Below, one piece after another: positions 1-64,000 of a stretch of DNA of 64,000 bases (the first letter of the stretch is position 1; each line of letters starts with the position of its first letter). Below the pieces are notes generated by a model. The model had not been told where the DNA came from. It ran no database searches and was given only the letters and a program-made list of their open reading frames with translations. The position numbers and the translations under genes were made by a program. Source of the DNA: Crossaster papposus (Eukaryota > Echinodermata > Asteroidea > Velatida > Solasteridae); assembly GCA_037893245.1 (NCBI GenBank), contig JBAIAA010000078.1, positions 1,426,001-1,490,000 of the forward strand, written 5' to 3'.

Positions 1-1013
1 CAATGCGCCCCCTGTTCGCGCCCCCTGTTCGGATGCGCCCCCTGTTCGGATGCGCCCCCTGTTCGGATGCGCCCCCTGTTCGGATGCGCCCCCTGTTCGG
101 ACGCGCCCCCTGTTCGGACGCGCCCCCTGTTCGGACGCGCCCCCTGTTCGGACGCGCCCCCTGTTCGGACGCGCCCCCTGTTCGGACGCGCCCCCTGTTC
201 GGACGCGCCCCCTGTTCGGACGCGCCCCCTGTTCGGACGCGCCCCCTGTTCGGACGCGCCCCCTGTTCGGACGCGCCCCCTGTTCGGACGCGCCCCCTGT
301 TCTGACGCGCCCCCTGTTCTGACGCGCCCCCTGTTCTGACGCGCCCCCTGTTCTGACGCGCCCCCTGTTCTGACGCGCCCCCTGTTCTGACGCGCCCCCT
401 GTTCTGACGCGCCCCCTGTTCTGACGCGCCCCCTGTTCTGACGCGCCCCCTGTTCTGACGCGCCCCCTGTTCTGACGCGCCCCCTGTTCTGACGCGCCCC
501 CTGTTCTGACGCGCCCCCTGTTCTGACGCGCCCCCTGTTCTGACGCGCCCCCTGTTCTGACGCGCCCCCTGTTCAGACGCGCCCCCTGTTCAGACGCGCC
601 CCCTGTTCAGACGCGCCCCCTGTTCAGACGCGCCCCCTGTTCAGACGCGCCCCCTGTTCAGACGCGCCCTCTGTTCAGACGCGCCCTCTGTTCAGACGCG
701 CCCTCTGTTCTGACGCGCCCTCTGTTTGAATGCGCCCTCTGTTTGAATGCGCCCTCTGTTCGAATGCGCCCTCTGTTCGAATGCGCCCTCTGTTCTGACG
801 CGCCCTCTGTTCTGACGCGCCCTCTGTTCTGACGCGCCCTCTGTTCTGACGCGCCCTCTGTTCTGACGCGCCCTCTGTTCGAATGCGCCCTCTGTTCGAA
901 TGCGCCCTCTGTTCGAATGCGCCCTCTGTTCGAATGCGCCCTCTGTTCGAATGCGCCCTCTGTTCAGATGTGCCCTCCTATTCGGATGCGCGCTCTGTTC
1001 TGATGCGCCCTCA
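1..1013. repeat. 17-bp GC-rich minisatellite
   Basis: About 60 head-to-tail copies of GCGCCCCCTGTTCGGAC. Variants come in blocks (CGGATG, CGGACG, CTGACG, CAGACG, then CCCTCTG with CGAATG), as expected from local amplification. The array continues left of base 1. ORFs over it are artefacts. Confidence 0.97.
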
Positions 1014-1113
1014 GAAAAAGACTGCTCCGATACCAGTTACAACTGGAGTTTTACTTATTTTCACTTCAAATTAATATACAGCCTTGTTCAGAATGGTGCC
1101 AAATGAGTCTCAC

Positions 1114-1210
1114 CTTGACTCTGTCCAAGAGGAGTCCCAGGTTCTCAAATACTGCCTGGAACAACTGCAACCACTGGGGGAAATTCAGGAGTCGCATCTG
1201 ATCAGCAAGG
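1114..1210 (-). CDS. VPS54: VPS54 exon 11 (last one inside the window)
   Basis: 97 nt, phase 2 to 0, acceptor TATCCTAG, donor GTCAAG|GTGAGA. It encodes (S)LADQMRLLNFPQWLQLFQ then AVFENLGLLLDRVK, matching human KLADQMRMLNFPQWFDLLKDI. About 100 bp further on the intron runs into the 17-bp minisatellite at the left edge. Confidence 0.95.
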
Positions 1211-4200
1211 CTAGGATACATAAATGTTTTAATAAAAGGTTCAGCTTATAAAAGCAATTGTCCATAATTATCCATGCTCTAAAGTGCAAGCAAATTGTAT
1301 ATTTTGGACCATTCACTGCAAAATTCACTAGTGTTTGTTTTAAAAAAAATGTTCGGCTTAAAGATTGTGTTCGTATTTGCTTTTGTGCCAACTATGAACT
1401 GGCCTTGACCCTAACAGTTCCCATCCAGGTTTTGTTGGTATCTGTTAGGATGGGTACTGGACCACTGGGTTATTAGGCATACCTCCGAAATCAGAGTCCA
1501 ACAGTTTGTGTGTACAGTATGGTGTTGCGATTTGCAAGGAAGGGTATGGTTCCTAGTAAATTACACTAGAGAGTTAGTAGGCTTAAAACACTTGTCTACA
1601 TACTGGTGGAACTCGAACGCTTGACCTTCATTTTTGTTGTTGCCGGACCCAAAATTCTAATAAGCGTCCCCGAGGATAATCAATATTTATATCAATATGT
1701 AAAACTCTTTAACCAGTTCGCGCTGGCGGACATCTATACACATCTGTCCTGAGCAAGGCCGGAAAAAAAATGTTTACTATTATGTTTACTATGTTTTAAA
1801 AAATGTTTAAAAAATGAGTCAAACTGAACAGAGTCTTCCTGAAATAACAACACAGCAAACAGCGTCTTCAATTGTATTTTTGCACTGCTAAACTGCAGCG
1901 TGCGTGTGGATTTTGGACGGATAATAACGAATGCCTTGCACAAAGGCTAACAAAACAAATGCTTAGAACAAAATGTCTTGCTCGATAGAAACAGGTTACC
2001 AATCAAAACTCCACATTTTCCCAACTCTTTTTATGTTAAGCCAAAACCAGTCACAAACAATTTACAAGCACAAGAATATTTGGTTCGTTATCCTGTTTTC
2101 TCAAGAAAGAATTTTCTTGCTAAGCATTTATTTCTGGGTGCTTATAGCAGCTTCATCCCAGGAGTGTTTATAGAGACTACCTTCCCATGTTGGTATCATT
2201 GTCCATGTTATCTGCCGTGGATACTGCTTGCACTACGGTCTGCTTGATGAAAGCCTTGATGCTTTCGGCAGCCTCTTCTCTGTATGTCTCTAAGAAGCTG
2301 AACCGATGCTGCCTCAGCATGCCTAGGACAATGGCTGTCAACTTGTCCTAATGTCGACAACAAATGTACAGAGATGGGCGATTGTATATTATAAAGTCAC
2401 ACATTAGTAATTTTTTGCAATTCCCTGAAATATTTATTTCATACCTAATACTCCATCTACAGCGACTAAAATGTTTTTAAAGAAACGGATAGAAATGTGA
2501 CATTTTGGTTTGATTTTAAGGGCTTTGTAAAAACTGTTTTTATAAAAAAAATTTTGTTCTAGTTCAAGTATACATGTATAAGGCAGATACGTGAAATAAT
2601 TGTGCATTTTGTGGTAAAAGCACCAAATTTGGTACAGACATTGCTTAATATATAATTAACAAATTTAGATATTGTGCCAAGCTCAATTTTTTTCCTGGGG
2701 ACCACAAATAGCAAATCCAAGATGGCCGCCATCCGATTCCGAATATCTTAAAAATGCCCCAAAATCTTGGGGACAAAATATTTTGCAAACATGAATAAAG
2801 TGTCGTTTTTCATATTTCCATGTGTGCTGAATGCATTCCAACCAAAAACGAGTTGATAAAATGCACCAATTTGCGTAAATCCAAGATGGCCGCCGTGCAA
2901 AATCGGCCAAATGGGAAATCGGCAATAACTTTTGACAGAATCAAGATGGGGAGATGATTTTGGTGTCTACACATAGGTTTTCACATGCGAGGAACACAAT
3001 GGAGGTATCCAAAATTATGTAGGATATTGCTAAAGCAACAGTAATCCAAGATGGCCACCAAAAAAATGTCATATCTCTGTGACAAAATGTCGTTGAAACA
3101 TGAATAAAGTGTTGTTTTCTATGTCTTCATACGCGCTGAATCCAATTGAATTGATCAAATGCACCAAAACTAATGAAATGGTCAATTGTATGATTAAATC
3201 CAACATTACAAGTGTCCATAGTGGTTCCCATCCTCGGGATGGGTTTTTTTCACCCCCAAGACTCTGGTGAGTGTATGGCAGAACCTCAACAGAAACCAGT
3301 GTTGACCTTGCAAGAAAACATATCTTTGCTGTCAAAGGCAGGTCCATCGATGCCATACCACCAACTCGTGCAGCCCTGCTGCAACACACAAAACGGGCCA
3401 TACATCAGGGTGGATATGTGTGGGGACAGGCGCGTATCTGTTATATCTGTTATATATCCCCAGATATTCCGATTTTGCACGGCGGCCATCTTGGATTTAT
3501 GCAAATTGGTGCATTTTATCAACTCGTTTTTGGTTGGAATGCATTCAGCACACATGGAAATATGCAAAACGACACTTTATTCATGTTTGCAAGATATTTT
3601 GTCCCCGAGATTTTGGGGCATTTTGCAGATATTCCGGAATCGGATGGCGGCCATCTTGGATTTGCTATTTGTGGTCCCCAGGAAAAAAATTGAGCTTGGC
3701 ACAATATCTAAATTTGTTAATTATATATTAAGCAATGTCTGTACCAAATTTGGTGCTTTTACCACAAAATGCACAATCCTTCTGATATTATACACATAGC
3801 TGCCGCACTATATGCCCAGACTGTCTGATCAAGACAGGGCCATTGCCATTGGTCTTTTACAGACTAATACCCTTGTGAAGCAGGTGGCAGATCAACTTTT
3901 TGTGACTTTTGAGAAGGGCAGTTTTTGTCATTAATTTGAGCTTATTCAGCCATGAAGTCATGGACATCTTTTATTTGTAAACAACACTTAGGAAACAGTC
4001 AAAGGATTATTTCTAAGTTTATTATTAACTAAGTTTGATTGGTAAAATGTTTTATCTGACGATGTTATGACGAATTGTTGAGAGGGGGACTTACTTTTGG
4101 TGAGATGTTTAGAATGCGAACTTTTTTAGAAAGGGTGGTTTGTTAAACAAATGGTCTGGATTGACAATGAATTAAAATAAAAGTGATTTTTTGTTTATTG

Positions 4201-7200
4201 CTAATTGGTTGCAGACAGTCACAATCCATCGGCCATGTGTGCAACACATGTACATTTACATGTACATGTACCCCTCCAAAGTCACACTGCGTGTTCCAGT
4301 TGAGCATGTAAATGAACGAGCAGGCATGTCGAAACTTTATATATGCATGCATGTCAGACATTAGAGGTGGATTATACCTTTTGCAGCTATCCAAAAAGTA
4401 ACCAACCAAAATACTTCTGAAAAGTTTACTTGTTGTTAAGATATATTTATGATTTTAGACAATCTGTGAAATTATTCCTCCATGCATCCTTTCATTTTAA
4501 AGAAAATAACGAAAGAATGTCATTTCCAAAGATGCGTCTCAGAGACGCTCTTTTGGAAATTTTCGCAAATAGTGTGCGCAAGCATTAAAACGCTGCACGA
4601 CGCACTTGTGGGCGCTATTATTGGTCTGTTTAGTGCGTGACATGCGAGTAACTGCAATCCGCTGTGAACACAGAATGTGGTGGCAGTTAAAATTTTGACT
4701 CGGCAGCAAATTTTGAATTTATATCGTAATCTTACAATATTGTTTTCTCTGAGTATGCAGCATTCACAGAGCTTAAAACTTTATCAGGTTGTTTGTCAAG
4801 GACCTTTGTTTATATTTTGAGCACTTTGGCTGCTTCAAACGATAAAAATGCACAACTGACAAATGTGACCTGTTCCAACGAAACCCGGACAAAGTCGCAA
4901 AATGTGTTTTGTCACAATGTACTCCTGAAGTCATTTCGGGATGGATTTTACCATTTTGAGGTTTTAGGTTTTCCTAAGTCACTCACTATTAATCTACAAT
5001 CTCCTCAAATTTGAACAAGATCCGTCTACCAGAAGTGTGTTTTTTTGTCAATTTTGTGAAACATTTGTGTACAGAAATAATACGCTTTTCTGAACTTCAA
5101 AGCTGTTTATCTCATAATTAGGTTGTCAGGGTTTTATCACTAAATCCAGACCCCAGGGAAGATAGGGGGGGGGGGGGGGGGGGGGTACATATGTAAATGA
5201 TACATCATTTTAAAGCTGAGAACCTAGAGAATTTGAAAAAAGCAAAATCTGAAAAACTAAAAAGTCGACTTTGTCCCGGTTCCGTTGGAACAGGTCACAA
5301 ATGGTCTACTAGTTTGGTCACAGGTCCAATATTCTTGGGGCTCACCTCGTCAACGTGACCCTGTCCGTTCAGGGGCCTGTTGAGATCAGCGGCGGTGAAT
5401 CGGGAAAAATCCTGAGTCATCATCTTGTCGATGAGCTTCTCCAGTTCCACGAGCTGAGAACCAAGATGCCTGCCCATAAAACATTGAGAAAAATGTTTGG
5501 AAAAAAAATGGAAACATTTGTAAATTGACGTGTACATTTTTACTCAATCAAATGTGAGGGGTTCTGGCCAAAATGAGATTGAACTGGGCAGAGGGGTAAT
5601 GAGGATTGTTAGGTATTAGACAAGTGGATACAATTCTTCTTATAAGCTGTTTCTTGCACCTTAATTGGAAATTAATCAAGTTTATGGCTGTTAAAAGTTT
5701 GCATTTATTAAGATGTTGCAAAAGATAAATACAAAAAAAAAACCTTTGAAATTTCAATGTTTGTACAAAAGAAAAAAGTTTTCTTTTTTTTTAATTACAA
5801 ACATTCCACTACTTCTTAACAAAATATAATCAGTAGGCAAACCAAATACCGGTATTACAACAACAAAAAATAAGAAAATGTATAAAAAAATAACCCATTA
5901 TTCGTTATTTTGTAGTTTTCTCCACTATATACCCTGCGTCTAGTTCCGTCTCAGTTTTTGCTTTTCAAACAAATTTAAACGGCAACAAATATATTAACCT
6001 AACACTTCTCGATCCTCCAAAATCCTCCGGGCAGTTTTAGAAAATTTTTGAGGATTCAAGGCTGAATGGCAAATTTTGTCGGTTGATTTTGGAGGATGCA
6101 ATGCGTTGCGGTTGTAGGTTGTACCCAACAATGTTTATGTTCAGCCGTGCATAATGTAACCCTGCCTTATGCTTGATATCCACACTGTTTCTGATTGTCA
6201 TTAGCCCCCGACTTAAACCCGTAGCAGTAATTAGTTGAGGATTGGGGGCAAAATACATGTAGTCCGCCCTCCACTGAACAAATCCAAGAAATATCGGTTG
6301 CAATTGTTAATTAAGATTCATATAACAACTGTTATATGTTTAGACTGTTATATATAAATATATAATGTTTGTTTGTTATTAAGCTGATTCCCTCCCTAAA
6401 TCCACATAGAGGAATCGGGAACCAGTGCGTATAGTTCACTTTTTGTACAGCTCAGAATAACCGACAAGCTATCAAGAATTTGTAGACGGAGATCAGTGCT
6501 CTGGGGCAAATTTCATGGAGTTGCTAAGCACAAAAAAAATGCTTAGCAAAAAACAGGGTTTCAAACCAAATTTGTAGGTGATGTATATTGTTTGTGACTG
6601 GTATTGAGCTGGTTTTTGCTTAGCATGAAAAGCACATGGAATTTAAGCTGGTAGCCTGATTTTTACTGAGAAAGACTTGTGCTATTAACCAGTTCGCACC
6701 GGATGACGTATATAAACGCAAAGTTTTACCCAGATTCAAAACGGATGAAGCATAAACACGCCACGAGCAAGGCCGGAAATATCTCTGTCAGCAGCAAGCA
6801 AGGCCGGAAATGTCTGTCAGCAGCAAAAATGCGTGGGTGTGCTTCCCGGTACTATCAGCCTGAACCCGACTCGGATCGAGTTTCGATAACAATAATTCCG
6901 CGCTTCGGCTAGGGGATGTTAAAATAATCCCGGCGCGAACTGGTTAAAGCAATAGTTTGTGCTGAGCAGCTCCATTAAATTGTCCCTTAGTACTACCTGA
7001 AGCTCTGCAATCCACAGAGTTCCTGGGTTAGCACCTCTTGCGTTGTGGAGATGAGATCCAGCGCACCCACAAACTCAGAGGTGGTCAGGAGAATCTGTAT
7101 GGTTGGCTGGGTCTGGTGGACGGTGGCCATCAGTTTCAACTGGAAGGGAATCATCAGAGGAAAGGATTCAGAGTCAAGTCCGCTAAAAAATCCACAAGTC

Positions 7201-10200
7201 AATTCACAACTCTAGCCACAGGTACGTACCGTAACAGAAGATTAAGGGGAATATCAGTTTCAACTGGAATGGAATCATCAGAGGTTAAAGATTCAGAGTC
7301 AAGTCCACCAGAAATCCCCAAGTCATTTCACCACTTTAGCCACAGGTACGTACCGTAACAGAAGATTAAGGGGAATATCAATTTCAACTTAGATGAAATC
7401 ATCAGAGGGAGGATTCAGTCAAGTCAACCAGAAATCCACAAGTCAATTCACAACTCTAGCCACAGGTACGTACCGTAACAAAAGATTAAGGGGAATATCA
7501 GTTTCAACTGAAATGGAATCATCAGAGGAAAGGATTCAGAGTCGAGTCAACTAGAAATCCACAAGTCAATTCACAACTCTAGCCACAGGTACGTACCGTA
7601 ACAGAAGATTAAGGGGAATATCAGTTTCAACTGGAATGGAATCATCAGAGGAAAGGATTCAGAGTCGAGTCAACTAGAAATCCACAAGTCAATTCACAAC
7701 TCTAGCCACAGGTACGTACCGTAACAGAAGATTAAGGGGAATATCAGTTTCAACTGAAATGGAATCATCAGAGGAAAGGATTCAGAGTCGAGTCAACTAG
7801 AAATCCACAAGTCAATTCACAACTCTAGCCACAGGTACGTACCGTAACAGAAGATTAAGGGGAATATCAGTTTCAACTGGAATGGAATCATCAGAGGAAA
7901 GGATTCAGAGTCGAGTCAACTAGAAATCCACAAGTCAATTCACAACTCTAGCCACAGGTACGTACCGTAACAGGAGATTAAGGGGAATATCAGTTTCAAC
8001 TGGAATGGAATCATCAGAGGTTAAAGATTCAGAGTCAAGTCCACCAGAAATCCCCAAGTCATTTCACCACTTTAGCCACAGGTACGTACCGTAACAGAAG
8101 ATTGATTGATTGATTGATAAATGTGGTAAATTTGGAGTAGTATCTAAAAGAAGTCAATTTTTTCTCTAAATCTGGTAAGTTGACCAGTGTTGAAAATTGA
8201 TTAAAAAAATCCCACATTTCTTGAAAATGATGGCACACTAAGTGCCATATTTTTACAAGATGCTTTAGACTGTCATTCACCAACAGTCCAGTGAGGCCAC
8301 ACGATCTCGCCAGATCAAAAAATTGATCAGCTCATCAAACAGAAACAACAAAGCACAACAGAAAGCAGAGGCACATCATAAATCAACCATCAATTAACAC
8401 GGACAGAAGGATGATTAACATTTCTTCCCAGGCACTCACACCAAAAGAACAATCTATTCTTGTTGTATACCATAGGATCCAATAGAAGAGTTGATAGTCA
8501 ACATGGAACAGGTATAACAAAACTGTGGCCTGGTGTCAGATAACATGTCAGATAACGTGGACTGTGAGGACACCTACACCGGTGAGACAGGAGGCACACT
8601 GCATACCCAGTACATATAACATACAAGTAGGTCTGCCCCCTGACGACAGTGGGTAAACATAATATCCACGCCAGGAAACAACATCTCAGTGGACAATGTC
8701 AAGATCATCGCCAGCAGGGAGGACGACCTCTGGAAACCAGAATCCATGAGGCTGTGGACATTTGTAAGCACTGCCACATACGAACAGAGACAGAGGATAC
8801 GAGCTGGCCTACGTGTACGATCGTCTCCTGTCGTGCGACCAAGCTTGGTCACATGACGAGTCACGCGAGGGCCTTAAGAACGCCAGTTGACAAAGACACC
8901 GCAATGGTGTCGCAAGCTCCTGATACAAGCTCTGTAAATTCTAGTCCCAAAAAGGTAGCTTCCATTTATTTGATTCAATAATGGGATTGGTAACGAACTT
9001 TCATGCTTGAGTCAAGTAAGGTATTTCATAATAATTCGGTAGGTTTTTTGTTGTATTATTTTATGTGTGCCAATGTTGTATATTCCCTTTAAACAAGGAG
9101 AGCTGGAATTAATTAGCTGGAATGCCATCGTCTCAATTCATTTGGATAGATTGTGACTGGATGACTTGTGATGGACTTGTGATTAAATTCCGAGAAATTA
9201 AGCCTTGGAATGGAATTTAATCAAGTTGGAACACGTGTCCTTTCTAGTTTCTTTCCAGAAAAAAATGCACTAATATGAAAATATAGGCAGTCTTGCTAAG
9301 CTAAACAGTAGGGCACTACAAACGAACAGACAAAAACCACAATTTAAAGAACAAGCATGTAAAAGTTTGTTCCTACCTTGTTGAAGACTTTGACGTAGTT
9401 TGCTCTGGATATTTGCAGTTTGAGGATTCGCAAGTTGCCCTGGGCCAGAATCGCATCAATGTTATTGATTTTATCCCTGAAAAAAACCAAAACCCCAAAA
9501 CAATAACAAAAGCATGAAGTCAAAAATCTTTTAAAGGGCTTGTGCAAAGTATTTATTTTGTCAATTGTATTTTTAATAAAACAATTTTTTTATCAAATTA
9601 ACAACAAGGCACGCTAAGTTCATATATTTTTATATACGGAAAGGTGTAACGAATACATTATTTAGAGGAAACTTATTTGTATCCCTGCTACAATCTTCAT
9701 TTATTCTTTCGCGGAATGTTGTCTTCCAATGGGAAGAAACACAAGCACAATGCCGGCTAGAAAACTGTGAGGCGTTCTGACAAAATTAAATGAAACTGAG
9801 CACAGGGCACATTGGAGAAAAACTGCAAAATAATGAAAAATGGGTGATTTTTCTTTAATTTTCAGATTTATTGATGTTTGTAATCTTTGACGTGATTTAA
9901 TAAGCAGTGTTCTCCAACCTGTATAACAAACCTGCACCGAGAGTACACGTACAGTGCAAGCAACATTTTCCTGCACTTGGGAGTAGCAAGAGTAACATGC
10001 TCGAATGAGTAACGCTCGGTTCAGACAGGCGTTCCACAGTCGCGCCGAACCAAATGAGTGAATTGAGTCCGACGTCTGAAACGAATAAGGGCGACAAAGG
10101 CACGCCAGACGGCGAACGATCGACTGCTGGAGTTGTTAGAGCGACTCAGGAGCGACTTGATTTCAATTTGGTTCGGCGCGACTGTGGAACACCTGTCTGA

Positions 10201-13200
10201 ACCGAGCCGAACTTGCTCGATTGAGTAATATGCTCGAATGAGGAATATGCTCGAATGAGGAATATGCTCGAATGTACCCCTGGTGTCTGCTGAGCGTGTC
10301 ATCTGCTAACTGCTACTCAAGTTGCTTGTAACGCAATGCTTAGCGTCTGTGATGAACAATTATCGGTCATGCATTTGTGTACGTTGAGCGACAAAACACA
10401 CCCCTACCTCAGTTCCCGTATAGCTCGGCAAGTGGATGCCAGGTTTTCCTGCAGCTTATCGTGAGAGGCCATGGCACTGAAGAAGGCATTGGATCGGATG
10501 GATATCTGCTGAGCTATCTGCACCTCGACAATGTCCAAGTAGTGGCTCAGCTGTAAGATAGGGTAAACAATGTCAGTATCTTTTAACTTTCAATTTCAGA
10601 ACAAAATTTGCAGTACATGTATGTGTGCCTTTTATGGAATAGACTGCCTCGTAAAGATGTTTTTTTATTAAAATAAATGTTTGAACACAACTAGCATAAT
10701 TCTCTTAGGAACTTGCACTTTTGTACACAGGCAAGTGTTAAAGGTTGGATATACCATTTGCAGATATCAAAAATATTTACTACCGAATTATTAAGAAATA
10801 TTTTACTCATCTGAAAGTAAATAATGATTCTAGGCATCCAGCAAAATGATTTGCGCTAGATATCCTGTAATTATTCTGAAAAATTAAATTTTATAAAGAA
10901 AAATTATTTTCTAAATTCTTTTTATAACGGACGGCGATCGCGAAAAACACACAAATAACATAAGAATAACTGCTTGACGCCGGTTGAAAACAAACTGTTT
11001 TTCGTGCTTTTCTCGGCATCCATGATTGTAAAATTTCGGGCAGGCCAGTTAAACAATATTTACTATAAGATACAACCCCCCACATCTACCCATTTATGAT
11101 AATTCAAGCAATTACCAATGGTGTATCCTACCTTTAACTTTCAATCTGTTCACTTTTTATTTTTTTTATGATATAAAATGTTGCTGGTCATCTTTTCTCT
11201 GTGAATGGTCTCCATTACAACAGTGTGCTGGTAACATGTGACCCATTTAGGTTTACCTTTTCTTGTAAAAGTTTGGAGGACTGATGACCCGAGGCAGGGT
11301 CGCACAACCTTTGACCTCTGAACTGTGACCAGGGCAGCACAGCCTCAAAAGTGTCGGGGTTCTCTAGGGCAAAGTCATTCCGGAAAAACATCTGCAAATA
11401 TAAGAAATTGATAAATAAAATAACCTACTTTTCAAAATAAAATAGGCAAAACAGAGGGCTTTACACCTAATTCAAGTATTACAAAATGAAACATTTTATT
11501 CTTTAGAATCTGAAGTATTGTATGCATTTTACGCAACTGTCTGCTCTTTTATAAATAACAAATAAATTGATACTATTTGTCTTGAAGTTAGGCTTACCAT
11601 CCAAAAAGTCGATCACTACCAGTAAAGTCCCTAAACTCTCTTTATTGTATGTAGTTACCCTTTAAACATGTAAATAATATTCACATTTGTGTATCTTTGT
11701 GGAGACATCTTTGTTCTCATGTACAAAATGGTTAGAAAGTCGAGCACGTTTTTCAAAATGCTCCTATTTCACCCACAATTAATTTCCTGGGTTGAAATTT
11801 TCACCCAACATACCCTACATTTTATACCCTAACCCAAACACTAACCCTAACCCACATCCTAACCCTACAGCAGTTTTAAAGTAATTTGAGTAAATTCAAA
11901 AAATCTATTTCGTGAAATTCCTAGTGGAGACCTACATGTACATGTACCGTATTTATCTATAGAACAATCTCTGCTATGAACTACCAGCCCAAATCAGTCG
12001 AACTCATTAACCTATTAACTCCCTATGCTATTTTTCTTACACATAACTTGAATCCTGCAAAATCCTACAATTCCAAAGTGTTAAAACTCCATGTAACCTG
12101 AATAATCCTCAAATATTTATTACTGGCGACCATTTCCTGAATCATGCTAAATCCTGCAGTGGGTTTACCATTAGGCTATACAGCAGCCAAATATGGAACA
12201 AACATTAGTGCCCTATTACAACAAGGGTCTGCACAGTGCACACATGACCCTTGGAATGCAAACGTTTCCTATTCTTGATAAATAACTTACACCTTGACTG
12301 AAGCTCTATGAGCAGTGTGAAAGTACAAAATAATAAACAACCTCAATCCTCCATAATCCTCAAGTACAGTAACCTCAATCCTGCAAAAATCATCAAGCAT
12401 TAGTTTAGGCTTTATGACCCGGATCCTGCAATATCCTTCAGTGGCAAAACCTCAAACAACTTCAATCCTACAAATTCGTCCGATGCATCAACTTCCAAAT
12501 GACCTGAATCCTCACTTGACACCTTCAAGAGGGAACTAAAGTCTCACTTGTTCTCATGGATTTTCATTGGTTTATTTAATTTGCTATTCATAATTAATTT
12601 TTATTTTTTTTGTAGACGCCTCGATCATTTTTTTTACTGAATAAGTGCGCAGTATAAATCTACACTGAACAAAAATATAAACGCCCACAAAAATATAAAC
12701 GCCCCATGCGACACTTTGAAACTTTTATTAGCCTTAGGGGTTGCAAAATATATTAAATCATACAAAATTCATTTGTTGTTCAATATGCTATAGCTTACTG
12801 TCTGTTAGTAATCATGGACATGCATGTGGACACGGTGGGGGTCAGGTTGAAACAAATCACCACTCAATATCTTGTGTGTCTACTATTTGCGTCCAGTAGA
12901 GCGACACATCTTTTTCGAATAGAGTTGAAAAGGTGGACGATTGTGGCCCGTGGAATGTTATTCCACTCCTCCTCGAGGGCTACACGGAATTGAGGGATGT
13001 TATCCGGAACTGGAACACGATCGTGGACACGTCGGTCGAGAACATCCCATAGGTGCTCTATGGGTGACATGTCCGACGAATATGCAGGCAAGTCAAGAAC
13101 TGGAATGTGTTCTGCTTCCAGGAGCTGCATACAGATTCTGGCAACATGAGGTCGGGCATTGTCTTGCTGGAAGGTGCGTCATGTTGGCAGACGAATGGCA

Positions 13201-16200
13201 CAACAATTGGTATGAGAATCTCATCCCGATATCTTTGCCTGTTTAAGTTTCCCTCAATGAAGTGCAAGAGAGTTCTTTGCCCACTCGTTGTGGCTGCCCA
13301 CACCATGACACCACCACCTCCATAGGCGATTCTTCAAATAACATTTGCGTCAGCAAACCGTTCACCCGCACGTCGCCATACATGCTGTCTTCCATCTGCG
13401 CGATACAACTGGAACTGTGATTCGTCCGTGAACATCACTCTTCCCCAGCGTGCCAAGGGCCATCGAATGTGTGCATTTGCCCATGCTAGTCTGTTCCGAC
13501 TCCGAACAGCGGTAAGATCCAGGCCACGATTAGGACGACAAGCGTGTAGGTTTGCTTCTCTCAGACAGTTCCGGACAGTTTGTGATGTGATGCGTCTGTT
13601 GTGCTGGCCAACTGTGTCATCTGCTCTGCGTGTTGCTGGTCTAAGACGATCACGCAGGTGAAGAAGCCGGATGTGAAGATCTTGTGCTCGGGTGGTCACA
13701 CGTGGACGACGGGGGTGAGGTCGATTTGCTGTACTGCCAGTGTGTCTGAAACGAACTCTCAAATGACCGATCGTCCGATAGTGAACATTAAGCTGTGCAG
13801 CAACCGCTCTAGTGGACATCCCTACATCCAGCATGCCAATGGCACGTTCCCGCATGACTTGCGGCATCTGAGGCATGGCGAGTTCTGAATGTCAAATTTC
13901 AGGTGGCCTTTTATTGTCCCCAGTATAATTAGTGTCTGAGTACTGGTCATGCTGTTTGAGCAGCGTCTGGATATGCCACATCTGTGTTGTGGGTGGAATC
14001 ACTGCATCACTGAGCAATTCCTCACTGGCAGAGATGAACACAGATGTTGTTTACAAATCAAGACAAATAACTATTTTTGGGGTGAACTATTTTTGGGGTG
14101 TTTATATTTTTGTGGGCATTTATATTTTTGTTCAGTGTATATTATTATTATTATTAATCCTGCCAAATCCTGCAATTTGCAAAGTGGATTTTTAAGGAAT
14201 TTGAATGGTTAGGGTTAAGATATGATGAATACAAATGGTAGATACATATCTTTAATATCAACACAAGTCATCTGAGGCCAAAAACACTTACATGTATGCA
14301 CACAAAATCAGGTAAAGTTTATTGTTCGAGACTGGTATTCAGCTGGTTTTTGCTTTTGTTGTTGTTGTGCTCAGCAGATTTTGGTTGCTTAGTACATGTT
14401 TTATGGAATTGGCCCCCGTGTTAAAGTGCCACGTGATAGTTTTGAGTTTACGCCAGTATAGTGCACCTAGTCGCTCCTAATTGTTTCAAACGTCTGAGTT
14501 TTGACTGACTTAAATCACTCATTTTGGTTCGCGTAGTAGGCAAGCATTGGCAACATTCGCGTGAGTGGCACACACCCCTGGTTACTACCTTAAACATACC
14601 TTTGGAATCTGTTCTAGTTCAGTACTGCCTCGCTCTGAAAAGAATAAAAAAATAAAACAACTATTACTCACATTATGTTGATATTTATTTATAGAGTAGT
14701 GATGGGCGACTCCAGAATTTTTGGAATCGCGATCCCGTTTGGAATCGCGATCCCGTTTGGAATCGCGATCCCGTTTGGAATCGCGATCCCGTTTGGAATC
14801 GCGATCCTGTTCGGAATCGCGATTCCGTTCGAAATTGATTTCATTTTTTTCCACCGGCGAGAGGTTATGTGCCGGGTTTGTGAAACCTTCATGAAACTTC
14901 ATTTATTTTATTATAAAAATAATCCCGCGCCTCGACTCAGTGATGTTAAAATAATTCCGGCGCGAACTGGTTAAGGACCGGTTAGGTGGAATGTCTTTGA
15001 TCTATTTACAAATCTATTTGTTGGCAATTGTCAGCAACATCAAAGAGTAAGGAAGGCTTTACTATGGTTATCAACAGTAACTAGAGCCCTGTTCACACTG
15101 GACTTTTGGTAAAAACTGAGACCATGGGTACTTTACCCAATTTAGGTACATGTACAGTGCGGACAGCCTAGGACGTTTTCCTCTCAGTTACTTTTTCTGA
15201 GTCCAGCGGTTACTTTTAACGGCCAACTGCTGCCCAGGAAAACTTCCCAGGTAACTTTTCCCGAGACAATAAGTCCAGTGCGCACAGCGCGAGTCAGTAA
15301 AAGAGGCTCAGGAAAACGTACATTCAGAGTGCGAGGTCATGCTACACAGGGACACAATGCATGCGCTTTGCATTGTTTACCGTGCATGCTGCGCGGCGGC
15401 ATGCTGCATCGCATGTGGCAATTCCGCAAAGAAAAATCAGGAGCGTTGTTGTTCCTTTGGTTAAAATCATGGCAGACATTTTTAATGATACAGTCGGAAG
15501 TTTGATTGGTTTGTATTGTAGCACGTTGTACATAAAGAAGAAAATAGCGTGTGCACGCACGTGAGTCGAGTAGTAACGTCGACAATGGCATGAATGATCG
15601 GACAAAAGGCGCCTAAGCGCGCGCTTGGGTACATGAGGTCAATGCAGAAAGATCACGCAAAGCACCCGCATAAGAAATAATACTGACAGCTCGGTTACTT
15701 CTCTCGTGGTCTCGGTAACATTTTCCAGTGTCAAAAGTAATATGTCGCAAGAAGGTAACAATTTGGGCATGAGTCCGTGATTCGTGTGTGTGAACGACAG
15801 GCCAATGAGGCCTCCTGGAGATCACAGTGCGGCGCCGTTTGTGGTTTTGCGACAAATGATGCTGCACACTAAAGTTCTTTGAGTTGGCTTGTTGTTTCTT
15901 CAAAAAGTTGCTGAAATTGCGGCGTCTGCAAATCTTTCTGGACTAGAATCTTTCAGGAATGGAATCGACCACTTTAGTGAATCAATTCCTTAAAAAATTA
16001 GAATAGCAATTCTGCCCCACGGAATCAAATAGAAACGATTCCGGCGTGGAATCAAATAGAAACGATTCCAGCGTGGAATCAAATAGAAACGATTCCGGCG
16101 TAGAATCAAATAGAAACGATTCCGGCGTGGAATCAAATAGAAACGATTCCGGCGTAGAATCAAATAGAAACGATTCCGGCGTAGAATCAAATAGAAACGA

Positions 16201-18258
16201 TTCCGGCGTAGAATCAAATAGAAACGATTCCGGCGTGGAATCAAATAGAAACGATTCCGGCGTAGAATCAAATAGAAACGATTCGGCGTGGAATCAAATA
16301 CAAACGATTCCAGCGTGGAATCAAATAGAAACGATTCCGGCGTAGAATCAAATAGAATCGATTCCGGCGTGGAATCGAATAGAAACGATTCCGGCGTGGA
16401 ATCAAATAGAAACGATTCGGGCGTGGAATCAAATAGAAACGATTCCGGCGTGGAATCAAATAGAAACGATTCGGGCGTGGAATCAAATAGAATCGATTCC
16501 GGCGTGGAATCAAATAGAAACGATTCCAGCGTGTAATCAAATAAAAACGATTCCAGCGTGGAATCAAATAGAAACGATTCCAGCGTGGAATCAAATAGAA
16601 ACGATTCCAGCGTGGAATCAAATAGAAACGATTCCGGCGTGGAATCAAATAGAAACGATTCCGGCGTGGAATCAAATAGAATCGATTCCGGCGTGGAATC
16701 AAATAGAAACGATTCCGGCGTGGAATCAAATAGAAACGATTCCGGCGTGGAATCAAATAGAAACGATTCGGGCGTGGAATCAAATAGAATCGATTCCGGC
16801 GTGGAATCAAATAGAAACGATTCCAGCGTGGAATCAAATAGAAACGATTCCGGCGTGGAATCAAATAGAAACGATTCCAGCGTGGAATCAAATAGAAACG
16901 ATTCCAGCGTGGAATCAAATAGAAACGATTCCGGCGTGGAATCAAATAGAAACGATTCCGGCGTGGAATCAAATAGAAACGATTCCGGCGTGGAATCAAA
17001 TAGAAACGATTCCAGCGTGGAATCAAATAGAAACGATTCCGGCGTGGAATCAAATAGAAACGATTCCAGCGTGGAATCAAATAGAAACGATTCCGGCGTG
17101 GAATCAAATAGAAACGATTCCAGCGTGGAATCAAATAGAAACGATTCCAGCGTGGAATCAAATAGAAACGATTCCGGCGTGGAATCAAATAGAAACGATT
17201 CCGGCGTGGAATCAAATAGAAACGATTCCAGCGTGGAATCAAATAGAAACGATTCCGGCGTGGAATCAAATAGAAACGATTCCGGCGTGGAATCAAATAG
17301 AAACGATTCCAGCGTGGAATCAAATAGAAACGATTCCGGCGTGGAATCAAATAGAAACGATTCCGGCGTGGAATCAAATAGAAACGATTCCGGCGTGGAA
17401 TCAAATAGAAACGATTCCGGCGTGGAATCAAATAGAAACGATTCCGGCGTGGAATCAAATAGAAACGATTCCGGCGTGGAATCAAATAGAAACGATTCTG
17501 GCGTGGAATCAAATAGAAACGATTCCGGCATGGAATCAAATAGAACTGATTCCGGCGTGGAATAGAATCGATTCCGGCGTGGAATCGCCCACCACTATTA
17601 TAGAGTTCAAGTGAATTTGTTGCTTGTGCATGCCTTTGGGCCATTAATATCATGGTAGTGGGTTTTAATATCCAGCCACAGAAAATCAGATGCTAATTAC
17701 TCCATGAATTATTCAACCTGGGAAAATTATGAATCAAATTCACACTGTGAATGCAGTTTGACATGCAATTTAGTTTCCCATACCGGTACATGTACATGTA
17801 GCTTCATGCATACATACTTGTTGGCCTTTTATGCCATAAGTTTGTGCCAATGTGCTAATATCTTGTGGACAAACTACTGGTACAGTACATGCGCTAATTA
17901 TTTATGTTAGTACTTAAGGTACATATGTTACAGTATGTTAAAACACAATTTGACAAATAATATTAAGAATATATAAAATTGTGCAATCAGCCCACAAGCC
18001 TCATGACTTTTGATAAATGTACACTGTATGACATACATGTAGATCTCGAACACATAAAATTGTGTACAATAAGTCACACTACAATAACTTCAACCAGCGC
18101 ACAAACAAGTGACAAAATATGCACAAGGGAATTGATGAAGAGAGTATCAAGAATGTATGAGAGTAGGACATGATAATATGGGATATATAACATTATCCTG
18201 TGCTCAAAATACATGTAGTAATGAAAGGTTATCATGGTTATTATTCAATGTACCAAAG

Positions 18259-18293
<35 letters not shown>

Positions 18294-21200
18294 TTCTGGT
18301 AATGAAACCAAGGATCCTTCAAAAGTGCTCAAGGCACTGTAGCTCGTAAGCCAGAAGAAACCCGTAGAAAGAGGCTGTGTCAGCCAGGAACACCGGGGCA
18401 AACCCCTTCTCTTAGCGATAAGTGTTCTGGGTTCTTTTACGTGCATTATACAATGTTATAATGTTATAATGGGAAAGATATATACACACATTATAAATTA
18501 TACAACACACGGGACCTACAACTTTACGTCCCATCCGAAGGACGAAGCAATAGTGGTTTAATTGCCTTGCTTAAGGACACACGTGTCCCGGCCGGGATTC
18601 GAACTCACGCTCTGTGGAACAGAAAACACACGCTCTTAACCACTCGGCCACGACACTCCACAATATTATGTACGTATGTGGTGCTTCAAATTTTCTACAC
18701 TAAACAGAGGAAAATAAAATTCAATTCAAATAATTCAACTGCCAAATCTTCCATGGGAGCAAGAATGACAAACCACATTTCGAGGTTTTATCTGGGTTGT
18801 TTTTTTAGTAAATGTTCGAACCTTTTTTTTTGAGAACTGAGTGGGAACTAAAATGAAACAACAGACCAACACTAGTTACAATGTATTAATTTACAAAAAA
18901 CACATGGGAAATCTGTCTACGAAATGAGCGTAAAGTAGCAACATTTGAAAATCAATATTTCATGAACAGGTTGCAAGTTTTAATTAGACAGTGTTACATT
19001 GTGTGTTGTGGTACATACATGTATCTCATTCATAGCCCATGATAAAACCTTTTAGAGTTATCAAAGTTTTGACCCCTGGTTTTAGAAAATGAAGTTTTAA
19101 ATGTTTTTGACCTGTGCACACTTTAACCCGAGATCACCCCCAAAAATTTCCCCAAAACAACGAAAAAATAGCAAAGAGATTCAGTTAAAAAACTTTAGGA
19201 TAGGGTTTTTCAAATATTGACTTTTCAGTGAAAAATGTTTTTTACTTTTTACTTGAAAAGCCATAGTGCAACTTTATACTAATTTTGTGATGTCAGGTCA
19301 CGTACTGTACTATGTATGTATGCACATGTGTATACGTGCACAATACAGCACGACCCGGTTAAATCCATAATTGACAGAAGACGGTGTACGTACAGAGGGG
19401 GCTACTGGCTCATTTAGGGGATCACACGTACTTGGTGTAGGGGTATTTGTATGGAATACACATGTACATTCAGTACATTTGCGACTTGGAAAAACACTAT
19501 ACTGTTTCACCATTTTTTGGTAATTATTTAATCAGGCCCTGCACATATCTACATCCTAAGGCTGATTTTACGAAATGCTAAGACACGTCTTAGGAAGGGT
19601 AACTCGTCCTAACTCGCGACTCATCCTAGGATCAATTTCACCAAAGTTAAGACGGGTTCAACACGTCCTAATTTCCATAGTCTTTGCCAAAGACCACTGC
19701 ATTCGACAGAGCGCCCGCTAACGACACGATTTATATTCACATCAGCTCCCTCGATCACGCAGTGGTCTTTGCAAATGGGGCGTGAACTTTTCATGCAAAT
19801 TCAACCATTCGAATAGGCATAGCATCTTCACGCTGTCAACTACCATTCAACAGTCGCGCTGGCCTGCGTTGCATATCTAATTAGCACTGCTTCACAAAGG
19901 AATTTTGTGCGTGCGCGTAGTTCGCATTGATAATCGTAGTTTTGCGATCGCTGATTGGCTTTGTAGATAAGCCTGGGGAGAAATAAGGTAAAAGTTAAAC
20001 CGCTAGAAGCAATTTGCAATGACGTATGCGTGAGCGAGGGAGCTGGTCTATAATCGTGTCGTTAGCCGGCGCACTGCGTGAAAAGAATACGCGATGTACA
20101 CAATCGATTAAATGCATTTGTCTTTGGCAAAGTCTAACTTCCATAGCAACACTGCAATATCTTCTCGTTAACCAGTTCGCACCGGAAATATTTTAACATC
20201 ACCGAGCCGAGGTGAGAGATTATTTTTAACGACACTCGATCCGAGGCGGGTTCAGGCCGATGGTACCGGGAAGCACACTCACGCATTTCTGGCCTTGATC
20301 GCTGCTGACAGACATTTTCAGTCTTGCTTGTGACGCGTTTGTGCGTCATCCTTTTTGAATCTGGGGAAAACTTTGCGTGTATATAGGTCCTCTGGCGCGA
20401 ACTGTTTAAAGACTTATGTCAGCGTAGAGTTATAGTTTAGAAGAAGAAACAGATTTTTGATACATGTGTATAGTTTTAAAAAACATAAATTATTTATACG
20501 CCAACAACTAGTTGACTCTGTCGTATACAGTATAAAATGTGCAAAACTACCATACGTGATTGTATAGCGCAGACTAGTTTACTGGTGAAAGTTTGTGTTC
20601 CATAGTGCTGGGTGAGTAGTGATTTTTCCCACTCGAGTACTCACAAAGAGATTACTGGCGAGTAATCAAGGGTAGGCACTCACCGCGTTAGGGGGACAGG
20701 ATCTTTTGTTTGGAAAAGACAGACCGAGTAGTGTGGACATTTTCGAGTCCCCATAGCGCGTTGGGTGTTCAGTAAAGGTAGAACAAAGGTAAAATTGGGT
20801 TAAGGTATAATGAAAGAAAATGAAGAAGAGGACAAATTAGGGTGATCCTGAAAATTTTAGAATTTTAGAGTGTTTTGAGTTTGAGATTAGAGAGATTTCA
20901 GTTTACACACAAACTCTATGGGTTGTCCCCATAACGCTATGTACCAAAAGAATTAGAGTACTCGCGAGTAGTTGTCACAATTTTCACAAGGTGTAAAATG
21001 ACAATCACACGCGTGTTTATCACCATGTGTTTTCATTCAAAGCAGAACGATAATTTTGCAGTGACTTCTGCAGCAATTTGGTTTTCTTTATTGCTCAATC
21101 TCCAATTCAGAATGTTTTGATTCCTCCATGGTAGAATTGAAAATCAATACAAATCATTATCATATTGTAAAACCATCGCAATTGTCATTATTATAGAGTC

Positions 21201-24200
21201 CAACCCAAACCCGGAACTGGTTTTGAAACCTGATATCTGCAGGAGAAGTATGGCTTCCTTTGTATAAATTTTGTGAACTATGTACATCTGCGGTTGGTGA
21301 TTTTTGCTACATTTTGTGTCTGCTCACTCAAAGGATTTAGTTCGTTTAACCTTATTTTGTTGGGAATAGGACAGACGTGCCATTGTAGGCGTGCTATTGT
21401 AGGGAGCGGCAAGTCAATTCATTACACGTCGTTCCATCATACGACCACAACTTAATCGGTACTTGTCAACAATCATCGCTTGCTAACAATCACTACTCGC
21501 GAATATTTATTGCTACTCGGGCTGGCACGACTAATCGAATAGTTAAAAAAACGCAAATAGTGCTACGAGTAGAAAAAACTGATCACGAGTAGGCGAGTAA
21601 CTCACCCAGCACTAGTTCAATATGCACGCGCGGGCAGAAAGTTGGTTTGCACGTTTCTTTTCAGCAACTGTTTTCTTTAGCGGTTTTCTCTAGCTGTTTC
21701 TAAAGGCTTTTTCAATGAAATAACCATGCACACTGGAAGCAACTTCTTCCAAGCCACATTAGTACACATCCTGTACACATACCACTTTTGTAAGTTATAC
21801 AATTACAGGTTTTTACCTTTTAATCTGACGACAGGACTCTGGTGTTTATCCGATGGGTCCACTGCCGCTGTACCGATCCCAGAGTCTAGTTTCTTGTGTT
21901 CTTTTAAGCGCTGAAGCAGAAACCAAATTATGAAAGTACAAAACATCAATCTGGAAAACAGACTATAGTTGGGCAACTGACTAAAGTTAGATTTCAGGAA
22001 AGCAAAAATTTTCGGCACTTCAGTCCCAACATTCTTAGAAACTGACATCTATCGTACTCCTCTTGAGAAGATTGAATTGCATCCTTTGTAAATTTCACAA
22101 TGAATTAAAGGTAGAATACACCATTAGTAATTGCTTGAATTACCATGAATGTGTAGATGTGGGGGTTGTATTTTATAGTAAATATCGTTTAACTGACCTG
22201 TCCAAAGTTTTACAATCATGGATGGCAAGAAAAGCAAGCAAAACAGCGTTTGTTTTTAACCGGCGTCGAGCAGTTATTCTTATGTTATTTGTGTTCTTTC
22301 GCGATCGCCGGACGGCGATGGTGTATTTTTCTGTATAAAATTCTATTTTTCAGAATAATTACAGGATACATGTACCTAGCGCAATCATTTTGCTGGATGC
22401 CTAGAATCATTATTTACTTTCAGATAAGTAAGATTTTTCTTAATAATTCGGTAGTACCGGTATATATTTTCGATATCTGCAAATGGTGTATCCTACCTTT
22501 AAGATGTTTTTAAAGTTTTTACATGGTTAAAAGTCTGCTTGAGAAGCTGGCAACAACAAAGGAACGAAAGAATTGGCTGACAGATGCTCAATGTATCTAT
22601 TTTACATTTATCTGGTCAGCGGATGACTGTACACTATAATTTATCCCTAAACCCCCTAGCATGCCTAGTGTAATTTACTAGGAACCATACCCATCCTTGC
22701 AAATCCCAACACCATATGGCAAACTGTATGTCACACAAACTGTTGGACTCCGATTCTAACCCAGTGTAAACGACAATCAGTTTAGGGGTCCTCTAAACTG
22801 GCAATCATCAGTACCCATCCTAACAGATTCCAACAAGACCAGTAGTGCGTTCAGTAGTGCAAAATGTATGCCGGTATGTGCCATACCCGCGTACCTTCAC
22901 GGTTGAATGTACAGGATGTGCAATACAGACGGCATACCATGCATCCCATCTGCGGATGTGGTGTGCCTAGTGTACGTACCAAGATGGCAAGCAGCGAGTG
23001 GGTAAACGGACGACTTTTGCCCCCAAGATTTTTGTCCTTTTTCTGACAATAGGTTTGTAACAAATCACAGAGATAATTTATTCAGTTTTGTAGAACAATG
23101 TGCAACTATGAACGAAAGAAGCATGTTTTTTTCAACGGCGTTTGTAGTGGTCCTCATGTTTGTTTACGTTTCTTTCGTAAAGTTCAGGCCAACTTTACTC
23201 ACTTTTTAGCTGATAAAATTCTCAAAATGTTTTATGAGGCTAAAGCAGAGGTCCTCAGTATTTCACCAGCCAAATTTAAAGTATCACATCATTTTTTACC
23301 CAGTTCGCGCCGAAACTCGATCCGAGGCGGGCTTAGGCCGATAGTACCGGGAAGCACACCCACGCATTTCTGGCCTTACTCGCTGCTGACAGACATTTCC
23401 GGTCTTGCTCGTGGCGTGTTTATGCGTCATCTGTTTGGAATCTGGGGAAAACTTTGCGTTTATATACGTCATCCGGGGCGAACTGGTTAAAGGAGAGTTT
23501 TCTTCAACATTTTGCACCTGAGAGTAAAGCCACATGGTTTTATTTTGAAGACAGACTAGACTTGTGCATGTCCATCATTTGTCCATCTGTTTGACCGGGC
23601 TGATCTCTTCAGTGATCTGATACTGGTACCACATAAATTGTTCATGGTTCATTTTGACACGGTTAACCGACTAAGCAATAAAGGCGTATTGGACTGGTTG
23701 TTTCATGTGCCAGTCTATTTTTTTGTGCTGCACGTTTTCAGTACTTTAAGTTTTGGGACTTTCATACACAGTATTGAGAGTCCCAAATTTGCGGACTAGT
23801 ATTGCGCTATTGAACACGCCCCTGGTGTTGGAGATTGACTGGATAAGGATTGTTAGGGTTAAAAGGCTACCCAGCAATAAAAGCTGAGCGTTGTGGCAAA
23901 ACAAACAGTCTGCGTTTTACAGTTATTATTTTGGCACAATGCTTGTGTGCATACTGTTTTCACACTTCATGTATGTTGGGTATAAAGCTCGGTTAACACT
24001 CGGTACGAAAGCGAATTTGCAAAAGTTGAACACATTTCAACTCCGGCACATTTGTGACCCAGCACGAGTAGATGAGACACTTTGAGGCAAAAATGAAAAT
24101 TGAGATTTTGATTTCATCATTTAAAGCTTGTTTAGCTTTAAATGATGAAATCAAAATCTCAATTTTCATTTTTGCCTCAAAGTGTCTCATTTACTCGTGC

Positions 24201-26067
24201 TGGGTCACATTTTTGCAGCGAATGCTTTGCGAGGTCAAAGTCGTATCGCATTCGCTTTTGCGTGAAGTAGGAACTATCCTTAATACATATTCACAGACCG
24301 AGCGTGGCAAGTCAACATACTTACAGTGCCCGTCCAGCGCAAGTATTTCTCAAAGTGCGCCCTGGTAATGTGAGGTAAATGCGGGGACGGCAGGATGTCA
24401 TTCCGCTCCATGAATGTATCGCCCCAGGTCTTAGTAAGGAAGTCCAGTTCTCGCTTCGCCTTCCTGGGGTCATTCAGGACGGCCGGCAGACTGACTTTAG
24501 AACAAAACATTGTCCATTTGTGTTGATCATTAATGACGGAGGGTACGGACGAGGCCGGCTCGTCTGACGAACTGCCGTTGGGACTTTTCTTGATAGCATC
24601 TGATGGGAGATAAAAAGAAAGATGAATATGTAATAATTAGTCAGGCAAATATATGTTTTTGCATACCTAGCATACATAAAGCTGTTTTACACACTTTGTG
24701 TGGACATTCCTTTTTTTTCATTGTTAAGAAAAAGAAATGTTTAAAACTATTGCCACTTGCACTGTGAACATATACAATGTAAAACTGAATCTCTGTCATG
24801 TCAGTAATTTCCTTGATCCTGGATCCTGCATTATCCTCCAGTGGCAAAAACCCCAAACGCCCTTAATCCTGTAAATTTCTGCAATGCATCTACTTTCAAG
24901 TGACCTCAATCCTGCAATTTGCTAAGAGGATTTTGGAAGAATTGGGGTGGTTAGGGCTAGACCTATGCAAGTCCACGTAAAACATCCTCAGCTCAGTCTT
25001 GAATTTCAGTGATACACTTAAACATCTTCTTTGTAATCAACTTTGTCGATAGCTCCATTTTTGTGTGATCCAGACAGGTATATAACACCCATGTAGAACC
25101 TTGTCATTTGTTTGGAGGATTGTAGGTCACGCGGCATTCATTAGTCAAACCATTGCATGGCCTTCGTCATAACCGTGCATTTTTTGTTCCATTCAGCGAG
25201 CATTTTCCGTCCCATCCCTTTTGATCTATTGCACGCTAGACCGGGGATGCACGCGTTTTAATTTGGTTTATTCTTTAACCCTAACTCCCTACACAACAAA
25301 GGAAGTTGGAGGATTTTGAAGGAATTGTATTGTTCAATAACAATAGTGAGGGAGACAGGGTTAAAGTTTAAGTTATAGTTTATACTCCCTAATCAAATGA
25401 AAAAGATCTGCTTGGGTGCGATAAAACAAATAATGGATTTTTGCATTCGTGCAATGGGGAGAATAGTTTCATTTCATCTTTCAACTCATGAAAATATTCT
25501 AACCATAAACATCCATTATTTGTATATTATAAATGTGACAAATATTTAATACGCCTACTTAAAGAAAGTAGATTTTAATCAAAGTCCACAGAATCTGTCA
25601 TGTCTGTTTCTTCAGCACTAACCATTGACGGAAACGAAAGAGTGGTCCTTCGCAACATGCGATTCGTAGTCACCGTCACTTACTCCCTCTAGTGGCAGCG
25701 TCGTACAAACACCGTTCAACCCATAACGACAGACGAAGGAGCCCCCTTCTTTGGTACAGTGGTACTCCCTCAAGTGCAGACAAAACTCTGCTGGGTTCTT
25801 AAACGTTAATTCACAAAATCGACATGATTTCCAACTTGGCGTATGACCCGCAGTCGAGTTAGGATTCGTCCTCGTTTTGGGAAACCCAAAGTCAGAATTT
25901 GAACCCGTTCTTTCATGCCTATTTTGATGGTGTGATCTCATTACGTGTTTGCTACCGGCGCCGCCGCCGGTGGAAGTTGCCGGCCTGCTGCAGTGTTGTT
26001 GTGGTGCATGGTGAACCTGGTTGGATTTCGAATGAAACGACTGTGAACGAGTCTCCCAACCACTCAT
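1114..26067 (-). CDS. VPS54: VPS54, GARP complex subunit (5' 11 exons, 3' part outside window)
   Basis: Spliced gene read on the minus strand: exons 26067-25623, 24599-24325, 21910-21817, 14634-14600, 11391-11257, 10550-10408, 9476-9377, 7139-6997, 5469-5346, 2347-2181 and 1210-1114. They total 1,758 nt (586 codons); every junction has AG/GT borders and matching phase. The order of conserved blocks follows human VPS54: SKVSLPAVLNDPRKAKREL, RNDFALENPDTFEAVLPWS, LMATVHQTQPTIQILLTTSE, LGSQLVELEKLIDKMM, ADQMRLLNFPQW. In the known family VPS54 joins VPS51, VPS52 and VPS53 to tether endosome-derived vesicles at the trans-Golgi network and bind SNAREs. The C-terminal domain lies left of base 1. The unusual part is a zinc-finger extension in exon 1. 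Identity is secure; the exact start codon is less certain. Confidence 0.95.
1708..1764 (+). mobile_element. Fragment of the TTAA-ended MITE family
   Basis: Begins TTTAACCAGTTCGCGC and keeps the internal GAGCAAGGCCGGA, but the centre and right end are lost. It belongs with the copies at 6,685, 51,500 and others. Confidence 0.6.
2181..2347 (-). CDS. VPS54: VPS54 exon 10
   Basis: 167 nt, phase 0 to 2, acceptor CGACATTAG, donor GGAAG|GTAGTC. It encodes DKLTAIVLGMLRQHRFSFLE, TYREEAAESIKAFIKQTVV and QAVSTADNMDND, matching human RLISLVFGLLKQRKLNFLEIY and IKQCVINKVS. Confidence 0.93.
2600..3777. mobile_element. 1.2-kb foldback element with ~308-bp arms
   Basis: The left arm 2,600-2,906 and right arm 3,469-3,777 are inverted copies with few differences; both hold GTGGTCCCCAGGAAAAAAAT-like and CCAAGATGGCCGCC blocks. 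The ~560-bp spacer has no transposase. It looks like a foldback or long-TIR MITE inside the VPS54 intron between exons 10 and 9. Confidence 0.88.
4367..4860 (+). repeat. Dispersed repeat with AAGTAACC start (copy 1 of 3)
   Basis: Shares TGCAGCTATCCAAAAAGTAA, the GAGACGCTCTTTT-type block and the TTAGTGCGTGACATGCGAGT region with 29,404-29,890. A diverged inverted relative lies at 50,770-51,415. No coding potential. It abuts the MITE at 4,864. Confidence 0.6.
4864..5299. mobile_element. MITE with TGTGACC ends
   Basis: The ends are inverted: TGTGACCTGTTCCAACG... and ...CGTTGGAACAGGTCACA (about 37 bp, with GACAAAGTCG/CGACTTTGTC inside). Same terminal heptamer as the families at 24,053, 40,164, 44,372 and 61,207. 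It includes a 23-nt poly-G tract near 5,166. Confidence 0.8.
5346..5469 (-). CDS. VPS54: VPS54 exon 9
   Basis: 124 nt, phase 2 to 0, acceptor ATGGGCAG, donor GACGAG|GTGAGC. It encodes (R)HLGSQLVELEKLIDKMM, TQDFSRFTAADLNRPLNGQG and HVDE, matching human HLGSQLCELEKLIDKMMIAEF and SDLNRPLEDD. The exon lies only 46 bp from the end of the MITE at 4,864-5,299. Confidence 0.96.
5600..6480. other. VPS54 intron between exons 9 and 8, first part
   Basis: AT-rich intron sequence with no gene or complete repeat that I recognise. The 5,700-6,010 part resembles 60,760-61,040 (TGTTGCAAAAG, CCTTTGAA, AGTTTTCTCC in the same order), so it is probably an old dispersed repeat. Confidence 0.5.
6503..6990 (+). mobile_element. 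GGGGCCAATTT-type MITE split by another MITE
   Basis: Left part 6,503-6,684 (GGGGCAAATTTCATGGAG, CTAAGCACAAAAAAAATGCT) and right part 6,948-6,990 (GTGCTGAGCAGCTCCATTAA) match the ends of the intact copies at 28,745 and 33,344. The interruption is exactly the TTAA-ended MITE at 6,685-6,947. Confidence 0.75.
6685..6947 (+). mobile_element. TTAA-ended MITE, piggyBac-like (complete copy)
   Basis: 263 bp. Ends TTAACCAGTTCGCACCGG and CGGCGCGAACTGGTTAA are inverted, with TTAA at both tips. Internal landmarks: CGTATATAAACGCAAAG, two GAGCAAGGCCGGAAAT blocks, GTGTGCTTCCCGGTACTATC. It inserted into an older MITE at a TTAA, which supports a TTAA target duplication. Confidence 0.88.
6997..7139 (-). CDS. 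VPS54: VPS54 exon 8
   Basis: 143 nt, phase 0 to 2, acceptor CCTTCCAG, donor TTCAG|GTAGTA. It encodes LKLMATVHQTQPTIQILLTT, SEFVGALDLISTTQEVL and TQELCGLQSF, almost identical to the human block. The acceptor and the first ~11 exon bases are copied repeatedly in the tandem array just upstream (7,140-8,110). Confidence 0.97.
7140..8110. repeat. ~123-bp intronic tandem repeat carrying splice-acceptor copies
   Basis: Eight head-to-tail units, each with the palindrome GGTACGTACC (7,224; 7,347; and so on to 8,078) and the phrase AGTTTCAACTGGAATGGAA. On the minus strand that phrase is CCATTCCAG followed by TTGAAACTGAT, i.e. the acceptor and first bases of VPS54 exon 8. The unit was evidently amplified from the exon border outward. 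Confidence 0.93.
8111..8535. other. VPS54 intron 7 sequence without recognised content
   Basis: GATT-rich start (8,102-8,116), then unremarkable AT-rich sequence between the tandem array and the retroelement fragment. I see no gene or repeat in it. Confidence 0.4.
8536..8876 (+). pseudogene. Decayed Penelope-like retroelement tail (GIY-YIG endonuclease region)
   Basis: In shifting frames the plus strand reads DCEDTYTGETGGTLHTQ, then NISVDNVKIIASREDDLWK, RIHEAVDICKHCH, and GYELAYVYDRLLSCDQ to a TGA. This order (TYxGETxRxLxxR; VKIL..EDDxxKRxIREAI; ..GYxLxxxYD.LL) is the C-terminal GIY-YIG part of Penelope-like elements, from family knowledge. At least two frameshifts are needed and the conserved Arg positions are changed, so it is dead. 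No RT domain is present. Confidence 0.62.
9377..9476 (-). CDS. VPS54: VPS54 exon 7
   Basis: 100 nt, phase 2 to 0, acceptor TTTTTTTCAG, donor AACAAG|GTAGGA. It encodes (R)DKINNIDAILAQGNLRILK and LQISRANYVKVFNK, matching human DKIAQIDKVMCEGSLHILRL and TRNNCVKVYNK. Confidence 0.95.
10014..10207. mobile_element. 194-bp hairpin MITE
   Basis: Terminal arms of about 42 bp: GCTCGGTTCAGACAGGCGTT... and ...CACCTGTCTGAACCGAGC, with GCGCCGAACCAAAT/ATTTGGTTCGGCGC inside. The GC-rich body has no ORF of interest. It is flanked by repeats of ATGCTCGAATGAG (10,000 and 10,230-10,273). Confidence 0.85.
10408..10550 (-). CDS. VPS54: VPS54 exon 6
   Basis: 143 nt, phase 0 to 2, acceptor TTACAG, donor CTGAG|GTAGGG. 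It encodes LSHYLDIVEVQIAQQISIRS, NAFFSAMASHDKLQENL and a short helix, matching human LSHYLDIVEVNIAHQISLRSE. This is part of the helical N-terminal region that forms the GARP core. Confidence 0.95.
10738..11137 (-). mobile_element. 400-bp MITE, GGTAGGATACACC family (copy 1)
   Basis: Ends TTAAAGGTTGGATATACCAT and ATGGTGTATCCTACCTTTAA are inverted and tipped by TTAA. Shared interior: TTACTACCGAATTATTAAGA, AACGGCGATCGCG-type hairpin, CGGCATCCATGATTGTAAAA. Other copies at 22,105 and 38,463. Confidence 0.88.
11257..11391 (-). CDS. VPS54: VPS54 exon 5
   Basis: 135 nt (45 codons), phase 0 to 0, acceptor ATTTGCAG, donor AAAAG|GTAAAC. It encodes MFFRNDFALENPDTFEAVLP then WSQFRGQ...SSKLLQEK, closely matching human IFMKPDFALDDSLTFNSVLPW and AASSKLLQEKL. 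Confidence 0.95.
11692..11900 (+). repeat. Dispersed repeat TTGTGTATCTTTGTGGAGAC (copy 1)
   Basis: About 200 bp nearly identical to 41,672-41,885: GTACAAAATGGTTAGAAAGT, CTTTTTCAAAATGCTCC-type block, ATTAATTTCCTGGGTTGAAA, then CCTAACCCAAACACTAACCC. The CCCTAA run is part of the repeat and not a telomere. Confidence 0.75.
12000..12545. repeat. Degenerate ATCCTGCAAAATCCT-type repeats
   Basis: Loosely repeated phrases such as CCTCAATCCTGCAAAA, AATCCTCAAGTACAGTAACC and ATCCTGCAATATCC at irregular spacing. A similar patch occurs at 24,800-24,950. Origin unknown. Confidence 0.5.
12663..14137 (-). mobile_element. Tc1/mariner DNA transposon, 1,475 bp, inactivated
   Basis: Inverted ends CACTGAACAAAAATATAAAC (left) and GTTTATATTTTTG...GTTCAGTG (right), each with a doubled AAAAATATAAACGCC motif, flanked by TA at 12,661-12,662 and 14,138-14,139 as expected for this superfamily. 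It contains one transposase frame on the minus strand. It lies in the VPS54 intron between exons 5 and 4. Confidence 0.96.
12864..13876 (-). pseudogene. Tc1-like transposase, one nonsense and one frameshift
   Basis: Starts MPQMPQVMRERAIGMLDVGM (helix-turn-helix region), then RWPLARWGRVMFTDESQFQL (first Asp), TFQQDNARPHVARICMQ (second Asp) and YSSDMSPIEHLWDVLDRRV (Glu). There are 34 residues between the second Asp and the Glu: a DD34E catalytic triad. A TGA after FADANVI (13,334-13,336) and a frameshift near 13,175-13,190 break it, so this copy cannot make transposase. It has no relation to VPS54 other than insertion. Confidence 0.93.
14313..14417 (+). mobile_element. Partial GGGGCCAATTT-type MITE (3' end)
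   Basis: Retains GACTGGTATTCAGCTGG, GTGCTCAGCAG and the end TTTTATGGAATTGGCCCCC. The 5' half is absent. Confidence 0.6.
14600..14634 (-). CDS. VPS54: VPS54 exon 4 (35-nt microexon)
   Basis: Acceptor TTTTCAG, donor AAAG|GTATGT. With the G carried from exon 3 it reads ERGSTELEQIPK and ends in phase 0, matching human SRTDLEQVPKIF. It is too short for ordinary ORF detection. The left target duplication of the hAT-like element lies only about 55 bp upstream of its acceptor. Confidence 0.9.
14689..14696. repeat. Left 8-bp target duplication (TTATAGAG)
   Basis: Identical to 17,598-17,605 on the other side of the hAT-like element. Confidence 0.9.
14728..14833. repeat. 18-bp tandem array GGAATCGCGATCCCGTTT
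   Basis: Six copies, the last two diverging (CCTGTTC, TTCCGTTC). Each contains a GGAATCGCGATCCC near-palindrome. It lies ~30 bp inside the left end of the hAT-like element, where transposase-binding subterminal repeats are common in this superfamily. Confidence 0.92.
14914..14974 (+). mobile_element. 3' remnant of a TTAA-ended MITE
   Basis: AAAAATAATCCCGCGCCTCG to CCGGCGCGAACTGGTTAA, matching the right end of the copy at 51,500-51,739. The left part is missing. Confidence 0.7.
14975..16018. other. Unassigned interior of the hAT-like element
   Basis: About 1 kb without a recognisable gene. A weak inverted pair, TTCACACTGGACTTTTG (15,091) and AATAAGTCCAGTGCGCAC (15,269), may mark a further small insertion. 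15,260-15,900 is relatively GC-rich with only short ORFs. Confidence 0.45.
16019..17590. repeat. 27-bp satellite array, ~58 copies
   Basis: Unit GGAATCAAATAGAAACGATT + CCGGCGT. GGAATC and GATTCC within each unit are inverted, so every unit can form a small hairpin. Common variants: CCGGCGT or CCAGCGT ends, GTAGAATC, AATCGATT. Because 27 is a multiple of three and the unit lacks stops, both strands stay open for over 400 codons; this is not evidence of a gene. Confidence 0.97.
17598..17605. repeat. Right 8-bp target duplication (TTATAGAG)
   Basis: Identical to 14,689-14,696; directly follows the terminal CACCACTA of the hAT-like element. Confidence 0.9.
18262..18296. repeat. (ATT)n microsatellite
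   Basis: About 11 uninterrupted ATT triplets at the 3' tail of the SINE that follows on the minus strand; simple tails are typical of SINEs. Confidence 0.9.
18297..18662 (-). mobile_element. tRNA-derived SINE
   Basis: On the minus strand the head reads GTGGCCGAGTGGTTAAGAGC (A box, tRNA-Leu/Ser type) and GAGTTCGAATCCCGGCC (B box). The body has CTTCGGATGGGACGTAAAG, TGCACGTAAAAGAACCCAG, then CTTTTGAAGGATCCTTGG and an (AAT)n tail. All three parts, in order, make this a complete SINE. It is partly interrupted by an AT-rich stretch at 18,450-18,510. Confidence 0.85.
19680..20130. mobile_element. ~450-bp element with GTCTTTGCCAAAGAC ends
   Basis: Starts AGTCTTTGCCAAAGACCACT and ends TGTCTTTGGCAAAGTCTAAC; inside, ACGACACGATTTATATTCAC...CTATAATCGTGTCGTTAGC is also inverted. 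A partial relative lies at 44,100-44,345. The preceding 19,545-19,680 (AGACACGTCTTAGGAAGGGT) resembles 54,985-55,150. Confidence 0.65.
20168..20409 (-). mobile_element. TTAA-ended MITE (complete, minus orientation)
   Basis: TTAACCAGTTCGCACCGG to CTGGCGCGAACTGTTTAA, with the GGGAAGCACACTCACGCATT and CTGCTGACAGACATTTTC landmarks of the family in reverse order. Confidence 0.85.
20603..21614. mobile_element. 1.0-kb element with TAGTGCTGGG ends
   Basis: Ends TAGTGCTGGGTGAGTAGTGA and GCGAGTAACTCACCCAGCACTA are inverted; subterminal ACTCGAGTACTC/GAGTACTCGCGAG-like motifs recur. TAGTG ends suggest a hAT relative, but the flanks (GTGTTCCA and GTTCAATA) are not a clean 8-bp duplication. No transposase. 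Confidence 0.62.
21817..21910 (-). CDS. VPS54: VPS54 exon 3
   Basis: 94 nt, phase 0 to 1, acceptor CTTCAG, donor AAAG|GTAAAA. It encodes RLKEHKKLDSGIGTAAVDPS followed by DKHQSPVVRLK. This is the poorly conserved spacer of VPS54 between the HFEKYL block and the LEQIPK block; the support is length, open frame and exact phase fit on both sides. Confidence 0.8.
22105..22502 (+). mobile_element. GGTAGGATACACC-family MITE (copy 2)
   Basis: TTAAAGGTAGAATACACCAT to AATGGTGTATCCTACCTTTAA. It contains CGATCGCCGGACGGCGATG, which is itself inverted. It lies in the intron between VPS54 exons 3 and 2. Confidence 0.88.
23296..23490 (-). mobile_element. TTAA-ended MITE (internal deletion)
   Basis: TTACCCAGTTCGCGCCG to CCGGGGCGAACTGGTTAA; about 45 bp next to the left end is missing compared with the 240-bp copies. 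Confidence 0.82.
24053..24209. mobile_element. 157-bp near-perfect hairpin MITE
   Basis: Two 76-bp arms differ at about one position (AGTAGATGAG versus AGTAAATGAG) around a 5-nt loop (TGTTT, 24,129-24,133). Ends are TGTGACCCAGCACGAGTA and its complement, sharing TGTGACC with several longer MITEs here. It lies 116 bp from VPS54 exon 2. Confidence 0.92.
24325..24599 (-). CDS. VPS54: VPS54 exon 2
   Basis: Acceptor CCCATCAG at 24600-24607, donor ACT|GTAAGT at 24319-24324, 275 nt, phase 1 to 0. It encodes a Ser-rich linker, then INDQHKWTMFCSKVSLPAVL and TKTWGDTF...LPHITRAHFEKYL, which match the first conserved block of animal VPS54 (human: DQHRWTVYHSKVNLPAALND). Confidence 0.95.
25623..26067 (-). 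CDS. VPS54: VPS54 exon 1: start codon and N-terminal zinc-finger extension
   Basis: The ATG at 26065-26067 sits in a good context (GACGCCATGA); an in-frame ATG at 26136 is possible but less likely. Residues 1-80 are polar and low complexity, rich in Ser, His, Asn and Gly. Residues 82-104 form a C2H2-like finger (C82, C85, H98, H103, with C104 after it) and 113-142 a second Cys/His cluster (C113, C121, H137, H142) around the block CTKEGGSFVCRYGLNGVC. The donor is AATG|GTTAGT, phase 1, and it joins G|AT of exon 2 to give Asp. Assignment to VPS54 rests on position and splice phase. I believe some invertebrate VPS54 proteins have a similar N-terminus, but cannot confirm it. Confidence 0.8.
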
Positions 26068-26535
26068 GGCGTCTAAATCGCTACAAAAGTCAAAACACTT
26101 ACAGGGTAACCAATAACATTCAACTGTCTGATGCACGTATTACACATGATTAGACATACACTATGAATTACCGATAAAAATACAGAAAAAAGCGACTGAT
26201 TTCGCTACGGGGGAGCTCCACGTAGAACGCAGCTGGTTAGTCACCATTTTGTCCAGTATTTTAATCCATGCAGTTCAGGGAGCCAAGTTCTAAGCCGTTT
26301 TCCAAACACCAGCTTAAACTTTGTGGCTCCATTACGATTGCCAAACTGCATAAACGAAGCAATACGGAGGCGAAGCTGGAGTTTGAAAAACGGCTATTAT
26401 GCCCTCAATGCATTTCATCTAGACTCTTTTGCAGTCGTTTTGCATCTGTGCAGCTAGCTAGACATGACACACTGTGCCGTATAACTGTCTTGATTTACGG
26501 CCACATGTTATGAAATTCTCCTCCTTGAAACATAG
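26068..26535 (-). promoter_or_regulatory. VPS54: VPS54 5' flank and presumed 5' UTR
   Basis: Sequence directly upstream of the VPS54 start. I see no TATA box or other convincing core element. It contains a weak inverted pair, AAGCCGTTTTCCAAACACCAGC (26,290) and GCGAAGCTGGAGTTTGAAAA (26,372), related to the hairpin that follows. Assignment as promoter is by position only. Confidence 0.35.
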
Positions 26536-26536
26536 G

Positions 26537-26661
26537 GCCTTTTCGAAACCGTTGCTTCGTCTTTGGCTTTGGCTTCGCCTCCGAATAGGATGCTACATTC
26601 TATGGGCCTTTTCGGAGACGAAGCCAAAGCCAAAGACGAAGCAACGGTTTCGAAAAGGCCC
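26537..26661. mobile_element. 125-bp hairpin upstream of VPS54
   Basis: Arms of about 44 bp: GGGCCTTTTCGAAACCGTTG... and ...CAACGGTTTCGAAAAGGCCC, with CTTCGTCTTTGGCTTTGGC and its complement inside. Relatives with GAGCCTTTT / AAAAGGCCC ends lie at 36,889-37,092, 48,152-48,391 and 60,292-60,394. Confidence 0.88.
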
Positions 26662-28744
26662 GTACGTTCAATATTATGTAGTTCAAGTACGCACCAGCCG
26701 TTTACCAAACCCCAGCTCGTTTCCTCGGGTTTCATACGTGAAATTTAGCAATGGGCTGGAGCCAAAGACGGACCGAAGCCTGGGGTTTTGAAATTCGACA
26801 GAGTCTGTAGGGGCGTGGTTTGCAGTGGAATAGTTACATCTCCCAGTCCCACTCCCACTCCCAGAAAGAATTGTTTCCACCATGGAGCTATCCACCACCC
26901 CTCCCCCACCCAAGATGTGGGGATTGTCACTTTTGGAGCGACAAAATCCTCACCCCTCGGGCAAACTTTTAGTGGCAATTCCCGACCTCCAAGGGTGGGG
27001 CGCATACTAGCGTTTGTCATGTTTGCCTTTCCATGTAGCACACCCATCATGGTAACAATGACTTGTGAGTGACAAATCCCAACCCTGGGGCTTGAAACAC
27101 TTGACTAAACCCCAACATGAAACCTGGAGCAACCGGAGAGAGAAAGAGAGAGAGAGGGGGGGGGGGGGGGGGCAATTGATAGGCACATAACACTGAAGGA
27201 AAAAGTATTATGAAGAGCAGTAGTGACTACGAGGGAACAGAAAAGACACAGAGACATATTACATGTGTACTTGAGAAATGTTATTTAGAAAACCACTTCT
27301 ATCAATTTCTTTTCTGTGAGAATGCACATTTAACTTATTTGTGCTATAGCTATAATTCTCTATATTTATCCAAAGCCAACGTTTTTTTTCTTGAATTGCT
27401 GCGTTACTGCTTCCAGTCGTCTTGAAATAAAGCTATAGAGTTAGAAAAGATGAATTTAAGATTTTCTAACTAATATTCTAACGTTTAAATTTGCGTATGA
27501 TACATCCATAATTTGTTGTAATACATTTACAAAAAATACATGCTTAACGAAGGATTTTAAATTCCCCCAAAACATGGGAAATCGGGGGATAGGTTTGTAA
27601 TATTTTTACAAAAAAGAACAACAAACAAACAAACTTTAAGTGACAGCTATAGGAAACTGACATGTATAAATAAGGGTCTGTCTAGCCCAGTCTGGACGAT
27701 GTCTTCATTGTAGTACCTAGGGAGTCCACCTGGGCTAAGGGTCTGTCCATAAATAAGGGGTTCATTTCTGTGTGTCCCAATTACATATGAAATTCAAAAC
27801 AATAATATTTATGACACATTCTTTGTTGCCTTCTATCTTCAATACCGATTACATAAAGCAATTTACCTTTAAAACAAAATTAATGCAAAAATTTGAAAGT
27901 CAATTTCACTGACACTTGCATTGGTAATGTGGGAAATTAGTCAGGGCACCAACAAATGTCACACCTTTGAACCCCTTATCTATATGGACAATTCTAAATA
28001 AATTCTAAACAATTCTAAACAAATTTAGATTTAATACTCTCCTGAAGGATTTCTTGTTAATCTCCCTAGCGGAGAATTAAAAGGATTTCAAGCAAGCACC
28101 AATTAACAAAACTACAAACAGGTGTCAGAGGTAAAGTTTTATCATTCAAAGCTGATATCCAACATGTTTTAAAGAAACAAGTTTAGTACATTTACATGTA
28201 TATTCTTTAGTGTAATAGGTCGCAAGCATAACAAGAAAAGTCTATTTTTCTTTAAATAGTAAGTATAGAGATATATTAATTTGTCAATAGTAAAATTAAA
28301 CCTTAATCTTTATTTTAAAACTAAACATTCCTTCTGTGTCAACTATTTTAACAACAGTAAAAAAGTACAACTTTTTGTAAATCTTACTACACACTTTAAT
28401 TGTTGCGTTTATAGAAAGGAAGGAAAAATGTAGTCCTAGCAATTGACTGATCAGTACAAAAATACATCCACAATTCCCTCAAAAGGAAAAAGCTTAGAAT
28501 TCACTGCACAAATTAATCTATGTACTAGCTATATTTACAGACTGTACACAAAAACCAACGGCTATACAGAGTTCCCCCCCAACAAAAAGAAGTTCAAGTG
28601 GAACACATCATTTTGATAATTAAATATTCAGCATTTGCTATTGATGTTTGCATAAGCTTCAGGATAACTACATTAGCTTTCCAATGTCGTTTGTTTTACC
28701 CTAATGGCTTTTGTCAATTCTAAGATATGTTTGATTAACCATCT
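26662..28744. other. Intergenic stretch without recognised gene
   Basis: Between the VPS54 upstream hairpin and the MITE at 28,745. 26,690-27,110 is GC-rich with Pro/Gly-type low complexity; 27,140-27,172 is a GA run followed by poly-G; 27,180-28,740 is AT-rich and featureless. Short ORFs here have no family resemblance. The 3' UTR of the UBR gene could in principle reach here; I see no polyadenylation context that decides it. Confidence 0.4.
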
Positions 28745-28987
28745 GGGGCCAATTTCATAAAACATGTAAGCACTAAAATTTGCTTAGCATGGAAATCCTT
28801 CCTTGGTAAAAACAATGTTACAAACCAACATTTCCGTTGATGTTTATTGTTTGTGACTGGTATTCAGCTGTTTGTTTGCTTTGAATGAAAAGCACGTGAA
28901 GTTTTGGCCGATAACCTGTTTTTACTGAGCAAGACTTTGTTGTGCTAAGCAAATTTGTGTGCTTACATGTTTTATGAAATTGGCCCC
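28745..28987. mobile_element. GGGGCCAATTT-type MITE (intact)
   Basis: GGGGCCAATTTCATAAAACA to TTTTATGAAATTGGCCCC, about 22-bp inverted ends. Interior GCTTAGCATGGAAATCCTTC and GCATGAAAAGCACGTG-like block are shared with 6,503 and 33,344. Confidence 0.87.
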
Positions 28988-29397
28988 TGCACTCACAATC
29001 GGGTGTGTACAGAAATGATGCATCGATACGCGCCAAACGGTATCAGCATTTTACACATGGGTGATTGTGTAGAGGATGTAGGCCTAATGAACATTTGCTT
29101 TGACCTCTTCAAAATTACCTGAACCTATTCAATCTCAAGATCAATCGAGCTATTACAAAATACACAATCAATTGAGCTATTACATAATACATTTAAACAC
29201 CTTTCTGATATCCTTTGAAGTCCAAACCTACAGGTGTTTGGTCTTCGAATTAGACCTAATAATCAAACTGGAAAGCAGCACATCGATTTTGGGTAGCTTA
29301 GTGAATTGGGTATCTTTATTCAATTGGGTATATCTCATTATTTAATCTGATTTGGTTTTATCAAATCAAATCAGATGTAATCATAAAAATCATCTGA

Positions 29398-29890
29398 AAC
29401 TTTAAATTTTCATATTTTTTGCAGCTATCCAAAAAGTAACCAAACGAAATACTATTGAAAAGCTTACTTGTAAAGATATTAATGATTCTAACTCCGTGAA
29501 AGTATTCCGTCTGGCATGCTGTCATTTTAAGGAAAATAACAAAAGAATGCCATTTTCAAATGTGCAACTCAGAGACACACCTTTGAAAATTTCCGAAAAT
29601 AGTGCGTGCAAATGTTTGAACGACACGGGGTGCACATGTTGGCGCTGCTATTAGTCTGTTTAGTGTGTTACACGCGAATAGCTGCAATTCGCTGGCTGAG
29701 AACGCGCCCCCTTAATGCAGATTGTGGTCGCAATTCAAACTGTGACTCGGCTAATGTTTAATAAAAATTGAATTATTAGCCATTTACAGAGCTACAAACC
29801 TCATCAGGTTGATTGTCAAGCAGCTTTCTGTATATTTTAAGCACTTTCCAATAAAAACGAGCTGACAATTACAAATGGTACCTCTTCCCT
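29398..29890 (+). repeat. Dispersed repeat with AAGTAACC start (copy 2)
   Basis: Parallel to 4,367-4,860 over most of its length: TGCAGCTATCCAAAAAGTAA, ATGCCATTTTCAAATGTGCA, TTAGTCTGTTTAGTGTGTTA, AGCACTTTCCAATAAAAACG. Confidence 0.6.
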
Positions 29891-30533
29891 TAAAAGATGT
29901 GTTCCACTTGCACCAATTTTTTGGACACCCTACACACTTATAAATGCAAATCTATATGAGAGTTTTAATTCTCATAGCAATTGAAGCACTTTTGTTCATG
30001 TAGGATAATTGACTGTTTGGGTAAGATCACAGTGAGATCTTGGTTTGAGTTTTTCAATTTTTTTTATTCGAATTTTTATTTTAAAGATTGTTCATTGTTC
30101 TGGCATGTCTGGAGGATCTTTCTGAATTTAAAGGGGATTTTAATTGTTATATTGTTTTTTTTGGGGGGAGGATAAAAACCTTCCGAATTTCACCCCTAAA
30201 TGCAAGTTTGTTATTACAAATAGTTCACAAATTGTTTTTTTCAAAATTACCGGTAAAACATTGAAGAATGGCATAGTAATGCACTTGAATCAACATAACA
30301 CAATACAGAAAGGGAAATTCATACATCTAAATCTATCCAATACACAGTTCACCTGTACTATTTCTGTACAATCTATCTGTCTCTACAATCATACTTGCAT
30401 CATTTTTTTTACAGACACGTATCTCCATTGCAACTTTAACATGCAAATGTTGCAAAGTTTAAAAGGGAACCAGGAAAACCAACTGAAAATAATAATCAAT
30501 AATTATATAATAATCATATTTCAATAAAGGTTC

Positions 30534-30747
30534 TAGCCTTGGTCAAGGCGTTTGATTATAGTACGATAAACAGTGGTCGTGCTATTAGAAGTGTAGTGTT
30601 AACGCTTCAAATTACGCGAGTAATCTCAGGGTTAAAGTTTTTTTTAACCCAAGATTACCCCGGTAACTGTATCCTGTGAAACCGGTATATGTAATAGTGG
30701 ACAACCATCGATCGTTGGACCATCGTTAAACGCCTTGAACAAGGCTA
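30534..30747. mobile_element. MITE with TAGCCTTGGTCAAGGCG ends (214 bp)
   Basis: TAGCCTTGGTCAAGGCGTTT to AAACGCCTTGAACAAGGCTA. The interior inverted GGGTTAAAG/TTTTTTTTAACCC sits near the centre. Same termini as 32,037-32,601. Confidence 0.82.
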
Positions 30748-31128
30748 TACAAGTTCAGGCAGATTTCACGGACGTCCACTATTCATGTGACATCAGAAAA
30801 GAGTTTAAAACTGGCCCCGGTGTTTTATCATCCATTTTAAATCTGCCATGTGACAAGCTCTTGACCAATAGAAATGGGTAAACTGTCCAAGGTATTTATG
30901 AATGATTATTTATGCATACACTTTGAAGGGATAAAACTGAACTGTGACTGTAGCCCCACAGTATTGGTTTTTGCTTCCTTCTATCATAATAGCAGATAAT
31001 CATTCTATTCACTTTGCCCTTATGAAACCACCATCTCTAACAAAACTCAGTCTATTTCCAGTTTGATTTAGTCCAATTTTCATGATCTGAAATTCTTATG
31101 AAAAGTTACAGTATGCCAGAGTTGATTA

Positions 31129-31364
31129 TTAACAAGTTCAGGCCGGGATTATTTTAACATTCCTGAGCCGAGGCGCGGGATTATTTAAACGAAACTCGAT
31201 CCGAGGCGGGTTCGCCGATGGTATCAGGAAGCACACCCACGCATTTTCCACCTTGCTCGCTGCCGACAGACATTTCCGGCCTTGCTCGTGTTTATGCGTC
31301 ATCCGTTTTTAGCATCTCGGCCAAATTGTCCATGTATATACGTCCTCCAGCGCAAACTGGTTAA
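31129..31364 (-). mobile_element. TTAA-ended MITE (complete)
   Basis: TTAACAAGTTCAGGCCGGGA to CCAGCGCAAACTGGTTAA; diverged ends but intact interior (ATGGTATCAGGAAGCACACC, CTGCCGACAGACATTTCC). Confidence 0.8.
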
Positions 31365-31429
31365 AACAACGAACCTAATATCACTAATTAAAAACATGTT
31401 GGGGATCGAGGGTACTTATCATTGTTGTA

Positions 31430-31690
31430 CAACCTGTAAACCGTATGACAGCCCATGTGGTGGTGACGTCTGTACCGGTAAGCAGGAGGTGGTGGGTTTG
31501 AATCCCTCCTCTTGGCTTTACAGATTTTGCCAGTCGATAGTCAGAAGGGAATTGTTAGCCTCTAGTTTGTGTGCCACCTGGGAGGGTATGCTATGCGACA
31601 GCCAGGTCTTGTGTAGCTGGTGGTAATGTTCTCGGCTAAGATGGAGAGGGTTGCCACGCCTACCGAGACACAGAATCATCATCAGAAATG
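31430..31690 (+). mobile_element. Possible SINE
   Basis: A tRNA-like B-box (GGTGGGTTTGAATCCCTCC, 31,490-31,508) is followed by a body with CCACCTGGGAGGGTATGC and GGTAATGTTCTCGGCTAAGA. No clear A box, so this is tentative. Confidence 0.4.
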
Positions 31691-32036
31691 AAAGCATTAG
31701 TAACTGATTGAATATAATACATTAAAACAAAAATTATTGGCATACAAAAATCACACCTAGAAATACAATTACACACGAGTCCATAAAACGTGATCAAGAT
31801 AAAAAGAAAACGGTTAAGATAAAAACAAAGATGAGTAAATAGTTGCTGGGTAAAAACCTACAGATTGGCAAAACTGTGAGGTCAAGGAAAAACAAATAAG
31901 ACAGTTACAATACAATTAACAACACCCACATAACTCCATGATCTAAGGAGTAGGAAATTAGGAGATAGACAAGTTATTTGAGGATTGTATTTAAGTTGAA
32001 GAATAGTTGATTTCCTGTATCTTTCTGTGTTAATCC

Positions 32037-32601
32037 TAGCCTTGGTCAAGGCGTTCATCGTTACCCGTCCGTACGTACAGCGCAGCGGTAATCGGAGCTC
32101 AAACAACGACCTCACGCGGCCACTATTATATGCAAACTAACTGAGGATACTCGAACGCTGCTCGGGTCTAAAATCTTCGAGGGATAATATTTTCGCTGCA
32201 AAATTCAAACAACACGACAGATCTTCGGACGAAAGACGACGCTGAATATCTGCCATTTTGTCTTAAATATCATGCTGCATCAAATTTGATGACGTCGGGT
32301 TTCAACCGCGTTGTGATTGGACACTTCACATCTTAGCCCCGCCTATACTTATCTGTATTCGCATACGAGGTCATGCGCCACAAATGTGGCGCAAAATATA
32401 GGAAAAACATAAGATTTCAAAAACCCAATGATCCAAGGCGAAAAAGTAGCCTCAGTAGATTTGCATAAATAGTGGCCGTATGAGGTCGCTGTTCGCGCTG
32501 TATCTTTGCATGGGGCGCAAGCTAGCAGCATATATGCGGGGCGCGCGCACAGTGTATTTCTGGACGGATAATTAACGACGAACTCGCCTTGACCAAGGCT
32601 A
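32037..32601. mobile_element. 565-bp element with TAGCCTTGGTCAAGGCG ends
   Basis: TAGCCTTGGTCAAGGCGTTC to GAACTCGCCTTGACCAAGGCTA-type end. GC-richer than its surroundings; short ORFs inside show no family match. Second copy of the type at 30,534. Confidence 0.83.
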
Positions 32602-33343
32602 TGTTAATCCAGACATGTTATGTAAGACTCAGATCAGATTTAGAAGGTGGAAGCAAATGGTCTGTGACGGTTTGTTTTCAAAAGTTTGGTTTTAAAATTG
32701 TTAAGTAAAATATTTCTTCGTTCAGCTAAGGATGGTAGTTTAATCAGATCAAAAGCTTTATTGTAATTGTATTTCTTTGTAATAATTATAATTTGAACAG
32801 CTCTTTTTTGAATAAATTATGTGACACAACTCTTGCTGATTCTCCCCCCCCCCCCCCAACGGAATCAAAATGACCTTGGTATTGGGCAATCAAAAACTTG
32901 TTACGCACCCAAACAATATTAGTATCCAACCTCGTTACCAACAATCTAGCTGCACAATTATTTTACGGATGTTAACACCTGGAATTGTGTAATTTAAACG
33001 TGCCATTATTTTGCACATTTAAATTAGGACTAAAGTCGATGCATTTAACGCGCAAAGCAGTATAACAGTTTTTTAAATTTATAATATGCATGCATATCCT
33101 GCCCAGACAAAAAACTGTATCGTCATTATCGGAGTCTTGATAATGGAAAAAAAGTGCTCCAATTGGTATTGCTGATGTGACGTGATGAACTAAGATGTTA
33201 ACGCGGGCAAAACAGGACGTTACAAATTTGAATTACGCACGCGGTTCACTTTCAGTATGATAATCTCAGCGTCATTTACGTATTCCTCACGGCCAGAGGT
33301 TAGTGAAGGAACGCACACGCACCCACGGAGTCCAGGCTGATCA
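32602..33343. other. Intergenic / 3' flank of UBR without recognised gene
   Basis: AT-rich sequence with a C14 run at 32,846. I searched the minus strand here for the last UBR exon (RGNPLHL...) and saw nothing matching. Confidence 0.45.
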
Positions 33344-33570
33344 GGGGCCAATTCATGGAGCTGCAAGCACAACAATTTGCTTAGCATGAAAATTCTACCT
33401 TGGCAAAAACAGGGTTGCGAACCAAATTTTCAGGTGATGTATAATGTTTGGTTTTTGCTTAGCATGAAAAGCACATGGAGTTTTTGCTGGTAACCTGCTT
33501 TTACTGAGCAAGAATTTTTTGTGCTAAGCAAATTTGTGTGCTTATTAGCAGCTCCATGAAGTTGGCCCCT
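33344..33570. mobile_element. GGGGCCAATTC-type MITE (intact)
   Basis: GGGGCCAATTCATGGAGCTG to CAGCTCCATGAAGTTGGCCCC. It ends 36 bp from the last recognised UBR exon, i.e. just past its donor or stop. Confidence 0.87.
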
Positions 33571-33606
33571 GTACCTGATGAAATGTATGCAATGAATGTA
33601 AATTAC

Positions 33607-33708
33607 CTGAGGTTCAAGTCTGGTTCCCCGTATTCATCCAGATAGGGTGTCTGATGGACGCAGCCTTTGTTCTTTGCTGACATCATCAGCAGCTGGCACT
33701 CTCGTACC
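33607..33708 (-). CDS. UBR2: UBR exon r: last recognised exon
   Basis: 102 nt, phase 2 to 2, acceptor TTTCCAG, putative donor CTCAG|GTAATT. It encodes VRECQLLMMSAKNKGCVHQT and PYLDEYGEPDLNLR, matching UBR2 VRECQVLFLAGKTKGCFYSP and PYLDDYGETDQGLRRG. If the donor is not used, the frame reads AGG TAA and stops at once. The usual final block (GNPLHL...WQ.L) is not seen downstream, so this may be the terminal exon or the last exon may lie in sequence I could not recognise. Confidence 0.93.
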
Positions 33709-36700
33709 CTGGAAACAAATGAAAAGGAAAGAACATCAATCCAAAAACGATCACATCTTCTTCTTTTTTCATTTCAAACATGCTTGATTTCTTGTAGAGA
33801 ACTGCAGGAATATGCTTCACAGGGATTTATTTATTAATTTATTCCATTTCTTTACCCAAGGTGTGCCCAAACAGTTAAAAAAATGGTTTTCATTGGGGCC
33901 CTGCATACGTCATCAAATAAAATTGGATTACAAAAATACATCAAAAAAACCGTAAACTGACAACAATACAACAGCATTTACACAAAAATACAAACAGAAT
34001 ATTTAAAGACGTATAAGAATATTTACGGATTACAAAACATTAATACTTTATGTCTAGATACTTTTAGAACTGTCCTGTTAACCAGTTCGCGCCGGAATTA
34101 TTTTAACATCACTGAGCCGACGCGCGGGTTTATTTTTAACAAAACCCTAGGCGGGTTCAGGCCGATAGTGCCGGGAAGCACACCCACGCATTTCCGGCCT
34201 TGCTCGCTGCCTACAGACATTTCCGGCCTTGCTCGTGGCGTGTTTATGCATCATCCGTTTTGAAACTTGGAAAAACTTTGCGTTTATATACGTCATCCGG
34301 CGCGAACTGGTTAAGGCCAATTCATGTTCACGTTATGTTCTTGCCACTCGAAAGGTCACAAGTGATGATTCATTAAAATAAATGTGACCGCCCACCACCA
34401 ACGGGCTGTAAAGCTGTAATGTTGATTTTGCAGGAAAGATCAAAACCTTTGAAAATTCAGTCGGTTGTCAATTTTTTATTTTTTTTTAAAATCCAAAGTT
34501 TGTACGAAGATCATGGCGTGCTCTACAGCGTATGTTAGAGGGCGCCTGCGCGCTGCATACCGCGATTAGGATGTCTTGCAATTAAGACTGCTCTCCACCC
34601 AGGAGTAGAAATAGCTACCAGCATTAGCTGGGAAGTAACCTGCAATAGACTAGCATCCCATCTAGGGGATACAAATATTCTTAGTTGTTTCATGCTAGAG
34701 AAACCATAGTTAAACATCGGCCTGTAAGCCACATTGACTCGTGACAGGCTTTACTCACTTACTTACCTGAGATACAGACCGACTCCAGCCCCACAGGTGA
34801 TAGCGTGGGAGGTACATGCACCCACCGTCTCCCCATCAATCTCAGTCTGACAACAGTAACTCTGAGAGCAGACCACAGCACCGCACACCAGGCACAACGC
34901 CGGCGCCCGACTGTCGCTCTGAGCACCACTGGCCTTAGGACACCTTGTTAGTGAAGAAAGAAAATATTGTTATTTATTGTGAAGGATTTGAGAAGAAATG
35001 TACAAGCTGTAGGAGCAGACTTACGTCTGGTTTATACATGTAGTTGGTCGCGCAAATGGATGCACAACTAAACAAATTATCACACGCAATCATCTGAAAA
35101 CACAATTTACAGTTGTTGTTGTTGTTGTTGTTGAAGCCTAAGCAATTAGTTGCTAAAGGACCAGTGGCTGCGATGTTGTTAAAGGACTAGTTGCTGGCGA
35201 TGTTGCTACCGAGTACACCAAAATAGAACTTTGACATGGTCGCTGACCTCACGGTCACCAGTGAGCCCCTAGGGTTTCTTGATCTTTAACATCAAATGAA
35301 TATGCAAATATGGCACAAAATAACCAGTTCGCTTTGGATGCCGTGTATACGTCACGTCACGTCACGTCACAACACGACACGACACGACACGAGCAAGGCC
35401 GAAAATATCTGTCAGCGACTGGCTCGCACCGAGCGAGGTTGGAAATATCAGGGTGTGCTACCCACAGATGACGGCCTGAACCCGTCTAGCATCATGGTTT
35501 CGTGAAAAACAATCCTGTGCCTGGGTCCGGTCCACGTCAAAATAATCCCAGCATTAACTGGTTATAAAGTGGTGTTGTTAATTTAATTGTAAATCGGACT
35601 CTCGGTACCGTTAATAAGGGAATAAATGTGTGTTCGAGAGGTTTTAATCACTCTGTTTAATACCGCTTGGAGTCTGGGTGCTGATAATTACCCCCGCCTT
35701 CGGCTCGAGTGATTAATACCGACCGAACACACATTTATTCCCATTCATAAATACCTTTTTTGTAAAATTCAGCTAAAAAAGCCCCGAAAATTGTCGCAAG
35801 AAAATTCGGTGTTTCGCCATTCTGTGTGTGTCAAATGACATGTTTCCGCCTCTGTCGCTCTACACAATACATGCAATAAAGCGTATTTACTATGAACCAG
35901 ACTATTACTGCCATTGGCAACTTCGTTCCCAGGGTGTCGAGCTGTACGCGCCCAACACTACCCGCTCTTACTATTGGAGATGATGTACGGTTGGAAAAAA
36001 AGTGAGCCCTGGGGACGGGTATAATGCGGCATCGCTTTGTTGCCAGCTGGTTTTAAACACTTCCAGCCATGTCTTTATCGTCCGTTTAATACCGGCCACG
36101 TGACGGACTCTCGACCAATAGGAATGCCTAAACTGTCCCAGGTATTTATGAATAAAGGGGAAAGGTAATTTTCGGTCATTTCCAAAGTCAAAGGTGTTTA
36201 AATACCTACTATTACACTAGTTAGTAATGCACTGTGATCAGCTAGGTACGCATCACACTACTAGGCAGTTGCTATGGCAGGCTTGGCCTACTGTATCGGT
36301 GTATTGAGCAGGTAGGCAACTACTTACGTAAACATGGACACGTTGTTCATCAGGTCGCTGTAGTCCTCTGGGAGATCAATCAGTCTGTTGACCTTCATCG
36401 GAAAACTGTCGAACGGTAATCAATAAGATAATTGAACAACCAATAAGTTTTTAATAGTGAACCCAACAACACAGAAAGGAGAGACTACCACACATCTGAA
36501 ATGTTAGTCAAGTTGGCATGAGTCTAACACAAAGTTTTGAGTCATACAATGGAGCTGGGAACAGAGAGTCATACAAACAAATTGCCTTTGCAAATCCCTG
36601 GATTCATCTTCGTCTTAGGCTAAAACCCTAACTCCATAGGGTGTGTAAAAAATGTTAGGGCTGTTTAGGGTTAACCAGTTCGCGCCGGATGACGAATATA

Positions 36701-39700
36701 AAGCAAAGTTTTCCCCAGATTCAAAACGGATGACGCATAAACAAGCCACGAGCAAGACTGGAAATGTCTGTCAGCAGCGAGCAAGGCCGGAAATGCGTGA
36801 ACCTGCTTCGGATCGAGTTTCGTTAAAAATAAAACCGCGCGTCGGCTCGGTGATGTTAAAATAATCCCGGCACGAACTGGTTTAGGTGATTTTAGGCCCT
36901 TAACTGCAAGAACTCTAGCCACATTCTGGTGCCTGTTGTTCTTCAGAAACATTCATCGGTTGATACGAACCAACAATTTTAAATATTTTCATTTGGTTTG
37001 CTTCTCAGTGATTCGGAAGTTAAGAGTGAAGCGGAAGTCGAAGCCAAAAAATGAAGCAAAGGTTTTGAAAGCCCCAAAGGCATCCATCTTCGTCTTGTGA
37101 CCTGACTATAGTGATGTGAGTCGTGATTGACATGATGCTGTGATGAACCTGAGTACATCTGGGCTAACAAATCTTCCCCTTTTTAATTCAACTGCTATAT
37201 TCCAGTATTTAAGTTTTGTTCTGTGTTCACAATGTCCCAATAATTTGGCCAGTCATCAAAATGATACACTACATAACCACCAGACGAAATTCTGGCAATT
37301 TTTCTTTTTTTCCTAATTCATAGTATAATTATTTGTATAATGCATAATTTTCATCTCCATTTACCAATTTGGTCTTTTTCTTTTTTCAAAAGGGAGAAAA
37401 TATCTAAAATATCTAATTTATTGTGTTTAATTGATTGATCTGTGAAAAACCTAACTCATAAATACCCGAGACAGTTCAACTTATTCCTATTGGTACACCG
37501 CTCGATATTTAAATAACACTGTTTAAAACTAGTCCCGAGAACCTGTAGTGAGCACCCGCACTTTGCGCCCCATGCACTCAGCATGTACTGTTGCTCTAAA
37601 GCCTTCAGAGCTATTGATATATGATGATCTAGATTATAGGAAGAGGTTCCACGAGGGGCCCACAAAGAGTCCGGCATGTTTTAAATCTTACCGGATGACA
37701 TCTGCGCTGGGGTCGCTAAGCTGTGACCTCAAGTCTGGATGCCGACACCACGCCCTGATCAGATCCTGCATAATGGGCTCCTGCTCCTCGGATACCAGAC
37801 TAGAGAGGTCATAAGGCACGGCCAGATAGCAACACAGCTGCTCAAACTCATCCAGGCATGTGGCTATGAAAGACAGTGTAATCATGCAAGAATACAAGTA
37901 TAACAACTTTGTCATGAGTACGAGTATTAGTTGTTAAAAAATATTTTAAAAAGAAATATACCAGTGCAAGCGCAAGTATAGTGAACGCCACTATACCGAA
38001 CATTCGGCTGTACCAAACACCATTCTTGGCTCCCGATTTGTGTGTACAAAAACACCAAACACTGTAGTTGAAAATAATATCAACGGATTAACCCTAACTT
38101 CCTAGGGTGTGTGCAAAATCATAGTGATTTTGGAGGATTTAGGAGGGTTAGGGTTAACAAAATCCACCATCCTTGGCTCCCATTGTTGTGTCCAAACATA
38201 TCAAGTATTGTTGTCGAAAAAATGTCAACAGATTATTAAAATTCCATATCAAACGCTTTTTGGGCCATTTTTAATTCCCGAACGTCAAATGGCCGGTGAG
38301 TGCTTTGCGTTAAAGAGTGACTGGTGGCTATTAATTTCCCAAGGAATAGAAGGGAAAAGCCAACTATTGGTTTAGAATTCGGTGTGAAGAATAAGCTTAG
38401 AAACTATGTACATGTAAATTACATGATTCAATGGTCAGCACCTAAGTACCCCAAAGTCATCTTTAAAGGTAGGATACACCATTTGCAGATATCGAAAATA
38501 TTTACTACCGAATTATTAAGAAATACCTTACTCAATTGAAAGTAAATAATGATTCTAGGCATCCAGCAAAATGATTGCGCTAGATATTCTGTAATTATTC
38601 CGAAAAATATAATTTTATAAAGAAAGATTCGCGATCGCCGGACGGCGATCGCGAAAAAACAAAGATAACATAAGAATAACTGCTTGACGCCGGTTGAAAA
38701 CAAACGCTGTTTTTCGTGCTTTTTTCGGCATCCATGATTGTAAAACTTTGTAAAGGTCAGTTAAACAATATTTACTATAAAATACAACCCCCCCAAATGT
38801 ACCCATTCATGATAATTCAAGCAATTACTAATGGTGTATCCTACCTTTTAGTACCCACCAGGACGTGCTGCCAACAGAATTAAAAAGATGAACGGACAGG
38901 GGTTTTGTGACTCCGTGCAGGGTGTGAGAAATGCTACTACATGTACAAGCAAACTAACGATGGTCAAAAGAGGGCGCCACTAATGTGTGAAACCACAAAC
39001 TAAGTATGGCCCCAGTATGGATCCTGTGATGTTCGTTAAAGTGGCTCGTGCGATTCATGCTCGGATAGAACGCACTCATGCTGACTTCTTTCAACAAATA
39101 GGGTTTATCAAAATGCATGCACATCTTGTCAATTAAAAAAGTGTGCCATATGCGCGTGGACGTGTGGTTACCTTAAAAATGGCTTCTAGTTTTGTTTGAT
39201 GGATTTGTCTATAATTCTGGTACATTTCAACTGGTACATTCATTTTAAGGTTGTTTTATTAGAGATATTTGGCCTCGTGGTCTGGAGCATTGATTTGCCG
39301 TCTGTAGGTAAAGCTACAGGTTGTGGGTTCGAATCCGGGCTGGGACTATGGTGCGTGTGCCCTTGTGCAAGGCATTTTGTCACTTATTGCTCCTCTGCAC
39401 CTAGGAGTGAAATGGGTACCTGCGACAGCAGAGATGGTTGTTATTAGCTGCTTTGCGCCGAAACGGCAGCATTGAGCTGAAAACTCCCCAGAGAGCTGAG
39501 ATGGTAATGGGAACGTTTCATGGGCCCAATGACCAGTGATAATAATGACACAGCACCTTAAGTACCAGTCTTGGTAGATACGTACGGTATATAAGAATTC
39601 ATTCATAAATACCTGGGACAGTTTAGGCATTCCTATTGGTCGAGAGCCCGTCACGTGGCCGATATTAAACGGACGATAAAGACATGGCTGGAAGTGTTTA

Positions 39701-42700
39701 AAACTAGCTGGCAACAAAATTCCGTCCCCAGGGCTCACTTTATTTCAAACCCTGAACCGTACCTTGTCTCAAATAGTAAGAGCGGGCAGTGTTGGGCGCG
39801 TACAGCCAATGGCAGTAATAGTCTGGTTCATAGTAAATACGCTTTATTGCATGTATTGTGTAGAGGTCGACAGAGGCGGAAACATGTCATTTGACACAGA
39901 CAGAATGGCGAAACACCGAAATTTACTTGCGACAATTTTCCAAAATTTTAGGGGTTTTTTTTGCTGAATTTTACAAAAAAAGGTATTTATGAATGGGAAT
40001 AAATGTGTGTTCGGTCAGTATTAATCACTCTGTTTAATACCGCTTGGAGTCTGGGTGCTGATAATTATCAGCACCCAGACTCCAAGCGGTATTAAACAGA
40101 GTGATTAAAACCTCTCGAACACACATTTATTCCCTTAGTATTATTATCATTATTGTTGTTATTTGTGACCAGCTCCAGGAAAAGGTGACATAAGTCACAA
40201 AAACTTTAAAGAAATAGAGTTATGTACATGATTGAAAAGTCCAAGATATAAGCTTTTATTTGGTACATAGTACAGCTCCATAGCCCCTCCCGTTCCGGTG
40301 ATATGACGTTTTTGCATATTAATGGTTCCATGAAATTCAAAATACACAACTGAGAAAACAGGCTTCAAAACACAACCAAACTAAGACAATACATTTGAAC
40401 CATGCACTCTTAAAAGGTTTCGTTTTACTGTTTTTATCAAATTCCAGCTTTTTGTTAATTAAATCTGAAACTTTGGATATTAAAGATGTCATTTAAGACA
40501 ATAAATGAAAATCAAATTTAAATTTTCTTTTTACCCTATTAACTTTAACAGGCCATTACTCATAAATGCATAGTGCGACTTATGTCACCTTTTTCTAGAG
40601 CGGATCACATTCGGTAGATTGTTGTATTCTTACTTCATTAAAGTTGGATTTTTAAAGACTACTTGTTATGCACTCTTGTCGTCAACGTTGTCGTCATCGT
40701 CGTCGACATCATCATTACAAGAATAACTGTTTAATGTCAACTTTTGTTTCTGTTTGGAATAAATTCTGCAATGTGATCGAGTGACATGCGCTTACCCTGC
40801 AGTTCAGTCGGGGTGGGTATGCCGGTGACAAAACGAAAGAAGATGGTGGCACACCGGAGAAAGGGAAGGCAGGACGTACGGACAACGTCCAGTAGCCTCC
40901 AAGCGTCGGGCTGGACATCAACTGGAATTCTGTCCAATCAAAGCGAGATAAAAATGGAACAGACCTTGGACGTAGATGCCGTCTAAAAGGGCATCTTTTG
41001 TTATTTTTATTCAGAAACAATGATTCCAAAAGAAAGGGCAAAACGCTGTGTGGACATGTTTGCGTTTACAGATTGGCACTTACGGGGTACCGGAAACAAT
41101 GGGACAATGGTACCCCACACTCCTGTCTTTAGAAATGTAAGTACCCCGCTGGTTAACGCTATGTATTTCGAGATTCCCAAGGAGACAAAGGGAAACAAAA
41201 GAAGGTAAGTAAAGTCGAACAATAGAGGTACCCCACAATGGCGTGCCGAGTGTGTGCGAGTCCACACAATATTTTTAGTTTGTGTAAGTTATTGTGTGGA
41301 CATCTTTTGTGAACACTCGTACACATAGGTGTGCAGATCTCGTTATACCATGGTATTAAGATTCTGAAATGCTGTGTGGACATGCGTTTGTATTGACCGG
41401 CAATCGTGGTCGTCGGACAAAAGAATTGGGAGTCAAACAATGGGTCCACGATTGACACAACGTCCACGATCTTTTCCGGTGTACAAATCCTATGGCGATC
41501 ATCCAAAAACGTTAGTATAAACAAAAGAGGAAAGACGGTCGGACAATACCCCGTCCACGATCGAAGGTCTTTACACACTTGTGTAAGTACTTGGGTGAGT
41601 GAGTCCACACAGTATTTTCAGTTTGTGTATTGTGTGGACATCTTTTGTGAACGTCTACACCTAAATCTGTATCCCAGTGGAGACATCTCTTTGTTTTCGT
41701 GTACAAAATGGTTAAAAAGTTGGGCACCTTTTTCAAAATGCTCCTATTTCAACCACATTTAATTTCCTGGGTTAAAATTTCGACCCAATATACCGTATAT
41801 TATACCCTACCCAAACACTAACCCAAACCCACATCTTAAACCTAGTTTTTGAGTAATTTGAGTACAATCCAAAAATCTACTTCGATAGACCTATTCATCT
41901 ATAGCAAATTTACCAACTAGAGACCTTTTGTCTCCATTGTACATATTGTGTTCAGGGTTCCAGAGGGTACCAAATTTAGGATCACCCATACAAAGGAATG
42001 TCCACACTGTAAGGCCCAAATTGCAACTGGGTGTGCAAACACTCTCAAATGTGTATCCTTGTGGAGACATGGCATTGTTCTTCCTATTGTTTCTGTACTT
42101 AAGCATTGTCTCATAGACTTGGTACACGGAATACCTTGTGGAGACACCCCAACCCATCCAATGTCCTTGTGGGGACCGTGTCAGTCTTTTGTCCTGTATT
42201 GTTCGTGGGTCTCCATAGGGTACGGGTATAAATGGCATCGTTTGCTTCTATACCAGTGCTATTCCCGTTCTCTACCCCCAACCCCCTCTGCAGGCGTACG
42301 CCATTGGTTCCTTACCCTGCTAATGTTCTTAGCCATGAGTAGGCCTGTAGTATGACCTGAGCCTGTTGGCTACTGCACCCATCCTGATCCATGCTGGACA
42401 CCTCATCTACATAATGCACACAAATCATAGAAACAAGAGAAAATATGCTTTTTAATTTAATTATTGCCGTTCACAATCAATATTCAATCGAAGCGTCTGT
42501 TGAACATCACACGATATTCCAAATCTTGGAAAAAAAAATAAAAAAAAAATTAAATTGCGCACATTATTCGGTCGCATGTGCGCCCTGTTCGTTGAAACGA
42601 AATACGCGAATACACGTCAAATTTAACGCAAACACTCAACCGGTACGTTATGAAGTTTTCATACCCTAATCGTGTTTGCAGCACATTGGCTAAGCTCGTC

Positions 42701-45700
42701 TAGCGTAGTTCGTTCTGTTCATATATTTCTTAATTTTTCTTACTATCGATTAATTTAAATTTCCTAATTTTTCTTACTATCGATTAATTTAAATTAAGTA
42801 AGATATTTCTTAATAATCCGGTAGTATTTTTTTCTCTCGATATTAGAAAATAGTGTATCCTACCTTTAATAAGTACATTAAGTAAGATTCAGTTAGGGGA
42901 AATGAGAATGCAGTGTCATGCTAATCTAATCACTTTATAGATTTAAAAAAAAAATTATATATATTTTGTTATTGTTTATTGTGGATATAGTCTGTTGAAA
43001 CAAGCACTTACCTATCCCGTTAGAAAAAAATTGTTGTTAGTTTGGTGGAGTTTTTTGTTCGGGGTGGGGGGGGGGGGGCCTAAGGTGAGCAGGTAAAAAA
43101 ACAATATTAATAATACAAATCTGAAAAAAAATAAAAAAATTGGGAGGTGGGAGGTTTGTGCACAGGTCCGTTCCATTTTGCCAATTGGTAATTAGCAACA
43201 ACCCAGCAATGTACACATTGGCCAGGCATTTATTTGCATTCATGACTTTGTGCCCCAACTAAAACTCCTTCCAAATTAAGCTGCTATATTGGTAATTACG
43301 GGCCCCATTCCTGAGAACAAAATTCACTTTGATGTTATTGGAATACCAAAACTAGCTTGTGACATTTAAAATGCTCTACATGAATAGAAGTCTATTAATT
43401 AGGCTATGGTTTAATCCCGTTGTGGCAAAATACGCCATTTATTCTAGTACTTACCCAGCAACCTGACAGCTACCGTTCGTTCTGCAACGACACATTCCTT
43501 TCCGAAACATAAATTAATTTAGTCTTTCTTCTCTCATGCTTCAGTTCCCCCAACTGCAACCCTACCATTCTTCATGTAGTGTACATACCCCTCCATGGTC
43601 ATCCTTTATAGTTCGCCCGCTTGCTAATAGTAATTTTATCCGGTCTAAAAACTTTAAAGTAATATTTTCGTTGTCGCCATAAATACTGCGTACGTGTTCT
43701 ACGCCTAGCCTTCACGTAAACTTTGTACGTTCGTTCACGAGGTGTTGCTAAGGTGGGCGGGGCTTATGGACAAATCCGGATCGGTCTATAGGTGTGGTGT
43801 GGTCTACCAAAAAGTCTGTTTCAGTAGAGGTACCCTCTGCCCAATCCCAAGATTTAGGTATCTGTACCTTGACTGTCTATCTGTACCGTGAGTAGTATCT
43901 GCACTATGTGTGCAGTCAGTACAGCCCTCAATGCATGGTGGCCCTCTATTGGCATGGTGGATATGGTAGCCTTCAATCCAGCCACACAGTTGCCTTTCTG
44001 CACGGTAGCCCCTGACAGGCAAACACTGACCTGCATGGTAGTATGGAATGAGAGTAGGAGGCTAAACAACTCAAGCCCATTTCAGGGTGTATTCTTAAGC
44101 CTAGTCTTGGCAAAGACTACAGAAAATTGATATTGTGAGCGATGCGTACAATCTTTTTACGCAGTGCGCCTGCAAAACCACACGATTATAGACCAGCTCC
44201 CCTACTCGTACTATCGTCTTTGCAAATCTGTGAAAATGGGGCGTGTGACCTTTTTCATGCAAATTCAACCATAAATGTATCTTTGAATATTTGCATAGCC
44301 GCTTTAGCAGTCACACAGGCCTGCATTTCATATCTAATTAGCGCTGAATCACAATCGCTAAATACAAACAAATATGTGACCTGTCATCACAAAATGAGAG
44401 TAAAGTCGCACAATGTGATTCACAGTTATGCCCATCCAAAGTCAAAATATGAAGGGGTGGTCAATTTTGAGATTTTGCATAATTTGGAAAGCCAAAGTCC
44501 TCCTCTACATATTCCCATTTTTTGGGTAAGATCAGATGATAGAAAATCTCTTAAATTATGCGACTTTGCGTAGTGTTTGCGTAGTTAGTGTTTGGATTAA
44601 AGTCTAATAGTGGTCTAATTAACACGGCAATTAAATATGCAAATCAGGTCCTCGTAAGTAACCCACGTTTTCAAAATTTTGATATTTTGCTGTTCATACA
44701 ATAGTTTGTATGTGTGGAAAATTTCAAGAAGAAATAATGATTAGAACATAGCCGTTGCTATGCTCAACCGAACCTTACTTGTCCTGTTTTGTAATCTTTT
44801 GCGTGTTTTGTTTAAGATGTTTAAAGTAAGTTTTCTCACAAACACGTTTTGTGAAACCCATGACTTTCTAGAGCGCTGTAAAAAGTATTTATCGCAAAAC
44901 CCCCAAGTGTTATGTACCATTGGAAAGCTCTCTTTCTCAAGAATTTGAAAATACCAATATCTCAATTTTAAATATTTCCGACTTTACTCTCATTTTGTGA
45001 TGACAGGTCACATATATCAAATAAAATGGTTAATTAATTGGTGCATGTGCAGTCCAAGAAATTCAAATACATTTTCCGCAGTGGCTGTCAAATTGTTGAT
45101 GTAAAAGATTTTGAGATGATGTTTTTATTGACTGAAATACATACATACCAGCAATGTAAACATGTCAATATCCAGCAGACAAGGCCCAGTAAGTGTGTGC
45201 TCTGCAGAAAATACTGTGTGAAAAGGAATTCAGGTACTTATTTTAATAGTCGGGTTTATTACTGTTACTTCTATGAAGGGAAAGTAATTATCTTAACCCT
45301 AACCCTACCAGATGCAGCACAGTGCATCAGAGAAAAAAAAGTCTGGTGCACACTTTGATGGATTCAGCTGTCAACACCAGTGCCGGACCACCACCATTGA
45401 TTACTAGTCCCAATTGAACAATGCCAGACATGGGTTCTGCTGCGTTAGGTGACCACTTGAGGCAGTTCGACCTTGAGATTTTAGACCTGATGAATCTTGC
45501 CACGCTTGGCAAGGTTGTCACTTTGACATGATAATTTGAAAATATAAATTTATGGCATATTTATCAGTGCGAACCTAGACATTTATGGGGAAAAAAACAT
45601 CAATTTTCAGTTAAAAAATTGGATGACAAAATAGATCTGGATCTTAATGGTCCAGGACAAAAGTTTTAGGTGAGAATGTTTGAAGTGAAATATTTCCAGG

Positions 45701-48700
45701 CAAACTAGCTATTGAACCTATATTAAATGAAAATGTTGACCGATTGAAGCCTTCGCTGCCATGTACATACGTGTACATCCACATAGGTGGTGCCCTAGGG
45801 TGGTGCGTATGGAGTTGTGGAGTATAGGAGTATACTGCGATATACTCACGCGCAGTGAATGCACAGAGTATGACTATAATTATTATCCCTAACAGTCCTC
45901 AATCCTTCACCTGTCGGAGGATTGAGGACTGTTAGGGTTAAGGAAGGGTTGATTACATCACCCTTGCTAAGTGACAAGACCGCCAACATAGAGCAAGATA
46001 ACTCAGTTGGTGAAGTGCCGGTCTGGTTTTCCGAAGGTCGCAAGTTCAAGTCTCGCCTTGCCGATTTCTTTATTCACCTTTAAATTTAAGTTCAAAACTA
46101 GGTATTTTTAAACAAAATTATTGACTTTGGGACAGTGCCATGTAAATTGTCACTAGAAGTAATAGTCATGATTGTTAATGCATAGTTTCACTGTTTGTGC
46201 AAATGTAACCCATCTTAAACTCGCAATGTTCAACACAATTTTATAGGACTGCATTGAATTAGATTTGCGCGGTGGGCCGGTGGCCTTACGAGAGCACAAC
46301 GCAATACCCGCTGTGGGCTGTACCACTTGGTACTTGTTCAATCACAAATCATCTTTTCCCTCAGATTTTTAATTTTTCTTACCTAAAAGTGTCTGCTATA
46401 TGGATAAATATTTAACAATAAACAACTCAAACTGTGTAGCTTTGTGAAGCAAATGTTTATTTTGTGTTGTTTGTCGATGTCTAGTCTGTAGCGTTCGCAC
46501 GATTTGTGAGCACCACTGTGCAGTGTTGTAGTCGAGACCCTTGAGACAGAGACAGAGACAGAGACAGAGACCAAGACCAAGACCGAGACCAAGGCTTTCA
46601 AGACCGAGACCAACACTTCCAGGACCGAGATCGAGCTAACAACTTTTGAGACAGAGACCAAAAACGAATAAAAATGTATTTAAGTTATTACCAAGTCTAT
46701 GGCCGACATAATTAGTGTAACAGGTCGATCAATGGAGATTGAGTTAACAGTTTTGAGTTAATTGACTGCAGTCGTTGCATCGTTTAACTGACCTGAGAAA
46801 AACAAGAAAATAGGCACTCGTTTTCAACCGGCGTCACGCAGTGGTTCTTATGTTGTTCTTGTTTTTTCACGATCGCCATCCGGCTTTTAAAATACAATTC
46901 AATTTTTCGAAACAATTACAGGATATCTACCGCAATGATTTTGCTGGATGCCTACAATCATTATTTACTTTAAAAATAGTCAACATATTTTCTAATATAC
47001 TAATATATCAACTTTCAAAGTGAACAAATAAATCAGCAAGACAGGACTTGAACCTCCGACCTCCGGAATACCGGACCGGCGCTCTACCAACTGAGCTATC
47101 TTGCCCTATGTTGGCGGTCTCCCAAAATGTCAGTATTTTTGTTCGAGGGCGCTATTCAGAAGTCATAAACACCAGAATTCCGTGTGGCCAGGGATCATCA
47201 CACCCGATTTTACGATACAACCTGGGAAATGATATTGTGGGATCGCTCAACGAGGATACAACTTGTTATCTTATACCAACTTCAACTAAAAGGTTTAATA
47301 GATTTGTTACCTGATAGCAGTCGGAGTACATGCCTCTGGACGTGGTGCTGGTCGCAGTAGAAGGTGTTCACCATGGCAAAACGAAGCAAAGCTTTCAGTC
47401 CGTCCGTCTAAAGGGAAGAAGACAGGGATAATCAGGCATAGTAAAGTAGACTAGAGCACACTCAACAACTGACTGCTGCCATGTACATGTAGGGTATGCC
47501 ATTTTTAACACCCGATCTAAAGCAAAGGGTGCTACGTGCCCTTAGGGGGTTAAAAACGACATACAGACTATCTGTGACCCGCTCCAGGAAAAGGTGACAT
47601 AAAATAGAGTTATGTACATGATTAAAAAGTCCAGGATATAAGCTTTCATTTGGTACATAGTACAGCGCCATAGCCCCTCCCGTTCCGGTGATATGACGTT
47701 TTTGCATATTAATGGTTCCACGGGAATTAAAATACACAACTGAGCAAACAGGCTTCGAAACACAACAAAACTAAGACAATACATTGGAACCATGCACTCT
47801 TAAAAGGTTTTGTTTCACTTTATTTATCAAATTCCAGTTTTTTTTAATTAAATCTGAAGACATTGGATATTAAAGATGTTATTTAAGACAACAAATGAAA
47901 ATCTAATTTTGACAAAAATATTGACCCTATTATTAACTTCAACAGGCCATTACTCATAAATACATAGCACGACTTATGTCACCTTTTCCTGGAGCGGGTC
48001 ACATATACATGTACAAATTACTATGTACATGTACATACTATGTACAGACTGGATAGCATATGCCCATTATGCAATGATTAATATTATTGTCAATTTTTGA
48101 TCCCATCTTAAAAAAATGGCCGCTGATACATAAAAGTTCTATGCATATACATAGAGCCTTTTCAAAACCTTCGCTTCGTCTTAAGCCTCGGCTTCGAATT
48201 CCGAATCACCGAGAAGCAAATCGAAATGGAAGCAAATGGAAATAGTCTAACTTTGGGGTTCATACCAATCGAGTGAATGTTTCTGAAGCACAAACGGGCA
48301 TCAGAATGTGGCTAGAGATCTCGCAATTGAGAATGTAAAATCGCCTTCAGCCAAAGTCGAACATGAAGCCAGGGATTTGAAAAGGCCCATACAGTGTTTA
48401 TGTATCAAGATGTGACGAGCATTTGGTTCATGTACGCGTATTATAATGCTCTAAAAACGGACAAGACTTCCCCCCACGATTATATTTTACACCAACCTGT
48501 CTAGATGCCATCTCTCCAAACAGTGGCTTGCTTTTGCTTCTGAGTAACACCTCTGCAGACACAACAGAAACAAACAAGAATGATGTGTTGACAACACCAC
48601 ATCAACATTATACACATATCGACCGGCAATGAGGTCACTAGAGCACGTCTATTTTCCCGAGGGACTGTGACCAGAAGGGGGACCTATTTCCTGAGGCCGA

Positions 48701-51700
48701 ATGCCGAGGGAAATAGGCCCCCCTTCTGGTCACTCACAGGCCCGAGGGGGATAGACGTGCTCTAGTGACCGAATCATGCCAGTCCATATGTGTTTATTAA
48801 CACACCTCGGTCCAAAAGATCCAGACGCCGCCATTTTTCATATTAAGATGAGCCTGGCAAACCTCTTGAGGGCGCTGTAACCGGGCGTTGTCTATTGCCC
48901 GCTTCAGGAACTATTTCTCGAAAATTTCATGGTGGCGCAAATGTCAGGAACTAGCCTATATGAGTTAACCCCACGTGACCGTGTTTCAGCCAACCAGAAT
49001 ACAGAACTAGCAAGAGATGTGTTATAATTGTATTTATTTACTTATTATATTTACCTATACTTTACTAAAACTTTATTTAACGTATTATTTAATTTAATTT
49101 TTATATAATTGTTTCTTGTATCCCATTCAGCTTCGAGAACCCCTCGACAGGAACAATGTTTCTTTTGGGTAATCATTCGGGAGCTGATGAATGGTAAATG
49201 TCTTGTCTTGGTTATTATGTTTTGTATCTAAAGCTTTCATTTGATGTATTCTTTGTAATTTTGGTCTGTGAGTGGTTGTTATTTCCCGAGAAAGAGAATA
49301 GAGAGTAGAGATGAATCAATAGGGTTCTAGAGGACACTCCAAGACCAACCCAAATTGTATGAAGTTGATATGTCAAGGACTTCTCAAGTTATCATGTCCC
49401 AACCTAAAACACGCAAAGTTTTCCCCAGATTCAAAACTGTTGACGCATAAACACGTCACGAGCAAGGCCGGAAATATCTGTCAGCAGCGAGCAAGGCCGG
49501 AAATGCGTGGGTGTGCTTCCCGGTACTATCAGCCTGAACCCGCCTCGGATCAAGTTTCGTTAAAAATAATCCGCGCCTCGGCTCGATGATGTTAAAATAA
49601 TCCCAGCGCGAACTGGTTAAAAGGCTAGTCCTGGTGAGACATCTTCTGATGCAAATTTCATCTTATGAAACATTGGGTTGCGATACCCGCTGCTAATCAG
49701 ATTCCAACCAGCCAGCCGACCCTGGCTAGCTCGTTGGTAGAGTGGTAAGACATCTGCACTAGAAACCAGGAGGTCGTGGGTTTGAGTCCCACCCGAGTAA
49801 TTTTGACCGGAGTTGATTAAAAAAAAGAAGATTCTACAACAGAATTGGTAAGGGCCAAAATCTTCTACAATGTCATTTTGCGAAAACTTTTCTCAAAAGC
49901 GGACAGCAGTGGGTAATTAGTGGGTATTGCTTGAAGGGCAAATTGGATTTAGTCTGGTACCTGTTGACTGTATTGAGTAGGCGCAAACATTCCAAGCCAG
50001 AATAGAGATTCTCTTATTCTCATCATCTGGCATGACGCCAAGGCCAACCTGAAAAACAAAAAATCAAAAATGTGTGACCTGTTACACAGGAAATCAACCT
50101 TAAAGATCACACATTTCTAAAGTTTGAAGGGATTTAAATCTAACCACCCTAAATCTGCCAACCCCCACAAAAAAACAAAAAAAACCCCAACAAAACAAGT
50201 TGGATTTTGGCGGACTTGGTCTAGAAGGCCTGAGGTAAACAAAATAGTGATGGGTTTTGATGGACTTGGTACAGGTATCCTGAAGCAGTGCCGGTGCTAT
50301 TGGTGAATTTTGCCCAGGATCCAGTACCTTTGTTACTATATGAGGCATGTGTACTAAGTCCATCAACATCAACCAACTAGTGTGGTGGTTCCAATATGTA
50401 TAAAAAGTAAATCAACCGGTAGATATTGGCAGATTTGGTACAGTACCCCCACTAGACCCAGTAGGGAGTTAGGGTTAATAAGTTTTTTTTGTATTAGGTG
50501 AGTCACAATCCACAAGTCCTGTTACATATTTCCCACATTTTTGTTTAGTTCTATCAGACATTCATAAAGCATATTTTGAACAACATTTATTAATTGCCTG
50601 TCTTCTGTCAACAACAAAAAAGCATGATGTAAATTAGTCTAGATGCCCTACACAATTACAGTTAGGAGTTGCTTTTCTGTTATGAAACTCAGCCACCCCA
50701 GAAGTTACAAACCATAGGAAAGCTTTGGTTTGTACAGAATACAGAAGTAAAAACAGCCCAATTCTTAACAGAATTTTACTTTAAAGTTGTAGTACACCAT
50801 TTGTAAGTTGTGCATTGTAATCATTTAAAGCAGCAAAAGTCCTCTTAATCTAAAGAATCGTGCTTGACAACTAAACTTGACGAAGTTTTAGCTCTGTGAA
50901 TGCTGTATATTCTAAGAAAATAATATTCTAAGATTTCGATTTTGAACCATCTACTATGGAACTTTCCATTATTATTATTATTAAATAATAATAATAACCG
51001 AAAATGGTACTTTTGGGAGACATTTCCATAGAGACGTGCACAAACAATTTCATTCTTTACTGTAACCTAACCCGTTTTTACCTAGAGCTGTTTCCACGAA
51101 ATTTCCTATTTATGCATTTTGGACCCCATTATATCAATCTAGACTGTAAAAAAACAAAAAAACACGTGTTTTTTTATAAGGTAGCTAGAGACGTAGGAAG
51201 ACACTGAAATGTCTCCCTAAGTGTCACTGTCTCCCAACTACCTAAAAACCTACGCTAATTTGTCTCCCGAAGGTGCTCATTTTGATTGTAATGGAAAGTT
51301 TTTTTAAATGCATCTCTGAGACGCATCTTGGAACTTCTTTTATTATTTTCTTCAAAATGAAAGCATGCCAGAAAAAATAATTTGACAGGAAGTTAATAAT
51401 ATCATCAATATCTTTTACATCAAGAGAGCTTTGGAACAATAATTTGGTTGGTGACTTTTTGTTGGTGACTTTTTTTTGTGATAATGTCCTCTCCCAGTAT
51501 TAACCAGTTCGCGCCGGATGACGCATATAAACGCAAAGTTTTTCCCAGATTCAAAACGGATGACGCATAAACGCGCCACGAGCAAGGCCGGAAATGTATG
51601 TCAGCAGCGAGCAAGGCCGGAAATGCGTGGGTGTGCTTCCCGGTACTATCGGCCTGAACCCGCTTCGGATTGAGTTTCGTTAAAAATAATCCCCCCTCAG

Positions 51701-54700
51701 CTCGGCGATGTTAAAATGATCCCGGCGCGAACTGGTTAACAGAAAATATAAATTTCACACAAACGTTCCAAAGTCAGAACCTCAATCGTCAAGAGTTTGT
51801 GGACATGAATGTTTACTCACAGTGTATGTTGTCTTGGAGAACATGCGGATCATCTCCTGAACACTCTTAGAAAACGGAAAACTATTGACAAAAAAGAAGG
51901 TTAAAAACAAACATTTTGTAATACAAAAATACTTGCTCAAACTGTCTTCAGACACTAGTTACTTTACAAAAAGGTCCAATGAGAGGTCAAAGTAGAGCTG
52001 TGCATTGGAACTGTGTACCTGATTACCCGACCGTTGATGTCAGGAACCGGTTCCAGATTATGAAATTGAGCAGAGTTGTATTAAAATCCCTGCCAGTTCC
52101 TCAGTGTTGTAGTCGAGTACTTTCCAAGAACTTTGTTTACTACCAAATATTGAGCTGTTTGTTGCGAACAAACAAAGACAAACATTGACAGTAGACAACA
52201 AATGAAGTCGGTGTAAGAGAAATGAATAACTTGGGATTTAAGATGCATAAAGATACTTTTTAATTAACGTTTTGGCACAAAAGTACTCGAAAAGTACTCG
52301 GCCGAGTACTTATCGTATGCATTTGTCTTAAAAGCTTAATTCATTCAAGATTCTGATTGTCTAAAGTTTTTAATTTCTTAAGCAAAGTATTTACTGTCCA
52401 GTGTCTGTATTATGCAGCTTTGTCCATACCAAACCATCTTAATATCTGGTATTTAAGTACTCGGAAAGTACTCGGCTACAACTCTAGAGTCCCTGCAAGT
52501 TCCTGCAAATCCCTGCAAACCCCTGCAAGTCCATCACAAGTCCTTCAGTCTCAAGCAAAGTCAGCAGCTCTTCAAATGAACTGTTACAAAAGCATTCTTG
52601 TCATTGTTCAACCAGTTTACTTAGCACTGGCTTTATGAAAGGACTTGTGACTGGACTTGTAAAAGGGCTTGCAGGGATTTGAATACAACGCTGGAATCGA
52701 GTACCTGTAATTAAATTTAAATATTACGCCGTAGCTTCTCAGACTGTGAAAGTGAAAGGTTTCTGAATGTCAATTATTAAGGCTCATGGACAAAACATCA
52801 ATGATTCATGTTCACAAAAAGGCAAATTTGTCACAGTGCAAGCCAACAAACTCGCTGTACATACTTGAATTTTACTAGACATTTAAGAACAATGTGAACA
52901 GTAACTTTCTTCAACGGGTACCCATGTTTTTTTGTTTTTTTTATTCGGGTACCTAATTGATTACCTGTAAATGGACACCCTTAGGACAAAGAAAAAAGCT
53001 TATTTCGGTTTCATCTATCTCTAATTTCAAGACTTTCTGTGTTTCTGTCTGCTAGAATGTATTTTGATTATCTCCAGAACCGGGCACTGTATGAAGTTGA
53101 AAATCGGCGGGTATATTGCTCAAGACCCAAGAATGTGCAGTGTCAAGTGTGAAGTTGTTTTGGATGAGCGGTTCTCAAAAAAGCTGCCAAACAGCAGGGA
53201 AACCGAAGAGCTATAGACCCGCAAAGGTGGCGGTAGACCGCCAGGCACTGCTGCTATTTGAATACTTTATACCGCCACGTTTGCAGGTCTACCGGAGGCC
53301 AAGCATTTTGCCCATTCTAAATAGGCACTGTACTAGTTTCAATAAAAAGAAAGTCTGAAAATTTTACTTGGAGCCTTGCAGCAGGGCACAGAATTTCTGG
53401 AACTTCTGCGTGGCGGCATCTCCCAACGTCTCCAGTTTTTCCATTGTCTGGGAGGCCGCGTCTCCTAGTGTCTCGAGGAGCCCTGTGCTGCTGAAAATCT
53501 GCTTGTCTACATCTAGGGAAAAAGGAGCAACAACATCTTTTTTGCAAAATTTTGACCTTTAAATTGCTTGAAATTTGATGCCATGATGATGTCACAATCT
53601 ACTACAACCATTTATGTTTGTGCAAGGTTTCATCTTTATCCCTTAAACAATTTGGGTGAAATTACATTTGTTTTATTATCAAAAGGTATGTCGGTATTTT
53701 TAATAAGCCTGTTCGGTATCTCTATTCGTGATAAAATCTTGGATGTCATGTCATGCAATGTTACGCAAACGCATTTTCTTATTGTTATTAACGTGGGGAC
53801 GTCGTGCGACCACCTGGTGCCTTCATATGTGACCTGTCAACACAATATGAGAGTAAAGTCGGGAAAATTGAAAATTGAGATATTGGTATTTTCTAATTCT
53901 TGAGAAAGAGAGCTTTCCAATGGTATATAACCTGCGCCTTTGATCATTTTGTACGTAAGGGGCGCAATATAAAATTTAAATATTATTATTATTAATATTA
54001 ACACTTTGCGATAAATACATTTTACAGCGCTCCAGAAAGTCATGGGTTTCACAAAACGTGTTTGTGAAAAAAATTACTTAATAAACATCTTAAACAAAAC
54101 ATGCAAAAGATTGCAAAAAAGGACAAGTAAGGTTCGGTTGAGCATAGCAATGGCTATGTTCTAATCATTATTTCATCTAAAACTTTGCACACTTTCCACG
54201 AACTATTGTATAAACAACAAAATATCAAATTTCGAAAACGTCAGATAGTTACGAGGACATAATTTGCACATTTAATTACCGTGTTAATTAGACCACTAAT
54301 GGACTTTAATCCGAACACTAACTACGCAAACACTACGCCAAAATGTGAGTATGTAGAGGAGGACTTAGGCTTAGGCAAAATTCACCACCCCTTCATATTT
54401 TAACTTTGGATGACCATATCTCTGATTCACAACTTTACTCTCATATTGTGGTGACATGTCACATATAGGCACATTAGTTATCCCGAATATTGTATATGTG
54501 TGCAGATGAAATACCGCACTAGCTTATTCACCACTGCAGCACTATTACACCAAAATCAGAAAAATTTGCATTAACAATTTGAATCCTAGTTTTGTGGGTT
54601 TAGTCCAAAACTGGCAAAAAAATGACAACCATTTGAAATTATTTTCTCTTCAGAGCCCAGCTTGATACCTTCGTCATAACTTTCTTCCGTCTCCTCTGCT

Positions 54701-57700
54701 GAGCCTGTGGGTCCCTCCATATCAGCTTTGGACCCCTCTGCCGACATGGACAGATCCAAGGGATCTGATCTGGCCTGTGGCGGCGACTTGACCCCAATGG
54801 ACCGTACCATTACCTGGATGAGGTTGAGCCACTCTTGAAAGCTGCTGCATGAGGTGTCACTGTTTACGAGGAATGTGTATCATACTACAGGTAATAGTAG
54901 GCAAGTGTAAGGTTGAATTTTAAGATTTGTTTAAACATTTTCAGACGATATACAAATTAATGCAAACATATTGAAATGAGATAAGACGATCCTCAGACCG
55001 ATCTTCTGTTAAGACAAGTTCCGCTGGGTTGCTAAAAACGTTAGGATGGGTTCAACGTGCCTAAACTTTAGTGAAACCCATCCAAGGATAAGTCTTGAGT
55101 TAAGACGACTAACCCTTCCTAAGATGCATCTTAGCATTTGGTGAGATCGGCTACTGGACTCTATTACATGAAGACCTACAGCCTTACCTTTCTTCCAGTA
55201 GGGCCTGCAGCGGTGGAATGAGGGGAATGACGGTGTTGGCCTTACACAGAGGGCAGAGGTACTGGCGACCAGTACCTGTAATCAATTAGTTACTTGTGAT
55301 CAACTACAAATGCCTTGACTCCAATACTTGAAGACTACAGCCTTACCTTTCTTCCTCCGACAGCAGAGCCTGCAGCGGTAGAATTAGGGGTTATGACGGT
55401 GTTGGCGATGTTCTTACAAAAAGGGCAGAGGTACTGGCGACGGGTCAGGTCGCCAGTACCTGTAATCAATTAGTTACTTGTGATCAATTGCAAATGCCTT
55501 GACTTCAATACTTGAAGACTACAGGCTTACCTTTCTTCTTCCGGCAGAAGGGCCTGCAGCGGTGGAATAAGGGGAATTACGGTGTTTGCGGTGGTCTTAC
55601 ACAAAGGGCAGAGGTACTGGCGACGGGTCAGGTCGCCAGTACCTGTAATCAATTAGTTACTTGTGATCAATTGCAAATGCCTTGACTTCAATACTTGAAG
55701 ACTACAGCCTTACCTTTCTTCCTTTGGGCAGCATGGCCTGCAGTGGTGGAATGAGGGGAATGACGGTGTTGGCGATGGTCTTACACAGAGGGCAGAGGTA
55801 CTGGTGACGGGTCAGGTCACCAGTACCTGTAATCAATTAGTTACCTGTGATCAATTACAAATGCCTCAACTCCCATAATTGAAGACTACAGCCTTACCTT
55901 TCTTCCTCCGGCAGCAGAGCCTGCAGCGGTGGAATGAGGGGAATAACGGTGTTGGCGATGGTCTTACACAGAGGGCAGAGGTACTGGTGACGGGTCAGGT
56001 CGTAACTCAGGTTGTTACGGAAGCGAAAGGTCCTACGCTGCTCCTTGATGACCAACGATTCAAAATACCTGAAATAGTAATTCAGATGAGATTTGAAGGT
56101 TTGCATGGTGAAAAGGCAATAGGATAAGTTGTTTGCAGTAGCACCATGTGGTACATTTTCTTTAGTGAGTTGTGTGGTTCTGAAAAGAACCTGAGGGAAC
56201 TCAATGTTTATAGACAGTATGCTCTGCACGCCGTCAGCATACTGTTGAGTTACCTACAGTTCCTTTCAGAACCAAACAACTCACAAAAGGAAATTTATTA
56301 CATTAAGTCCATACCGCCTCAAGGGTACTGGACTAAATCCACCAAAGTCCATAAGTAAATTTTCTGTTTATACGTGGGCTAATGGAACCCCATTGATGTG
56401 TTGGTTGATGTTGGTGAACATAGTACACGTGCCAACACCACCACTGGATCCCAGTCAAAAGTCATCAATTGCACCAGCACTGCTTCAGGCCTCCTGAACT
56501 TAGTCCACCATAATCCATCAATATTTAATCAGGCCCTTAGGACCAAGTCTGCAATTTTTTATTTTTTTTAAATAGGTGTTTAGTCTGCAAGACATCAGTT
56601 ACAAAAAAATGAAGGACCAGTTTAAAATGTATTTAGCAATGGATTTCCAAAATGACTTAGGGATACCCCCACCCCCCCCCCCCCCCCCACCCCCTTCCAA
56701 CCTCCCTTGTTTAGAGTTTGATGGGGTGTGGTCAAACACGGTGAAGCTATTTTACCCTTGCCAGCAGTCAGCGTGCATGATGTGCCCACAGGTGTTGGCA
56801 TGCACTCCCCACGTCAATTGAGCCGACATAAACAGTGGATCAAGCTCATCTGAAATGAGAAGAATGATGATGATGATTTTGCTAATAGAAGGTGTAAGTC
56901 ACGCGGATAGAGATCACGATTGAACGTCCGGGAACCTCCGAGAAGCCAGCTATAGGACTTGTACGTGTAGTACATTTTGTTTTCTATAATGCTTTGTTTT
57001 TAGGAAGATCTGAACCATAAAACGGCCATAAATATGAATGACAAATTTTAAAATTAATGTTTAAATATATGAAAACATGCACGACTGTCTATTAAAGCAA
57101 AGTAGAAAAACAAATGTTTTGACCCGAGCTTCAGATTGCAATATGAAAGCCCCCAAAATGTCCGTACTGCATACAGCATGTGGATGTAGGTGAACGTACG
57201 TACATAAATTATATGCGATGACTGCCTTAAACTGCATATGGTCTACGCTTAAAGAGTGGAACGGTCATGGTATGACGTATCTATACTTTTTCGCTTACCT
57301 TTTCCCTTATTTGATACATCCTTCACATTTTGTAAATTGAAATGAACATTTACATTTTTACTAAAGCTACCTTTTAGTAACAAAAAGAGCGTTAAAACAA
57401 TTTTTTTCAAGCAAACTATACTTGCTTTACAAGTTGAAGATCCTATTCAAAATGCCCGGAAGTTTGGTTTTTCCTAAACTCTCATATGTGACCTGTCACA
57501 AAAAAATGAGAGTAAAGTCGCACATTGTGATTCAGAGATATGGCCATTCAAAGTCAAAATATGAAGGGTTGGTCAATTTTCAGATTTTGCGTAATTTGGA
57601 AAGTCCAAGTCCTCTTCTACATATTCCTATTTTTGGGGTGAGATCAGATGATCGAAAACCTCTTAAATTACGCGATTTTGCGTAGTTAGTGTTTGGATTA

Positions 57701-60700
57701 GAGTCCATTAGTGGTCTAATTAACTTGGTAATTAAATATGCAAATCAGGTCCTCGTAAGTATCCCCCTTTTTCGAAATTTTGATATTTTGTTGTTTATAC
57801 AATAGTTTGTATGTGTGGACAATTTCAAGAATAAATAATGATTGAAACATAGCCGTTGCTATGCTCAACCGAACCTTACTTGTCCTGTTTTGTAATCTTT
57901 TGCATGTTTTTGTTTAAGGTGTTTAAAGTAAGTTTTCTCACAAACACGTTTTGTGAAACCCATGACTTTCTAGAGCGCTGTAAAAAGTATTTATTGCAAA
58001 ACCCCCAAGTGTTATGTATCATTGGAAAGCTCCCTTTCTGAAGAATTTGAAAATACCAATATCCTAATTTTCAATATTTTCGACTTTACTCTCATTTTGT
58101 GATGACAGGTCACATATGTTCTCGGGGTCAACTTACATGCTTACATAGACTACTTGTCAAAATGACTAGCGTGCCAGTGCAGCAAGATCAATCAGGTCAA
58201 AAATATCGAGGCTAAACTGCCTCAGAGTCTGTGGTGACCAACTGCAGCAGGATACAACTGAGGCATCATTTAATGGTGCCTAGCTCTCATTGCCTTAGAA
58301 TTGGCCATTTTTGCACTGGTGTTGACAGCTGAATGCATCAAAGTGCACCAGATTTGTCCAACTGGTGCACTGTGCTGCATCTAGCAGGGTTAGGGTTAAA
58401 CACAGCAATCGACCATTTGCGTGTGGAATTTAAATAATATCTGGTACACTGACTTGTTCACACAGTCGTGAACCACATAACGACCGAGGATCGATATTGT
58501 GTTTTCCTTTGTTCCTTTACTATACCCTAACCCCATTACTTAGCGCTTGCCCCAACGATCGAGGACCGAATTCGGACAATCAAACCGTCCTTCGATGATC
58601 CTTTGTTCCCTTTGTTCTCTTTTGTGTTTCGATCCTCGATCGTAATACGATACAAGAACACACAGTCGTGAACCACATAACGACCGAGGATCGATATTGT
58701 GTTTTCCTTTATTCCTTTACTATACCCTAACCCCATTACCTAGCGCTTGCCCTAACGATCGAGGACCGAATTCGGACAAGCAAACCCTCCTTCGAGGATC
58801 CTTTGTTCCCTTTGTTCTCTTTTGTGTTTCGATCCTCGATCGTTATACGATACAAGAACACACAGCTTGGCACAGTTTGACTTTAAATTATCCAGACCAA
58901 ATACACTGTTGCTATATCACGTGATTCGGGGCAAGCTCTTGCATCGTTACGTTAAAGACGCTCAGCACCAATACATTGTTCACAATGGTTGAGAATGGTA
59001 CAAAGACACCAGACCATTCCAGAGCCGGGGGTTGCTAGCGTAAGGCTTGCCCCGAATCACGTGATATAGCAACAGTGTCTTTGGTCTGGAGAATTTAAAT
59101 GTAAACTGTGCCAAGCTGTGTGTTTTTGTATCGTATTACGATCGAGGATCGAAACACAAAAGAGAACAAAGGGAACAAAGAATCCTCGAAGGACGGTTTG
59201 CTTGTCCGAATTCGGTCCTCGATCGTTGGGGCAAGCGCTAGGTAATGGGGGTAGGGTATAGTAAAGGAATAAAGGAAAACACAATATCGATCCTCGGTCG
59301 TTATGTGGTTCACGACTGTGTGAACAAGTCAGTGTACCAGATATTATTCAAATTCCACACGCAAATGGCCAATTGTCACAATACAAAGACAGTTAAAACA
59401 ACTAACTCTAGATTTTGACTGACTGAATATACAGGGTGGTCTAAAAGACGGCCTATTTTCAGTACCCTACAACCAGAAAAACTAGTTTGGATAAAAGGGA
59501 ATTTTTCTAGATGAAAAATGATACCCAGATCACCTGATTTGGTCCAGTAGTTTTCATTCTCAGGACCTTTTTTGGAACAAAGTCAGTGGTCAATTGGACA
59601 AGCCTTTTTATTGCTGTCGCGCATCTGTTGATCACCTGTCCAACTGACACCCGACGTTCCAGTAAATTCCCAACAAATGACAATCAAAACCTTTCGCTTT
59701 CATCATCTGTAAAGTTACTATATAGTTTGTAGAGTTGGCTATGGGTACTAGACTCCATGATCTGGAGTCGGTTCCTGACATCGACGGTTGGGTACTTAAT
59801 GCACAGCCCTACTATCCAAACTAGTTTGTTTTTACCACCCTGCGTATTGATTGATGTCCCAACTTGCTTAACCAGTTCGCGCCGGGATTATTTTAACATC
59901 ACCTAGCCGAGGGGCGGGATTATTTTTAACGAAACTCGATCCGAAGTGTGTTCAGGCCGATAGTGCCGGGAAGCACACCCACGCATTTCCGGCCTTGCTC
60001 GCTGCTGACATACATTTCCGAACTTGAACTTGGCGTGTTTATGCGTCATCCGTTTTGAATTTGGGGAAATTTTGGCGTTTATATTCGTCATCCGGCGCGA
60101 ACTGGTTAATTTGATCGAACTGGAAAAATTAGTTTTGTTTCGTGTTGTTCCTAATTTTTATTAAACTTACCAGGATTTCCTAATTCTTTGTTATGAGTCT
60201 GAGCCAATACAGTTGACCTGCAATATAAGATATAACAAAACATCATGTTCCAACTAGGAATTGATGCTGCACAGTCCAACTAGAGCCTTTTTCCAAACCC
60301 CAGCTTTGTCTCCGTCTTTGGCTTCGTTCATACAGTTTCACAATTGTGATGGAGCCGGAGACAAAGCCTATGTTGGGGTTTGGAAAATGGCCTAGTTGTT
60401 GTTCCCACCCAGCAATCAGTATTGATAAGGAAATAAATATGTGGTTGGCCAGTTTTAAACGTACTTCGAAACCGACTCATGGGCCTGAACGCGTTAATGT
60501 TCGAGCCGAAGGCGAGGGCATTAACAATGTTTAGGCTCATAAGCCGATTTTAAATGTACATTTAATACCGACCAAACAAATATTTATTCCCATTCATAAA
60601 TACCTTTCGGGTAAAACAAGTCAACAAAATTTTACTTCATATTTTGTGGAGCACCCTTCTACATGTAGCTATATTATGGTATATTCCTCGAATATCCTCA

Positions 60701-63382
60701 CTCGTGAGACCTGTTCGGCAGGTAAGCTAACTCCTAATATGGACATTGACGAGCGCGAAGTTATGGCTGTTTAAGGTTTGCTTTTATCAACATGTCGCAA
60801 AAGCAAATTATTGAGAAAAAGGCCTTTGAAGTGTTGAGTTTTGTACCAAGATATAAAAAAAATGTTAGTTTTGTTGTTAAAAACACTTTTATTTAGCTAC
60901 TTCCATACTGTTTCCCAACAAAATGTAATTAGTAGGCATACAATAGATTTCAAATACCAATAAATCAATTTAACAAAATCACCTATTATTAATTATTTTC
61001 AGTTTTCTCCTCTATGCCTTGTGCCAGTTCCGTCTCATTTTGCCAGAATGCCTCACATATAACATACACATTGAAAACTTATTAAGGCGGGCGTCAGATT
61101 ACAGACCGTTCGGGGAACAGGCCCGGTAAATAAGCTAATCCCTTTCCTCATATGAAGCACGATATATGTAGCAAAGAAACCCCCCCTCTTATTTGTTGGT
61201 AACATTTGTGACCAGCTCCAACGAAAAAGGCGTAAAGTCGCGCTGTGCTATATTGAGTTATGATTGAAAATAGCCCATTTGACAGTGGGGAATCATTTTG
61301 GGGGTTTTGGCATGATACAATTCCCACATATGTTTTCTTTCGAACTACCAAATATTTTTTGCAAAAGAATAGCAACAAAAATACCCAATAAGTAAAATGT
61401 AGCGAAATTAATGAAAACATGAAAATATCATGATAAAATGATCGTATTTTCACATAAAAAAAACCGCGGCATTAATTTCCTATTACCCATGGCAATATAT
61501 ATATAATTTTAAAGCTAAGAATTCAAGGAATCTGGAAATACCAATATCTCAAACTTTTAAAATATCAACTTTACTCTGATTTCGTAGGAGCAGGTCACAT
61601 TTTCCCTTTCCTCTGTAAGACATTTTGTTTACTATAAAACTTGCCACACCTCTGCACAAACACGGGTAGAACCAGCGAGTCAGCATCTGGTCTGATTTCA
61701 GACTCCTCCATACACAATATGCAGGTCACTTTGCCGGCCTCATCCAACACTGGTGCACTGTGTGATGGACCGAGTGCTACAAAGGCACCCTCTACCAGAC
61801 TAGACTTCAGAAACATATCACTGTAATAACAAAATAAATTTAAAAAAAAGTTAAAAGAAATGTGACATAATTTGCTTTCACTTCAAACAGATCGATGCCA
61901 AAATGAACTTGCAGTAGTATTGTGTTCAGTTCATTTAAAGTTGCTCTGATTTTTTTATTTTTTTTAACACTGCTTTTTCAAATTTGCTCTTTTGCTAACT
62001 CAATCAGTTTTTAACTCAAAGTTTACTTACGGAATAATTACTTTTCAAATTGTTATATTATTTTGCTGTTCAAAAATACAGAGTTTTAAGTCAAAACCTT
62101 GTTTGAACTCTATTTCCTTATTTGAATTACTGATTGTGGATATGTTTTGATAAAGATAATAAAAGTTCATTATCATTATGTTTATGTAAAAATGTACAGC
62201 CGTCCTTGTGCTGAAACCAAATTACTTGGCTATGGCTATCAATTACACACGCCTCTATCGAGGCAGCTGAAGCCCTTTGCCATAGACATGCATTAATTTG
62301 AGCCGTAGCCATGTCATTCAGACATGGACATCAACATGACTTTGCTGCGGCAAAAAATAACACACATGTCTATGAAAAAGTAGCCACAGCAGCTTTCATA
62401 GGCGAGCATGAATTCCAACCATGACCAAGTCATTTGGAGGCAGACAGAGGCCGTGTCCGAAACGAGTGTCTAGAGCTACAGTCTACGTCTACGTCTACAG
62501 CTACGTCTAAGGTAAATGGAATTCGGACGCGGCTACTGTAGAGCTGTAGCTCTAGACGGCATTTCGGACAGCGCTACAAAATGGCCGCCGTAGACAATAG
62601 ACCTAGCCGTAGCTCTAGACACCCGTTTCGGACACGGCCTGACCGTGTTCGAATTACTTGGCTACGGCTAGAAATTACACACAAGTCTATGGTAGCAGCT
62701 GCAGCCACTTTACATAGACTCCTGTGTGGGTTCCAGCAATAGCCGAGTCATTCGGGTGTGAACTTACACCGTGTCCATGCTGGAGGTGGAGGGGGTCCTC
62801 TCCTCTCTGGCACCCTCGAGAGTCTGTTCAAAGAACTCGGGGTTCTGTCTAATGAAGCTGCGCTGCATGGCTTTCATCTGGTCCATGGCGTGTACCCGTT
62901 TCTTCTTAGCGAGCTCTGACCTTCGCTGACGCTCCGCCTGCTGCTGTCGGATGGCTTCCTGGTCTTGCTCCCTGGGGGCGGGGCATGACGGCGCTGAGGA
63001 GGCGGTGGCAGAGTCACCCCTCATCAGCTGCAGTTCCGTGATATTCTGGAGGTCAGTCACAAGAGTTTGTTTGAATTCAACTTGAAAAAAAAGGGCACTT
63101 TGACCTTTCAGCCTTTTTATGAGAAATCAATCAATATTTATTTCACGCCAGGCCTTTAGGACCAAGTCAGCCAAAATCCATTGATTTGGGGGTGATTTTT
63201 TGGTGGATTTCGGATGGTTAAGATAAAGCCAAAGGGGTGGGAAGGGGGTGGGAAGGGGGAGGACAGGGGGATTGAGACTACACTGTTTCTTACCTGTAAG
63301 ACCCAGGCAAGAAGCTCCTTGTGAGGTTCAACGGTGGAGTTCCCCGTCAGGTTCCTCAGCAGATCCAAGAAACTTGGTTCAC
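33607..63382 (-). CDS. UBR2: UBR1/UBR2-type N-recognin E3 ubiquitin ligase (3' half of gene)
   Basis: Eighteen exons read on the minus strand, all with AG/GT borders and matching phases: 63382-63294, 63045-62768, 61820-61650, 60217-60171, 56849-56756, 56068-55898, 54859-54669, 53512-53368, 51881-51821, 50048-49961, 48552-48497, 47407-47311, 42406-42316, 40929-40796, 37863-37692, 36405-36328, 34943-34767, 33708-33607 (2,242 nt). In the known family, RING-H2 N-recognins with a RAD6-type E2 ubiquitinate proteins bearing destabilising N-terminal residues. Similarity is somewhat closer to human UBR2 than UBR1 (CLVCGAVVCSQSYCCQTE; LIDLPEDYS); a single ancestral UBR1/2 gene is equally likely. The UBR box and N-domain must lie beyond base 64,000. 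Two parts are not found: ~58 residues between exons 47,311 and 42,406, and the usual last exon after 33,607. Confidence 0.93.
34078..34314 (-). mobile_element. TTAA-ended MITE (complete)
   Basis: TTAACCAGTTCGCGCCGGAA to CCGGCGCGAACTGGTTAA, 237 bp, among the best preserved copies. Confidence 0.9.
34540..34760 (-). mobile_element. SINE-like body fragment
   Basis: Phrases CTCTCCACCCAGGAGTAGAA, TAGCATCCCATCTAGGGG and AAACCATAGTTAAACATCGG resemble body parts of tRNA-derived SINEs (compare CTCTGCACCTAGGAGTGAAA at 39,392). No tRNA head is visible. Confidence 0.45.
34767..34943 (-). CDS. UBR2: UBR exon q: C-terminal cysteine/histidine domain
   Basis: 177 nt, phase 2 to 2, acceptor CTAACAAG, donor CTCAG|GTAAGT. 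It encodes CPKASGAQSDSRAPALCLVC, GAVVCSQSYCCQTEIDGETV and GACTSHAITCGAGVGLYL. The spacing of Cys/His residues equals that of the UBR1/2 C-terminal domain (UBR2: LCLVCGSLLCSQSYCCQTEL). Confidence 0.98.
35320..35566 (+). mobile_element. TTAA-type MITE with internal microsatellite
   Basis: ATAACCAGTTCGCTTTGGAT to AGCATTAACTGGTTAT. Inside, CGTCA and CACGA units are repeated (35,350-35,393), replacing the usual GATGACGCATAAACACG part. Confidence 0.75.
35616..36160. mobile_element. ~545-bp repeat, GGGAATAAATGTGTGTTCG family (copy 1)
   Basis: Starts GGGAATAAATGTGTGTTCGA, has an internal inverted copy of that motif at 35,726-35,744, and ends CCAGGTATTTATGAATAAAG. It is the inverted equivalent of 39,598-40,137; both share TACTATGAACCAGACTATTA or its complement. 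Confidence 0.75.
36328..36405 (-). CDS. UBR2: UBR exon p
   Basis: 78 nt, phase 2 to 2, acceptor TTCGACAG, donor TTTAC|GTAAGT. It encodes (R)FPMKVNRLIDLPEDYSDLM and NNVSMFT, matching UBR2 YPRESNKLINLPEDYSSLIN. Confidence 0.95.
36671..36884 (+). mobile_element. TTAA-ended MITE
   Basis: TTAACCAGTTCGCGCCGGAT to CCCGGCACGAACTGGTTTA; shortened by about 25 bp in the CGTGGGTGTGCTTCCCGG region. Confidence 0.85.
36889..37092. mobile_element. GAGCCTTTT-family repeat (diverged)
   Basis: TTAGGCCCTTAACTGCAAGA to AAAGCCCCAAAGG with CTAGCCACATTCTGGTGCC and GGAAGTCGAAGCCAAAAAAT, parallel to 48,160-48,391. Confidence 0.55.
37455..37570. repeat. Fragment of the GGGAATAAATG family
   Basis: AAATACCCGAGACAGTTCAA, TTCCTATTGGTACACCG and TTTAAAACTAGTCCCGAG correspond to 39,608-39,735. 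Truncated. Confidence 0.55.
37692..37863 (-). CDS. UBR2: UBR exon o
   Basis: 172 nt, phase 1 to 2, acceptor TTTCATAG, donor ATCCG|GTAAGA. It encodes ATCLDEFEQLCCYLAVPYDL, SSLVSEEQEPIMQDLIRAWC and RHPDLRSQLSDPSADVI, matching UBR2 FEHLCSYLSLPNNLICLFQE and SLIESWCRNSEVKRYLE. Confidence 0.96.
38463..38850 (-). mobile_element. GGTAGGATACACC-family MITE (copy 3)
   Basis: TTAAAGGTAGGATACACCAT to AATGGTGTATCCTACCTTTTA; the central GCGATCGCCGGACGGCGATC hairpin is intact. Lies in the UBR intron between exons o and n. Confidence 0.9.
38851..39264. other. UBR intron sequence without recognised content
   Basis: No gene or repeat that I recognise; only scattered ACATGTACA motifs. Confidence 0.4.
39265..39545 (+). 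mobile_element. tRNA-derived SINE
   Basis: The B box GTGGGTTCGAATCCGGG (39,333) follows a weak A-box region (GGCCTCGTGGTCTGGAGCAT). The body reads TGTGCCCTTGTGCAAGGCAT, CTCTGCACCTAGGAGTGAAA and GGGTACCTGCGACAG. This CCTTGGGCAAGGC-like body is typical of SINEs in marine animals. Confidence 0.75.
39598..40137. mobile_element. ~540-bp repeat, GGGAATAAATGTGTGTTCG family (copy 2)
   Basis: Inverted relative of 35,616-36,160. Landmarks: ATTCATAAATACCTGGGACA, TTGGTCGAGAGCCCGTCACG, AGCTGGCAACAAAATTCC, then the 140-bp palindrome at 39,995-40,134. Confidence 0.78.
39995..40134. repeat. 140-bp near-perfect palindrome
   Basis: Left GGGAATAAATGTGTGTTCGG, right CGAACACACATTTATTCCC; the centre GCTGATAATTATCAGC (40,057-40,072) has no loop. 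The only clear mismatches are GTCAGTATTAATC against GATTAAAACCTCT near the outer third. Confidence 0.95.
40164..40610. mobile_element. TGTGACC-ended MITE, AAAAGGTGACATAA family (copy 1)
   Basis: TGTGACCAGCTCCAGGAAAA to CTAGAGCGGATCACAT, with GGTGACATAAGTCAC/GTGCGACTTATGTCACC inside the arms. 47,572-48,003 is a close copy. Confidence 0.85.
40796..40929 (-). CDS. UBR2: UBR exon n
   Basis: 134 nt, phase 2 to 1, acceptor TTGGACAG, donor TGCAGG|GTAAGC. It encodes IPVDVQPDAWRLLDVVRTSC, LPFLRCATIFFRFVTGIPTP and TELQ, matching UBR2 SGWHLWRSVRAGIMPFLKCS and ALFFHYLNGVPSPPDIQ. Confidence 0.95.
41000..41665. repeat. Diverged direct-repeat region with GTGTGGACATG phrases
   Basis: GCTGTGTGGACATG recurs at 41,046 and 41,371; TTTGTGTAAGTTATTGTGTG / TTTGTGTATTGTGTGGACAT at 41,279 and 41,621; TTTTGTGAACACTCGTACAC / TTTTGTGAACGTCTACACCT at 41,305 and 41,643. 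Pieces of one dispersed repeat; non-coding. Confidence 0.5.
41672..41885 (+). repeat. Dispersed repeat GTATCCCAGTGGAGACATCT (copy 2)
   Basis: Close to 11,692-11,900, including GTACAAAATGGTTAAAAAGT and the CCCTACCCAAACACTAACCC stretch. Confidence 0.72.
42316..42406 (-). CDS. UBR2: UBR exon m
   Basis: 91 nt, phase 1 to 2, acceptor CATCTACGTAG-like (ATGTAG at 42,407), donor GCAGG|GTAAGG. It encodes DEVSSMDQDGCSSQQAQVIL and QAYSWLRTLA, aligning with the variable UBR2 segment MDQENPPCEEESAVLALYKT. Similarity is modest; the fit to the phases of exons l and n is exact. Confidence 0.78.
42407..43454. other. UBR intron l-m, proximal part
   Basis: 42,760-42,870 holds the end of a GGTAGGATACACC-family MITE (AATAGTGTATCCTACCTTTAA) with TAATTTTTCTTACTATCGAT twice just before. 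43,063-43,078 is poly-G. Otherwise AT-rich and empty. Confidence 0.5.
43455..43481 (-). CDS. Possible 27-nt UBR microexon (speculative)
   Basis: On the minus strand CGTTGCAG|AACGAACGG...GTTGCTGG|GTAAGT gives (E)RTVAVRLL, phase 1 to 1, fitting between exons l and m. It resembles only weakly the MAHIIQILL end of the missing UBR block. Phase fits by design of the search, so chance is a serious alternative. Confidence 0.2.
43482..44371. other. UBR intron l-m, middle part
   Basis: 43,890-44,040 has loosely repeated GGTAGCC, GCATGGTGG and CATGGTAG phrases. 44,100-44,345 is a partial relative of the 19,680 element (TCTTGGCAAAGACTAC, TTCATGCAAATTCAACCAT). No gene seen. Confidence 0.45.
44372..45014 (+). 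mobile_element. 640-bp MITE, TGTGACCTGTCATCAC family (copy 1)
   Basis: Ends ATATGTGACCTGTCATCACA and TGTGATGACAGGTCACATAT plus AAAATGAGAGTAAAGTCG/CGACTTTACTCTCATTTT: about 40-bp inverted ends. Shared interior: TCAACCGAACCTTACTTGTC, CACGTTTTGTGAAACCCATG. Other copies at 53,825 (inverted) and 57,484. Confidence 0.92.
45015..45985. other. UBR intron l-m, distal part
   Basis: 45,307-45,400 (GATGCAGCACAGTGCATCAG ... CAGCTGTCAACACCAGTGC) is the inverted relative of 58,313-58,390. 45,880-45,935 holds a short inverted pair AACAGTCCTCAATCCT/AGGATTGAGGACTGTT. No gene or missing UBR exon found. Confidence 0.5.
45992..46061 (+). mobile_element. tRNA-like sequence (SINE head or tRNA pseudogene)
   Basis: AGCAAGATAACTCAGTTGGT (A-box region) and CAAGTTCAAGTCTCGC (B box) at tRNA spacing; acceptor halves AGCAAGA and GCCTTGC only partly pair. 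The anticodon stem is damaged. Its best relative in the window is 47,035-47,105 in the opposite orientation. Confidence 0.6.
46521..46644. mobile_element. Short element CAGTGTTGTAGTCGAG with GACAGA repeats
   Basis: CAGTGTTGTAGTCGAGACCC at the left, degenerate TCGAGCTAACAACTTTTG at the right, with GAGACAGAGACAGAGACAGA and GACCAAGACC repeats between. Same left end as 52,102-52,486. Confidence 0.6.
46780..46975. mobile_element. Partial GGTAGGATACACC-family MITE
   Basis: Interior matches only: TTTCAACCGGCGTCACGCAG, CACGATCGCCATCCGGC, TTTTGCTGGATGCCTACAAT. Both ends are lost. Confidence 0.65.
47035..47105 (-). mobile_element. tRNA-like sequence, unusual anticodon loop
   Basis: On the minus strand GGCAAGATAGCTCAGTTGGT and GAGGTTCAAGTCCTGTCTTGC give a full D arm, T arm and 7-bp acceptor stem (GGCAAGA/TCTTGC with one imperfection). 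The anticodon loop reads CCGGTAT: position 33 is C instead of the invariant U, and the stem closes with a U-U mismatch. A functional tRNA is unlikely; a SINE head or recent tRNA pseudogene fits better. Confidence 0.6.
47311..47407 (-). CDS. UBR2: UBR exon l
   Basis: 97 nt, phase 0 to 1, acceptor CCCTTTAG, donor TCAG|GTAACA. It encodes TDGLKALLRFAMVNTFYCDQ and HHVQRHVLRLLS, matching UBR1 NGLKALMQFAVAQRI...HLVRLLSV. The family's next block (a hydrophobic helix read as MFHLLVGLVLAFP in human UBR2) is not found between here and 42,406. Confidence 0.93.
47572..48003. mobile_element. TGTGACC-ended MITE, AAAAGGTGACATAA family (copy 2)
   Basis: TGTGACCCGCTCCAGGAAAA to TTTTCCTGGAGCGGGTCACA, a better preserved terminal repeat than copy 1 at 40,164. 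Interior TCCGTTCCGGTGATATGACG-type block is shared. Confidence 0.88.
48152..48391. mobile_element. GAGCCTTTT-family repeat
   Basis: GAGCCTTTTCAAAACCTTCG to GAAGCCAGGGATTTGAAAAGGCCC. Interior GGCATCAGAATGTGGCTAGA links it to 36,889-37,092. Confidence 0.7.
48497..48552 (-). CDS. UBR2: UBR exon k (56-nt microexon)
   Basis: Phase 1 to 0, acceptor GTCTGCAG, donor AGACAG|GTTGGT. It encodes EVLLRSKSKPLFGEMASRQ, matching UBR2 RILSDEDKPLFGPLPCRL. Confidence 0.9.
48633..48770. mobile_element. 138-bp hairpin, GGTCACTAGAGCACGTCTAT ends
   Basis: Arms of ~60 bp: GGTCACTAGAGCACGTCTAT...GACCAGAAGGGGGACCTATT and their complements, around a short loop CTGAGGCCGAATGCCGAGG. Several mismatches only. GC-rich for the area. 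Confidence 0.9.
48771..49407. other. UBR intron j-k sequence without recognised content
   Basis: AT-rich, with a TTTATTTA-type run near 49,030-49,110. Nothing recognised. Confidence 0.4.
49408..49620 (+). mobile_element. TTAA-type MITE, left end missing
   Basis: Starts inside at ACGCAAAGTTTTCCCCAG and runs to CCCAGCGCGAACTGGTTAA. Confidence 0.82.
49721..49796 (+). mobile_element. tRNA-like sequence
   Basis: TGGCTAGCTCGTTGGTAGAG (A-box region) and GTGGGTTTGAGTCCCACCC (T arm with a perfect 5-bp stem). The acceptor ends do not pair and the D arm is extended, so it is more likely a SINE head than a gene. Confidence 0.5.
49961..50048 (-). CDS. UBR2: UBR exon j
   Basis: 88 nt, phase 0 to 1, acceptor TTTTTCAG, donor ACAG|GTACCA. 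It encodes VGLGVMPDDENKRISILAWN and VCAYSIQST, matching UBR2 VGLKVHPNEEDPRVPIMCWG and SCAYTIQSI. Confidence 0.95.
50770..51415 (-). repeat. Dispersed repeat with AAGTAACC start (diverged, inverted)
   Basis: CATCTCTGAGACGCATCTTG and CTTCAAAATGAAAGCATGCC mirror the 4,490-4,560 part of copy 1; starts with GTTGTAGTACACCATTTGTA. 50,968-50,996 holds (ATT)n/(AAT)n inverted. Confidence 0.5.
51500..51739 (+). mobile_element. TTAA-ended MITE (complete)
   Basis: TTAACCAGTTCGCGCCGGAT to CCCGGCGCGAACTGGTTAA, 240 bp, close to the consensus. It ends 82 bp from UBR exon i. Confidence 0.9.
51821..51881 (-). CDS. UBR2: UBR exon i
   Basis: 61 nt, phase 2 to 0, acceptor GTCAATAG, donor ACT|GTGAGT. It encodes (N)FPFSKSVQEMIRMFSKTTYT, matching UBR2 IPYSESIKEMLTTFGTATYK. 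It is too short for ordinary ORF detection. Confidence 0.92.
52102..52486. mobile_element. ~385-bp element with CAGTGTTGTAGTCGAGTAC end
   Basis: CAGTGTTGTAGTCGAGTACT at the left and AAGTACTCGGCTACAACTCT at the right are imperfectly inverted; the interior has AAGTACTCGAAAAGTACTCG repeats. CAGTG-type ends suggest a small hAT relative; the target duplication is unclear. Confidence 0.65.
53368..53512 (-). CDS. UBR2: UBR exon h
   Basis: 145 nt, phase 1 to 2, acceptor TTCCCTAG, donor TCCAA|GTAAAA. It encodes DVDKQIFSSTGLLETLGDAA, SQTMEKLETLGDAATQ and KFQKFCALLQGS. A short internal repeat ETLGDAA (two copies) is visible. It has no clear vertebrate counterpart; the support is phase continuity and open frame in the variable linker. 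Confidence 0.72.
53825..54466 (-). mobile_element. 640-bp MITE, TGTGACCTGTCATCAC family (copy 2, inverted)
   Basis: Ends ATATGTGACCTGTCAACACA and GTGGTGACATGTCACATAT; the interior is the reverse complement of 44,372-45,014 (CATGGGTTTCACAAAACGTG, GACAAGTAAGGTTCGGTTGA). Confidence 0.9.
54669..54859 (-). CDS. UBR2: UBR exon g: acidic linker
   Basis: 191 nt, phase 2 to 1, acceptor GTAAACAG, donor GAAG|GTATCA. It encodes SDTSCSSFQEWLNLIQVMVR, then a Ser/Glu-rich acidic stretch ending EETEESYDE. It aligns with the weakly conserved UBR2 region FSDQPNLTQWIRTISQQIKA. The donor is not strong; the phase match to exon h supports it. Confidence 0.83.
54985..55150. repeat. Dispersed repeat, AAGACG/CGTCTTA type
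   Basis: TAAGACGATCCTCAGACCGA to CTAAGATGCATCTTAGCATT with an internal GGGTTCAACGTGCCTAA; related to 19,545-19,680. Confidence 0.5.
55182..55990 (-). repeat. Five-copy tandem duplication of part of UBR exon f
   Basis: Units of ~184 bp (the last one 159 bp). Donors lie at 55,892, 55,708, 55,525, 55,341 and 55,182. Each copy keeps QYLCPLCK-type coding bases, the donor AAAG|GTAAGG, and intron bases ending in the acceptor ATTGATTACAG. Pseudo-exons: 55,826-55,714; 55,642-55,531; 55,459-55,347; 55,275-55,188. Copies 2 and 4 (counting from exon f) carry frameshifts; copies 3 and 5 keep the conserved frame, but their acceptor phase does not fit exon e or exon f. Confidence 0.92.
55898..56068 (-). 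CDS. UBR2: UBR exon f: last RING cysteines
   Basis: 171 nt, phase 2 to 2, acceptor ATTTCAG, donor AAAG|GTAAGG. It encodes YFESLVIKEQRRTFRFRNNL, SYDLTRHQYLCPLCKTIANT and VIPLIPPLQALLPEEE; CPLC closes the RING. It joins smoothly to exon g. Its 3' two thirds plus the following intron are copied four more times immediately downstream (55,188-55,826). Confidence 0.97.
56669..56694. repeat. Poly-C / CCCCCA tract
   Basis: Low-complexity C-run 62 bp from UBR exon e; no coding meaning. Confidence 0.9.
56756..56849 (-). CDS. UBR2: UBR exon e: central RING-H2 ligands
   Basis: 94 nt, phase 1 to 2, acceptor ATTTCAG, donor CAAGG|GTAAAA. It encodes DELDPLFMSAQLTWGVHANT and CGHIMHADCWQ. The CGHxMHAxCW motif supplies the central Cys/His zinc ligands of the UBR RING (UBR2: SSCGHIMHAHCWQRYF). 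After splicing, the residue before YF is Gly where vertebrate UBR2 has Arg. Confidence 0.97.
56857..57483. other. UBR intron d-e sequence without recognised content
   Basis: AT-rich intron DNA between exon e and the MITE at 57,484. I see nothing recognisable. Confidence 0.4.
57484..58117 (+). mobile_element. 640-bp MITE, TGTGACCTGTCATCAC family (copy 3)
   Basis: ATATGTGACCTGTCACAAAA to TTGTGATGACAGGTCACATAT. Very close to 44,372-45,014 in the same orientation. Confidence 0.92.
58405..59373. mobile_element. ~970-bp palindromic element with a duplicated 214-bp unit
   Basis: The left arm from AATCGACCATTTGCGTGTGG and the right arm to CCACACGCAAATGGCCAATT are inverted. The left arm carries two direct copies of a ~214-bp unit (CACAGTCGTGAACCACATAA at 58,450 and 58,664), the right arm one. 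Inner arms are CTGTTGCTATATCACGTGAT/ATCACGTGATATAGCAACAG around a ~100-bp centre. Repeated GATCGAGGATCGAAAC and AACGATCGAGGACCGAATTC motifs; no ORF with family resemblance. Confidence 0.88.
59431..59849. mobile_element. Possible ~420-bp element with CAGGGTGG ends
   Basis: ACAGGGTGGTCTAAAAGACG and CTAGTTTGTTTTTACCACCCTG are imperfectly inverted, with AACTAGTTTGGATA/TATCCAAACTAGTTTG inside. The 59,755-59,810 part matches 52,005-52,062 in inverse orientation. Confidence 0.55.
59868..60109 (-). mobile_element. TTAA-ended MITE (complete)
   Basis: TTAACCAGTTCGCGCCGGGA to TCCGGCGCGAACTGGTTAA, 242 bp. Confidence 0.9.
60171..60217 (-). CDS. UBR2: UBR exon d (47-nt microexon)
   Basis: Phase 2 to 1, acceptor ATTGCAG, donor CCTG|GTAAGT. 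It encodes (R)STVLAQTHNKELGNP, joining exon c to give FVQRSTVLAQ, equal to UBR2 FVQRSTVLSK. It lies 62 bp from the piggyBac-like MITE at 59,868-60,109. Confidence 0.93.
60292..60394. mobile_element. GAGCCTTTT-family hairpin
   Basis: AGAGCCTTTTTCCAAACCCC and GGGGTTTGGAAAATGGCCT with CTTTGTCTCCGTCTTTGGC / GGAGCCGGAGACAAAGCC. Same type as the hairpin at 26,537-26,661. Confidence 0.75.
60400..60615. repeat. Fragment of the GGGAATAAATG family
   Basis: GGAAATAAATATGTGGTTGG and ACCGACCAAACAAATATTTA frame a GAGCCGAAGGCGAGGGC-type core, like 35,616-35,760 with TATTTATTCCCATTCATAAA at the end. Confidence 0.6.
61207..61600. mobile_element. TGTGACC-ended MITE
   Basis: TGTGACCAGCTCCAACGAAA to ATTTCGTAGGAGCAGGTCACA, plus CGTAAAGTCG and AACTTTACTC; it combines features of the 4,864 and 44,372 families. 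It ends 50 bp from UBR exon c. Confidence 0.8.
61650..61820 (-). CDS. UBR2: UBR exon c: start of RING-H2
   Basis: 171 nt, phase 2 to 2, acceptor TTATTACAG, donor CAGAG|GTGTGG. It encodes VALGPSHSAPVLDEAGKVTC, ILCMEESEIRPDAD, SLVLPVFVQ. The CILC pair supplies the first RING cysteines; the same order (ALGP...TCILCQEE...FVQRST) is diagnostic of UBR1/UBR2. Confidence 0.96.
61857..62448. other. UBR intron b-c, proximal part
   Basis: AT-rich to 62,170. 62,205-62,440 shares phrases (ATTACTTGGCTATGGCTA, ACACACGCCTCTATC) with 62,655-62,760, so an older repeat seems to flank the hairpin at 62,449. No gene seen. Confidence 0.45.
62449..62639. mobile_element. 191-bp hairpin MITE, GGCCGTGTCCGAAACG ends
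   Basis: GGCCGTGTCCGAAACGAGTG + TCTAGAGCTAC and GTAGCTCTAGACACCCGTTT + CGGACACGGCC are inverted, ~31 bp. The interior repeats CTACGTCTA and TAGAGCTGTAGCTCTAGA. It lies 129 bp from UBR exon b. Confidence 0.88.
62768..63045 (-). CDS. UBR2: UBR exon b: charged coiled-coil segment
   Basis: 278 nt, phase 0 to 2, acceptor GACCTCCAG, donor ACGGT|GTAAGT. It encodes a Ser/Pro-rich linker, then a strongly charged helix (QQQAERQRRSELAKKKRVHA) and MDQMKAMQRSFIRQNPEFFE. This matches the UBR1/2 segment before the RING (UBR2: MSEMQRHFIDENKELFQQTLE). Confidence 0.95.
63294..63382 (-). CDS. UBR2: UBR exon a (first in window)
   Basis: 89 nt, enters with a split codon (acceptor TCTCCAG), leaves in phase 0 (CAG|GTAAGA). 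It encodes EPSFLDLLRNLTGNSTVEPH and KELLAWVLQ, resembling the human UBR2 stretch ESLLSLLEMLQ...HKDMIRWILK. The 14-bp minisatellite begins 46 bp upstream of the acceptor. Confidence 0.85.
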
Positions 63383-63427
63383 CTGGAGATGCAAACATCA
63401 TACAAACATAGACAATGTTGAATTGTG

Positions 63428-64000
63428 ATGGACCGGTGGTGATGGACCGATGGTGATGGACCGGTGGTGATGGACCGGTGGTGATGGACCGGTGGTGATG
63501 GACCGGTGGTGATGGACCTGTGGTGATGGACCTGTGGTGATGGACCTGTGGTGATGGACCTGTGGTGATGGACCTGTGGTGATGGACCTGTGGTGATGGA
63601 CCTGTGGTGATGGACCTGTGGTGATGGACCTGTGGTGATGGACCTGTGGTGATGGACCGGTGGTGATGGACCGGTGGTGATGGACCGGTGGTGATGGACC
63701 TGTGGTGATGGACCTGTGGTGATGGACCTGTGGTGATGGACCTGTGGTGATGGACCTGTGGTGATGGACCTGTGGTGATGGACCTGTGGTGATGGACCTG
63801 TGGTGATGGACCTGTGGTGATGGACCTGTGGTGATGGACCTGTGGTGATGGACCTGTGGTGATGGACCTGTGGTGATGGACCTGTGGTGATGGACCTGTG
63901 GTGATGGACCTGTGGTGATGGACCTGTGGTGATGGACCTGTGGTGATGGACCTGTGGTGATGGACCTGTGGTGATGGACCTGTGGTGATGGACCTGTGGT
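63428..64000. repeat. 14-bp minisatellite GATGGACCTGTGGT
   Basis: About 41 copies, continuing past the window edge. The ninth base alternates in blocks: six GATGGACCGGTGGT units, a run of ~10 CCTGTGG units, three CCGG units, then CCTG to the end. Confidence 0.97.

Follow-up and report, generated by a model that had tools for sequence, protein, structure and literature searches.

A hAT-like transposon copy in Crossaster papposus with a 27-bp minisatellite that probably grew in place from a single-copy segment of its right end

Examination of a 64,000-nucleotide stretch of the Crossaster papposus genome (hereafter the window, on contig C78 of the 1.02-Gb assembly covered by all genome searches) revealed an element of 2,901 bp, at window positions 14697-17597, lying between the two copies of an 8-bp duplication. 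The best explanation, which we hold with good confidence, is that it is a copy of a non-autonomous, hAT-like DNA transposon in which a 27-bp unit next to the right terminal repeat multiplied where the element now sits. Compared with its relatives, the 27-bp array is a private multiplication of an end segment that is normally present once. By its size and distribution, this array is a single-locus minisatellite of 1.56 kb and not a genome-wide satellite.

The components of the element are given in Table 1. Read 5' to 3', they are TTATAGAG, TAGTGATGGGCGACTCC, nine bases, six 18-bp units, an interior, 58 units of 27 bp, GGAATCGCCCACCACTA and again TTATAGAG. The two border octamers are identical at 8/8 positions, an agreement whose chance at two fixed places is about 1.5e-5 with equal base frequencies and somewhat higher in A+T-rich DNA. 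The right end, reverse-complemented, agrees with the left one at 15 of 17 positions. Together the two arrays occupy about 1,670 of the 2,901 bp (57-58%). The sequence-only reading of this DNA had described an element with an exact 8-bp duplication, inverted ends and an array inside each end, made mostly of the two arrays; the sequence and Tandem Repeats Finder confirm this description, which lacked a nested unrelated repeat of about 0.7 kb.

Table 1. Features of the focal element (positions in the window)
Feature	Position	Strand	Basis
8-bp target-site duplication, left copy TTATAGAG	14689-14696	.	sequence; 8/8 vs right copy
Left (5'-type) terminal inverted repeat TAGTGATGGGCGACTCC	14697-14713	+	sequence; extended 5' end recurs genome-wide
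18-bp tandem array, six units, GGAATCGCGATCCCGTTT type	14723-14830	+	Tandem Repeats Finder; run of 6
Left interior	14831-15083	+	first part like family 5' region, judged by eye
Nested unrelated dispersed repeat, MITE-like	15084-15770, ends approximate	+	genome matches; alignment with 7 copies
Right interior, homologous to family 3' subterminal region	15771-16020, clearest from ~15870	+	C604 79%, C1335 72%
27-bp tandem array, 58 units, commonest form GGAATCAAATAGAAACGATTCCGGCGT, last unit 22 bp	16021-17580	+	Tandem Repeats Finder and unit splitting
Right (3'-type) terminal inverted repeat GGAATCGCCCACCACTA, reverse complement TAGTGGTGGGCGATTCC	17581-17597	-	sequence; genome matches
8-bp target-site duplication, right copy TTATAGAG	17598-17605	.	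8/8 vs left copy

Tandem Repeats Finder placed the left array at 14720-14829 (18 bp, 6.1 copies, 95% matches) and the right one at 16021-17586 (27 bp, 58.2 copies, 95% matches). Splitting the right array unit by unit gave 57 units automatically and one variant in the sole gap; 26 of these 58 have the commonest form. A scan for inverted repeats with 9-base seeds, by which the imperfect 17-bp ends likewise go undetected, never paired the left array with the right one; the units of the two arrays differ, and the ends are not formed by the long inverted repeats of a foldback element. In the left interior, positions 14913-14977 belong to a common dispersed repeat (1,576 first-look candidates, 40 of them scored). 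The nested repeat has at least 53 matches outside the focal site, of 68-87% identity, with 40 of 3,406 first-look candidates scored. At 29/576 positions (5.0%) the copy in the focal element departs from the majority of seven others, and each of those seven differs from the remaining six at 30-41 of 590-609 positions. A search of the assembly with the joined flanks, in which 40 of 75 candidates were scored, found no match bridging a pre-insertion empty site; beyond the two focal flanks it gave 38 matches, all inside bases 2-136 of the left flank.

The window holds other features apart from the element. Tandem arrays occupy its left edge (17-1010, 17-bp unit CGCGCCCCCTGTTCGGA, 58.4 copies by Tandem Repeats Finder) and its right end up to the edge (63425-64000, 14-bp unit GTGATGGACCTGTG, 41.1 copies, 99% matches), and further tandem repeats lie at 7129-8103 (123 bp, 7.9 copies) and 55269-56002 (184 bp, 4 copies). 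An open frame at 13334-13891 (-) matches the helix-turn-helix of Tc3-type transposases (PF01498, E 2.2e-9). Rfam places a tRNA at 47034-47105 (-, 47.6 bits) and a histone 3' UTR stem-loop at 56151-56196 (-), the latter at 35 bits, just above the cut-off of 34.

The ends of the element recur elsewhere in the assembly. At up to one mismatch, the left 17-bp end has 14 matches and the right one 29, the focal site included in each case, against 1 for the reversed control of the left end and 0 for the control of the right; nine places appear in both sets of matches. When the 5' end is extended to 32 bp, it gives 30 matches, including the focal one, at up to three mismatches (control 0). The two ends of an element are of distinct types, 5' TAGTGGTGGGCGACTCCAGCATTTTCGGAATC... 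and 3', read inward, TAGTGGTGGGCGATTCCACGCCGGAATCGATTCTAATCGATTCC... Target duplications were checked in eight copies having both ends. In addition to the focal copy (8/8), duplications of 8 bp flank a 958-bp copy on C1024 (8/8), a 1,201-bp copy on C113 (7/8) and four short copies of 141-150 bp (C429, 7/8; C430, C1115a and C1115b, 8/8), which count as one event because they have common flanks; at C178, where 4/8 positions agree, there is no matching duplication. The dispersed family with hAT-like ends that the sequence-only reading had expected is thus present, and its reservation that no other element might carry these ends does not hold.

These relatives also bear on the proposal that the focal structure is a chance arrangement, that is, arrays lying between look-alike ends that do not form one element. 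In favour of such a coincidence, the ends are short, and GGAATC is common to ends and arrays; against it stand the exact 8-bp duplication, the resemblance of the left and right interiors to the family's own 5' and 3' interiors, and the other copies in which both end types occur in the same order with duplications. We consider a chance arrangement highly improbable.

Terminal inverted repeats of hAT elements typically start with C/TAGNG, and both ends of the focal element have the hAT-like start TAGTGRTGGGCGA. Moreover, subterminal GGAATCG motifs are repeated at recurrent spacing in the relatives; by analogy, they were probably binding sites of a hAT transposase in the living element. The Pfam hAT dimerisation domain (PF05699) has at least 110 matches in the genome, with 150 of 204 candidates scored. 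Family ends were absent from the 3' flanks of 40 of these 110 listed matches (20 flanks of 0.9 kb and 20 of 0.5 kb), chosen for open frames and as one per near-identical set; the other 70 were compared with the family-end coordinates by eye only. Because no transposase with the family ends was found among these 40, the superfamily was assigned from the ends, the 8-bp duplication and the subterminal motifs, and the designation goes no further than hAT-like and non-autonomous.

A cluster of nine 5' ends identical to each other (TAATGGTGG...), all among the 30 matches of the extended 5' end and lying on C19, C251, C343, C381, C468, C693 and C959, was considered as the autonomous partner, since several of them lie, as compared by eye, 10-31 kb from mutually similar hAT-domain matches. 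This candidate was rejected: the C251 and C19 members are a derivative of about 355 bp with a single partial unit and common flanks. Judged from these two, the nine ends probably ride as passengers in a larger repeated or mobile stretch.

The distribution of the 27-bp unit carries the argument on the origin of the right array. One unit is present in 22 of 25 other 3' ends; 3 are without any and no end has two or more, as against 58 units in the focal copy. Up to 9 mismatches of 27 were allowed in calling a unit (found range 1-8, median 4), and no unit was found in any of 200 shuffles of each end. These 25 ends hold at most about 20 independent ones (L077 and L078 have common flanks, L026, L027, L029 and L030 are one event, and L033 and L037 have similar flanks), and one, L080, is without a recognisable terminal repeat.

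The array itself was found at one locus. All 56 genome matches of a 33-base piece of the array, at up to three mismatches, lie inside the focal array (control 0). A query joining one family unit to the beginning of a next one gave nine matches at the same threshold, five in the focal array and four elsewhere; in those four, three of which were also read directly (L033, L075 and L085), the unit is followed by the letters of the terminal repeat and not by a second unit. Both searches apply to arrays within three mismatches, and more diverged 27-bp arrays would be missed. Since the unit is single-copy in most right ends of relatives and the array was found only here in 1.02 Gb, the array was born inside a transposon end, as the sequence-only reading had suggested. 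The term satellite, which it also used, proved too strong for a single 1.56-kb locus, and long or numerous arrays across the genome were not seen for this unit. Copies without the 27-bp array do exist, one half of a joint observation that the same reading had named as speaking against it; the other half, large independent arrays elsewhere, was not observed.

The same searches largely refute the capture by the element of a satellite that existed beforehand. Helitrons and one Xenopus MITE are reported in a review to have captured tandem repeats (PMC12628747). In this assembly, no independent 27-bp array was found at up to three mismatches, and one copy of the 27-bp unit ordinarily belongs to the family right end, which makes capture scarcely credible. 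A different possibility is that the 27-bp array, as assembled, may be an assembly error.

The array has several long open frames, in the window at 15990-17594 (-) and in other frames, that encode a 9-residue repeat; they reach up to 534 amino acids because 27 is a multiple of 3. A gene was rejected here: a Pfam Spt5-CTD match of one translation (1.2e-42, with no single stretch passing) is read as a low-complexity artefact.

The periods of the two arrays correspond to distances that occur in unexpanded relatives. In the other 3' ends (L077 and L080 left out), another copy of the terminal repeat's inner motif is most frequently found 27 bp farther inward, in 11/23, with an offset of 17 almost as frequent (9/23) and an offset of 53 in 6. 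At the 5' ends, the most frequent distance between GGAATCG copies is 18 bp, with 9 pairs in 8/13 ends (short runs are already present in two of these 8), followed by a spacing of 23 in 5 pairs; this count left out L010, L012, L018, L019 and L022, which are without subterminal similarity, and the array loci except C857. Since 27 and 18 bp are thus the commonest pre-existing direct-repeat distances, the periods are those that slippage or unequal exchange would give. Within the right array, only one block speaks for exchange, because neighbouring units are no more alike than in shuffled arrays: there are 16 identical neighbours against a shuffle mean of 14.4, a number reached by 679 of 2,000 shuffles. 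This highest-scoring block is repeated 11 units (about 297 bp) further on, with a score reached by 3 of 2,000 shuffles.

A sequence of events can be proposed on these grounds. A non-autonomous hAT-like copy inserted at the focal site, as its ends, its family and the 8-bp duplication show. Comparison with relatives shows that the 27-bp unit beside its right end, single in most of them, was multiplied to 58 and the 18-bp unit of the left end to six; this expansion most likely took place at the focal locus. The likely route would be slippage or unequal exchange between GGAATCG copies already spaced 27 bp apart at the right and 18 bp apart at the left, and the duplication of a block of 11 units inside the right array would come next.

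Whether this growth took place before or after the insertion is a further point to be weighed. According to the simplest view of the sequence-only reading, the whole unit had moved as one, so that a transposon may be a carrier of satellite DNA; this claim found no support, for the assembly yielded no other copy bearing the 27-bp array, and the array may accordingly have grown after insertion. Units of the array differ from the family unit at a mean of 3.5/27 positions, similarly to the single units of other copies. This divergence would suit a seed already old when it was multiplied, a weak argument that leans to late growth in place, and an insertion of fairly recent date is suggested by the exact 8-bp duplication. 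Arrays grown in an earlier copy and then brought here by transposition would equally account for a complete unit with its arrays, bounded by intact ends and an exact duplication; moreover, as cut-and-paste leaves no parent, arrays carried in by a single jump would look alike and have no second copy. Given that no other 27-bp-array copy was found in 1.02 Gb, and given the divergence of the units, we regard such arrival of ready-made arrays as rather unlikely, and growth of the array in place at the focal locus as probable.

Runs of 18-bp units are also found outside the focal element. Pairs of the 14-bp core 18 bp apart were found at seven places genome-wide, including the focal one (control 0), with runs of 6 units at the focal site, 4 at C74 and at C722, 6 at exact period at C875 (15.7 copies by Tandem Repeats Finder), and 2 each at C47, C193 and C857. 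These seven places came from a search for the pairs themselves; of 16 further 5' ends chosen without regard to them, one (C113) has a run of two, 8 have one unit and 7 have none. In the 5' sense, the spacer is GTTT in most focal units, ATTC at C722, ATTT at C193, ACTG at C47, ACCC or ACTC at C74 and ACTC at both C857 and C875, the last two being indistinguishable by these letters. Because the spacers differ among loci, most 18-bp runs look like separate local expansions. Among L079-L083, a relaxed end search matched C857 only, an intact terminal repeat not being present at every run locus; at C875 (L073), outside that search, the profile match begins at position 26. For the rest, family identity is based on profile matches (E 5e-6 to 7e-11), which shared motif content may flatter. 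A second kind of end expansion occurs at C722 (L081, C722:242200-243200), where positions 52-560 hold a fourfold 109-bp repeat of the family 5' subterminal region adjoining an 18-bp run of 4.4 units. Among the seven places, mostly with short runs, no large derived array was seen.

The family ends might more generally act as recurrent cradles of arrays, the spacing of putative transposase-binding motifs presetting the unit length, transposase binding or nicking driving expansion, and expanded copies possibly being favoured as transposase sponges. Recurrence is seen in the seven places with 18-bp runs, whose lengths go from 2 to about 16 units and whose spacers are of several kinds, and in the 109-bp repeat at C722; we consider the wider mechanism improbable.

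We know of no hAT element with tens of tandem subterminal motifs. No title on the expansion of a hAT subterminal unit to an array was found in the open-access literature, which is not proof of absence from print, and in one review "hat" occurs in two reference titles only (PMC9659126). It is already established that satellites can arise from the ends of transposons or from repeats inside them, as in Tetris (PMC4079207) and in MITE and Helitron cases (PMC12628747, PMC9659126). Tetris of Drosophila virilis is described as a foldback, non-autonomous DNA transposon, assigned by its authors to Mutator, in which TIR-220 tandem repeats inside the terminal repeats are building blocks of longer, kb-size arrays; complete copies have 8-9 bp target duplications, no transposase copy was found, and extra transposase sites are proposed as the first benefit (PMC4079207). 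The focal family resembles it in being non-autonomous, in end repeats that seed arrays, in duplications in the 8-bp range and in that no transposase copy was found in either. It differs in that the 220-bp units of Tetris, a Mutator element, are already tandem, whereas the focal family has 18- and 27-bp units and hAT-like ends, its 27-bp unit being single-copy in most relatives and expanded at one locus. A satellite precursor of the Tetris type would have end repeats in several copies and longer derived arrays elsewhere; the 27-bp array was found at one site.

Other systems share parts of this organisation. Galileo, of the P superfamily, carries multiple binding sites for its transposase in long terminal repeats (PMC3688188); the focal family likewise has motifs repeated within its ends, but the superfamilies differ, and binding was shown in Galileo and is putative, by inference, in the focal family. 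The Xenopus MITEs miDNA4 and Xstir have expandable internal tandem repeats, and reference titles within the same review treat clam and termite MITEs on this theme (PMC12628747). There too, a repeat in single or variable number on a non-autonomous element grows into arrays; the repeats are described as internal, in contrast to the focal unit, which abuts the terminal inverted repeat. Finally, among hAT elements, subterminal repeats of Kat1 matter for the enzyme (PMC4763223) and the Hermes octamer makes extensive contacts with its left end (PMC10368747). Inverted ends with subterminal DNA, contacted by the enzyme in Kat1 and Hermes, are likewise found in the focal family, which differs in being known without its transposase.

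What is new here, and in our view of moderate interest, is a hAT-like case in which the single-copy precursor and the expanded copy occur in one genome and in which the period is explained by motif spacing. Reconstructions of how satellites arise from transposons usually start from arrays already dispersed; the focal genome shows the unexpanded precursor as well. The first step of satellite birth thereby becomes measurable, and sibling species or individuals can date the growth of the array relative to the insertion of the element.
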